From the IMG/VR virus record IMGVR_UViG_3300029267_002571, positions 1 to 40,514 of that record: a stretch of 40,514 bases of DNA; one strand, written 5' to 3'. The DNA comes from a virus. Positions 1-40,514 of this stretch are shown piece after piece (the first letter of the stretch is position 1; each line of letters opens with the position of its first letter). Below the pieces are notes generated by a model that was given only the letters and a program-made list of their open reading frames with translations, made no database searches and had not been told where the DNA came from. A program made the position numbers and the translations under genes.

Positions 1-144
1 AATGGATAGCACCACCACCCGCCCCGACACCCCGGAGTTCGACGGGATGCCCGACCACCCGAAGGAGAACCCCACCAAGTTCACCCTCGAGGGACTCGGT
101 AAGTTCCGGCTCCGAGACGGCATCGTCAACGGAGAACGAATGAC
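1..144. repeat. Left copy of 144-bp terminal direct repeat
   Basis: Bases 1-144 are identical to 40371-40514. This is the usual sign of a circular or circularly permuted phage genome cut at an arbitrary point by assembly, giving a unique length of 40370 bp. The repeat lies inside a coding gene, so it is more likely an assembly overlap than a physical terminal repeat with its own function. Confidence 0.97.
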
Positions 145-277
145 CCTACAGATCACCTGTAAGGTCATCCACGCCGGCGAGGACTGGCTCGAGACCGGAG
201 GCGACGGGGGAGATGGAAACCCTGACACCCGCCCCTCGATCAAGCTCCGAGCCGAGACCCTCATCGAGGTCGAATAA
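2..277 (+). CDS. Small hypothetical protein (91 aa)
   Basis: A 91-residue acidic protein of unknown function; I recognise no family. Its start overlaps the stop of the gene that precedes it on the circular map: at the right end of the window the same ATG sits inside the last codons of 39837-40379. The ribosome binding site (GAGAGG) therefore lies in the copy at the right end. The sequence has a Gly/Asp-rich loop near residues 67-73. Its position at the join of the two early regions suggests an early-expressed accessory protein. Confidence 0.75.
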   Translation: MDSTTTRPDTPEFDGMPDHPKENPTKFTLEGLGKFRLRDGIVNGERMTLQITCKVIHAGEDWLETGGDGGDGNPDTRPSIKLRAETLIEVE

Positions 278-298
278 ACCCGAAGGGAGATACCGCCG

Positions 299-676
299 AT
301 GGCTTATAGAGAGAGGCGCCGACCACCTATCCCGACCAGGCTCACCTGGTGCGACTGCCCCGGCTGCGGACTACTAGCCGAGATCGAACTCTGCTGGTTC
401 ACCAACGCCGCCGAGGAGCAGATCATCGAGGACGACATCGACGAGGCTATCGCCCTGATCACCGCCCCAGAGTTCCTGAACGACCGAGCCCAAGAACGGC
501 TTGCCCACGAAGCGAGATGGCGCGGAGCTCACCCGTCCCGAATCAACCTATGCCGCGGGGACGCCCGAGCCATCTGGGTCACATTGAAAAACCGTGCCAA
601 GCGGGAACGGCTTCCCCCTCCTTGGTACCGGGAACTCGCCACACCAGCCACCGTTGGTGGGTTCCCCAGGGAATAA
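299..676 (+). CDS. Hypothetical protein with N-terminal Cys motif (125 aa)
   Basis: Function not recognised. The N-terminal third carries CDCPGC (residues 18-23), with another Cys near residue 32 and one near residue 84, which could form a small metal site. The C-terminal half is basic. The start at 299 follows a GGGAG ribosome binding site at about 284-288. The stop codon lies in the loop of a strong inverted repeat (653-703), so translation and a possible attenuator overlap. It sits 21 bp after the preceding gene in the same direction. Confidence 0.7.
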   Translation: MAYRERRRPPIPTRLTWCDCPGCGLLAEIELCWFTNAAEEQIIEDDIDEAIALITAPEFLNDRAQERLAHEARWRGAHPSRINLCRGDARAIWVTLKNRAKRERLPPPWYRELATPATVGGFPRE

Positions 677-703
677 GCGCACTACCCTGGGGGACCCGCC
701 ACC
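653..703 (+). terminator. GC-rich hairpin overlapping the stop of 299-676
   Basis: Arms 653-671 and 685-703 pair over 19 positions with one mismatch and two G-T pairs, around a 13-base loop that contains the TAA stop. The core GGTTCCCCAGGG pairs with CCCTGGGGGACC. No T-run follows, so this is terminator-like or attenuator-like rather than a classical intrinsic terminator. Confidence 0.55.
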
Positions 704-726
704 CCGAGAGAGAGGAAACCACCACG

Positions 727-1035
727 ATGACCAACGACCGTCTCACCCCGACTGGGATCACCCAGCACATCGACACCGCCCACGCCGAGGATCTCTTCCG
801 TAACCGCCTCGCCGAAGCGCTCCGGTTCCGGCAGCACCTATGGGTCTTCAACGTCACCTACCGCCTATCGAACGAAGCCGCCGAGCAGCTATCCGCCGGC
901 ACCGGCACCGGAGAGATCCACTTAGACAAGGAGAACATCCTCGTCTTCGGAGGCCCGATCTGCTACATCTGCGAAACCGTCGAGTGGACCCCGCACGCTT
1001 GCCCCGGCGCCGCCCGAGGGGAGACCCTCCAATGA
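727..1035 (+). CDS. Hypothetical protein with CxxC and HxC motif (102 aa)
   Basis: Unknown function. The reading frame stays open upstream to 349, but the start is set at 727 because a GAGAGAGG ribosome binding site lies just upstream and the sequence before it overlaps the preceding gene in another frame. The C-terminal part has CYIC followed about ten residues later by PHAC, a plausible zinc knuckle. The stop overlaps the next start (ATGA), so the two are probably translationally coupled. Confidence 0.7.
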   Translation: MTNDRLTPTGITQHIDTAHAEDLFRNRLAEALRFRQHLWVFNVTYRLSNEAAEQLSAGTGTGEIHLDKENILVFGGPICYICETVEWTPHACPGAARGETLQ

Positions 1036-1409
1036 TCCCCTCCAACGCTGCCGAGTGGGCCATCGCCTGGGCCGCGATGATCCCCGCAGGCATCTTCGCC
1101 GTCTACCTGATCACCCGCAGCTACCACCGGCCGCAGCTACGCCACCCGATCGCCGGCGGCACCCGCCGAGGTCACTGGCTCTACACCATCCGATCCTCCA
1201 CCCCGAACCCCACCGTCGAGATCCTGCTCGAGGGAGGTCCCCACGACGGAGAGATCCGCCGGATCCACGACCAACGCCCCGACACGGTCCCCCGCTCCTA
1301 CACCGTCCACGACAACCGTGGCCGATACCGGAGCGACCCCAACGGCCGGATCCGGTACGCCGGGAACGGCATCTGGCTCGTTAGCTACCAGTGGGAGGAG
1401 CAGCAATGA
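1032..1409 (+). CDS. Small membrane-anchored hypothetical protein (125 aa)
   Basis: Residues about 8-28 form one hydrophobic segment (AIAWAAMIPAGIFAVYLI), giving an N-terminal membrane anchor followed by a soluble domain. The soluble domain has an LLEGGPHDGE motif and a terminal RIRY-type strand resembling the small GGPxDGE-type phage proteins; 37412-37762 carries a related VDGPHAGDEW motif, so the two may be distant relatives. The start overlaps the preceding stop by ATGA and the stop overlaps the next start the same way. The biochemical role is unknown. Confidence 0.7.
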   Translation: MIPSNAAEWAIAWAAMIPAGIFAVYLITRSYHRPQLRHPIAGGTRRGHWLYTIRSSTPNPTVEILLEGGPHDGEIRRIHDQRPDTVPRSYTVHDNRGRYRSDPNGRIRYAGNGIWLVSYQWEEQQ

Positions 1410-1807
1410 CATTCGGAGCCACCCACCGAGACCACGCCCAAGCCCAAATGACCCTCGAGGAAGCCATCACCAACCGCGACACCGGGATGACCCGAGCCGA
1501 CGAAGCCGCCCACGTTTCCTGGAAATACGCCGTCGACAAGTTCGCCGAGGACTACCTCCGCCGGCACCCGACCCTCTTCGTCGACGACCTCTGGGACACC
1601 GACGGATTCCCTCAGCCAGCCCCGGACCGAGCCCGAGCCCTCGGCCCCCGCATCGTCTCCTGGGCCAAGCGCGGATGGATCCGACGAGCCAAACCCCAAG
1701 ACATCCGCACCGGCCGGATCCTCGCCACCAGCCGCCCCTCGGTTCGGAGCAACCTAAGCCACAAACCGGTCTGGGTCTCCCTCATCTACCAGGAGGAGCA
1801 GCCATGA
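1406..1807 (+). CDS. Hypothetical protein, possibly winged-helix (133 aa)
   Basis: An alpha-helical, charged protein. Residues about 35-100 have the spacing of a small winged-helix or helix-turn-helix domain (a helical stretch, then a W-x-x-R-G-W-I segment), but I cannot place it in a named family. The start at 1406 is preferred over an in-frame GTG at 1391 because GGGAGGAG at 1393-1400 is well placed for 1406 and the ATGA overlap matches its neighbours. It lies in a run of tightly coupled small genes. DNA binding is a guess. Confidence 0.68.
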   Translation: MTFGATHRDHAQAQMTLEEAITNRDTGMTRADEAAHVSWKYAVDKFAEDYLRRHPTLFVDDLWDTDGFPQPAPDRARALGPRIVSWAKRGWIRRAKPQDIRTGRILATSRPSVRSNLSHKPVWVSLIYQEEQP

Positions 1808-2070
1808 CCGACACCGAACTCGAACTCACCATCACCCGCCGCCTCGAGCAGCTACTCGCCATCTCCACCGAACCGGGCGCTACCCGACACGACATCGCTG
1901 AAACCGCCCGCGACCTCATCGAACTAATCCGAGGCCCCGACCTGCCCCGCTGGGTCATAGAGACCGCCCGCAGAGACGTCGCCGACCTAGCCGACCTCAG
2001 CAAAATAGGCGACTCAGTCACCCTCGACGACCCCGAAGGGCACATCATCACGCTCCGGAGGACCCGATGA
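1804..2070 (+). CDS. Small helical hypothetical protein (88 aa)
   Basis: An acidic, predominantly helical protein with heptad-like spacing in the first 45 residues, possibly a short coiled coil. No family recognised. It overlaps the previous stop and the next start by 4 bases (ATGA at both ends), so it is almost certainly co-translated with its neighbours. GAGGAG lies just before the start at about 1793-1798. Confidence 0.7.
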   Translation: MTDTELELTITRRLEQLLAISTEPGATRHDIAETARDLIELIRGPDLPRWVIETARRDVADLADLSKIGDSVTLDDPEGHIITLRRTR

Positions 2071-2477
2071 CCCCCGACGACCGGACAGCGATGCTGATCC
2101 CGATCCACCCGCACTACGCCGACCGGATCTTCGACGGCACCAAAACCATCGAGATCCGCAAAACCCCGATCCGTACCGAGGTCATCTACCTCTACGTCAC
2201 CGCCCCCATCAGCCGCATCGCCGGCGCCGCCTGGATATACAAAACCGACACCACCACCCCCAGAGCCATGACCCCCGCCCAATACACCGCCGCTCATATC
2301 ACCCGCCGGCACCTCGCCGACTACGCCACCTTCGACCAGGAGATCACCCTCCACCACATCGGTACCCAAGTACGATTCCCCCGCACCGTCCAATGGTGGA
2401 AACCGGCACCACAAGGACCCCGCTACCTAACCAAAACCGACACCGACCGGATCCTCACCGAAGGAGGAATGCCGTGA
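2067..2477 (+). CDS. ASCH/PUA-like domain protein (136 aa)
   Basis: The N-terminal segment (LIPIHPHYADRIFDGTKTIE, residues about 10-29) followed by IRK matches the ASCH/PUA-like pattern in which a strand, a helix with YA..I..G.KT, and E-x-R-K form the ligand pocket. The domain continues with a beta-rich core (VIYLYVT) and a helical insertion. ASCH domains bind RNA or modified nucleotides, and phage versions are common in early regions. The substrate cannot be deduced here. The gene is coupled by ATGA upstream and GTGA downstream, just before a zinc-ribbon protein and a DNA methyltransferase, so a role in nucleic-acid modification or its recognition is possible. Confidence 0.78.
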   Translation: MTPDDRTAMLIPIHPHYADRIFDGTKTIEIRKTPIRTEVIYLYVTAPISRIAGAAWIYKTDTTTPRAMTPAQYTAAHITRRHLADYATFDQEITLHHIGTQVRFPRTVQWWKPAPQGPRYLTKTDTDRILTEGGMP

Positions 2478-2734
2478 GAATCAAAGACACCCAACTCGCA
2501 GCCTGCTCAAGTTGCGGAGCCCCGATCCGGTGGATCCGCACCGAGGACGGTTTCCGAGCCCCGGTCAACATCGACCGCAAAGCGATCTACACCGACACCG
2601 GCACCGTCGACGCCGGCGACTTCGGCGCCACCCCGATCGGCCAGCTAGTCACCGGCTACGAATCCCACTTCGCTACCTGCCCCAACGCCGACCAGCACCG
2701 CAAAAAACAACCCGCCAAGAGGACCCGACGATGA
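2474..2734 (+). CDS. Zinc-ribbon hypothetical protein (86 aa)
   Basis: Starts with GTG at 2474, directly after AAGGAGG at 2461-2467, and overlaps the preceding stop by GTGA. The protein has CSSCGAPIRW near residues 11-20 and a second Cys/His pair near residue 70 (ATCPNADQH). It therefore looks like a small zinc ribbon with a basic tail (KKQPAKRTRR), suited to nucleic-acid binding. Partner unknown. The next gene, the methyltransferase, begins in its last codon. Confidence 0.78.
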   Translation: MRIKDTQLAACSSCGAPIRWIRTEDGFRAPVNIDRKAIYTDTGTVDAGDFGATPIGQLVTGYESHFATCPNADQHRKKQPAKRTRR

Positions 2735-3996
2735 ACAAGCTCCGCATCCGCCACGTTCACCCCAACGACCTGCAGCCGGCCCCCTACAACCCCCGCACCT
2801 GGACCGACGAGGAACTACACCGCCTCAAAACCGGGCTCCTCGAATTCGGGATCGTCCAACCCTCCATCATCAACACCCGCACCGGCTGGCTCGTCGGAGG
2901 CCATATGCGCCGCCAAGCCTGCCTCGAACTAGTAGACGAGGGACATACCCAATTCGCGTCCGTACCGATCGTTGAACAAGACCTCGACCCCGAACGGGAA
3001 CGAGCCCTCAACATCCTCCTCAATAACCCCAACGCCCAAGGGTCCTTCGGCGCCGACCTAACCGACGTCCTCGACGACCTCGCCGACACCCCCCTCCTCG
3101 AGCTCACCGGCTTCACCTTCAACGAGTACCAGCAACTCCAAGCCGAAACCGCCGACGACCTCAAAGCCGGCCGAGAAGGAACCACCCCCGCCCCACCGAA
3201 AAACCCGATAACCCAACCCGGCCAAACCTGGCGCCTCGGCCGGCACCTACTCCACATCGGAGACGCCACCCGACCCGCCTCCTACCAACACCTCCCCCAA
3301 CCCGCCGCCATGTGCTTCACCGACCCGCCCTACAACGTCGACTACACCGGCCGCACCAGAGAAGAACTCGAGATCATCAACGACGCCTGGAAAACCGAAG
3401 CCCAATACTCCGCATTCATCGAGGACGCCTGCACCCAGATCAAAACCAACACCACCGGCGCCATATACATGTGCTACGCCATCAGCCACGCCGCCGCCGT
3501 CCACGCTGCCTGGGAAAACACCCAACTCCACATCTCCACCACCATCGCCTGGGTCAAAGACCGGTGGGTCCTAAGCCGCTCCGACTACCACAACCAATGG
3601 GAGGGGATCCTCTACGGCTGGACCGAAGGACAACCCCACTACTTCGTCGACGACCGCACCCAAGGGAACGTCCTCGAATACGCCCGACCCCGCCGCGACG
3701 ACACCGGACCGAAACCCCGCCCCAAGCAGTCCGACGTCTGGCGCCACAACCGGCCAGCCGCCAGCCGGCTCCACCCGACAATGAAACCCGTCGCCCTAGT
3801 CGAGCACGCCATCCGCAACTCGAGCCACCGCAACGACTGGATCCTCGACCCGTTCGGCGGCAGCGGATCCACCCTCATCGCCGCAGAGAACATCGGCCGC
3901 AACGCCTACCTCATCGAACTCGACCCCGCCTACGCCGACGTCATCATCGCCCGCTACGCTTCAATCAGCGACACCGACCCAGAGGAGATCCCATGA
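2731..3996 (+). CDS. ParB-like nuclease/DNA methyltransferase fusion
   Basis: A 421-residue protein with two domains. Residues about 1-130 are a ParB/Srx-like domain: an N-P-R-x-W segment near 20-24, then VQPSIIN and the GGHMRR motif at 56-61, corresponding to the phosphate-binding GxxR region. Residues about 165-410 are a DNA methyltransferase with DPPY at 198-201 and the SAM-binding DPFGGSGS at 373-380, in the order typical of the beta class (N4-cytosine or N6-adenine). Such ParB-methylase fusions are frequent in phages and prophages and are thought to modify phage DNA against restriction. No cognate restriction enzyme is visible. The start overlaps the preceding stop by ATGA. The target sequence cannot be read from the protein. 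Confidence 0.93.
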   Translation: MNKLRIRHVHPNDLQPAPYNPRTWTDEELHRLKTGLLEFGIVQPSIINTRTGWLVGGHMRRQACLELVDEGHTQFASVPIVEQDLDPERERALNILLNNPNAQGSFGADLTDVLDDLADTPLLELTGFTFNEYQQLQAETADDLKAGREGTTPAPPKNPITQPGQTWRLGRHLLHIGDATRPASYQHLPQPAAMCFTDPPYNVDYTGRTREELEIINDAWKTEAQYSAFIEDACTQIKTNTTGAIYMCYAISHAAAVHAAWENTQLHISTTIAWVKDRWVLSRSDYHNQWEGILYGWTEGQPHYFVDDRTQGNVLEYARPRRDDTGPKPRPKQSDVWRHNRPAASRLHPTMKPVALVEHAIRNSSHRNDWILDPFGGSGSTLIAAENIGRNAYLIELDPAYADVIIARYASISDTDPEEIP

Positions 3997-4229
3997 CAGA
4001 TCTCGAGATCGCCCTCGCTGCCATATACCCCATCGCTGTCATCGCCGGCTACGCCATCGGCCGATACTCCGTCCGCCGCGAAACCACCTGGCGACCGATC
4101 AGCCCTTCCAACCCGCCCCACTCGGCTGCGATAGGCCGAGCATGGCTCGCCGACCAAAGCGGAGAGATTCGCCACACCGTCCAACGGCAGATCCACCCGC
4201 TACTACGTGACACAACGGAGGACCAATGA
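3993..4229 (+). CDS. Small membrane protein (78 aa)
   Basis: Residues about 5-27 form one strongly hydrophobic segment (IALAAIYPIAVIAGYAIGRY), followed by a short basic soluble tail. A single-pass membrane protein with N-terminal anchor; no family recognised. Overlaps the methyltransferase stop and the next start by ATGA. Possible roles such as host-membrane modification are speculation. Confidence 0.68.
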   Translation: MTDLEIALAAIYPIAVIAGYAIGRYSVRRETTWRPISPSNPPHSAAIGRAWLADQSGEIRHTVQRQIHPLLRDTTEDQ

Positions 4230-4576
4230 CCGCCCAAACCATCCTCGCCTACATGACCGCCGCCGCCATCGCCCTCGGCCTCCCCTCCACCGGCACCGAC
4301 ATCTGGAACCAACCCGCCCCGCCCCCACCGGCGCAAACCATCATCACCCCCGAGCCGGCACCCGAGCCGGCACCCGACACCTGCGTCACCATCACCATCA
4401 CCGACGGCCGAATCACCGACCGCCAATGGAACACCCCCCGCCCCGCCAGCTACACCACCCCCACCAACCACTTCCCCACCAGCATCGTCGGCCACTACCT
4501 ATGGATCGGCTACGAACCCGACACCCGATCCATCGACATCACCGGCCTCACCACCATCGAGGTCTGCAATGGGTAG
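4226..4576 (+). CDS. Putative exported or membrane-anchored protein (116 aa)
   Basis: The first 20 residues (AYMTAAAIALGLPS) resemble a signal peptide or membrane anchor. A proline-rich stretch with a repeated EPAP unit follows near residues 43-50, then a domain of about 65 residues with two cysteines (one near 53, one at the C-terminus) that could form a disulfide outside the membrane. Function unknown. Its last 8 bases overlap the start of the small terminase gene, so it may be translated with the packaging genes. Confidence 0.66.
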   Translation: MTAQTILAYMTAAAIALGLPSTGTDIWNQPAPPPPAQTIITPEPAPEPAPDTCVTITITDGRITDRQWNTPRPASYTTPTNHFPTSIVGHYLWIGYEPDTRSIDITGLTTIEVCNG

Positions 4577-5108
4577 GCCAACCAAACTCACCCCCGAGAT
4601 GCACGACGCCATCATCGCCCTCATCTCCGAAGGGAACACCCTCAAAGACACCGCCGGCGCCCTCGGACTCCACCGCGAAACCATCACCGACTGGGAGCAG
4701 CGCGGCCTCTACGAAATCGAAACCACCCACCCCAACCCCGACGACTACACCCGACCCCAACTCGTAGCACTCGCCGCCGCCCAAGGCATCGAACACCCAC
4801 GGCGAGCCACCAAGAAAACCATCGCCAACCTCTGCCACATCGAAACACCCTTCACCCGCTTTACCCGCGCGCTTTCACGCGCGAGGCACGAGGCGATCAC
4901 CTACGCCGTCCGGGCGATGCGCAAAGCCGGCAGGGACGACTGGCGATTCTGGCAATACTTCCTCTCGGTACACCAGCCAGAACGGTGGGCACGCTCGGCG
5001 ATCGAGGAGGGGACGTTCGGAGCTACAGACGACGCTGTCGATACCGGAGCAGCACTCGAGAGAGGGGAGAAGCTCCTCAAGCTAGTCCAGGGAGGCAAAG
5101 CATCATGA
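4569..5108 (+). CDS. terS: Terminase small subunit with SAP-like insertion
   Basis: 179 residues. Residues 1-46 read as a terminase small-subunit helix-turn-helix: a GRPTKLTPE start, then TLKDTAGALGLHRETITDWE. Residues about 61-90 (RPQLVALAAAQGI, then RATKKTIANL) look like a SAP or Rho-N-type helix-extended-loop-helix inserted before the second half; SAP modules bind DNA. Residues 92-160 (RALSRARHEAITYAVRAMRK, then DDWRFWQYFL) match the oligomerisation region of phage small terminases. It would recognise phage DNA and load the large subunit. It directly precedes the large terminase, separated only by a 9-codon ORF. The family call is good; the SAP call is an inference from pattern. Confidence 0.87.
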   Translation: MGRPTKLTPEMHDAIIALISEGNTLKDTAGALGLHRETITDWEQRGLYEIETTHPNPDDYTRPQLVALAAAQGIEHPRRATKKTIANLCHIETPFTRFTRALSRARHEAITYAVRAMRKAGRDDWRFWQYFLSVHQPERWARSAIEEGTFGATDDAVDTGAALERGEKLLKLVQGGKAS

Positions 5109-5134
5109 CCACCGGTATCTACGACCCCGACTAA
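5105..5134 (+). CDS. Nine-codon leader ORF before terL
   Basis: ATG at 5105 overlaps the terS stop by ATGA and has GGAGG at 5091-5095, nine bases upstream. It encodes only MTTGIYDPD and ends in TAA at 5132-5134, directly abutting the terL ATG at 5135. It is in the same frame as terL, and both begin ATGACCACCG. The ribosome binding site thus serves the leader, and terL would depend on termination-reinitiation at TAAATG, or on stop readthrough. A small duplication of the start region or a sequencing error would give the same picture. Confidence 0.55.
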   Translation: MTTGIYDPD

Positions 5135-6841
5135 ATGACCACCGCCACCGATGCCCTCGGCCGGCTCGAAGCCAACCACCTCATCTGGCGCCTAACCCTC
5201 TACGAGGACTGGCTCACCGACACCGCCGACCGGCTCGTCCCCGACGGCCCCCACCACACCGCCTTCTGGGACTGGCTATGGGCCATCGAACCCGGCATTC
5301 GACCCCCCGCCTACCTATCGGTCTGGTCGAGAGGAGGAGCGAAATCCACCAACGTCGAGCTCGGCACCGTCGCCCTCGGAGCCCGCCGCCGCCGCCGCTA
5401 CGGCTGGTACGTGAGCGACACCCAGAGCCAAGCAGACGACCATGTCGGCTCCATCGCCGCGCTCCTCGAGCACCTCACCTTCGCCGCGTTCTACCCCGGC
5501 ATGGCCCGCCGCCGCGTAGGCAAGTTCGGGTCAAGCCGAGGATGGCGCCGCAACCGGCTCCGCACCGCCGACGGATTCACCATCGACGCGATGGGACTCG
5601 ACACCGCCCGCCGCGGAGTCAAGCTCGAAGCCGACCGGCCCGACCTCATGATCTTCGATGACATCGACGATACCCACGACAGCCCCGACATCGTCGACCG
5701 CAAGCTCGCTACCATCACCAAGAGCCTCATCCCCGCCGGCGCCGAGGACCTCGCCATAATGGGAGTCCAAAACCTCATCCACCCCGACTCGATCTTCGCC
5801 CAGCTACTCGACGGCCGAGCGGAGATCCTCGCCGACCGCATCGTCTCCGGACCGATCCCAGCCCTCACCAACTACCGGCGGCACCGCAACACCAACCCCA
5901 ACATCGTCACCTCGAGCGGGGAACCCCGCCGCTACATCATCCACGGCACCCCCACCTGGGCCGGCCAGGACCTCGAAACCTGCCAAGCGATCGTCGACGC
6001 GATCGGCCCCACCGAATTCGAATCCGAGAACCAGCACATCGTCGAGTCCCCCGCCGGCGGGATCTACAACGACATCGAGTGGAACGAACTACACCGCTCA
6101 CCAGAGGACGTCCCCGACCTAGTCCGCACCACCGTCTGGGTCGACCCGGCCGTCACCAAAACCGACAAGTCCGACTCCCAAGCGATCCAAGCCGACGGCA
6201 TCGACGCCGCCGGCGACATATACCGGCTCTTCTCCTGGGAGCAGCAAGCGACACCGCTCGCAGCGATCGAGCTCGCCCTCCGCACCGCCGCCGATCTCCA
6301 AGCCGAGCATGTCGGCATCGAAACCGACCAGGGAGGCGACACCTGGGAGAGCGTATTCATCGAAGCGCAAAACAACACCGGCATCCGGCACATCCCGATG
6401 GTGCAAGCCAAAGCCGGTCAGGGACACGGCCCCAAGATCGCCCGCTCCCAACGGATGCACACCGACTACGAGATGATCCGGATCTGGCATGTCGACAACG
6501 GAGGAGGCGCCATCGAGGTCCTCGAGCCCGCCCTCAAAAGGTTCCCGAAAACCCCGCCGCTGGACCTCGCCGACGCCGCCTACTGGTCCTGGGCCGACCT
6601 CCGCTCCCAGGGAGCTATCCACGGGGACTCGTTCGCCGGCCGCGGCCGAGAGGAGGAGAGAGAGATCCGGGACGCCTACACCGCACCGAGACCGTCGATC
6701 CTCGCCGCCGGCGGTCGCCGCCCCCCAACCGACGAAGATCCACCCCCACCAGTTTCACGTGAAACACCCCCTGTGAAACACCGCCCGAGACGCCGCCCGA
6801 TCCCAGGGAAAAACCCGCTCAAACCCAAGAAAACCCCCTAG
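5135..6841 (+). CDS. terL: Terminase large subunit
   Basis: 568 residues. The ATPase domain has a Walker A-like WSRGGAKST (residues 64-72) and Walker B LMIFDDID (171-178). The nuclease domain has the first catalytic Asp in VWVDPAV (Asp337), a middle region with GIETDQGGD (394-402), and DLADAAYW (477-484) as the final acidic motif. This is the motor that packages DNA into proheads and cuts concatemers. Length is normal for the family. The start at 5135 has no ribosome binding site of its own because the preceding 30 bases are a leader ORF. The Pro/Lys-rich C-terminus (last about 30 residues) is a low-complexity tail. The stop overlaps a promoter-like element. Confidence 0.95.
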   Translation: MTTATDALGRLEANHLIWRLTLYEDWLTDTADRLVPDGPHHTAFWDWLWAIEPGIRPPAYLSVWSRGGAKSTNVELGTVALGARRRRRYGWYVSDTQSQADDHVGSIAALLEHLTFAAFYPGMARRRVGKFGSSRGWRRNRLRTADGFTIDAMGLDTARRGVKLEADRPDLMIFDDIDDTHDSPDIVDRKLATITKSLIPAGAEDLAIMGVQNLIHPDSIFAQLLDGRAEILADRIVSGPIPALTNYRRHRNTNPNIVTSSGEPRRYIIHGTPTWAGQDLETCQAIVDAIGPTEFESENQHIVESPAGGIYNDIEWNELHRSPEDVPDLVRTTVWVDPAVTKTDKSDSQAIQADGIDAAGDIYRLFSWEQQATPLAAIELALRTAADLQAEHVGIETDQGGDTWESVFIEAQNNTGIRHIPMVQAKAGQGHGPKIARSQRMHTDYEMIRIWHVDNGGGAIEVLEPALKRFPKTPPLDLADAAYWSWADLRSQGAIHGDSFAGRGREEEREIRDAYTAPRPSILAAGGRRPPTDEDPPPPVSRETPPVKHRPRRRPIPGKNPLKPKKTP

Positions 6842-6867
6842 CCGACCGCCCCGAACTATGGTACACT
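6839..6867 (+). promoter_or_regulatory. Promoter-like repeat (TAGCCG-N17-TACACT)
   Basis: Belongs to a family of intergenic sequences shared with 32869, 33505 and 33942: TAG at the -35 position, a CCCCG block, then TATGGTAC and a -10-like hexamer. Here TAGCCG (6839-6844) and TACACT (6862-6867) are 17 bases apart, and TGG before the -10 gives an extended -10. It lies 33 bp upstream of the start at 6901. Confidence 0.65.
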
Positions 6868-6900
6868 CGGGTTGTAAGCAGCCAAGAGAGAGGAACCAAA

Positions 6901-7155
6901 ATGACCACCAGCACCCGCACCCCCCGCAGCAAAGCCCGCCAGCTCCGCCGGGAAGCCGCCGCCTCCCACGCCCAAGCCGAAGCGCACCGCCTCCTCAAGG
7001 AAGCCGCCGAAGCGCTCGCCGACAGCCGGGACCTCCACGAAGCCGCCGAGGAAACCCTCCGCGACGAAGCCAACCGGCAGCACACCGCGATGCTCGAGAT
7101 GCTCGAGGACTCCAACTGGCGCATCAGTCAAGCCCTCGAACTCGAAACCCGCTAG
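6901..7155 (+). CDS. Small helical hypothetical protein (84 aa)
   Basis: An Ala/Glu/Arg-rich, almost wholly helical protein with a likely coiled coil over residues 10-75. No family recognised. GAGAGAGG lies just upstream at about 6887-6894. It is the first gene after its own promoter-like element, between terminase and portal, where scaffold-like or packaging accessory proteins sometimes sit, but nothing in the sequence proves such a role. Confidence 0.65.
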   Translation: MTTSTRTPRSKARQLRREAAASHAQAEAHRLLKEAAEALADSRDLHEAAEETLRDEANRQHTAMLEMLEDSNWRISQALELETR

Positions 7156-7167
7156 AGAGGAACCGAG

Positions 7168-7449
7168 ATGACCACCAGCACCGCAGCAGAACTCAGAGCA
7201 GCCGGCCGAGGCGCCGAGCTCCTCCCCGCCGACATCGCCACCATCGGCGACGACACCGACCGGATCCTGGCCGAGTACCGGCGCATGACCGCGACGATGA
7301 GCCACCCCCTCACGATGCCCGCCATCAACGTCACCGTCGACGTCGCCTGCAAGCAGCTACGGGAGAGGCTCCACCGGGAGATGCCCTTCGAAGCGAAGCG
7401 CTCCGCCCGCCGGATCCTCCAGGGAGAACGGCGCCAAGCCGGCCGCTAA
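7168..7449 (+). CDS. Hypothetical protein (93 aa)
   Basis: Starts 12 bp after the preceding gene, preceded by GAGAGG. It begins MTTSTAAEL, similar to the MTTSTRTPR opening of the previous protein, followed by a mixed helix/loop protein with a basic C-terminus (RSARRILQGERRQAGR). One Cys only; no known domain. It is followed by a GC-rich hairpin at 7473-7499, so it probably closes a short two-gene transcript. Confidence 0.65.
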   Translation: MTTSTAAELRAAGRGAELLPADIATIGDDTDRILAEYRRMTATMSHPLTMPAINVTVDVACKQLRERLHREMPFEAKRSARRILQGERRQAGR

Positions 7450-7472
7450 ACCCCAACCCCGCCGCGACGCCA

Positions 7473-7499
7473 GGAGCCCCAGCCCCCCGCTGGGGCTCC
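7473..7499 (+). terminator. Perfect 11-bp hairpin
   Basis: GGAGCCCCAGC (7473-7483) and GCTGGGGCTCC (7489-7499) pair perfectly around a loop of five C. There is no T-run. Nearly the same arms recur at 33261-33286, which suggests a conserved terminator or processing element. Confidence 0.65.
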
Positions 7500-7505
7500 A
7501 CCGCG

Positions 7506-7513
7506 TTACACTC
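7506..7513 (+). promoter_or_regulatory. TTACACTC promoter-like motif, possible leaderless start
   Basis: TTACACTC recurs at 11563 and 24083, each time ahead of a morphogenesis gene. Here the -10-like TACACT ends 7 bases before the ATG at 7520, so the transcript would begin at or next to the start codon. No clear -35 is visible. Confidence 0.5.
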
Positions 7514-7519
7514 CCCTCT

Positions 7520-7684
7520 ATGGCCACCGAGAAACCCAGCGACACAACCCGCCGCCATAAGCTCGCCGGCTTCACCGTCACCGCCGGCAGCCTCCTCGCC
7601 TTCGCCCTCCTCGTCTGGCCCCCAGCCGCCCTCCTAGTAACCGCCGCCGGCGGGATCGTCTACGCGAGAGAGTGGAACCAATGA
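7520..7684 (+). CDS. Small membrane protein upstream of portal (54 aa)
   Basis: Encodes 54 residues with a long hydrophobic stretch (residues about 20-46) that could be one long or two short membrane helices, ending YAREWNQ. The stop overlaps the portal start by ATGA. There is no ribosome binding site before the ATG; a TACACT element 7 bases upstream suggests a leaderless mRNA, which is common in Actinobacteria. Function unknown. Confidence 0.6.
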   Translation: MATEKPSDTTRRHKLAGFTVTAGSLLAFALLVWPPAALLVTAAGGIVYAREWNQ

Positions 7685-9096
7685 GCTTCTTCGGCCTAGC
7701 CCCCAACCAACCCGTCCGCACCACCGAAGGGATCGCCGACCTCGGCGCCCCCACCATCGACCCCGACGACGCCTACTACCGCAGCCTCGGCACCGCCCCG
7801 AGGGACCTACTCGGAGTCACCCTCACCCGAGCCCAGAACCTATGCGTCTCCCTGTACCGAGCCAACCCGATCGCTAACCGGATCATCCGCATCTACACCA
7901 GCTTCCTCGCCGGCCACGGCACCAGCATCGAAGCCCGCAACCCGGAGGTCCAAGCGGTCGTCGACGACTTCTGGACCAGCCCCCGCAGCAACTTCGGTCG
8001 GAACCACCGCGGCTACGCCCGCGACTGGCTCCTCATGGGCGAAGCGGTCCACCCGGTAGCAGTCGACACCGCCGGCAACACCACCGTCGGGTTCATCGAC
8101 CCCACCACCGTCGCGTCGATCGAGCGGGACCCGACCAACAACATGATCCTCACTACCGCGCACATCCGCCGCAGCAACTCGGCCGACACGATCCCGCTCG
8201 ACATCGTCACCCTCGACAGCGACCCGACCAGCCCCGACGCCGGCTACCTAACCGGCGACGTATTCGTGTGGCTCTTCGAACGGATCGCCGCCGCTACCCG
8301 AGGCACCCCGCTGCTGCTCCCCAACCTCGACTGGATCGACGCCTACGACCAAGTCCTATGGGAGATGCTCGAACGGGAAAAAGCGATCCGAGCGTTCTAC
8401 TGGGACGTCTCCGTCGAGGGAGGCCCCAACCAAGTCCAGGAGGCACGCGAGATGTTCGGCACCGCGCCGCCCCGCACCGGGTCGGTCCGGTTCCACACCG
8501 CCGCTACCGAGATCAACGCCGTCTCCCCCCAACTCGGTCACCACGAATCGATCAAAACCGCCACGTACCAGCTACGCAACATCGCCACCGGCGCCGGCCT
8601 GGCCCCCCACTGGCTCTCCGAACCGGAGGACGCCAACCGATCCACCGCCGAGCAGATGGACCTCCCCGTCCTACGGAACCTCACCGATGTGCAGCAGGAT
8701 TGGCGGACCAGCCTCGAGGACCTAACCCGATTCGTGATCGACCAGAAGGTCAAAGCCGGGATGCTCACCGCGGTACTACCAGAGATCCTCGAGGACGGCA
8801 CCAAAGGAGAACTCCTGCCGGCCAGGGACCTCTTCACCATCAACCAGCCGGAGCTCGAATCAGCGAAAGTCGAAGCCGCCGCCGCCGCCCTATCCCAAGT
8901 CGCCTCCGCTGTCGTACAACTCGACATGGTCGACGGGATAGGGAGGGAAACCATCCGCCGGATGGTCCGGGCGATACTGCCCTCCCTCGGCCTACCCGCC
9001 GACGAGATCCCCACCGACGACGACCAGTTCGACCAGAGCCTCGAGGACCGAGCCCAACGGCAAGCCGCCGAAGCCTACGCCCTCCTCACCGACTAG
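7681..9096 (+). CDS. Portal protein
   Basis: 471 residues. Its position between terminase and the MuF gene, its length, and segments such as RANPIANRIIRIYTSFLAG (residues about 59-77), a DWLLMGEAVHPV strand, and STAEQMDLPVLRNLTDVQQD (helical, about 321-340) fit the phage portal fold. The dodecameric portal forms the DNA channel at one head vertex and binds the terminase and connectors. The start at 7681 is preferred over a GTG at 7672 because of the ATGA overlap with the preceding stop. The C-terminus is Glu/Ala rich, as usual. Confidence 0.9.
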   Translation: MSFFGLAPNQPVRTTEGIADLGAPTIDPDDAYYRSLGTAPRDLLGVTLTRAQNLCVSLYRANPIANRIIRIYTSFLAGHGTSIEARNPEVQAVVDDFWTSPRSNFGRNHRGYARDWLLMGEAVHPVAVDTAGNTTVGFIDPTTVASIERDPTNNMILTTAHIRRSNSADTIPLDIVTLDSDPTSPDAGYLTGDVFVWLFERIAAATRGTPLLLPNLDWIDAYDQVLWEMLEREKAIRAFYWDVSVEGGPNQVQEAREMFGTAPPRTGSVRFHTAATEINAVSPQLGHHESIKTATYQLRNIATGAGLAPHWLSEPEDANRSTAEQMDLPVLRNLTDVQQDWRTSLEDLTRFVIDQKVKAGMLTAVLPEILEDGTKGELLPARDLFTINQPELESAKVEAAAAALSQVASAVVQLDMVDGIGRETIRRMVRAILPSLGLPADEIPTDDDQFDQSLEDRAQRQAAEAYALLTD

Positions 9097-9112
9097 AGAG
9101 GGGAAGCGCCCA

Positions 9113-11323
9113 ATGCGCCGCCTGCTCGAGCATCACCTCCGGGACACCACCATCGACCCGGAGGAATACCGCCGGCAACTAGCCGCCCTCCTCGACCAAG
9201 TAGCGGACCTCAAAAACAGTGGAGTCACCCAAACCCTCGACCTCTTCGCCGAGCTCCGCCGCTCCACCCTCGCCACCCTCGCCGAGGTCCACGACGAGTC
9301 CAAACCGATCTACGAGCAGACGATCCGGCAGATCGACGAGGCGATGACCCGCTTCGCTGTCCGCTACGGGCAGACGATGAGCGACCTCACCAGCCGCGGC
9401 TTCGAGATCGGAGGCGACATCGCCACCGGACCGCTCGCCCACGCCTCCGGCCAACTCGATCTCCTCACCGTCGGCCGCGGCCTATCCCAAAACCAACTCG
9501 AGATCCTCCAAGGATTCTCCGCCGAACTAGTCCAGGGACTCACCACCGACCTACGGAAGCGCATCAACGGAGAGATCGCCGGCCTGTTCGCCGGCACCCA
9601 AACCCCCCACGAAGCCGCCACCCGCATCGGCCGGAACCTCACCGACCTAAACCACTTCTCCACGATGGCGCACCGAGCCCGCACCATCGTCGTCACCGAA
9701 ATCGGGAGAGCCCAAGCTCTGGGCACCCACCTCGGGCAGCAGCAACTCGTCCAAACCCTCGCCGACGCCGGCGACCCGACCAAGATCCGTAAATCCTGGC
9801 TCAACGCCCACCTCCCCGGCGCCCGCGAAACCCATGTGAGAGCAGAGAACGTCTACACCAGCGGAGGGAAACCCGGACCGATCCCGATCGACGTCCCCTA
9901 CCTGGTTGCCGGAGAGCGGGGGATGTATCCGAGGGACCCGTCGTTCTCGGTCGGGAACTCGGCGAATTGCCACTGCGTATCGGTCACGGTCCTCGCCGAC
10001 TATGAGGTCCTCCCCACCGGAGAGAGGGAGATGCTCGAGAAGCCGCTCACCAAAGCGATCAAACCCAAGCCGAAACCGAAGCCCAAACCCAAGCCGAAGG
10101 AGCCCGACTTCTTCGAAGAGCGCGGACTCGACCCTCCCGAGATCATCGACAATCCCAACTCCCCGACACGGATCCGCCTCGACCGAGACCAGCAGTGGAA
10201 AGTCTGGTCGGCGACCCAGCGGGAGAAGCTACTCTCCAGCCGCTACGGCAAGTGGCGACTCAACGACCCCGAATTCGACCGCTACTGGGACAAGGGAGGG
10301 AAGCGCCAGATGAAGGTCCTCTGGGATCACGACACGGTCGACCCCGCAGCCTACCGCCGGTTCGCTGAGGACTACATACGGGCACTCGAGGACACCTTCC
10401 CCGACGCCGACGACCTCGCCAGGAAGCTCCAAGACCTCGACTACGACCAGAGCTGGACGATCAGCCGCACCGGGTCCCTCCCCGACATCTTCACCCCCGA
10501 CGGCAAAAACCTCATGTGGGAACTCCGGTTCGCCACCGACTCTCACCCAGGGATCACCGTCGGGATGCGAACCGAGATCATGACCGCCGCCCAGATGGAT
10601 AGCTTCCTCGGCTCGATAGCCCGACTCCCCGCCAACGAGGGAGGAGCCATCACCCGCCTGGTACGGCTACTCCCCAGCGACAAGGACGTCCTCCCCGGAT
10701 CCGGCATCAACAAGAACACCGGCCTCAGCGCCAAGAGGGTCGCCGCCGACTTCGCCGGCAACACCGGAGAGATGAGAATCTATATACGCCAATGGACCGG
10801 TCGTAACCCCGCCGACCTCATCGACGACCCGGATGGATTCTTCTACAACCTGATCCGACACGAGCACGGCCACGGCCTCGACGCCCAGATCTCCTACACC
10901 GGAGTCGACACGCGAGCCCTCTGGACCAAAGCCCAAGCCGCCGACGCCAACTACACCCGCCGGCTCCGCAGCTACCTATCCGTCCTCGACGATTACGAAC
11001 CCGGCAACGACCACTTCGAGAAGGTCAAGCAGCTATACCTCGACGCCGGCGGAGAGGACCGGCTCATCGGCACCATCCGCGGCTGGGCAGACGAGGCCTG
11101 GGAACTCCAACAACGCACCGGCATCGCCGGCGGAGTCACCCCCTACGGCGCCACCCATGTCGGGGAAGACCTCGCCGAGTTCATCAGCCTCGTCTATTCC
11201 GAGGGGAGAGGGATCCGCCGCCAGGGAAGCTTCCAAGCGAACCAGATCCGCGGGCTCTACCCGCACCGCACTGCGCTCCTCGAGGAATGGCTCGAGCAGT
11301 TCGGACTAGAGTTGCCGATATGA
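9113..11323 (+). CDS. MuF-like head protein fused to a zinc metallopeptidase
   Basis: 736 residues. Residues about 1-310 are a MuF-type minor head protein: a long helical region, then W-x-x-x-H-L, R-x-x-H, and the closing MYPRDP...GNSANCHC segment typical of MuF domains. A Lys-Pro repeat (about residues 316-328) acts as linker. The C-terminal half contains HEHGH (583-587), a HExxH zinc motif, and EDLAEF (685-690) about 100 residues later, a plausible third ligand as in lethal-factor-like gluzincins. MuF proteins carrying C-terminal toxin or enzyme domains are known in phages; they ride in the head and may be ejected with DNA. The target is unknown. The middle 340-560 region is not recognised. 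It follows the portal by 16 bp with GAGAGG before the start. Confidence 0.85.
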   Translation: MRRLLEHHLRDTTIDPEEYRRQLAALLDQVADLKNSGVTQTLDLFAELRRSTLATLAEVHDESKPIYEQTIRQIDEAMTRFAVRYGQTMSDLTSRGFEIGGDIATGPLAHASGQLDLLTVGRGLSQNQLEILQGFSAELVQGLTTDLRKRINGEIAGLFAGTQTPHEAATRIGRNLTDLNHFSTMAHRARTIVVTEIGRAQALGTHLGQQQLVQTLADAGDPTKIRKSWLNAHLPGARETHVRAENVYTSGGKPGPIPIDVPYLVAGERGMYPRDPSFSVGNSANCHCVSVTVLADYEVLPTGEREMLEKPLTKAIKPKPKPKPKPKPKEPDFFEERGLDPPEIIDNPNSPTRIRLDRDQQWKVWSATQREKLLSSRYGKWRLNDPEFDRYWDKGGKRQMKVLWDHDTVDPAAYRRFAEDYIRALEDTFPDADDLARKLQDLDYDQSWTISRTGSLPDIFTPDGKNLMWELRFATDSHPGITVGMRTEIMTAAQMDSFLGSIARLPANEGGAITRLVRLLPSDKDVLPGSGINKNTGLSAKRVAADFAGNTGEMRIYIRQWTGRNPADLIDDPDGFFYNLIRHEHGHGLDAQISYTGVDTRALWTKAQAADANYTRRLRSYLSVLDDYEPGNDHFEKVKQLYLDAGGEDRLIGTIRGWADEAWELQQRTGIAGGVTPYGATHVGEDLAEFISLVYSEGRGIRRQGSFQANQIRGLYPHRTALLEEWLEQFGLELPI

Positions 11324-11535
11324 CCACCACGCTGACCCTCCCCACCACCGACGAGGAACGAGCGCTCCTGGGAGCCACCGAGCGTCGAGTCGTCTACTTC
11401 GACGCCGACAACTACCCGCTCGAGATCGACGAGGGGAATCTCCCGCCGGCCGGCACCGCAACCGCGGTCGAGCACCTCCACGCCGCAGACGGTACGGTCG
11501 TCGCCACCAACTACTACACCGACATCGACGGCTGA
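11320..11535 (+). CDS. Small hypothetical head-region protein (71 aa)
   Basis: A beta-rich, acidic protein of 71 residues with no cysteines and no recognised domain. It overlaps the stop of the MuF fusion by ATGA, so it is translated with it. That coupling raises the possibility of a partner or immunity-like role for the fused peptidase, but no sequence feature supports this. It is followed by a promoter-like TTACACTC. Confidence 0.6.
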   Translation: MTTTLTLPTTDEERALLGATERRVVYFDADNYPLEIDEGNLPPAGTATAVEHLHAADGTVVATNYYTDIDG

Positions 11536-11562
11536 TAGCATTCCGCCCTGACAGAAATGTGA

Positions 11563-11570
11563 TTACACTC
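11563..11570 (+). promoter_or_regulatory. TTACACTC promoter-like motif
   Basis: Same octamer as at 7506 and 24083. It is followed by a short CTCGC-GAA-GCGAG stem-loop (11568-11580) and lies 44 bp before the gene at 11614, in a 78-bp gap. No -35 consensus is seen. Confidence 0.45.
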
Positions 11571-11613
11571 GCGAAGCGAGCCCCCCAGCACGCCGGCACC
11601 AGGAGCAAACCAT

Positions 11614-11958
11614 ATGAGCCCCCTCGACGAGTTTCTCGCCCTCCCCGAGAGAGAACAGTTCGAAGCCGCCGCCGAAGCCATCGGAGTCCCCTACACCGAC
11701 ATCTACCGGGTCGAGAGAGACCGCGACGGCATCAACACCGCCAACGTCAAAATCACCATCGCCACCGGCACCGTCTACTACATCGAGATCGACGAGGAAG
11801 CATTCGAACCCGACCCGGTACCCGAGCGAACCCCGGTCGAGGAGATGACCGCCGCCGAGCTCAAAACCTACGCCGCCGAACTCGGGCTCTCTAAGAGCGG
11901 AAACAAGGACGCCGTCTACACCCGCATCACCGAACACCTCGCCACCGCCGACCAGTGA
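11614..11958 (+). CDS. Head-region protein with C-terminal SAP-like domain (114 aa)
   Basis: Residues 1-75 are an acidic alpha/beta domain without recognised family. Residues about 78-110 (MTAAELKTYAAELGLSKSGN) followed by KDAVYTRITEHL match the SAP-type helix-loop-helix: a helix with L..yA.eLGL, an sGnK turn, and a second helix. SAP modules bind DNA. It precedes the protease-capsid gene, so a role in organising packaged DNA or as a head accessory protein is plausible. A CAGGAG ribosome binding site lies at about 11599-11604. Confidence 0.72.
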   Translation: MSPLDEFLALPEREQFEAAAEAIGVPYTDIYRVERDRDGINTANVKITIATGTVYYIEIDEEAFEPDPVPERTPVEEMTAAELKTYAAELGLSKSGNKDAVYTRITEHLATADQ

Positions 11959-12016
11959 CCTTCCCAACCGGTAGCCGGCTCTCCGCAACGGCCAACCCCG
12001 AGCCCCAGGAGACAAC

Positions 12017-14431
12017 GTGAAAACACCCCGACTGATCCGGATCCGGGAAGCCGAAGGTGACACCACCGAACCGGCCGAGGAAGCGATCAACGTCGACAGT
12101 CTCGACGGCCGCGCCCAACTCGTCCGCCAAGCCTGGAACGCCGGCCCCGGCTCGGCCGAGGACGCCGGCTGGGTCGACGAGGTCCACCAGGACTACCTGA
12201 TAATCAACCGCAACGGCCTCTGGCGCTACAGCTACGAGATAGACGACGACCAGAACATCACCTTCGGGCAGCCGGAGAAGGTGATCGCCGAGACCACCTA
12301 CCGCACCACCGAAGCCGAAACCGGCACCCCGGCCACCCCCGACCGCGGAACCGAAACCGGCACCGATCCCGAGCCGACTCTCTCTCGCGAGAGGGAATCG
12401 CTCCAAGGAACCATCCTCGAGTCACTCGACCAGGACGCCGGCTGGGTATGGCGAGTCACGATGATCCGCCCCGGCACCAGCAAAAACGGCCGCCGATACC
12501 GCCCCGAGGTTCTCCGAGAAGCCACCGAGCTTTACGAGGGAGCCCGAGCCTTCGACGGGCACCGCACCGCCGCCGAACGGAACCAGAGCGCCGTCGGGAA
12601 CCTATCCGGCTGGCACGAGAACGTCGAAGCGCAACCAGACGGAGCTCTCCAATCGGACTTCCACATCTCCGAATCCGCCCCCCAGATCCGCCAGCTATTC
12701 ATGTCGGCCGCACGCCACGACCGACCCGACCTCATCGGCTTCTCCCACGACGTTTCCGCCTACGCCAAACCGGCCGTCGAGGGAGGACGCAAAATCTCGG
12801 ACGTAACCAAAATCGCCGAGGTCCATTCAGTAGACATAGTCGCCGACCCTTCCGCCGGCGGTCGACTCGAGAGGCTCGTCGCGAGCCATCAGAGAGGAGA
12901 GTCAATGACTCTGCAGCAACTACTCGAGGCACTCGCCGCAGCCTCCACCGACGAGGAACGGAAGCAGATCCTCGCCGAGGCCCCAGCGGAGCTCCGAGAA
13001 GCCGTCGCGTCCATGACCGGAGCGACCATCACCGAAGCAACCGAAACCGACCCCGTCGAGGAGAAGGACCCGGAGCCGGTCACCGAAGCACTCAAGCCAG
13101 GGTCGCTGATCCACCGCCTCGCGGTGCGGGAAGCAGTCGATGAGACCAAGCTCCCCGACGACCTCAAGGAGAAGCTCCGCGAACGGTTCAAGGACGCCGA
13201 GATCACCGACGCCGAAATCCGGGAACGGGTCGCCGAGACCGCATCGATGTGGTCCGACGTTATCGGCGCCGCCGGCCAGCCGCTCCCCGGCCAGAAGCCC
13301 GCAGCGGAGGTCACCGAAGCCGAGACCGATAAGCACCGCAAAGCCCTCGACGGCCTGCTCGCCGGCGAGAAGGTCGACGACACGGCCCCGTTCCGGAGCC
13401 TCAAGGAAGCCTATGTGGCATTCACCGGCCGGAACCCCTACGCCACCGACACCCAGGACTTCGCCCGAGACATCCTCGCCGAATCCGTCGGAGCGTTCGC
13501 TACCGGAGGCCGCCGGCTCACCGAGTCGATCACATCGAGCACCTGGAGCTCCGCTCTCGGCGACTCGATCACCCGCCGCGCCATCGCCGAATACGCACTC
13601 CCGCAGCTACAAACGTGGCGCCAGATCGTCTCCGACATTGTTCCGGTCAACGACTTCCGCACCCAACGCCGGGACCGGATCGGTGGCTATGACACGCTCT
13701 CGGTCGTATCCGAGGGAGGCACCTATACCGCCCTCACCAGCCCGAGTGACGAGGAAGCCACCTATGCGCCGACCAAGAAGGGCGGCACCGAGGACCTCAC
13801 CCTCGAGACCATCGCCAACGACGACATCGGAGCGGTCCGCCGGATCCCGAAGAACCTGGGCCGAGCCGCAGCGCTCACCCTCTACCGGGCGATCTGGGTC
13901 GACATCCTGGTGACCAACCCGGCCACCAGCTACGACTCCGTCGCTCTATTCCACTCTTCCCATAGCAACACCACCGCCGTCGCCCTCGGCGAAACCGGCA
14001 TCGGTACGCTGCGGAACCTGATGGTCACTCAGGCTCGGAGCGGAGAGTCCAGCGGATTCGTTGGACTCACCCCCCGCTACCTGGCGGCACCGCCGGAGTT
14101 GTATGTCACCGCCTACAAGCTCACCTCGAGCGAATCGGCGGTCGTCGGCTCTACGGAGTCGGCCACCACACCGAACCCGTGGAGGGGGATCGTCCCGATC
14201 GAGGTCCCTGTCTGGACCGACGCCAACGACTGGATCCTGGTCGCCGACCCGGCTACCTGCCCCACCATCGAGGTCGGCTTCTACCAGGGACGCGAGGAAC
14301 CCGAGATCCTGGTCCAGGACCAGCCCGCCATCGGATCCGTGTTCACCGCCGACAAGATCACCTACAAGGTGCGACACATTTGGGGCCTGACGGTCCTCGA
14401 CCACCGCGGCTTCCAGCGCGGCACCCAGTAA
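12017..14431 (+). CDS. Prohead protease-scaffold-major capsid fusion
   Basis: One 804-residue ORF combining three functions. Residues about 135-296 resemble a phage prohead serine protease: SKNGRRYRPEVLREA, then FDGHRT (His182), LIGFSHDV (Ser243) and SVDIVADPSAGG (Asp273), plausible catalytic and signature positions. Residues about 297-440 are charged and helical, as in scaffold or delta domains. Residues about 441-804 are a major capsid protein close to the Mu gpT-like family, with NPATSYDSVALFHSSHSNTT and a conserved C-terminus. GTG at 12017 follows AGGAGA. A strong in-frame internal start lies at 12905. The protease would cut itself and the scaffold from the capsid. Residues 1-130 are variable and acidic. 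Confidence 0.88.
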   Translation: MKTPRLIRIREAEGDTTEPAEEAINVDSLDGRAQLVRQAWNAGPGSAEDAGWVDEVHQDYLIINRNGLWRYSYEIDDDQNITFGQPEKVIAETTYRTTEAETGTPATPDRGTETGTDPEPTLSRERESLQGTILESLDQDAGWVWRVTMIRPGTSKNGRRYRPEVLREATELYEGARAFDGHRTAAERNQSAVGNLSGWHENVEAQPDGALQSDFHISESAPQIRQLFMSAARHDRPDLIGFSHDVSAYAKPAVEGGRKISDVTKIAEVHSVDIVADPSAGGRLERLVASHQRGESMTLQQLLEALAAASTDEERKQILAEAPAELREAVASMTGATITEATETDPVEEKDPEPVTEALKPGSLIHRLAVREAVDETKLPDDLKEKLRERFKDAEITDAEIRERVAETASMWSDVIGAAGQPLPGQKPAAEVTEAETDKHRKALDGLLAGEKVDDTAPFRSLKEAYVAFTGRNPYATDTQDFARDILAESVGAFATGGRRLTESITSSTWSSALGDSITRRAIAEYALPQLQTWRQIVSDIVPVNDFRTQRRDRIGGYDTLSVVSEGGTYTALTSPSDEEATYAPTKKGGTEDLTLETIANDDIGAVRRIPKNLGRAAALTLYRAIWVDILVTNPATSYDSVALFHSSHSNTTAVALGETGIGTLRNLMVTQARSGESSGFVGLTPRYLAAPPELYVTAYKLTSSESAVVGSTESATTPNPWRGIVPIEVPVWTDANDWILVADPATCPTIEVGFYQGREEPEILVQDQPAIGSVFTADKITYKVRHIWGLTVLDHRGFQRGTQ
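12891..12907 (+). promoter_or_regulatory. Internal ribosome binding site and start in the capsid fusion
   Basis: AGAGAGGAGA (12891-12900), as strong as any binding site in this genome, lies four bases before an in-frame ATG at 12905 (Met297, MTLQQLLEAL). It falls exactly where the protease-like domain ends and the scaffold-like helical region begins. Use of this start would give a 508-residue scaffold-capsid protein lacking the protease. Confidence 0.7.
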
Positions 14432-14452
14432 GCAAACCCACTCCTACCGACC

Positions 14453-14493
14453 GGTGGTGGGGAGAGAACCCGGAACCTGCTCTCCCCACCACC
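14453..14493 (+). terminator. Perfect 14-bp hairpin after the capsid gene
   Basis: GGTGGTGGGGAGAG (14453-14466) and CTCTCCCCACCACC (14480-14493) pair perfectly around a 13-base loop. It is followed by C-rich DNA, not a T-run. It sits in the 119-bp gap between the capsid and the next gene and could tune expression of the genes after it or stabilise the capsid mRNA 3' end. Confidence 0.7.
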
Positions 14494-14550
14494 GCCCCCC
14501 CCACCCGGTTCCGGCCAGAGAGAACTGGCTAAAACCCAGGAGACCAACAT

Positions 14551-14976
14551 ATGAAGCTCGCCAACCTATTCGGCCCCCAACGCCACGTTCACCAGTTCGC
14601 CGACGCTGTCGCAACCGCCGGCACCGAGCTCGAGGAGGTTTGCTTCCTCGCCCCGTTCAACATCAAGATCGACGCCGTCTACATCGTCCCGACGACCGCC
14701 ATCGCCGATGACGCCACCGACTACGTCGGAGTCGCTGTTAAGAACAAGGGGACCGCCGGGACCGGTACCACCGTCGTCGCTTCCCGCGACTTCGACGCCG
14801 CCGACGGATCCGACGACGTCGCCGCCTGCACCGACGCTGCGCTCACGCTATCGAGCACCGCAGCGAACCTGCTGGTCGACGCCGGCGAAACCCTCACCGC
14901 CGCGGTGACGAAGGGAGGAAGCGGAGAATCCCTCGACGGGATCCTCGTCATCGAGTACCACGGCTGCGGAGGCTAA
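14551..14976 (+). CDS. Putative head decoration protein (141 aa)
   Basis: A Thr/Ala-rich, beta-structured protein (141 residues) directly after the major capsid gene, a usual site for head decoration or stabilising proteins. Segments such as IDAVYIVPTTAIADD and NLLVDAGETLTAAVTKGG look like a jelly-roll or beta-sandwich. The assignment is from position and composition only. CAGGAG lies just before the start at about 14538-14543. Confidence 0.6.
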   Translation: MKLANLFGPQRHVHQFADAVATAGTELEEVCFLAPFNIKIDAVYIVPTTAIADDATDYVGVAVKNKGTAGTGTTVVASRDFDAADGSDDVAACTDAALTLSSTAANLLVDAGETLTAAVTKGGSGESLDGILVIEYHGCGG

Positions 14977-14993
14977 AGGCCAGGAAGCCTCAT

Positions 14994-15055
14994 GGTGGGG
15001 CTTTGGTCGAGACCCGGAAGGAACGCCGGGGATCGGGCGGAGCCAGAGCCCCACC
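14994..15055 (+). terminator. Structured intergenic element (9-bp closing stem)
   Basis: GGTGGGGCT (14994-15002) pairs with AGCCCCACC (15047-15055); inside, CCCGG (15013-15017) can pair with CCGGG (15026-15030). The 62-base element occupies most of the 105-bp gap before 15082. It lacks tRNA features and a T-run. Confidence 0.5.
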
Positions 15056-15081
15056 GGAGGATCTAGAGAAGGAGACCCCCG

Positions 15082-15801
15082 ATGGGTCGAACGTTGAACC
15101 AATACGACGACCGGATCCGAGCCCGACTCGGCGACCTCGGAGTCCTCCAACACTTCCAAAACGCTGCGACCAGTCTCGCCCTCGAAGCCGCCATCAACCA
15201 GTTCTCGAATGACCACCCGAGAGAGGTCACCCAAACCCTCACCGGCGACGGCTCCACCTACGACTTCGATCTCGACACCGACGCCGACGCCGGCGACGAG
15301 TACATCAACGGCTGGTCGAGGATCAGCCTCGTTGAGTACCCCGCCGGCGAACGAGACCCTGAATACCTCGACGAGTACTACGGGTGGCGCTACATCTACA
15401 CCAGCGGCACCAACTACCTTCGGCTGGTTGAGGACACCCCCTCCTCGGCCGAAACCGTTCAAGTCACCTACACCGCCCCCTGGCCCTACCCGACCGACAC
15501 CGCCGCCGACGATAAGATCCCGGCGATCTTCGCCGACGCTGTTTCCGCCCTTGCCGCGTCAATCCTGGCCACCAGCAAAGCCACCGAGCTCGCCGCCCAG
15601 CAGTCCACTAGCGTCCTCGGGCAGCTATCGCCCACCAACCCGGAGCCGCTCTACTCCGCCGCATCCGCCCTCCGTAAAGCCTACGAAACCACCGTCCTCG
15701 GACGACCAGACGACGCCGGCGCCCCGCCCCAGATCGGCTACGCCGAATCCGAAATCGATGTGTTTCCCAACGCGATATTCCACGGCCGGCACCGCGGCTG
15801 A
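15082..15801 (+). CDS. Probable head-tail connector/adaptor (239 aa)
   Basis: The N-terminal helical part (residues about 5-45, starting TLNQYDDRIRARLGD) and the long C-terminal helix (about 145-205) flank a beta-rich insertion, an arrangement seen in phage adaptor proteins that sit under the portal. Position after capsid and decoration genes fits. GAAGGAG precedes the start. Homology to a named adaptor family is not certain from sequence alone. Confidence 0.62.
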   Translation: MGRTLNQYDDRIRARLGDLGVLQHFQNAATSLALEAAINQFSNDHPREVTQTLTGDGSTYDFDLDTDADAGDEYINGWSRISLVEYPAGERDPEYLDEYYGWRYIYTSGTNYLRLVEDTPSSAETVQVTYTAPWPYPTDTAADDKIPAIFADAVSALAASILATSKATELAAQQSTSVLGQLSPTNPEPLYSAASALRKAYETTVLGRPDDAGAPPQIGYAESEIDVFPNAIFHGRHRG

Positions 15802-15820
15802 GAACCCAAGGAGACCCCCT

Positions 15821-16543
15821 ATGCGCAACCAAGGAACCGCCCCGGCAATCGGAGACCTCGGTCTTCGAGTCATCCGAGGAGGAGCAACCCCTGCCCCGGC
15901 CGGCCGGCCAGGGAAAGAACTCTCGTTCCGAGAGATCGTCCACTACAGCAACCCGAGCAACACCGACCCCGCTGAGGTCGCCGCCTGGAAGCGGGAGAAC
16001 CTGCGCCGCATCATCGGCCCAGCGGTCCGCCGCTTCGGTCCCGCTCGAGCGATCGCTCGCCGCCTCGGCCTGCCCTACATGTGGTCCCAGCTATGGCTCC
16101 GGGTCATACGGGCAGACGGTACCGAGCTCGACTACGGGCTCGCCGGTCTCCGAGTAGTCACCAACGCCGGAGTCGCCGCCATCGTCGACGCGTTCCAAGA
16201 CTCCGTTGAGCTCGAGACGTTCAAATATCACGGAGTCGGCACCGGCAGCACCGCCGAAGCCGCCGCCGATACCGACCTCGTAACCGAGTTGACAACCGAA
16301 TACACCACCAACTCGACTCGTGCAACCGGCACCACAGCCGAAGGAGCCTCAGCGAACATCTACCAGACGGTCGCCACCAACTCGTTCGACGCCTCGGTCG
16401 CACTCGAGGAGCACGGCATCTTCACCAGCGCAACGGTCGGATCCGGGACGCTGCTGGACCGCACCGTGTTCTCGGTGATCAACCTGGGCAGCGGAGACTC
16501 GCTCGAGTCGACCTACGAGCTCACGTTCTCCGCCGGCAGCTAA
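15821..16543 (+). CDS. Phage structural protein, minor capsid/fibre-like (240 aa)
   Basis: The frame is open well upstream of 15821, but the start is placed there after AAGGAG at about 15808-15813. Residues 1-105 are basic and helical. Residues about 105-240 form a beta domain with a pattern seen in many phage structural proteins: GVGTGSTAEAAADTDL, then ALEEHGIF, LLDRTVFSVINLGSGDS and a final YELTFSAG strand. The exact location in the virion is not known. It opens the surface-protein cassette that continues to 20837. Confidence 0.7.
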   Translation: MRNQGTAPAIGDLGLRVIRGGATPAPAGRPGKELSFREIVHYSNPSNTDPAEVAAWKRENLRRIIGPAVRRFGPARAIARRLGLPYMWSQLWLRVIRADGTELDYGLAGLRVVTNAGVAAIVDAFQDSVELETFKYHGVGTGSTAEAAADTDLVTELTTEYTTNSTRATGTTAEGASANIYQTVATNSFDASVALEEHGIFTSATVGSGTLLDRTVFSVINLGSGDSLESTYELTFSAGS

Positions 16544-16574
16544 CCCGATAACCGACCGCCGAGGGGAGACCCGC

Positions 16575-18065
16575 ATGGGACGATTCACCGACACCGCCGG
16601 CCACTGGGCCGAGGACCAAATCGATTGGGCAGCCGACGAGGACTGGTTCGAAGGATTCGACGACGGATCCTTCCGGCCAGATGAGCCGTTCACCAGAGCC
16701 CAAGCCGCCACCGTCGCCTGGCGTAAATTCAGGGAACCCGAACCGCCGCCGCCGGCCCCCGATACGGTGCCCCCGGTAGTCACCCTCCTCGGGGAACCGG
16801 AGATCACCATCATCCAACACTCCCCCTGGGTCGACCCCGGAGCGACCGCCTGGGACAACGTCGACGGAGAGCTCCCCGTCGCCACGGAGGGAACCGTCGA
16901 CACTTCCACCCCCGGTGAATACACCATCCGCTACACCGCCGTCGACGCCGCCGGGAACCGGCATGTCATCACCCGCACGGTCAAGGTCCAGAAGCTCGAG
17001 GTCCCCCCGCAAACCGACTTCGACGTCACTATCGGCCCCGGCGACAACATCGCCGACCTAATCACCGAAGCCGGAGCGGAGGGTCGCATCGGCTGGCGCG
17101 GAGGGATCTACAACGGATTCTCCCACCAGCCGCTCCCCGGCCAGCTATGGGCAGCCTGCCCAGGAGAGGGACCGGTATTCGACGGAGCCAACACCTACAC
17201 CCACGCCATCGAGGGACACGGCATCCCCGCCGTCACTATCCAGGGACCCTTCGAGATCCGCAACTACGGCCGGCTCGAATACCACGGAGCCATCTGCTCC
17301 CTCGCCCCCGGCGACTGGTACAACCATCCGATCCGAGGCATCGAAGGATGGAAAATCGCCGGAGCCGAGATCCACCACTGCTCCTACGGAGCGACCCTCG
17401 CCGGCGACAACGTCGAGCTCACCGACTTCGTCCTTCGAGACCTCGACGACCTCGGCTTCAAAATCCTATTCGGCGCCGACGGCTACGTCGCCCGAGGAGA
17501 GATGTACAACATCAAAGCCGAAAGTTGGGGTCATGAGGGAGGAGGCTCGAAATCCTGGGAGACCAATGGACTCGTCCACGAGGACATTCACCTCCAGGAC
17601 ATCGACGGCCCCGGCCTCTGGACCGACAGCAACAACGACAACACCGTCTATAGGCGCATCACCGCCGAACGGGTCACCAATGCAGCGATCTTCCACGAGA
17701 TCTCCCAGAGCGCCCTCATCGAGGATTGCACCCTCACCGGCGGCACCGGAGGAGGCTCCAACGGGATCTGGACCCGAGCCGACGTCGGAATCCAGATCGC
17801 CAACGCCGGCTATGTGACCATCCGCCGGAACCGGCTCACCGGCTTCTACGCCGGGATCTCCTGCATCGATCAGATACGCGATGACCAGTACGGCAACGAC
17901 CTCACCGACACTACGGGGGGAGAGGTCCACGACAACACCATCGACGGTTGCCGATACAACGGAGACGCCCGAGACCATACGGTCGGTGGCCCGAAGTACA
18001 CCCTCGGGGGACTACCGGTTCACTGGCACGACAACGAGCTCCTCAACGGATCACTGATCAACTAG
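16575..18065 (+). CDS. SLH/Ig-like/beta-helix spike protein (496 aa)
   Basis: Three domains are visible. Residues about 3-50 are an S-layer homology domain: HWAEDQIDWAADEDWFEGF, then DGSFRPDEPFTRAQAATVAW. Residues about 62-145 are an Ig-like domain of the DUF5011 type, with PPVVTLLGEP, WVDPGATAWDNVDG and YTIRYTAVDAAGN. Residues about 150-496 are a right-handed beta-helix, with repeated strand-turn units such as VTIQGPFEIRNYG and VTIRRNRLTGFYAG, as in tailspikes and pectate-lyase-like enzymes. SLH domains bind pyruvylated cell-wall polymers, so this is a probable host-binding spike, perhaps a depolymerase; no catalytic residues can be assigned. It lies among head/neck genes rather than after the tail tip. 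Ribosome binding site GAGGGGAG upstream. Confidence 0.85.
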   Translation: MGRFTDTAGHWAEDQIDWAADEDWFEGFDDGSFRPDEPFTRAQAATVAWRKFREPEPPPPAPDTVPPVVTLLGEPEITIIQHSPWVDPGATAWDNVDGELPVATEGTVDTSTPGEYTIRYTAVDAAGNRHVITRTVKVQKLEVPPQTDFDVTIGPGDNIADLITEAGAEGRIGWRGGIYNGFSHQPLPGQLWAACPGEGPVFDGANTYTHAIEGHGIPAVTIQGPFEIRNYGRLEYHGAICSLAPGDWYNHPIRGIEGWKIAGAEIHHCSYGATLAGDNVELTDFVLRDLDDLGFKILFGADGYVARGEMYNIKAESWGHEGGGSKSWETNGLVHEDIHLQDIDGPGLWTDSNNDNTVYRRITAERVTNAAIFHEISQSALIEDCTLTGGTGGGSNGIWTRADVGIQIANAGYVTIRRNRLTGFYAGISCIDQIRDDQYGNDLTDTTGGEVHDNTIDGCRYNGDARDHTVGGPKYTLGGLPVHWHDNELLNGSLIN

Positions 18066-18078
18066 AGAGGAGCCCCCG

Positions 18079-20487
18079 GTGGCGACGGCCCCATCCTATG
18101 TCGCTAAGAGCTCCGCCCAGGGATCCGGTTCCGTCACCCCAGCGATGCCGACCGGAGCAACCAGCGGAGACTTCCTAATCCTCTCCATTGTCGGGAAGGG
18201 AGACAACGCCAACGCCGACGCCGCCCCGGAGGGATGGAATTACCTGAACACCGTCGCCGGCTCCGTCGGCCCCGCCGGCACCGCCGTCCGTCTAACCAAC
18301 TACTGGGCTTGGTACCGATCCGATATCAGCCGCGCCGTTCCCGACGCCGGCAGTTTCACCATCGCCGGGATAACCGCGTGGCGTAACGTAAACCGCCTCA
18401 ACCCGTTCGACGTCACCCCAGTGACCTCCTCCGAGGGATACGGCAGCCGCAACACCTCGGTCAGTATCACCGGAGTCACCACCACCACCGCCAACACCAG
18501 GATCGTCGCCATCTCCGCATCCGGAGACAACAACTCGTTCGGATCCTGGGCCAACGCCAACCTCGAATCCATCTCCGAGATCCTCGAGCAGCGAACCACC
18601 GCCGGCGACGATGGGACCCTCGCTATCGCCCACGGGGAAAAAGCCACCGCCGGCGCCACCGGGACAACCACCGCCACCATCAACGCCGCCGAGGAGGAAG
18701 CCAACTGCTGCATCGCTCTCCGCTCAAATGACCACGGCCCGATCGTCCAGTTCAAGCGAACCTCCGTAGGGCAATCGGACAGCACCATATCGGTCACCCT
18801 CGACGACACCCCAACCGAGGACAACCTCCTCGTCGCCATCTACGCCGGCGGAGGCCTCTTCTCCGGCTGGGCATCCTGCACCGGCTTCACCGACGTAGAT
18901 CACGCCTGGGATGGCACCGCCTGGTTTGGGCACACCGTATTCACCAAAAAGGCCGGAGCCTCCGAATCGGCTACCGTCACCGTCACCCCCGCCGACACCG
19001 ACTCCGGCTGGCTCCTCGTCCTCGAGATCGACGCCGACTATCTCCCCTCCGGCTTCACCGCCAGCAACGTCTACGACCAAGGGAACGAGAACACCGGCAG
19101 CAGCGGCACCTCCCTCACCGGAGCGTCGATCACCACCACCGACGCCAACACCCTATCCATCGTCGGCGCCTGCTACTGGCAATCATCCACGACCGACACC
19201 ATCGACGACTTCGATTGCGACACCGGCTGGGAGAAGGTCCTCCAGGAGGGGAACGCCGGCGGAGGCGGAGACAACGAGTTCCAGGGAGCCTGCTTCCTCC
19301 GCGCCCTAGAGAGCACCGGCACTTACAACCCGACCGTCTCCTGGGACGACTCGTCCTCCGGGTCGATGATCTTCCAAGTCACTCTCGAGATGGCCGCGGC
19401 AGCGACCGTCGAAACCGTCTCCCCGACCGGAGCCGCTACCCCGACCGGAGCGCTCGAGCTCGAACCGCAGCACACCCTCACCGGATCTGCGACCCCAACC
19501 GGAGCCGCCACCAAGGAACCCACCCAGAGCCTCACCGGAGCAGCAACACCGACCGGATCGACGAGCAAAGCCCCACGGCACTCTCCCGCTGGAACCGCCC
19601 CCGTCGCCGGCCAAGTAGGGAAAACCGCTGCCCACGTTCCCACCGGCAGCATCTCCACCGCCGGGACCATCACCAAAGCCATATCCCGAGCCCTCACCGG
19701 CGCCGCCGCCACGGCAGGGAACCTGACCCGAGCAGTCACCGCGACCTACACCGGCACCCTCCCCGGAGCCGGCACGCTCGATACCCTCCGACTGAAGCTC
19801 CTCGCCGTCGCCGGCACCATCACTGCCACCGGGTCGATCACCCGAGCCGCCGCGCGAGCCCTCACCGGATCGACTGCCCCGACCGGAGCGACCACCAGCG
19901 GAGCAGCCACCAAAGCCACCGGGACCGCTACCCCAACCGGCGCCGTCACTAAATCCGTCACCCAAACCATCACCGGAGCCATCGCCTCCGCAGCTTCGCT
20001 CGCCACCCAAGCTATCTCTGGGACAATCCGCCGCACCTTCACCGGCGCCGCCACCCTCGCCGGCGACCTCGCCACCCACATCGCTACCAGCCTCGCCGGC
20101 AGCATCGACACCGAGGGAGACATCAACCGGACCGCCACCACTAGCGCCTACACCGGCGCCTCCACCCCAACCGGCGTGACCACCAAAACACCGAAGGTCA
20201 CCCCGGCCGGTAGCATCGCCTCGAGCAGCACCATCATCCGCACCGCCCGTACCGCCCTCGCCGGGATCGCCGCCCCCGCCGGCTCTATCTACCGCACCGT
20301 CCGCACCGCCCTCGCCGGTACCGCCGGCTCCGCTTCGACCCTCGTCCAAGGGATCCCCGGAGAGCTCATCTCTGTAACCCGAAGGATCCGATCCACCCGG
20401 AGATCCACCACAACGCGCCGGAACCAAGCCACTACCATCCGCAGAGACACCACTACCACCATCCGACGGAAGGACTTCGACACATGA
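18079..20487 (+). CDS. Repeat-rich structural protein (802 aa)
   Basis: Starts with GTG at 18079 after GAGAGGAG. Residues about 1-220 and 225-440 are two related beta-sandwich-like domains rich in Thr/Ser/Gly, both containing a DNLL/DFLI-type strand and ending in long Thr runs. Residues about 447-762 are a tandem array of roughly seventeen 18-residue units of the form LTGxxxPTGxxxK. The last 30 residues are very basic (Arg/Thr). Such proteins occur in phage structural clusters and probably form a fibre or surface adhesin. The role and location are inferred from composition and neighbours only. Confidence 0.72.
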   Translation: MATAPSYVAKSSAQGSGSVTPAMPTGATSGDFLILSIVGKGDNANADAAPEGWNYLNTVAGSVGPAGTAVRLTNYWAWYRSDISRAVPDAGSFTIAGITAWRNVNRLNPFDVTPVTSSEGYGSRNTSVSITGVTTTTANTRIVAISASGDNNSFGSWANANLESISEILEQRTTAGDDGTLAIAHGEKATAGATGTTTATINAAEEEANCCIALRSNDHGPIVQFKRTSVGQSDSTISVTLDDTPTEDNLLVAIYAGGGLFSGWASCTGFTDVDHAWDGTAWFGHTVFTKKAGASESATVTVTPADTDSGWLLVLEIDADYLPSGFTASNVYDQGNENTGSSGTSLTGASITTTDANTLSIVGACYWQSSTTDTIDDFDCDTGWEKVLQEGNAGGGGDNEFQGACFLRALESTGTYNPTVSWDDSSSGSMIFQVTLEMAAAATVETVSPTGAATPTGALELEPQHTLTGSATPTGAATKEPTQSLTGAATPTGSTSKAPRHSPAGTAPVAGQVGKTAAHVPTGSISTAGTITKAISRALTGAAATAGNLTRAVTATYTGTLPGAGTLDTLRLKLLAVAGTITATGSITRAAARALTGSTAPTGATTSGAATKATGTATPTGAVTKSVTQTITGAIASAASLATQAISGTIRRTFTGAATLAGDLATHIATSLAGSIDTEGDINRTATTSAYTGASTPTGVTTKTPKVTPAGSIASSSTIIRTARTALAGIAAPAGSIYRTVRTALAGTAGSASTLVQGIPGELISVTRRIRSTRRSTTTRRNQATTIRRDTTTTIRRKDFDT
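19417..20364 (+). repeat. Tandem 54-bp coding repeats (18-residue units)
   Basis: About seventeen consecutive units with consensus LTGxxxPTGxxxKxxxxx; most are exactly 18 residues, a few 19-23. Copies are diverged at DNA level. A fixed 18-residue period suggests a beta-solenoid or extended fibre shaft. Confidence 0.8.
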
Positions 20488-20837
20488 TCATCACCAACAT
20501 CGGTGAGCTCGGCGCCGTCGGAGGGATCCTCCGCCCCTTCCAATTCACCATCGAGAGAGACGGCTCCGCCTGGGACCTCACCGCCTACAGCAGCGTCGAC
20601 TGGCGAGTCTGGGACCTCCGCACCAAAACCCTCCTCGCCCTCACCGGAGCGCTCACCGTCGAGACCGCAGCGAGCGGGATCGTCAAGTACACCCCCGGCA
20701 CCGACGACCCGATCCACGACGCCTCCGGCACCTATGAAGCCAGAGTCTGGTGTACCCCCACCAGCGGAGGGGACCCGGAACCGTCCGCCCTCCACCGGTT
20801 CACGATCGGAGCGGGACCAACCCCCGCAGCATCATGA
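20484..20837 (+). CDS. BppU-like N-terminal domain protein (117 aa)
   Basis: Segments FQFTIERDGSAWDLTAYSSV, a central LTGALTVE strand, then GIVKYTPGTDDP, GTYEARVW and a final HRFTIGAG strand follow the beta-sandwich pattern of phage baseplate upper protein N-terminal domains, which attach fibres to the virion. It overlaps the repeat protein's stop by ATGA, supporting a joint role in a surface structure. Only this one domain is present. Confidence 0.72.
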   Translation: MIITNIGELGAVGGILRPFQFTIERDGSAWDLTAYSSVDWRVWDLRTKTLLALTGALTVETAASGIVKYTPGTDDPIHDASGTYEARVWCTPTSGGDPEPSALHRFTIGAGPTPAAS

Positions 20838-21331
20838 TCAAAGCGAGACTCGTCCCCGACCAAGCCGCCGGCAACATTCAGCGAGCCGGCCGGATGACAC
20901 CGGCCCTCGCCAAAGCGACAGTCTCCAAGATCATGCATCACGGCCGAACCCGCATCGTTCAGCGCACCCACGTTGGTTGGTCCGGGACCCTCCGGGGAGG
21001 GTACGAAGTCGAGGTCCGGACCACCGCCAAAGGGATCCGCGGCACGATCGTCAACCCGACCCTCTACCACGACATCGCCGAGGACGGCCGCAACCCCGGT
21101 CGCCGGCCACCGGTCGAAGCGCTGATCCCCTGGGTCGGGTCGAAGCTAGGGATCCCCCCAGGAGCAGAACGCCGAGCAGTCGCTTTCCTCGTCGCCCGCA
21201 AGATCGGCGCCGCCGGCTACGAGGGACACCATATGGTCGAGGACGGCTGGGCAGCGACCAAGAGCGACCTCACCGCCGAACTATCAAAGCTCGGGCTCCG
21301 TATCGCCCGAGTCGCCGGAGGGAGAGCCTGA
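20834..21331 (+). CDS. HK97 gp10-like neck/tail completion protein (165 aa)
   Basis: The helical N-terminus with TRIVQRTHVGWSGTLRGG, followed by beta strands (YEVEVRTTAKGIRGTIVN) and LYHDIAEDGRNPGRRPP, matches the HK97 gp10-like family in which a basic helix and a Y-x-x-x-x-E-x-G motif form the neck ring joining head and tail. The start at 20834 overlaps the previous stop by ATGA. The next gene is the likely tail terminator, the usual neighbour. Confidence 0.78.
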   Translation: MIKARLVPDQAAGNIQRAGRMTPALAKATVSKIMHHGRTRIVQRTHVGWSGTLRGGYEVEVRTTAKGIRGTIVNPTLYHDIAEDGRNPGRRPPVEALIPWVGSKLGIPPGAERRAVAFLVARKIGAAGYEGHHMVEDGWAATKSDLTAELSKLGLRIARVAGGRA

Positions 21332-21873
21332 TGGGGACATACACCAACCAACTCGACGCCATCGTGGAAACCATCGACGGCATCGACGGCATCGGCCGGA
21401 TCCATGACCGGCCGAGGAGGGGAGACGCCTACAACCTCTGGGTCGCCAACATCGACGGCCTCGACCAGATCCGAGCCTGGGAGATCGGGCTCCGAGGAGG
21501 GGACCAAGCAGTCCGCCGGGAACGCATCACCGGCGGAGGTCACAACCACGTATGGCGCGCCTGGAGCATCCGCGGCTGGGTATCACTCATCGAACCACAA
21601 GACATCCACGGCAACGGAGCCGAAGCCGACGAGATCCATGACACCGACTTCGCCTCCGACAACTACCGATCCGTGATAGAGCTCGGCGACACCATCGCCG
21701 CCGCCGTCGAGGACAACCGGAGGCTCACCAGCACCGACTATCCATCCGGCACCTGCCTCGAGCTCACCCTCCCCCCGCAAGTATCCGAACCGGAGGCGCT
21801 GACCATAGGAGGAGGATTCCTCTGCTGGTCCATTACCATCGACTTCGACGCCTACACCGTTGAGACCCCCTAG
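21331..21873 (+). CDS. Probable tail terminator protein (180 aa)
   Basis: Placed between the gp10-like neck protein and the tail tube, where tail terminators are normally encoded, and about the right size. Strands such as RAWEIGLRGG, HVWRAWSIRGWVSL and LCWSITIDFDAYT fit a beta-rich ring protein. The first base of its ATG is shared with the previous TGA. Its ETIDGIDGIGRI N-terminal motif resembles ETVDGIDGIAAA in the distal tail protein at 26141. Confidence 0.65.
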   Translation: MGTYTNQLDAIVETIDGIDGIGRIHDRPRRGDAYNLWVANIDGLDQIRAWEIGLRGGDQAVRRERITGGGHNHVWRAWSIRGWVSLIEPQDIHGNGAEADEIHDTDFASDNYRSVIELGDTIAAAVEDNRRLTSTDYPSGTCLELTLPPQVSEPEALTIGGGFLCWSITIDFDAYTVETP

Positions 21874-21887
21874 AGGAGAGCGACACT

Positions 21888-22151
21888 ATGGGACACAAGG
21901 ACGACCTCAAAGCTCGAGCAGCGGCAGCCGGTCTCCCGACCAGCGGCACCATCGCCGACCTCGAGGAACGGCTCGCCGGCCACGAACCCGATGACCCTAC
22001 TCCGGTCCCCGCCCGCTACATCGGAGAGACCATCCGCACCTTCCCTCACCACGGAGTGGTCGGTCCCGGAGATATCATCTACATACCGCGCCGCCAGATC
22101 GAAACCAACCCGCTACTCGAGTCCGCCGCCGACGAGACCCCCGACCAATAG
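21888..22151 (+). CDS. Small SAP-domain protein (87 aa)
   Basis: Residues about 4-30 (DDLKARAAAAGLPTSGTIAD) followed by LEERLAG are a good SAP-type helix-turn-helix, similar in pattern to the inserted segment of the small terminase and the C-terminus of 11614-11958. Residues about 40-87 are a separate beta-rich segment. Encoded immediately before the tail tube. Purpose in a tail operon is unclear: it could touch DNA at the head-tail junction. GAGGAG precedes the start. Confidence 0.72.
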   Translation: MGHKDDLKARAAAAGLPTSGTIADLEERLAGHEPDDPTPVPARYIGETIRTFPHHGVVGPGDIIYIPRRQIETNPLLESAADETPDQ

Positions 22152-22160
22152 GAGAGACCA

Positions 22161-23195
22161 ATGTCAACCACCCCCTTCGCTGCGGCATCGGAGGACTCGT
22201 ACTTCGGATTCGGATTCCAGTCCTCGAAGGGAACCGGAGTCGCCCCGACTCAGTTCCTCGCCTACGTGTCCGCTGTCGAGCTCACCCACGGAGAGCAGCA
22301 CCGCAAGATCAGGGAAGCCGGCTCGTCCCAAACCGTCGCCCGCACCGTCAAGGACTCATATACGCCAGGAGCCCGCTGCGCCGCCCCGATCCGAGCGGAC
22401 CTCGCCGCCGCCGTTATGGCTGCGCTCCTCGGAGCCGACTCGGTATCCGGCGCCGGCGACCCCTACACCCATACCATCACCAAGGACGCCGCTACCGACT
22501 GGATCTCGTTCGAATACAACAACAACGACAACACCATCGAACGGGTCATCGACGGATTCTTCGTCGAGGTCGAGATCACCGCCCAGAAGCGGAGCAACGG
22601 CCCCGAGTTGATGATCGCCGCCGTCGTAGGGGGACTCGACCTCGAACGGCAGTCATCCGCCACCACCGAGTCCTACGAATCGGACCGCCCATTCCTCCGC
22701 TCCGACTGCGCCTGGACAGTCGACGGCACCGCCGAAACCAACGTCGAAGCCTGCACCATCCGGCTCCGCTGGACCTTCGACGAGGCGATGCTCACCGATT
22801 CGGTGATCCGCGCCAACGCCGTCAAGATCCACTTCGAGGGAGAGATCGAGCTCACCCAGATCGCCGGCAACACCGGAGAGAGGGAGAAGCTCGCCTACAT
22901 CAACACCCACTACCTGAACGCCGCTGAGGATGGAACCGGTACAGCCACCACCGAGAAGGTTTTCACCGGTAGCCTCACCCTCGACGCCAACCACTCCGAA
23001 GGAGCCGCATCCGCCGACCGGCAGTTCAAGGTCGAGATCCCAGTGGTCCGCTGGACAGATGCCCAATACACCGGCCTCAACCCCGAATCGACCGAAGCAG
23101 CCAGGCTCACGCGGGTGGGACACCTCGAGAACAATCCGTCGGGAGAGGACATCACCGTCACTGCCCAAACCCCGACATCCGGAGCGTTCGTCTAA
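22161..23195 (+). CDS. Major tail tube protein (344 aa)
   Basis: 344 residues with SSKGTGVAPTQFLAYVSAVEL near the N-terminus, a DGFFVEVEITAQKRSNGPEL strand-loop and a C-terminal beta region, the arrangement of long tail tube proteins of siphoviruses. Position directly before the frameshifting chaperone genes and the tape measure is diagnostic. AGGAGAG precedes the start. It is followed by a 162-bp gap holding a hairpin and a promoter-like element. Confidence 0.85.
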   Translation: MSTTPFAAASEDSYFGFGFQSSKGTGVAPTQFLAYVSAVELTHGEQHRKIREAGSSQTVARTVKDSYTPGARCAAPIRADLAAAVMAALLGADSVSGAGDPYTHTITKDAATDWISFEYNNNDNTIERVIDGFFVEVEITAQKRSNGPELMIAAVVGGLDLERQSSATTESYESDRPFLRSDCAWTVDGTAETNVEACTIRLRWTFDEAMLTDSVIRANAVKIHFEGEIELTQIAGNTGEREKLAYINTHYLNAAEDGTGTATTEKVFTGSLTLDANHSEGAASADRQFKVEIPVVRWTDAQYTGLNPESTEAARLTRVGHLENNPSGEDITVTAQTPTSGAFV

Positions 23196-23277
23196 CCTAG
23201 AAGAGCACGCAACCAGGAGACCCAAAACCCAAACCAGCATCCCTATGCCAGCCCTTCCTGGTTGAGCCAAAAGCCCC

Positions 23278-23309
23278 CTCCGAGCCCGACACCCCCGTCG
23301 GGCTCGGAG
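23278..23309 (+). terminator. Perfect 13-bp hairpin after the tail tube gene
   Basis: CTCCGAGCCCGAC (23278-23290) pairs with GTCGGGCTCGGAG (23297-23309) around the loop ACCCCC. No T-run follows. It probably reduces transcription from the highly expressed tail tube into the chaperone genes, which are needed in small amounts. The rest of the gap (23196-23277) holds no gene; AACCAGGA at 23211 can pair with TCCTGGTT at 23256. Confidence 0.75.
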
Positions 23310-23311
23310 CG

Positions 23312-23317
23312 TATACT
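23312..23317 (+). promoter_or_regulatory. TATACT -10-like element
   Basis: TATACT lies just after the hairpin and 40 bp before the chaperone start. No convincing -35 is present. It could restart transcription of the chaperone/tape-measure genes after the preceding terminator. Confidence 0.4.
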
Positions 23318-23357
23318 GGCCAACGGCTAGCATCCGCCCCACTAAGAGAGGCTCCCT

Positions 23358-23864
23358 ATGACCGACAACGGTTCCCCCACCACCCTCACCCGAGACCAGA
23401 TCGCCCGTCTCATGACCCCACCGGTCGAGACGTTCACGATCGAGGACTTCGGGTCGGTACGGCTCCGAGCCCTACCAGCCGCCTCCGCCGAGTATCTCCA
23501 ATACATCGAGGGGACCGCACCGTCGCCGGCAGCGATCGCCCAGGGAGTACGGCAACTCGCCCTCAACGACACCCAAGCGACCGAGGTCTACGAACGTCTC
23601 CTCGCTAAATACGACTACCCCGGAGAGGTCGAAACCCACTTCCGGATCGCTACCGCCGCTGCGGTCCTCTGCATCCTCGATCCCGACACCGACCAGCCGA
23701 TGTTCACCTGGGACGACGTCGACGAGATCCGACAATGGAACCGCACCGTCCTCGCCGAGATCGGCGCTCGAGCTACCGAACTCGCCGCTCCGGAGAACCT
23801 CGAAGCCGCAAAAAAAGCCTCCGGGAGAACCCCCGAGACCTCGCCCTCTACGCCCTCTGCATAG
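23358..23864 (+). CDS. Tail assembly chaperone, short form (G-like)
   Basis: 168 residues; the product made when ribosomes do not shift frame. Position between tail tube and tape measure and its mostly helical character match the lambda G-type chaperone. GAGAGG precedes the start. The A7 slip site at 23810-23816 is 48 bases before this frame's stop. The protein ends in a Thr/Ser/Pro-rich tail (GRTPETSPSTPSA) that probably has no role beyond the slip site. Confidence 0.85.
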   Translation: MTDNGSPTTLTRDQIARLMTPPVETFTIEDFGSVRLRALPAASAEYLQYIEGTAPSPAAIAQGVRQLALNDTQATEVYERLLAKYDYPGEVETHFRIATAAAVLCILDPDTDQPMFTWDDVDEIRQWNRTVLAEIGARATELAAPENLEAAKKASGRTPETSPSTPSA

Positions 23865-24076
23865 ATCACCTCGGGATCCTCCCCTACCAACTAGCCCCTG
23901 CCCCGCCGCATCAGGTCACCCGCGCTCTCGCCTACCTATCGATCAAAGCCGACCGGCTCGCCGAAGCCAGCACCCCTGCCGGCCGGCCGGAGCCCGCCTA
24001 CCGGCGCCGAGCCATCGGAGCTATCGAGAAGTTCGAAGCCCGACGCCGCCGGCATCTAAACCCGCACCGCCGCTGA
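23358..24076 (+). CDS. Tail assembly chaperone, -1 frameshift product (GT-like)
   Basis: Joined product of 23358-23816 and 23816-24076, about 239 residues. After Glu-Ala-Ala-Lys-Lys the -1 frame continues SLRENPRDLALYALCIDHLG and then a helical region with ALAYLSIKADRLAEAS. The downstream frame has no start of its own at the right place and would otherwise be an orphan. In lambda-like tails the long form loads the tape measure and the ratio of the two forms is set by the slip efficiency. The joint is inferred from the slip sequence and coding in both frames, not shown experimentally. Confidence 0.85.
23810..23816 (+). promoter_or_regulatory. Programmed -1 frameshift site A_AAA_AAA
   Basis: Seven A in the register X_XXY_YYZ relative to the upstream frame (gca aaa aaa gcc). 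In this very GC-rich DNA such a run is conspicuous. Slippage by one base moves ribosomes into the open -1 frame. GC-rich sequence (CTCCGGGAG) just downstream could form a small stem. Confidence 0.88.
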
Positions 24077-24082
24077 GACTGG

Positions 24083-24090
24083 TTACACTC
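24083..24090 (+). promoter_or_regulatory. TTACACTC promoter-like motif
   Basis: Third copy of the octamer also found at 7506 and 11563. It lies in the 85-bp gap before the tape measure gene, 72 bp from its start. No -35 is evident. Confidence 0.45.
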
Positions 24091-24161
24091 AACCCCTAGA
24101 GAACCCCGAGCCCTCATCCGCCCGAGGCTCCCCCGACTACGCCGAGGAGCCACGACACAGC

Positions 24162-26144
24162 ATGGGTACCCAACGGGAAAAAGTCATCCTCGAGATGGAC
24201 GACCGGCTCTCCGCCGAAGCCACCAAAGCCACCGGGTCGCTAGGGAAACTCAAAACCGCTGTCAAAGCCGTTGCCGCGACCGCAGCAGCAGCAAAGATCG
24301 CCCAGTTCGCCGCCGACACCGTACAACTAGCGATCGACGCCGAGGAAGCCGGCGCCGCGTTCGATACCACCTTCGGTCCCGCAGCAGAGGAAGCCGGCCG
24401 GTTCGTAGAGGACTTCGCCAACAAAGCCGGCTTCGCCAACTTCGAGCTCCAGCAAATGCTCGCCGTCACCGGCAACGTCGTCCAGGGACTCGGAGCCACC
24501 GAATCGGAATCGCTTCGCCTATCCCGAGCGATGGCCACCCTATCCGGAGACGTCGCCTCTTTCTCTAACGCCCAGGGAGGCGCCCAAGCCGTTATGGCAG
24601 CCCTCCAGTCGGCTATCAACGGAGAGAGAGAAGCGCTCAAAACCTACGGACTCGCGGTCTCCGAAGCGGAGGTCCAAGCCCGAGCCCTCGCCGACACCGG
24701 GAAGCGATCCGCCTCCGAACTCACCCGCCTCGAGAAAGCAGAAGCCACCCTCGCCGTCGCCACCGAGAAGGCCGGCAAAGCCATCGGGGACCTCGACCGC
24801 ACCCAGGACTCGACTGCGAACTCGATGCGCCGCCTCTCCGCCGAGTGGACCGAAGCCAAAGCCGCCATCGGCGACGGGCTGATCCCGGTCCTCGAAGCCG
24901 TTATCCCGCTGTTATCCGACGCTGCCGGAGGGATGAAAACCGCCGGAGGATGGATCGCCGGCGGAGTCTCCTTCGTAACCCAATCGGTCTACAACCTCCG
25001 CACCGCCCTCGGGTCTCTCCCCGGAGAGATCGGTGAAGCCGAGGGACAACTCCGGACGATGCGCGGGGAACTCAACGCCGGAGTCCCCCTAACCGAATCG
25101 TTCGCCGAGGCCATCGGCCGGCTGGACGACAAGACCGAGATGACCGGCTACTCACTCGTGTACATGCGAGACTCGCTCGGACTCGCCGACGAGGAGATGC
25201 TCGAAGCGATCGAGCACACCATCGCCCAAGCCGACGCCCTCGAACTCTCCGAAGGAGCCATGTCGGCCCTCGCCACCGGCGCCGACCAGCTATCCGCCAA
25301 GATCGCTCACGCCGCCCGCCAGGACGAGGACTACCGCTACTCGGTAGCGCAAACCGCGGCAGCTAACACCGACCTCCGCATCCGGATGGCCCGCGCCTAC
25401 CAAGCCATCGACAAGCAAGCCCTCGCCGCCGGCAACGCCGAGCATGCGCTCCTGCGACAGATGACCGCCACCGACAAGCTCCGCGCCTCCAATAAGCTCC
25501 TCACCGACGACCTCCGAGCCGCCGCCGACCCGGTATTCAATATGGTGCGGGAGTGGGAAAACCTCGAGACAGTCCTCGCCGACCCCGAAGCGTCCCTACT
25601 CGACATCGCCGACGCCAACCTATCCCTCCAGTCAGCAATGGACCAGCTATCCCCCGGCACCCTCGTCGAGGGGCTCGACTCCATCGCTCGAGCAGCCGAC
25701 ACCGACCGCGAATCCATTCGGCTACTCCTCGAAGGGATGGGGCTCCTCGACGGCTACGTGGTCCGACCGGTCATCGATCTCCAAGTGAAGGGAGCGACCC
25801 GAATCGGACTCGTCGACGGAGAGATCTGGGACATGGGAGGAGGCCATATCGCCGCCGACTCGGGAGGCTACCTCGACTTCCCGCTCGGCACACCAGTCCC
25901 GCTCACCGCCCACGGTCAGGAACGGATCCTCTCAGCCGACCAGAACCGCATCTTCGAGCAGCTAGCCGCAGCGGTCACCGGCACCGGGGGAGATACCTAC
26001 ACCGACCAGTCCACCTACTCCCCGTCAACCACCCTGCAAGTATTCATCGACGGTACCCAAACCACCGAGACCACCGTCGACGCTATCCTCGACCGAGCCG
26101 AGCTCGCCGGCATCCTCTCAGGGTCGATCGGAGGGATCCAATGA
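24162..26144 (+). CDS. Tail tape measure protein (660 aa)
   Basis: 660 residues, strongly helical with long Ala/Glu-rich coiled-coil stretches. It has a phage tape-measure core (residues about 40-215: QFAADTVQLAIDAEEAGAAF, then EREALKTYGLAVSEAEVQAR) and a hydrophobic segment about 250-275 that may cross the host membrane. Tape length sets tail length: at about 1.5 angstroms per residue the tail would be roughly 100 nm. GAGGAG lies 13 bases upstream, slightly far. The stop overlaps the next start by ATGA. It is short for a tape measure but within the siphovirus range. Confidence 0.9.
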   Translation: MGTQREKVILEMDDRLSAEATKATGSLGKLKTAVKAVAATAAAAKIAQFAADTVQLAIDAEEAGAAFDTTFGPAAEEAGRFVEDFANKAGFANFELQQMLAVTGNVVQGLGATESESLRLSRAMATLSGDVASFSNAQGGAQAVMAALQSAINGEREALKTYGLAVSEAEVQARALADTGKRSASELTRLEKAEATLAVATEKAGKAIGDLDRTQDSTANSMRRLSAEWTEAKAAIGDGLIPVLEAVIPLLSDAAGGMKTAGGWIAGGVSFVTQSVYNLRTALGSLPGEIGEAEGQLRTMRGELNAGVPLTESFAEAIGRLDDKTEMTGYSLVYMRDSLGLADEEMLEAIEHTIAQADALELSEGAMSALATGADQLSAKIAHAARQDEDYRYSVAQTAAANTDLRIRMARAYQAIDKQALAAGNAEHALLRQMTATDKLRASNKLLTDDLRAAADPVFNMVREWENLETVLADPEASLLDIADANLSLQSAMDQLSPGTLVEGLDSIARAADTDRESIRLLLEGMGLLDGYVVRPVIDLQVKGATRIGLVDGEIWDMGGGHIAADSGGYLDFPLGTPVPLTAHGQERILSADQNRIFEQLAAAVTGTGGDTYTDQSTYSPSTTLQVFIDGTQTTETTVDAILDRAELAGILSGSIGGIQ

Positions 26145-26941
26145 CCGTCCTAAGCGACTTCCCCTGGACCGCGGACAGCACCAGCCTCAACGACTACGCC
26201 CACTCGATCGAGACGGTCGACGGGATCGACGGGATCGCCGCCGCCAACGTCCGGTCGAGACGGATCCCCGGCACCGGCGGAGTCTGGCCCATCTTCGAGT
26301 TCACCCGAGGAGCGAAAGTCTTCACCCTCTCAATGTGGGCAGCCCCGACCAACGCCAACGGAGCAGTCACCCACATCGAGGGATCCGCCGGCCACGTACA
26401 CGACAACCTCAACGCCCTCCTCGACATCTTCGGGAAAGAGGACTCGGCGATCGCTCTCACCCGAGAGATCCCCCAAGCCGGTGGCACCAACGAAACCCTC
26501 CACGCCGACGCCCGCGTCCTAAGAGCGTTCATCACCAAGGGATCCACCTACCTGCGCCGCTTCAAGGTCTACCTCGAGATCCCCTACGGCTACTGGCTCG
26601 GATCCACCCTGCGGAGCCAAACCATCACCGGCTCCAACCAATACCTGAGCCCGACCCCCACCGATGTGCAGCACCGTAACGCCATCCTCGAGTTCGCCGC
26701 CGCATCGACCCTCACCCACGTTGAGACCAGCCGCACCGTTCAGATCAGCGGAACCCCGTCGGGAGGGTACCCAGTAACCGTCGATCTGAACCTACCGAGG
26801 ACCGTCACCGACAACGGAGGCAACGACGCCGATGGGCTCCTCACCGCAAGCCACATGACTATCTGCTCGTTCGCCGGCGCCACCCGGTTCTCCAAGAGCG
26901 GAGGGAACGTAACCGTCAAGTGGTACGACCATTACCGATAA
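26141..26941 (+). CDS. Distal tail (Dit)-like protein (266 aa)
   Basis: Located directly after the tape measure. Segments FEFTRGAKVFTLSMW near the N-terminus and a C-terminal beta domain (TVQISGTPSGGYPVTVDLNL, then KWYDHYR) fit the two-domain distal tail protein that caps the tube and carries the tip. The motif RFKVYLEIPYGYWLGST separates the two halves, as in other Dit proteins. The start overlaps the tape measure stop by ATGA. Its N-terminal ETVDGIDGIAAA resembles the tail terminator. Confidence 0.78.
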   Translation: MTVLSDFPWTADSTSLNDYAHSIETVDGIDGIAAANVRSRRIPGTGGVWPIFEFTRGAKVFTLSMWAAPTNANGAVTHIEGSAGHVHDNLNALLDIFGKEDSAIALTREIPQAGGTNETLHADARVLRAFITKGSTYLRRFKVYLEIPYGYWLGSTLRSQTITGSNQYLSPTPTDVQHRNAILEFAAASTLTHVETSRTVQISGTPSGGYPVTVDLNLPRTVTDNGGNDADGLLTASHMTICSFAGATRFSKSGGNVTVKWYDHYR

Positions 26942-26950
26942 GGAGCCCCG

Positions 26951-29900
26951 ATGACAGCCCCCGCCGGCAATTGGTGGGCCGAAGCCTGGGACCTCCCCGG
27001 CATAGGCACAACCAAGCGAGTCGCCCGTATCCCCGTCATCGACGGGTCGATCTCTAAGCAACTATCCGGAGTCGGTACCGGCCAGATCCGGATCCCCGCC
27101 GCTACAGACGGAGCCGACAACCGGCTCGCTGACATCCTCGACCCGGACACCAACACCAACCGGCTCATCAAAATCATCGACCGCGGGCAGGAAGTCCAAG
27201 CGTTCTTCCCCGAGGACGGAGACGACCCCTACGACGACGACGCCGCATCTCTAGTCAAAATCACCGGCCCCGGCATCGAGAACGTACTCTCCTGGGCAGC
27301 GATCCTCCCCTACGACAAATCCGGCACCGGGACCGGCACCAGCCACTTCCCCGACTGGATCTGGGCCGGCCAGGAGATGCTCGAGAACGGAGACTTCGAA
27401 GCCGGCCGAGAGATCATCGACGACGACCCGGACTCCGGCACCTTCGGAGAAGGCACCGGCGTGTTCAACCCGACCGCCTGGGAGCTGTCCCCCTACGGAG
27501 CCCAAGCATCCACCTCGTTCGTTCTCGAAACCAGCGTCAAGCGCAACGGCACCTATAGCCTCAAAATCAACCCGCTCGACGCCGCCGGCGACCCGAGCGG
27601 GAAGTGGGCCGGAGTACAGCAGATTGTGAAGGTCAACCCCGGCGGCATATACCAAGCCACCCTCTGGGCCTACACCAGCGACGCGACCGCCCGCAACTGG
27701 CGTCTCGTATGCCGAGACATCGACGGCAACAAAATCCCCTGCGACGAGGCAAGCGACCACCACACCCAAACCATCCCGCAGAACACCTGGACCGAGTACA
27801 ACCTCACCAACCTCGAGGTCCCCGACAACGTCGACACCGTCATATTCCGATTCGCGTTCGTCGACGCCACCGGGAACCCCGGCCCCGTCTACATCGACGA
27901 CTGCTCACTCCGAGAGGGAGCCCCCGCCACCAACGCCGGCGACATCGTCCTGCAACTACTCGACCCGATCCAAACCCGAGGCACCCTCACCTTCCTCGGA
28001 ACCACATTCACCGACACCCTCGACTCCGCCGGGAACGCTTGGGACACCGACGATCTATCCGTCGCCATCGCCTACGGAGGAGACCTCCTCGGAGCGCTCA
28101 ACACCCTCGCCACCCTCGGCTACGAATGGACCGTCACCCCCGACGGCTCCAACGGCTACGACCTCAACCTATACAACCCCGGCGGAGCCGGCACCGACCA
28201 CACCTCCTCCCAATGGCCCGCGTTCAAGGGAGGATTCGCTGCGCTCCCCTCCACCGTCCGGAAATCCATCCCCCCGAAAAACTACGTCTTCGCGGTCGGC
28301 GACGGGGGAGTCTGGGCCGAGGACTCCGACGCCACCGACATCACCAACTACGAACGGCGTGAGAAGGTCATCAAGGACCAGACGGTCTCCGACACCGGCA
28401 CCGCAGCACTCATAGCCGAAGCCGACCTCAACGTCCAAGACACCGCCCGATTCGGAATCAAAATCTCGGTCCTCGACACCGACCGGATCCACCCGCTCCA
28501 CTCGAGCGGAGACGGAGCAGTCCACCTCGGCGACACCGTCCCCGTCGACTACCCCGGCAAGATGACCGAAGCCGCCTACCGGGTCGTCCGATGGGTAGCC
28601 AAGTTCCCCGACGACGGGATCCCCCAATGGACCGGAGACGTCAACCGGGTCGTCCTCGACGACGCCGACGCCGCCGCCGCGATCATCAAAAGGCTCGTCC
28701 GAGGCCAAACCGCTCGAGGAGGAGGCACCGCAGCCAAAGCCGCCCCCGGAATCACCCCCGGCGGACTCGCCCCGATCCGGACCAACCCGCCGCTTGACGT
28801 CACCCCACCGAGCCAACCCAAAGCCCCGACCCTGACTGCGCTCCTCGGAGCGATCCGAGTCACCCACGCCCTCGGTATCGACGGAGGCTCCGACTACACC
28901 CTCGAGTCCGACACGATCGCTCTTCGCGTATACGCCTCCACCACCACCGGATTCACGCCGGCCACCACCGACCTAGTCGGAGTCATCCCCGTCGGGATAG
29001 CAGCATTCTCCGCCCAAGTACCGGTCTCCACCGTGTTCGCCGTCGCCTCCGGAGACCTCGGTCCCTGGTACGTCAAGGTCACCGCCGTCGACTGGTCCGG
29101 GAACGAGAGTGCAGCGAGCAGCCAAGCCGCCGTCACCGCCCAGCAGGTCGGCGCCGTCGACGCCACCGACCTCGCCAACGACATCATCGAGGAAGCCCAC
29201 TACACCGCCGACTCTGTATCCATCCGAGCCCTTGCCGTAGCGTCCTTCGAGAACATGCTCGCCAACGGAGGTTTCGAAGCCGGCACCGTCGACGGAGACG
29301 ACGACCCGAACAAATACATCACCTCGAGCGGCACCTTCGCCAACACCACCGCCCGCTCCGGTACCCGCGGCTGCCGATACGACCACACCGCTCAAGTCGG
29401 AGAATCCCGGATCGAGTTCAACGGAGACCGAGCCACCCCGAGCCGGCATCAGGAAGCCTCCCTCGGAGACAAGATCGTTGCCTGGGGATATATGCGATAC
29501 CTGGTCTCCGCCCCGACCGCCGGCAGCTACCTCCAGTTCCGGATCCAAGGATTCGACGCCGCCGGCGCTGCCACTACCGACTCCGGCGTTACCGACGTCC
29601 GGACCACCCTCACTACCTCATGGCAAAAAATCGAAGCCGAGCTCACCATCGCCGACGCCGACACCGCCTATGTCGTCCTCGAGGTCCGCATCGACGATCT
29701 CCACACCGTAGGGATGGTCCTCACCTTCGACGGCTGCTACATGCGACGAGCCAACGAAGGGCTCCTCATCGTCGACGGAGCCATCATCGCCGACCACATC
29801 GCCACCAACGCCATCTCCGCGACGGCCGGCCATATCCTCGACCTCGACGCCGACGACATCACCGCCGGCACCATCACCGGCCGAACCGTCAGAGGCGCCT

Positions 29901-31054
29901 CATCCGGCACCCGATGGGAGCTCACCAGCGGAGTCGTCGACGAGAGTCTGTCTTGGTACGAGGGAGCCACCAAGGTCGGCCATCTCGGGATCTATACCAG
30001 CCTCAACCGGCTACAACTCGGAACATCCAACTCCTCCTATTTTCTCCGCCTTTCGGCCTCGAACGGAGGAGCCGGGTATCTGCTCCTAACCGGGAACCCC
30101 TCCAGCGCCACTTCCCCTGGTGTAGAGATCGCCCGCGACGCTAACGGCAGGGTCCTCTTCGTCCACGCCGGGAACGATCCCTACACCAACACCATCGCCA
30201 TCATCGCCACCGACGAGAACGCCACCTCCGGATTCGACTTCCTCAAAACCGCTCGCGACTGGGATGGCACCCTTGACATCGAGCACGCCCTCCGAGCGAA
30301 CGGGGACCTCGACATCGACGGCTCCACCGGCAGCCCCGCCACCGACTACGCCGAACTCTTCGAGAACGCCACCCCCGGCACGATCCCTCCGGGCACCCCG
30401 GTCACTCTCGACGGAGACAAGGTCCGCCCAGCCGCAGCCGGCGACTGGCTACTCGGAATCGTCTCCGCCATACCCTCCGTCATCGGTAACGCCCCTATCG
30501 ACTGGCCAGGGAGATATCAGAGGACCAAGTGGGGAGACTACGCCCTCGACGCCGACGGGCACCGGATCGAAACAGGAGACTTCGACCCCGAGCTCGGCCT
30601 CGAGTGGGATTGGCACCCGACCAAGTACACCGACGACGAGATCGCCAAAGCCACCATCGACTGCGACACCTGCGCCACTACCGGCACCGTCACCAGGGTC
30701 CTCGAGAAGCGCGCAGCGACCCGCCGACCGGCCCCGCCGCTCGAGATCGAGGAGGCCTGCCCCGACTGCGAGGGAACCGGCCGAACGGTCGACAAGGACC
30801 TACTCCACAAAATCCGGCCACCCGAGATCTGGAGACCAGTCGATATCAGCTACAGCCGCCGCCAGGACCGCCCCGACGAGTGGACCGTCGTCGGGCTCCT
30901 CGGTCAGCTACCAGCCGTCGACGACGGCACCTGCCAACCCGGCCGACACGCCACCATCACCAGCGACGGCCGGCTCGGCCACTCCGACAACCCAACCGAC
31001 TGGCGCGTCCTAACCCGAATCGACGCCGACACCATCAAGGTCCTAGTCCGATGA
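26951..31054 (+). CDS. Tail tip/fibre protein with Peptidase_G2 domain (1367 aa)
   Basis: Residues about 1-600 resemble tail-tip (Tal/gp27-like) proteins that bind the distal tail ring, and include a carbohydrate-binding-like jelly roll at about 140-325 (ENGDFEAGREI... YIDDCSLREG). Residues about 620-730 are fibronectin-like. A second similar jelly roll is at about 760-935 (NMLANGGFEAG, then LTFDGCYMRR). A fibre-shaft region follows. Residues about 1125-1367 are a Peptidase_G2 intramolecular chaperone: DYAELFENA, VTLDGDKVRPAAAGDWLLGI, and a final VLTRIDADTIKVLV. Such domains trimerise the fibre and then cut themselves off. Inserted in it is a zinc finger with CDTC (1238-1241) and CPDCEGTG (1270-1277), the latter like the DnaJ CxxCxGxG motif. 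AAGGAG precedes the start. Confidence 0.85.
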   Translation: MTAPAGNWWAEAWDLPGIGTTKRVARIPVIDGSISKQLSGVGTGQIRIPAATDGADNRLADILDPDTNTNRLIKIIDRGQEVQAFFPEDGDDPYDDDAASLVKITGPGIENVLSWAAILPYDKSGTGTGTSHFPDWIWAGQEMLENGDFEAGREIIDDDPDSGTFGEGTGVFNPTAWELSPYGAQASTSFVLETSVKRNGTYSLKINPLDAAGDPSGKWAGVQQIVKVNPGGIYQATLWAYTSDATARNWRLVCRDIDGNKIPCDEASDHHTQTIPQNTWTEYNLTNLEVPDNVDTVIFRFAFVDATGNPGPVYIDDCSLREGAPATNAGDIVLQLLDPIQTRGTLTFLGTTFTDTLDSAGNAWDTDDLSVAIAYGGDLLGALNTLATLGYEWTVTPDGSNGYDLNLYNPGGAGTDHTSSQWPAFKGGFAALPSTVRKSIPPKNYVFAVGDGGVWAEDSDATDITNYERREKVIKDQTVSDTGTAALIAEADLNVQDTARFGIKISVLDTDRIHPLHSSGDGAVHLGDTVPVDYPGKMTEAAYRVVRWVAKFPDDGIPQWTGDVNRVVLDDADAAAAIIKRLVRGQTARGGGTAAKAAPGITPGGLAPIRTNPPLDVTPPSQPKAPTLTALLGAIRVTHALGIDGGSDYTLESDTIALRVYASTTTGFTPATTDLVGVIPVGIAAFSAQVPVSTVFAVASGDLGPWYVKVTAVDWSGNESAASSQAAVTAQQVGAVDATDLANDIIEEAHYTADSVSIRALAVASFENMLANGGFEAGTVDGDDDPNKYITSSGTFANTTARSGTRGCRYDHTAQVGESRIEFNGDRATPSRHQEASLGDKIVAWGYMRYLVSAPTAGSYLQFRIQGFDAAGAATTDSGVTDVRTTLTTSWQKIEAELTIADADTAYVVLEVRIDDLHTVGMVLTFDGCYMRRANEGLLIVDGAIIADHIATNAISATAGHILDLDADDITAGTITGRTVRGASSGTRWELTSGVVDESLSWYEGATKVGHLGIYTSLNRLQLGTSNSSYFLRLSASNGGAGYLLLTGNPSSATSPGVEIARDANGRVLFVHAGNDPYTNTIAIIATDENATSGFDFLKTARDWDGTLDIEHALRANGDLDIDGSTGSPATDYAELFENATPGTIPPGTPVTLDGDKVRPAAAGDWLLGIVSAIPSVIGNAPIDWPGRYQRTKWGDYALDADGHRIETGDFDPELGLEWDWHPTKYTDDEIAKATIDCDTCATTGTVTRVLEKRAATRRPAPPLEIEEACPDCEGTGRTVDKDLLHKIRPPEIWRPVDISYSRRQDRPDEWTVVGLLGQLPAVDDGTCQPGRHATITSDGRLGHSDNPTDWRVLTRIDADTIKVLVR

Positions 31055-31374
31055 TCGCCATCGTCGACCTCGCCTACAAGATCGCCTCCTGGGTAATGGC
31101 AGCCTGGATCCTCTACCGGGTCATCCCCGCCCACCGATACCACTTCTGGATCCGGCGAGACGCCGCCCTCACCGTCCTCTGGCTATCCGCCGCCTGGCCG
31201 ATAATGAGAGCCGCCTATAACCTATGGCGACTCCTCTACTTCGGAGGACCCATCGACCACCTCAGCGTCGGCGCCTGGGGCTCCCGAGTAGTAGCGTTCA
31301 CCGGCTCCGTCCTTACCATCGCTGCCATCGAGATTCTCCTCCACTCGGCGACACGAGAGAGGAGCCCCAGATGA
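31051..31374 (+). CDS. Three-helix membrane protein, possible holin (107 aa)
   Basis: Three hydrophobic segments at about 4-26, 36-60 and 74-98 give a topology like class I holins. Short charged tail. It immediately precedes the endolysin group and overlaps the tip-protein stop by ATGA. No conserved holin signature is visible, so it may be a holin, an antiholin or another membrane protein of the lysis cassette. Confidence 0.65.
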   Translation: MIAIVDLAYKIASWVMAAWILYRVIPAHRYHFWIRRDAALTVLWLSAAWPIMRAAYNLWRLLYFGGPIDHLSVGAWGSRVVAFTGSVLTIAAIEILLHSATRERSPR

Positions 31375-31721
31375 TGAGCGAAGCCCAAGCAGTGATCTCC
31401 ATCATTTCCGGAGTCGGAGCAGTAGCGATCGCCTGGATCCTGGTCCGGGTCAACTACCGCAAGCTCGACAGTGGAGCAACCAAGGACCTCGTCGACGCCG
31501 CCAAAATCCTCATCGACCCGCTCACCGAGCGAATATCAGATCTCGAGGCCAGGGTCGAGAAGCAAGCAGCCGACCTCGAATTCGAGAAGCGCCGCAACTA
31601 CGTTCTCGAGGGATGGGCCAAAGCGCTCGCCACCCAGATCATCGAGGAATTCGGTGGCGTCCCAATAGACTACGAACCGTTCAAAACCCGCCACTTCCCG
31701 AGAGAGGACCGGACCCTATGA
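31371..31721 (+). CDS. Membrane-anchored coiled-coil lysis protein (116 aa)
   Basis: One N-terminal hydrophobic segment (residues about 8-26, AVISIISGVGAVAIAWILV) followed by a coiled coil (about 45-85) and an acidic/basic tail. This resembles one-anchor spanin-like or holin-like lysis accessories. ATG at 31371 overlaps the preceding stop; a second ATG at 31374 is also possible. The stop overlaps the endolysin start by ATGA. Confidence 0.62.
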   Translation: MMSEAQAVISIISGVGAVAIAWILVRVNYRKLDSGATKDLVDAAKILIDPLTERISDLEARVEKQAADLEFEKRRNYVLEGWAKALATQIIEEFGGVPIDYEPFKTRHFPREDRTL

Positions 31722-32443
31722 CCACTGTCTCCCAAATAGCCGCCCTGATGCTCTCCTCCGAGGGAGACGCCTACATCTACGGAGTCGAGGTTTCGCCCTC
31801 CGAAGAGAACCCGGCAGCGTTCGACTGCAGCGAACTAGTCCAGTGGGCCTGTAACCGGCTCGGAGTAGAGATGCCAGACGGCTCCTGGATCCAAGCCCGA
31901 TTCTGCAACCAGCACCACACCAACATTCCGGTCGCCGAAGCGCTCGCCACCTACGGAGCGCTCCTCTTCCGGTTTTCGAGCGACCCCTATTCCGGAGGTC
32001 GCCCCGCCTCCGCTCACGTAGCGATGTCCCTCGGGAACGGCACCACCATCGAAGCGCGCTCCACCCGTCTAGGGGTCGGAATATTCGAGGACGCGTACGA
32101 ACGAACCTGGACCCACGCCGCCCTAATCCCCAACGTCACCTACCCCACCACCGAGGAGGATCCCAACCCTATGGACCACGAACACATTCCCCCTGCCGGA
32201 GAGATACACGAGTGGGCCGACGGAGCCTGGGCCGAGTGGTGCAAGCACTCCGGAACCAACCCCGAGACCCGCGGCTGGAATTTCCAACGCGAGGACATCG
32301 CCTGGGTCTACACCCGAGTGATCAAACCGCTCATCGCCCGAGTGCATCGCCTCGAGGAGATCATCGCCGCCATCGAAGCCGGCCAACCAAGCGAACCGTT
32401 CACCGCCCTCATCACCCCGACCAGAGAAGGGAACCCCCAATGA
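31718..32443 (+). CDS. NlpC/P60 family endolysin (241 aa)
   Basis: Residues about 1-140 are an NlpC/P60 cysteine peptidase that cuts peptidoglycan stem peptides: AAFDCSELVQWACNRLG carries catalytic Cys37, and ASAHVAMSLGNGTTIEA carries His100, with a third polar residue expected just after. Residues about 150-241 contain a Trp-rich stretch (EWADGAWAEW) and a helical tail that may bind the cell wall. No signal peptide, so release depends on a holin. The start overlaps the preceding stop by ATGA. Confidence 0.9.
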   Translation: MTTVSQIAALMLSSEGDAYIYGVEVSPSEENPAAFDCSELVQWACNRLGVEMPDGSWIQARFCNQHHTNIPVAEALATYGALLFRFSSDPYSGGRPASAHVAMSLGNGTTIEARSTRLGVGIFEDAYERTWTHAALIPNVTYPTTEEDPNPMDHEHIPPAGEIHEWADGAWAEWCKHSGTNPETRGWNFQREDIAWVYTRVIKPLIARVHRLEEIIAAIEAGQPSEPFTALITPTREGNPQ

Positions 32444-32619
32444 ATAAACTCACCCAAGCCCCCGCCCAAGCCATCGGCGCCGCCGGCGTCGGAGCCGCCG
32501 CCGGAGTACTCATCGTCTGGGGCCTAAGCCTCGCCGGGATAGACGTCCCCGGAGAGCCCGCCACCGCGATCGGGACCATCTGCACCTTCCTCGCCGGCCG
32601 GTTCATCGCCGACCAGTGA
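32440..32619 (+). CDS. Small two-helix holin (59 aa)
   Basis: 59 residues with two hydrophobic segments (about 11-32 and 38-55), joined by a short polar loop, with a terminal charged tail. This fits a small class II-type holin. It overlaps the endolysin stop by ATGA. Together with the membrane proteins at 31051 and 31371 it makes three possible membrane lysis components, so which one times lysis is open. Confidence 0.72.
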   Translation: MNKLTQAPAQAIGAAGVGAAAGVLIVWGLSLAGIDVPGEPATAIGTICTFLAGRFIADQ

Positions 32620-32632
32620 ACCACACAGGAGA

Positions 32633-32653
32633 GGCTCGGAACCGCCCCGAGCC
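32633..32653 (+). terminator. Hairpin after the lysis cassette
   Basis: GGCTCGG (32633-32639) pairs with CCGAGCC (32647-32653) around seven bases. It lies 14 bp after the holin stop, at the natural end of the late operon. There is no T-run. Confidence 0.55.
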
Positions 32654-32671
32654 GCCCCGCACCGCCAACAC

Positions 32672-32899
32672 CTGACCCCGACCCCTCCGACCGGTCTCCG
32701 CCTGGTCGACGAGGACGGCCCCCACCAGCGGGAAGCCGACAACTGGCTCGCCGGCCGATGGTGCCTCACCTGCGGAGCCCTCCCCGACGCCGACCAATGG
32801 CACCCCGGCCCCGAAGCCTGCCACCGCTGCGCCATCAAATACGAACTCATCCCACCGCACGAAACCCCTAGACACCCGACCCGAAGTATGGTACGTTGA
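32672..32899 (+). CDS. Zinc-binding protein without a standard start codon
   Basis: The frame 32672-32899 codes for up to 75 residues with clear coding character (C-rich third positions), two CxxC/CxxHxC-type pairs (CLTCGALP, CHRC near residues 31-34 and 50-53) and Trp/His spacing typical of a small zinc protein (DEDGPHQREADNW, then DQWHPGPEAC). No ATG, GTG or TTG start exists in frame upstream within the gap. A CTG at 32672 overlaps (CTGA) the stop of a 19-codon GTG frame (32616-32675) that itself overlaps the holin stop. It may start at CTG, arise by a -1 shift from the 19-codon frame, or be a remnant. The stop runs into the promoter-like element. No other gene is visible in 32620-32932. 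Confidence 0.5.
   Translation: MTPTPPTGLRLVDEDGPHQREADNWLAGRWCLTCGALPDADQWHPGPEACHRCAIKYELIPPHETPRHPTRSMVR
32869..32897 (+). promoter_or_regulatory. Promoter TAGACA-N17-TACGTT
   Basis: TAGACA (32869-32874) and TACGTT (32892-32897) are 17 bases apart, with a TGG extended -10. The block CTAGACACCCG(A/C)CCCGAAGTATGGTACGTTG recurs at 33941. It drives the gene at 32933 and marks the beginning of the second early region. Confidence 0.75.
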
Positions 32900-32932
32900 G
32901 GGGGCAAAGCCAGCCAAGAGAGAGGCACCAAC

Positions 32933-33244
32933 ATGGCCACCACCATCACCACCCGCAAGCACCACTTCCGAGCCGACCACTGGCTCGACCACAAGGACAT
33001 CCTCGCCGAGGCCGGATGGACCGAGCTCGACGCCACCGAGTGGGACCTCCCCGACTTCTCCTCGATCTTCATGAGCCCCGGCGAGGGATGCTTCGCCACC
33101 ATCGACCACCTCCGGCTCCATGCAACCCGCATCGAGGGAACCGCCGCCGACCTCGAGGTCTTCACCCTCGAACTCGACTGGCAAACCCCGCTCTCGATCA
33201 TCGAAGCGCTCGTCGCCGCAGCCGACGAAGCCACATCGAACTAA
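32933..33244 (+). CDS. Hypothetical early protein (103 aa)
   Basis: An acidic alpha/beta protein of 103 residues, no recognised family. It has a basic/His-rich start (TTRKHHFRADHW) and a C-terminal helix. GAGAGAGG is placed just before the ATG. Its own promoter-like sequence lies 36 bp upstream and a perfect hairpin follows at 33261, so it looks like a one-gene transcript. Short, promoter-proximal genes of this kind are often host-takeover factors, but function is unknown. Confidence 0.68.
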   Translation: MATTITTRKHHFRADHWLDHKDILAEAGWTELDATEWDLPDFSSIFMSPGEGCFATIDHLRLHATRIEGTAADLEVFTLELDWQTPLSIIEALVAAADEATSN

Positions 33245-33260
33245 GGGAACCAACACCAAA

Positions 33261-33286
33261 GGGAGCCCCAGCCACCTGGGGCTCCC
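33261..33286 (+). terminator. Perfect 11-bp hairpin
   Basis: GGGAGCCCCAG (33261-33271) pairs with CTGGGGCTCCC (33276-33286) around CCAC. The arms nearly match those at 7473-7499. No T-run. Confidence 0.65.
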
Positions 33287-33303
33287 AGAGAGGACCCGCA
33301 CCT

Positions 33304-33507
33304 ATGCGCTTCACCGTCACCGTCCGGAAACCCGGCACCCGGCTCCAAGCCACCGTCCACGCCCAATGGAACCCCGACACCGGCGCCGCCGCCTACAGCC
33401 TGACCCGCACCGGCCGGCCGTTCGACACCTGCCATGTCGCCGACCGGCAGGAGCTCCTCGCCGGCGCCGCCGACCGGGCAGCCGACATCATCGACCGGAA
33501 CTCCTAG
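33304..33507 (+). CDS. Hypothetical protein (67 aa)
   Basis: A basic 67-residue protein with N-terminal strands (RFTVTVRKPGTRLQATVHAQ) and a C-terminal helix; one Cys. No family recognised. The frame is open upstream, but GAGAGG at about 33288-33293 sets the start at 33304. Its TAG stop is also the TAG of the -35 element of the next promoter, so the promoter is embedded in the end of the gene. Confidence 0.65.
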   Translation: MRFTVTVRKPGTRLQATVHAQWNPDTGAAAYSLTRTGRPFDTCHVADRQELLAGAADRAADIIDRNS

Positions 33508-33533
33508 ACACCTGCCCCGCGTTCCGGTACGCT
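33505..33533 (+). promoter_or_regulatory. Promoter TAGACA-N17-TACGCT
   Basis: TAGACA (33505-33510) and TACGCT (33528-33533) are 17 bases apart; the middle is more diverged (CGG instead of TGG before the -10) than in the other copies. It precedes the gene at 33571 by 37 bp. Confidence 0.65.
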
Positions 33534-33570
33534 CCGAGGAAGAGAGAGAACACCAGCCGAGGAGGCACCC

Positions 33571-33837
33571 ATGACCACCACCATCAACCGACCGCTCCGA
33601 GAAGCCGACAACGCGACGATGCTCGCCCACGGCCACGGCCTGCATGACATCGCCGGATACCTGCTCGTCGAGACCGACTGGTCCACCGGCGAGATCCGGG
33701 AACGCGACGTCGCCCACTACGGCCCCGCCGACTACGGCCGCTCTCTCGAGGACGCCCACCGGCGCCGGCTCCGCTCCGGCACCCAGGACTGGGTCAAAGT
33801 CGTGACCGTCTACACCGACGGCTGTCGAGGCCAATAA
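33571..33837 (+). CDS. Hypothetical early protein (88 aa)
   Basis: Mixed alpha/beta, with a HGHGLHDIAGYLLVE segment and a C-terminal strand (VKVVTVYTDGCRG). No recognised domain. GAGGAG near 33560 precedes the start. It has its own upstream promoter and two following hairpins (33841-33918), so it is probably another monocistronic early gene. Confidence 0.68.
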   Translation: MTTTINRPLREADNATMLAHGHGLHDIAGYLLVETDWSTGEIRERDVAHYGPADYGRSLEDAHRRRLRSGTQDWVKVVTVYTDGCRGQ

Positions 33838-33840
33838 ACC

Positions 33841-33872
33841 CGGCGCCACCAAGCCCCTTCCCGCTGGCGCCG
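33841..33872 (+). terminator. Hairpin after 33571-33837
   Basis: CGGCGCCA (33841-33848) pairs with TGGCGCCG (33865-33872). A second, longer hairpin follows at once. Confidence 0.5.
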
Positions 33873-33877
33873 AAGTA

Positions 33878-33918
33878 GGGGTCGGAACCGGATCCTGACC
33901 GACACCGGTTCCGACCCC
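33878..33918 (+). terminator. Perfect 14-bp hairpin
   Basis: GGGGTCGGAACCGG (33878-33891) pairs with CCGGTTCCGACCCC (33905-33918) around 13 bases. It is followed by ACCTTATCTG, not a T-run. With the preceding hairpin it insulates the early gene from the next promoter. The rest of the 178-bp gap holds the promoter at 33942. Confidence 0.7.
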
Positions 33919-33941
33919 GAACCTTATCTGCACCTACCTAC

Positions 33942-33970
33942 TAGACACCCGCCCCGAAGTATGGTACGTT
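33942..33970 (+). promoter_or_regulatory. Promoter TAGACA-N17-TACGTT
   Basis: TAGACA (33942-33947) and TACGTT (33965-33970), spaced by 17. Nearly identical over 30 bases to the copy at 32869. Drives the group beginning at 34016. Confidence 0.75.
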
Positions 33971-34015
33971 GGGGTTGTGGAAGACACCACCAACCAGAGA
34001 GAGGAAACCCCGCCC

Positions 34016-34354
34016 ATGACCACCACCCACCTCAACCGGGAATTCGGACCCGACGAGGAACTCCACGACGAGCCGCCCTTCGATCTCGACGTCGAGAACG
34101 GCACCGTCACTGTGACCTTCATCCTCGGCGACCCGCAGCGGCCGCACGACGGGGGAGAGAACACGATCGCCGCCGTCGAGGACCTCGCCGACCAGCTAAT
34201 CAAGATCGGCTGGCTCGACCAAGCCGCCGAGATCCTCGGAGCCCTCGAGCAGCACGAGCGCCGGGAAGCCGGCCGCTGCTCGGGGCTCCCCGCCCCCGCG
34301 GTACCCGCCACCGCGGACGACGAGCACATCGCCCGCTACAACCTAGAGAGGTAG
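34016..34354 (+). CDS. Hypothetical protein (112 aa)
   Basis: Acidic protein, start chosen at 34016 after GAGAGAGG (about 33998-34005); an in-frame GTG at 33977 lies too near the promoter. N-terminus is acidic, followed by strands (GTVTVTFILGDPQRP) and a long helical stretch (IAAVEDLADQLIKIGWLDQA). No family recognised. First gene of a run of coupled genes. Confidence 0.65.
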   Translation: MTTTHLNREFGPDEELHDEPPFDLDVENGTVTVTFILGDPQRPHDGGENTIAAVEDLADQLIKIGWLDQAAEILGALEQHERREAGRCSGLPAPAVPATADDEHIARYNLER

Positions 34355-34356
34355 AC

Positions 34357-34716
34357 ATGACCGCCACGACCACCAACGACATCGGAACCTGCACCGGCCT
34401 CCCCGAACCCGACCCGGTCGCCGAAGCGGTCGATCGCCGCTACCGGCGCCGGATCCAACGCTCGGTCATCCCCACCCACGCCAGGAGCACCGGCGACACC
34501 CACCGCATCTGGCTCGGCGCCGTCGCCGACACCGAGGAGATCCTCGGGAGGGAACTCACCGAAGCCGAGCTCGAGGAAGCAAGTCACCTCATCGATCAAA
34601 CCCCACCTCCCGCGGAGGATGAATCCCCCTCCGGGGGATGCACCGAAGCTCCCCACGATCGCCACTGGATCGGCTGCCGGTACTGCGAGCAGAACCGGAG
34701 AGAGAGCCTCCGATGA
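34357..34716 (+). CDS. Hypothetical protein with HxxxxCxxC end (119 aa)
   Basis: Start at 34357 directly after the preceding stop, with AGAGAGG spanning that stop. Helical middle with basic and acidic stretches (ELTEAELEEASHLI). C-terminal HWIGCRYCEQNR may bind metal. Function unknown. Its stop overlaps the next start (ATGA). Confidence 0.65.
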   Translation: MTATTTNDIGTCTGLPEPDPVAEAVDRRYRRRIQRSVIPTHARSTGDTHRIWLGAVADTEEILGRELTEAELEEASHLIDQTPPPAEDESPSGGCTEAPHDRHWIGCRYCEQNRRESLR

Positions 34717-34940
34717 GCTACCTAATCGAAGCAGCCATCAACCTCGTTCTCCTCGCCGCCGGAGCGTTCGCCTACGCCAACTGGGTCGCCTGGCAAGCCG
34801 AGCGGCAGGAACGCCAATGGGCGAAGCGGCACCGCCGCCCCTACCAGTACGGGGGACCCAGCCTCCACTCGATAGACCCGCCCGATCTCGACTGCAGCGA
34901 CCTCGTCGATTGGGTAGCCGGAGAGGAGAGGGACCAGTGA
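34713..34940 (+). CDS. Small membrane protein (75 aa)
   Basis: Residues about 3-25 (YLIEAAINLVLLAAGAFAYA) are one membrane helix, then a basic stretch (KRHRRPYQ) and an acidic tail with two Asp-rich motifs. The frame is open upstream to 34638, but 34713 is preferred for the ATGA overlap and GAGAGAG just before it. Stop overlaps next start (GTGA). Confidence 0.66.
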   Translation: MSYLIEAAINLVLLAAGAFAYANWVAWQAERQERQWAKRHRRPYQYGGPSLHSIDPPDLDCSDLVDWVAGEERDQ

Positions 34941-35197
34941 ACGACCTCGACCACGCCGCCCTCACTGCGATGGATTCCGCCGCTGCAGCGGCAGCCACCG
35001 CCGGGATCGGCCCCCGCGGGCACGAGGTCCTCGCTACCCGCCGGCTACTCGCCGAGGAGCGCCAAGCGACCGCTCTCGAACGGATCGCCCAAGCACTCGA
35101 GGACCTCGAACTCCACCCAAACCGCGACGTCGATCGGGACACCGCCAGAGAACGCGACCGCGACCGCTACTACCTCGACGAGGAGGCACCCTTCTAA
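34937..35197 (+). CDS. Helical hypothetical protein (86 aa)
   Basis: GTG start at 34937 overlapping the preceding stop by GTGA, with GGAGAGG upstream. Ala-rich helices in the first half, and an Arg/Asp-rich terminal part (DRDTARERDRDRYY). No family recognised. The stop TAA shares its last base with the ATG of the nuclease gene. Confidence 0.65.
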   Translation: MNDLDHAALTAMDSAAAAAATAGIGPRGHEVLATRRLLAEERQATALERIAQALEDLELHPNRDVDRDTARERDRDRYYLDEEAPF

Positions 35198-35574
35198 TGG
35201 ACCGACTAAACACCGCCGGCAAAGAGATGGCTCGAGCGATGACCGAGGACCAACTCAAAACCAACGTCCTCGACCTCGCCGCCGTGTTCGGCTACCACCG
35301 GATCCACTTCCGGCCGGCGAGAACCAACCAGGGATGGCGCACCGCCTACGAGGGAGAGGACGGCTATCCGGACATCACCCTCATGGGAGGCACCCGGATC
35401 ATCGTCGCCGAGCTCAAAACCCAACGCGGGAAGCTCCGCGACGGCCAACTCGAATGGCTCAAAGCAGCCGACCGGTCCGGAGCGATCGCCCGACTATGGC
35501 GACCAGCCGACTGGATCGCCGGCGAGATAGAGGACATCCTCCACGAACACCGGCCAGAGAAGGCACGCCGATGA
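35197..35574 (+). CDS. VRR-NUC family nuclease (125 aa)
   Basis: A small PD-(D/E)xK enzyme. GYPDITLMGGTRIIVAELKT (residues about 56-75) carries the catalytic Asp and the E-x-K pair, and QRGKLRDGQLEWL just after is the conserved VRR-NUC helix. Phage VRR-NUC proteins act on branched DNA, such as Holliday junctions or replication intermediates, and help resolve concatemers before packaging. Length is normal for the single-domain form. Coupled to its neighbours. Confidence 0.9.
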   Translation: MDRLNTAGKEMARAMTEDQLKTNVLDLAAVFGYHRIHFRPARTNQGWRTAYEGEDGYPDITLMGGTRIIVAELKTQRGKLRDGQLEWLKAADRSGAIARLWRPADWIAGEIEDILHEHRPEKARR

Positions 35575-35744
35575 GGGACTTCCTCCGATGGCTCCGAACC
35601 GCGATGCATACCGACCCGGAGGTCCAACTAGCGGTCGCGGTCGCCGCCGGCACCGTAGCGATGATGATCCACCACCTCCTAGTGAAGCCCCTCGCCTGCT
35701 TGGTATCGGAGCTCGAGGGAGACCCGAGGAGATGCTCGAGATGA
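35571..35744 (+). CDS. Small membrane-associated protein (57 aa)
   Basis: 57 residues, with a hydrophobic segment at about 18-36 (VQLAVAVAAGTVAMMIHHLL). Overlaps both neighbours by ATGA. No family recognised; only the reading frame, codon use and coupling support it. Confidence 0.6.
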   Translation: MRDFLRWLRTAMHTDPEVQLAVAVAAGTVAMMIHHLLVKPLACLVSELEGDPRRCSR

Positions 35745-36022
35745 CCAGCCACCGCCCCGGAGTCGAGTGGGACGTCAACCCGGCCAACAAGAAGGAACGG
35801 ATCTGGCGCCTCACCTGCGCCACCCACGGCTACGTCGGCCGGTGGGTATCCCAGATGCACGGACCGGTCGAACGGAGCCGCCAAGCAGTCGCCCACTTCG
35901 AGCAGCACCTGGCCGAGAAAAGGGAGGAGCCCCTCGACCACCAAGCAGAGGGGCTCCAAACCGCCACATTAGAGAGAGGCGACGGCACCAGCCAGCCTAC
36001 ACCACCACGAGAGGAGCAGTAA
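35741..36022 (+). CDS. Hypothetical protein (93 aa)
   Basis: Start 35741 chosen over 35732 for the ATGA overlap and for GAGGAG spacing. Contains a CATHGYVGRWV segment, a helical stretch with HFEQHLAEKREEPLD and an acidic/polar tail. The HxxC/CxxH arrangement is too weak to call a zinc site. Function unknown. Confidence 0.62.
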   Translation: MTSHRPGVEWDVNPANKKERIWRLTCATHGYVGRWVSQMHGPVERSRQAVAHFEQHLAEKREEPLDHQAEGLQTATLERGDGTSQPTPPREEQ

Positions 36023-36024
36023 CC

Positions 36025-36255
36025 GTGACCACTACCCGCACCAGCATCCCTATCGACGACATCGTCGGAATCGGAGACATCGCCGACCGGCTCGGAGTCC
36101 AAAAGGGAACGATCGACACCATCCGCAAGCGAGACAAGAACCCGCACCGGGAAACCACCCGGTTCCCCGACCCGGCCGGCCACCTATCCGGCTACACCCC
36201 CTGGTGGGACTGGGACACCGTAAGGGAGTGGGCCGAGGCTACCGGCCGGCTATAG
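36025..36255 (+). CDS. Helix-turn-helix (AlpA/MerR-like) DNA-binding protein (76 aa)
   Basis: GTG start at 36025 after GAGAGGAG (about 36010-36017). IGDIADRLGVQKGTIDTIRK (residues about 16-35) is a MerR/AlpA-type helix-turn-helix, followed by the wing and WWDWDTVREWAEATGR. Phage proteins of this type act as excisionase-like or small transcription regulators. No integrase is present, so regulation of early promoters is likelier. A promoter-like element starts within its end. Confidence 0.75.
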   Translation: MTTTRTSIPIDDIVGIGDIADRLGVQKGTIDTIRKRDKNPHRETTRFPDPAGHLSGYTPWWDWDTVREWAEATGRL

Positions 36256-36281
36256 AAAATGTCCCCGCACCACACTATGGT
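36253..36281 (+). promoter_or_regulatory. Promoter variant TAGAAA-N17-TATGGT
   Basis: TAGAAA (36253-36258) and TATGGT (36276-36281) with 17-base spacing. Shares the TAG and CCCCG blocks with the TAGACA family but has TATGGT in the -10 place. It lies 43 bp before the gene at 36324. Confidence 0.5.
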
Positions 36282-36323
36282 GCAACGAGAGGTTCGACCA
36301 CCAACCAAGGAGAAGCAAACCTC

Positions 36324-37247
36324 ATGACCGACCAAACCAACCCTGCAGCGCTCGCCCAGCGAGACGACCCCGGACCGGCAGCGCTCGCCCCCGTCGCCGG
36401 CATCGGCACCCTCGTCGCTAGCTTCGAAGCCTACGAGGAAGCAAAGCGCCGGCTCCTAACCGACGAGGACTACCAAGTCACCTGGGAGACCGACGCCAAC
36501 GGCCGCAAAAAACAGTTCACCAAGCGCTCCGGCTGGCGCAAGCTAGCCATCGCATTCGGAGTCGACTTCCGGATCACCGAGGAAATCATCACCTACGAGA
36601 ACCCGGAGCTCCGAGAGGGTATCGTCTCCGCCGAGTACAAGGTCCTCGCCACCGCCCCCAACGGCCGCTGCGTCGACGCCACCGGCTTCTGTAGCCGAAG
36701 CGAGCGATGCTGCGCCCCCGGATGTGAGAAGGGAGGCCGGCACCAGCACTGCCCCGCAGCGTTCAACCAGCCTTGCCATCCGAAGCGGCACTACTCGAAA
36801 CCGGATCATGACATCCCGACTACAGCGGAGACCCGCGCCAAGAACCGAGCCGCAGCGGACCTCTTCGGGATGGGGGAGATCACCGCCGAGGAAGCCGAAG
36901 CCGGCGGGGGGATGGACCCGCACGAGGAACCCCAACCCGACGCCTACATCCAGGAACTCGCCCGAGCGGTCACCGCTCTGGTCAAGGACGCCGCCGGCAA
37001 GGACCTCATCGATAAGCGCAACCTCGACATCCGGAGCAAAGCGCTCACCCTCATCGCCTCGGGCAGCACCGCCCTCGGCTACACCGGGTCGCTCGATAAG
37101 CAGTCCGGGAACGACATCTGGATGTGGTGCCGAATCGAGCTCGGGCTCGCCACCGACGAGGAGAGAGCAGCGTTCGCCGAAGCGCACCCGCCGGCCGAGG
37201 CCGAACCCGAGGACCTCGAACCGATCGAGGAGGAGCCCGAAGGGTAA
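36324..37247 (+). CDS. Possible single-strand annealing protein with Cys/His insertion (307 aa)
   Basis: The KRSGWRKLAIAFGVDF segment (residues about 67-82), a beta hairpin with YKVLATAPNGRCVDATGFCS, and TAETRAKNRAAADLFGMGEI (about 167-186) form a pattern shared by a phage/archaeal family likely to act in recombination; TRAKNRA recalls the corresponding helix of RecT/Sak-type annealing proteins. Between them is a cluster of seven Cys (116-151) and four His (140-156), perhaps a zinc insertion. The acidic C-terminal tail (EPEDLEPIEEEPEG) resembles single-strand-binding tails. The function is inferred. AAGGAG precedes the start; it is followed by the strong hairpin at 37254. Confidence 0.62.
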   Translation: MTDQTNPAALAQRDDPGPAALAPVAGIGTLVASFEAYEEAKRRLLTDEDYQVTWETDANGRKKQFTKRSGWRKLAIAFGVDFRITEEIITYENPELREGIVSAEYKVLATAPNGRCVDATGFCSRSERCCAPGCEKGGRHQHCPAAFNQPCHPKRHYSKPDHDIPTTAETRAKNRAAADLFGMGEITAEEAEAGGGMDPHEEPQPDAYIQELARAVTALVKDAAGKDLIDKRNLDIRSKALTLIASGSTALGYTGSLDKQSGNDIWMWCRIELGLATDEERAAFAEAHPPAEAEPEDLEPIEEEPEG

Positions 37248-37253
37248 AAAAGC

Positions 37254-37321
37254 TTGGCTCTAGGGGTCGGGAGTGGTTCACTCGTCCACCACACCCACGG
37301 CACTCCCGCCCCCGGAGCCAA
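37254..37321 (+). terminator. Long interrupted hairpin (19 paired bases)
   Basis: TTGGCTC (37254-37260) pairs with GAGCCAA (37315-37321), GGGG (37263-37266) with CCCC (37310-37313), and CGGGAGTG (37268-37275) with CACTCCCG (37301-37308). Preceded by a run of six A. The remaining gap to 37411 holds no gene; a GAGAGAGG binding site serves the next start. Confidence 0.7.
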
Positions 37322-37411
37322 CGTCAGCCCCTCAGATCGCCCAGAATCCGCTGAACCGGGTCTCCGTGGTCGATCACACCACCGCCACCCAAGCAGAGAG
37401 AGGACACTTAA

Positions 37412-37762
37412 ATGGCGCACCACACCGGCAACCCTGGCATCGCCAGAATGGTCGACGGCCCCCACGCCGGCGACGAGTGGCGCTTCGATACCGAGATGCC
37501 CCACGAGATCCACTACCCCGCCGGGAGCAACGGCTACGCCGTCATCGCCTACCACCGGGAACCCGACACCAACGTCGACGGCCGGATCCGCTACCGACTC
37601 ACCACCGGCACCGACGCCGGCGCCTACCTATACGCCCTCATCCCCGGAGAGGAGACCACCAACAATGCCGAGACCACGGAACTACGCCTACCCGACTGGA
37701 GACGAGAACGTCGAGAGGATCCGGAATCACCTGATCAACAACGGAGCATGCTCCCCCGATAA
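37412..37762 (+). CDS. Hypothetical GGPxDGE-like protein (116 aa)
   Basis: VDGPHAGDEWRF and GRIRYRL resemble the LLEGGPHDGE and GRIRY motifs of 1032-1409, so a similar small beta domain is likely. GAGAGAGG precedes the start. The last 98 bases overlap the WhiB-like gene in a different frame; the C-terminal 33 residues (WRRERREDPESPDQ) look like read-through sequence rather than domain. Function unknown. Confidence 0.62.
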   Translation: MAHHTGNPGIARMVDGPHAGDEWRFDTEMPHEIHYPAGSNGYAVIAYHREPDTNVDGRIRYRLTTGTDAGAYLYALIPGEETTNNAETTELRLPDWRRERREDPESPDQQRSMLPR

Positions 37763-38078
37763 CGCCGAAGCCGCCCTCGCTCGAGCCGGCCTCAACTACG
37801 TCGACCCGGCCGACGTCCCCGACATAATGCTGGACCCCACCGGAGGCAACGTCGTCATCGCCCGCCGCCTATGCGCAGTATGCCCACTCGTGAACTACTG
37901 CCTCGAGTACGCCGTCTCCTACCCCGCCGTCGCTACCGACGGGATTTGGGGATCGCTGGACCCGCACGAACGGTCCAAGCTTCGCCGCCGCCGCCGGGAC
38001 CAAGCCCGCCGCGGAACCACACCCAGAGGAGCCTACAAAACACGGAACGTCTCATCCGGCGCATCCGCTATGGTGTAG
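37665..38078 (+). CDS. WhiB-like iron-sulfur transcription factor (137 aa)
   Basis: RRLCAVCPLVNYCLEYAV (residues about 67-84) gives the Cys-x2-Cys-x5-Cys core (70, 73, 79); the first cluster cysteine is probably Cys29. DGIWGSLDPHER (92-103) is the conserved G[I/V]WG turn, followed by the basic KLRRRRRDQARR (105-116) that binds DNA. Wbl proteins hold a 4Fe-4S cluster, work with the principal sigma factor, and occur only in Actinobacteria and their phages. Phage versions can silence host wbl genes. The spacing from Cys29 to Cys70 is long. Ribosome binding site GGAGAGGAG at about 37646-37654. The TATGGTGTAG at its end resembles part of the promoter repeat. Confidence 0.88.
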   Translation: MPRPRNYAYPTGDENVERIRNHLINNGACSPDNAEAALARAGLNYVDPADVPDIMLDPTGGNVVIARRLCAVCPLVNYCLEYAVSYPAVATDGIWGSLDPHERSKLRRRRRDQARRGTTPRGAYKTRNVSSGASAMV

Positions 38079-38114
38079 GGAGAGCCGCCTAAAGAGAGAG
38101 GAGACCACCAAGCC

Positions 38115-39059
38115 ATGAGCAACAAAGCGCTCAACGCCGTCTGGCAACACTCGACGGCCAAAGGGAACCAGCGACTGGTCCTACTATCGATCGCCGACCA
38201 AGCCGACGACAACGGCTGGGCATTCCCAAGCCACGAAAACATCCAAGCCCGCACCCTTCTCGCCCGCCGCACCGTCCAACGAGCAGTTCAGCAGTTACAG
38301 CAACACCTCGAGCTCGCCGTCGTTGAGAGGATCGGCACCAGCAACCTCTACCGAGTAATGGTTGGCGACCTAGCCGACGGGCACCACCCCGCACCGGCCC
38401 ACCTCGTCGAGCATCTCGAGCGCCGGAATCGGAACCGGGATGGGGGGAGTGCCAAATTGACACCCCCCGACCTACAGTCCGGGTCGCGCCAATCTGACAC
38501 CGGGGAGCGCCAAATTGACACCCCCGGTCGCGCCACTAGTGACACCCCGGTCGCGCCACCTGGTGACGCACGAACCATCATTGAACCCCCAATACAACCC
38601 TCAGAGGAACCATTAGCCGAGCCGGAGCTCGGCAGCGAAGCGGCACTCGCCGTCATCGCTCTCCACTCCAGAGAATGTGAACGTCCGCTCTGCGACCGCG
38701 GAGCCGGCCACCCCGGACCGCACCGCGACATGTGGTTCGAAGCGGTCGAGATAGCGCTCCGGCAACCGATAGCCCCGAATCACGCTTCGCGGGCAGCCCG
38801 CCTCGCCCGCTACGCGGAGGACGCCGGCCACCCACCAGAGGAGATCATCCGCCGAGCCGCCGTCATCGTCCGCGAATGGGGCCAAGCGAAGCTCACCCTC
38901 AACTCCCTCTGGGAGCACTACGAGTGGGCCGGATCCCCGCTGCGGGATATCACCGAGGGACAGATCAGCAGCTACGTTGAACAATCGAACCGAGCCGCAC
39001 GGCTCCGCCGAGCCGAAGCGGCAGCGACCAAACCAGCACTCGAGGGAGGAGCATCATGA
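38115..39059 (+). CDS. Winged-helix replication initiator with internal iterons (314 aa)
   Basis: Residues about 1-80 are a winged helix-turn-helix of the phage replication protein type (ALNAVWQHSTAKGNQRLVLL, then SHENIQARTLLARRTVQRAV). Residues about 110-155 are a low-complexity stretch encoded by the iteron repeats. Residues about 165-300 are helical with RECERPLCDRGAGHPGPH and a likely oligomerisation region. It would bind the iterons within its own gene and recruit the host helicase, as O does in lambda. GAGAGAGGAG precedes the start. The stop overlaps the next start by ATGA. Confidence 0.78.
   Translation: MSNKALNAVWQHSTAKGNQRLVLLSIADQADDNGWAFPSHENIQARTLLARRTVQRAVQQLQQHLELAVVERIGTSNLYRVMVGDLADGHHPAPAHLVEHLERRNRNRDGGSAKLTPPDLQSGSRQSDTGERQIDTPGRATSDTPVAPPGDARTIIEPPIQPSEEPLAEPELGSEAALAVIALHSRECERPLCDRGAGHPGPHRDMWFEAVEIALRQPIAPNHASRAARLARYAEDAGHPPEEIIRRAAVIVREWGQAKLTLNSLWEHYEWAGSPLRDITEGQISSYVEQSNRAARLRRAEAAATKPALEGGAS
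38449..38569 (+). repeat. Five iteron-like repeats, candidate replication origin
   Basis: Repeats related to GCGCCAAATTGACACC start at 38449, 38486, 38507, 38530 and 38553. The last two are nearly palindromic (CCACTAGTGA, CACCTGGTG). Spacing between repeats 2-5 is 21-23 bases, two turns of helix. A more AT-rich stretch (38571-38610) follows. The arrangement inside the initiator gene is like lambda O. Initiation itself is not shown by sequence. Confidence 0.75.
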
Positions 39060-39346
39060 TCACCAGGGAGAGCCTCGAACGGTCCCGAGCCGACGCGCTC
39101 CACCGAACCCACCAAACCGGAGCGGTCTACATCGGCGACTGCATCCGGTACGCCGCCGACCGGATCGCCCAAGCGATCATCGTCGGTAGGGAGGATGAGC
39201 CGCTGCTCCGCTACCACGGCCGAGCCCGCTGCGTCGACTGCCAAGCCGCCGACATCCCGATCTGTAGCCATCCGCATACCCTCGATTACGACCCGACACG
39301 GAGAGAAGCCGTGACCCCTAACGGAGAGGAGCCGGCCGATGGGTAG
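39056..39346 (+). CDS. Hypothetical protein with Cys/His pairs (96 aa)
   Basis: Overlaps the initiator stop by ATGA. Residues about 57-75 contain ARCVDCQAADIPICSHPH, possibly one zinc site. Helical N-terminal half. No family recognised. Position directly after the initiator suggests a replication or regulatory accessory. Confidence 0.65.
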   Translation: MITRESLERSRADALHRTHQTGAVYIGDCIRYAADRIAQAIIVGREDEPLLRYHGRARCVDCQAADIPICSHPHTLDYDPTRREAVTPNGEEPADG

Positions 39347-39827
39347 GCAGCAACTCGACCCGATCACCCCCCACGACTGGATCGACCTCATCGATCTCGT
39401 CTGCTCCCCCACCAGCGGACTATGGCCAGGTGAACCCGGCAAACCACCACGCGCCTGGAAAACCGCCGAGGACCACTACCACCAATTCGAGCAGTTCCCC
39501 GAGAACGTCATCCGAGGAGCGATCCTCGCTCTCTTCGACGAGGGAAACCAAAACCCGCCGTCGCTATCGAAGCTCAAAGCCCGCTGCAAAACCCTCGCCG
39601 CGGATCTGTACGGAGAGTACGCCCTCACCCCCGACATGGTCTGCGACCACCCCAACAAGGGAGTCCTCCCCCCGATCCCGCCAGGGAAGGTCGTGGTCCG
39701 CTGCGCCAACCCCGACTGCGACTGGGAGGAGGAAACCGGATTCGACACCCTCGCCGACTACCACGCCCACTACGACCGGCTCGAGCAGGAAGCCCGCGCC
39801 GCCCACCACCCCGCCGCCCGCTACTAA
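39339..39827 (+). CDS. Hypothetical replication-region protein, possible loader-like (162 aa)
   Basis: PENVIRGAILALFDEGNQNP, followed by PSLSKLKARCKTLA (residues about 54-87), recalls the helical segment of phage helicase-loader or replisome accessory proteins; this is only a pattern resemblance. The C-terminal half has CDHP, RCANPDCDWEEETG and DYHAHYDRLE, a likely zinc-binding domain. It overlaps the previous gene by 8 bases (AGGAG binding site within it). Likely to work with the initiator just upstream. Confidence 0.6.
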   Translation: MGRQQLDPITPHDWIDLIDLVCSPTSGLWPGEPGKPPRAWKTAEDHYHQFEQFPENVIRGAILALFDEGNQNPPSLSKLKARCKTLAADLYGEYALTPDMVCDHPNKGVLPPIPPGKVVVRCANPDCDWEEETGFDTLADYHAHYDRLEQEARAAHHPAARY

Positions 39828-39836
39828 GGAGCCCCG

Positions 39837-40379
39837 ATGACTAGCCGACCACCGCTCGACCCGAGAGGAGCGGTCCTCCTCAACCGCCCCACCACCGGGG
39901 AGCAAACCCTCCGCATCCCCGAGCATCTCTCCCCTAGAGACGACCACGACCGCACCCGGATGGAAACCACCGCGGCGCTCCTCACCGAAGCGCTCGACGC
40001 CGTCCTAGCAACCAGGGTCGCCGACGCCGCCGGAGCATTAATCACCGTCATTGAATCCCAACGCCGCGACCTCGAGCACGCCATCGTCTCCCTAGCACTA
40101 CGGGTCGAGGTCCTCGAGACGATCGTTCAACGCTCCCCCGTCGCCGCCGGCGACTACAACGACACGGTCAACCGCATTATCGAAGCCCGCCAAGCGCTCG
40201 GCACCTGCGACGGCCAACACCCAGAGACCGACAGTACGGACGGCTGCTGCCCCGACCCGGAATGCTGGCAAGGTTCCCCGCAGCGCGCTCACGACATGCT
40301 CCGCTACGGAGCCGACCAAACCCCCGAGTATCAACCCGGCGATCCCCGCCCCGACCGAGAGGAACCCGACAATGGATAG
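39837..40379 (+). CDS. Hypothetical protein (180 aa)
   Basis: Start follows AAGGAG at about 39827-39832. Residues about 40-105 are helical with coiled-coil character (SLALRVEVLETIVQ). The C-terminal third has GCCPDPECWQ, a possible metal site. No family recognised. Its stop overlaps the start of the first gene of the window, which is repeated here, confirming circular continuity. Confidence 0.65.
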   Translation: MTSRPPLDPRGAVLLNRPTTGEQTLRIPEHLSPRDDHDRTRMETTAALLTEALDAVLATRVADAAGALITVIESQRRDLEHAIVSLALRVEVLETIVQRSPVAAGDYNDTVNRIIEARQALGTCDGQHPETDSTDGCCPDPECWQGSPQRAHDMLRYGADQTPEYQPGDPRPDREEPDNG

Positions 40380-40514
40380 CACCACCACCCGCCCCGACAC
40401 CCCGGAGTTCGACGGGATGCCCGACCACCCGAAGGAGAACCCCACCAAGTTCACCCTCGAGGGACTCGGTAAGTTCCGGCTCCGAGACGGCATCGTCAAC
40501 GGAGAACGAATGAC
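40371..40514. repeat. Right copy of 144-bp terminal direct repeat
   Basis: Identical to 1-144, as described for the left copy. Closing on it gives a 40370-bp circle. Confidence 0.97.
40372..40514 (+). CDS. Partial second copy of the first gene (cut by window end)
   Basis: Bases 40372-40514 are the same as 2-144: the first 47 codons of the 91-residue gene. Here its ribosome binding site (GAGAGG, about 40358-40363) is visible, and its ATG overlaps the previous stop. It is one gene on the circular genome, not a duplication. Confidence 0.95.
   Translation, partial: MDSTTTRPDTPEFDGMPDHPKENPTKFTLEGLGKFRLRDGIVNGERM

Follow-up and report, generated by a model that had tools for sequence, protein, structure and literature searches.

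What would a tailed phage gain from placing an S-layer homology (SLH) domain, the anchoring module of bacterial surface proteins, on a beta-helix protein encoded among its structural genes? The question is raised by one gene (the 16575 gene, named after its first position) of the virus record IMGVR_UViG_3300029267_002571. The window referred to below is the whole stretch of DNA that was analysed, 40,514 nucleotides. This IMG/VR virus has genes for terminase, portal, Phage_capsid_4 capsid, tail tape measure, tail, NlpC/P60 and holin-like proteins, some of them recognised by sequence reading, and the features discussed here are collected in Table 1.

An SLH domain, an Ig-like domain and a beta-helix in one leaderless protein

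The combination of these three domains in one protein, described in an earlier note on this DNA, is confirmed: all three exceed the Pfam curated cut-offs and are far above chance. The SLH domain scored 43.2 bits against a cut-off of 20.8, and Beta_helix, recognised by sequence profile only, scored 35.6 bits against 25.9. The protein has a single SLH copy, which is also the only one found when the whole record was scanned. Wall-anchored bacterial proteins usually have three, often in tandem, although this is not universal. No signal peptide was found: within residues 1-60 the highest mean hydrophobicity over 12 residues is 0.19. The reading frame before the ATG is open but contains no start codon. 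Given that there is neither a hydrophobic leader nor an upstream in-frame start, the protein is not one destined for Sec export. Pfam revealed no peptidoglycan-cutting (lytic) domain, and no particle-attachment domain was recognised with Pfam, PHROGs or NCBIfam; the one PHROGs match, phrog_1696, spans the SLH alone. A single-sequence structure prediction of the whole length reached a mean pLDDT of 34 and left the beta-helix part unmodelled, and it was not used.

Table 1. Positions of the features discussed in the text; numbers refer to the window unless a contig is named.
Feature	Position	Strand	Remarks
Protease + major capsid fusion (Phage_capsid_4)	12017..14431	+	PF25209, E 5.1e-44; query for finding relatives
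Upstream neighbour, edge of variable slot	15821..16543	+	ATG at 15821 after AAGGAGA; family with at least 214 IMG/VR relatives
Ribosome-binding site GAGGGGAGA	16561..16569	+	5 bases 5' of the 16575 ATG; read from sequence; rated good
Gene for SLH / Ig-like / beta-helix protein	16575..18065	+	ORF, ATG start, 496 aa, without signal peptide
SLH domain, residues 3-45	16581..16709	+	Pfam PF00395, E 3.8e-11
Ligand residues of SLH	W11 16605-16607; G27 16653-16655; R41 16695-16697	+	Alignment to SpaA positions (PMC6081394)
Ig-like domain (Bact_surface_Ig-like, PF16403), residues 70-138	16782..16988	+	Pfam, E 5.9e-19
Beta-helix region, residues 147-496; Pfam core 257-394	17013..18062	+	PF13229 Beta_helix, E 8.7e-9
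Downstream neighbour, 802 aa, fibre-like	18079..20487	+	C-terminal half of short G-containing repeats; similar protein in L082 and L094
117 aa structural-type gene, downstream edge of slot	20484..20837	+	Homologue directly behind the homologue of the 15082 gene in L081
1367 aa tail protein	26951..31054	+	CBM_4_9 + Peptidase_G2 chaperone domain
WhiB-like protein	37659..38078	+	PF02467, E 5.7e-8
SLH-protease	L009:2533-3285	-	
SLH-protease	L072:2324-3049	-	
SLH-protease	L366:5469-6179	-	
SLH-protease	L380:1936-2739	-	
SLH-protease	L381:4-726	-	
SLH-protease	L397:58-783	-	
SLH-protease	L399:7694-8434	+	
SLH-protease	L400:6324-7130	-	

Predicted fold and ligand residues of the SLH domain

Residues 1-57 were modelled with AlphaFold from a 58-row alignment (this SLH and 57 other SLH segments, mostly viral), giving a confident model with a mean pLDDT of 89 that consists of two helices (residues 13-21 and 41-52) and a loop. 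The only matches found for this model in the PDB by Foldseek were the SLH domains of Sap (3pyw) and SpaA (6cwc); the 3pyw match had a probability of 0.96 and a TM score of 0.70, the E-values being poor as the domain has just 57 residues. The predicted fold is that of an SLH domain.

In SpaA of Paenibacillus alvei, the sugar is contacted by SLH-Trp13, Gly29 and Arg43, each from a different SLH unit, and one groove combines the Arg of one SLH with the Gly of the next unit and the Trp of the third (PMC6081394). The 16575 protein keeps all three positions, as W11, G27 and R41, at a constant offset of 2. It also has the TRAQ motif of SpaA SLH3, whose Arg touches the pyruvate (PMC6081394). The GIIxG motif reads DWFEG, in which the key second Gly is kept and the first is replaced by Asp23; this does not exclude SLH membership, given that SpaA has its own variants of the motif, one of them without the second Gly (PMC6081394). 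The Trp was conserved in at least 90% of the 58 aligned segments, although the search pattern had left it free. With the ligand residues preserved, binding of the 16575 protein to the host wall is plausible from its sequence. Sap of Bacillus and SpaA have the same SLH fold and the same three residues for the ligand, but they have three tandem SLH units per chain and are exported to the cell surface.

Because each SpaA groove draws on three SLH units, one SLH per chain would be expected to work solely as an oligomer. By analogy, the single SLH implies a homotrimer, which would also fit a beta-helix spike. Beta-helix spikes are usually trimers. P22-type trimeric tailspikes resemble the 16575 protein in the beta-helix body expected for it, but their N-terminal particle-binding domain is not an SLH, and the 16575 trimer is a predicted one. 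There are precedents for a single SLH in a trimer: SlpA of Deinococcus is a trimeric protein with one SLH, for which an SLH trimer has been predicted (PMC9388160), and LysBT1, the endolysin of Brevibacillus thermoruber prophage PBT1 characterised in 2025, has one SLH and forms trimers by cross-linking (PMC12285257). The LysBT1 SLH fused to GFP attaches to cells, and in its TRAE motif mutation of the Arg abolishes cell binding and mutation of the Glu does not (PMC12285257); the TRAQ of the 16575 protein should therefore be tolerated.

A variable slot between head and tail genes

The 16575 gene sits in a structural run on the + strand, between head-completion and tail genes, separated by 31 bases from the gene upstream and by 13 bases from the gene downstream. 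These structural genes on the same strand bear out the phage setting of the "phage spike" in the earlier note; the "spike" itself is a reading of fold and gene position. Comparison with other phages indicates that the position is variable. In one capsid relative (L081) the slot is absent, and the 15082 homologue has the 20484 homologue as its immediate neighbour; in another (L082) the upstream gene is followed by a 163 aa protein and then by the fibre. Elsewhere, zero to three varied genes, often including a repeat fibre, lie behind the 15821-type gene, and the cargo includes domain matches to Laminin_G_3 (lectin-like), Kelch, another Beta_helix and Collar. Judged by its gene content, the variable slot shows the pattern of an adhesin cassette. 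SLH was absent from the capsid relatives and from 80 slot relatives, and the cassette thus does not always include it.

Two further features of the slot were observed. The fibre-like proteins at window 18079-20487, L082:13652-15646 and L094:16227-19604 have a long C-terminal array of TPTGA..T-type repeats; the one in the window matched no family in Pfam, PHROGs or NCBIfam, and proteins like it adjoin the 15821-type gene in many phages. Clear signal-peptide-like leaders were seen on slot products at L241:6718-7188, L245:6191-6673, L283:9557-11812 and L293:8662-10137, these being phage structural cassettes that carry exported proteins. The L283 product is a beta-helix protein with thrombospondin-type repeats; an OmpA-like wall anchor considered for it was rejected, the match falling on one of these repeats.

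Further downstream, the tail protein of 1367 aa, in which CBM_4_9 and Peptidase_G2 domains are recognised, is the likelier main receptor-binding protein, and in its presence the 16575 protein is probably an accessory grip.

We give about an even chance to the 16575 gene encoding a trimeric spike or fibre with which a tailed phage binds the wall in an accessory role. From the domains, the kept ligand residues, the missing leader and the position in the slot we infer the trimer, its location on the virion, its ligand and its role in adsorption. Three chains would assemble, the C-terminal beta-helices forming a stalk or a sugar-binding body and the Ig-like domain a spacer. The three N-terminal SLH units would meet as a three-pronged SLH spindle, in which different chains would contribute Trp11, Gly27 and Arg41 to each of the three grooves, so as to hold a wall glycopolymer by its acidic (pyruvylated) terminal sugar. 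The particle, or the protein if it is released, would thereby have another hold on the host wall, in addition to that of the main tail receptor-binding protein. The strongest doubt on the spike reading is that the SLH occupies the N-terminus, the end through which phage spikes are normally fixed to the particle.

SLH domains in other phage proteins

No relatives were found in IMG/VR for the whole 16575 protein, for its SLH alone or for its beta-helix alone. Among named phages the whole protein matched just separate Ig-like or SLH pieces, and the beta-helix had no relative. A degenerate SLH pattern matched 78 IMG/VR stretches, and many of the 61 viral SLH proteins scanned (the 16575 protein excluded) have Amidase_2, CHAP, Amidase_3, Peptidase_C1, VanY or GH25 domains and are lysins or related enzymes. 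In those lysins the SLH is mostly C-terminal. Where a partner domain could be recognised, the viral SLH proteins were mostly lysis enzymes, though some IMG/VR contigs may contain host DNA and not all of these proteins are necessarily viral. Named phages with an SLH protein are Moorella phage MTATph1 (endolysin), Paenibacillus phage Pd_22F (amidase), Brevibacillus phage Jenst (gp155) and S-PM2 ("putative S-layer protein").

Some of these domains lie in tail modules. Two SLH-only ORFs of 61-62 aa (L006:2524-2706 and L053:7780-7965) directly follow a Prophage_tail (Tal-like) gene, and in L053 the next gene encodes a receptor-binding tail protein; these ORFs are possibly a free-standing SLH tail component. 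Jenst gp155 (YP_009199097.1) is likewise in a tail gene cluster, directly behind the tape measure gene, but is a 206 aa protein with its SLH near the C-terminus (residues 144-187) and without a beta-helix. We know of no experiment on it. An SLH together with a beta-helix was not found in any other viral SLH protein scanned, which for the set of 61 applies to the 25 commonest of 46 families. The surprise expressed in the earlier note at finding an SLH on a phage protein is consequently weakened, the domain being widespread in lysins and recurring in tail modules. In the open-licence literature, SLH on phage proteins has been known since at least 2010, and its combination with a beta-helix looks new.

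When N-terminal SLH domains without a leader were sought, the matches were mainly fusions to a trypsin-like protease, a leaderless family of 237-269 aa that recurs in viral contigs (Table 1). The triad motifs CRHV, DLAV and GNSGG are readable in the L009 member, whose gene follows a holin-like ORF. Such proteases could be targeted to the wall and cut S-layer proteins at lysis or entry. To our knowledge this family has not been described. Another leaderless viral-contig protein (L403:3864-4421, - strand, 186 aa) has hardly anything besides its three SLH domains.

Alternative roles for the 16575 protein

Perhaps the protein is soluble, expressed late and targeted to the wall, its SLH holding a polysaccharide-binding or polysaccharide-degrading beta-helix there during lysis, as SLH endolysins hold amidases. 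The frequency of lysis enzymes (Amidase_2, CHAP, Amidase_3, VanY and others) among viral SLH proteins would agree with this, as would the trypsin-like proteases that carry most leaderless N-terminal SLH domains in phages, one of them (L009) beside a holin-like gene, and the fact that no virion-attachment domain was recognised. However, the lysis region, with the NlpC/P60 and holin-like genes, is at 31.2-32.6 kb, whereas this gene has head genes on one side and tail genes on the other, at 16.6 kb, and the slot is elsewhere filled by adhesin-like genes; we regard this role as doubtful, although it is the main alternative to the spike. LysBT1 is a close comparison, since it is also a phage protein with one SLH per chain and has the conserved Trp, a GIIxG-type loop and the TRA motif (PMC12285257). 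It differs in having a C-terminal SLH on an amidase, in being a lysis enzyme and in the experimental demonstration of its trimer and cell binding, whereas the 16575 protein is a beta-helix protein known from its sequence.

It is improbable that the gene is a moron, i.e. a captured gene for a bacterial cell-surface protein that alters the host surface. Its architecture is found in surface enzymes of bacteria: ChiW of Paenibacillus sp. FPU-7, for example, combines SLH, a right-handed beta-helix (CBM-54) binding wall polysaccharide, and Ig-like domains (PMC5132251). ChiW is however a chitinase of the bacterial surface that has GH18 domains besides its SLH region, and not a phage protein. Some other slot proteins have signal peptides (L241, L245, L283 and L293), that of L283 being a beta-helix protein, and cyanophage S-PM2 has an early-expressed SLH protein that was proposed to protect the infected cell (PMC2984593). 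On the other hand, bacterial surface proteins anchored by SLH have a signal peptide and usually three SLH units, and the 16575 protein has neither; it also lacks an in-frame upstream start, and its gene is embedded in a same-strand structural run.

SLH units trimerise unaided (PMC12285257; PMC9388160) and the N-terminus is the attachment end of spikes, so the domain might be a mere trimerisation clamp or virion-attachment element in which binding of wall sugar has been lost. All three ligand residues are kept, which would be needless in a mere clamp and makes this quite improbable.

Spikes are few per virion and S-layer anchors very many per cell, so that the displacement of S-layer proteins from the wall, put forward in the earlier note, is unsupported and highly improbable, the more so as an S-layer on the host is itself putative. 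Competition for one ligand is conceivable, and the LysBT1 SLH bound better with EDTA, an agent that releases S-layer proteins (PMC12285257).

Host lineage and wall pyruvylation

The WhiB profile matched only in Corynebacterium among 14 control genomes, and the best named relatives of the capsid are in Nonomuraea, Crossiella, Lentzea, Sphaerisporangium and an Acidimicrobiales MAG. WhiB and these relatives suggest that the host is probably an actinobacterium (Actinomycetota). No SLH proteins were found in these five named prophage hosts, and the true host is therefore probably of another lineage.

We surveyed 297 genomes of the phylum of the Acidimicrobiales MAG, which should be Actinomycetota; 141 of them have WhiB and 67 have SLH. 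A match to PS_pyruv_trans (PF04230, a pyruvyl transferase family wider than CsaB) was present in 31 of the 32 SLH-rich genomes, i.e. those with six or more SLH matches, one of these 31 being below the family cut-off, compared with 66 of the 265 others (Fisher p 5e-16, uncorrected for shared ancestry). All twelve SLH-rich genomes that have WhiB carry the match. Suitable hosts, with SLH proteins and a pyruvyl transferase, thus exist in the surveyed phylum. The proposal in the earlier note to look for csaB-like genes in candidate hosts holds at the level of the phylum, and the phage's own host was not tied to any genome: a related capsid gene was absent from the twelve SLH-rich WhiB-positive genomes, and oligonucleotide composition did not discriminate between SLH-rich and SLH-free actinobacteria as host.

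Wall pyruvylation is already linked to a phage protein, the receptor-binding protein of prophage lambdaBa03, whose binding requires the wall pyruvylation gene csaB (PMC10644760). It differs from the 16575 protein in that its binding domain was not reported as SLH (PMC10644760). Tentatively, we propose that phages took up the bacterial SLH anchor several times as a virion-borne wall adhesin, in the present case in its most economical form, with each chain of a trimeric spike bearing one SLH, three identical composite grooves formed by symmetry and a receptor specificity tied to csaB-type pyruvylation. If this is true, the pyruvylated polymer of the wall would serve directly as a phage receptor, read by the host's own anchoring domain, and both the receptor and a resistance gene of the csaB type would be predictable from sequence. 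It would also supply a module, ready to use, for binding actinobacterial walls, and a route to finding virion-borne SLH proteins in other phages.

Two observations on other genes of the record are added here. Terminase comparison gave two distant host candidates, at about 46% identity, which were rejected as neither genome has a related capsid; no other shared gene was found near the better match. At window 2512-3996, a ParB-like N-terminal domain (below the Pfam cut-off) is fused to an N6/N4 DNA methylase.
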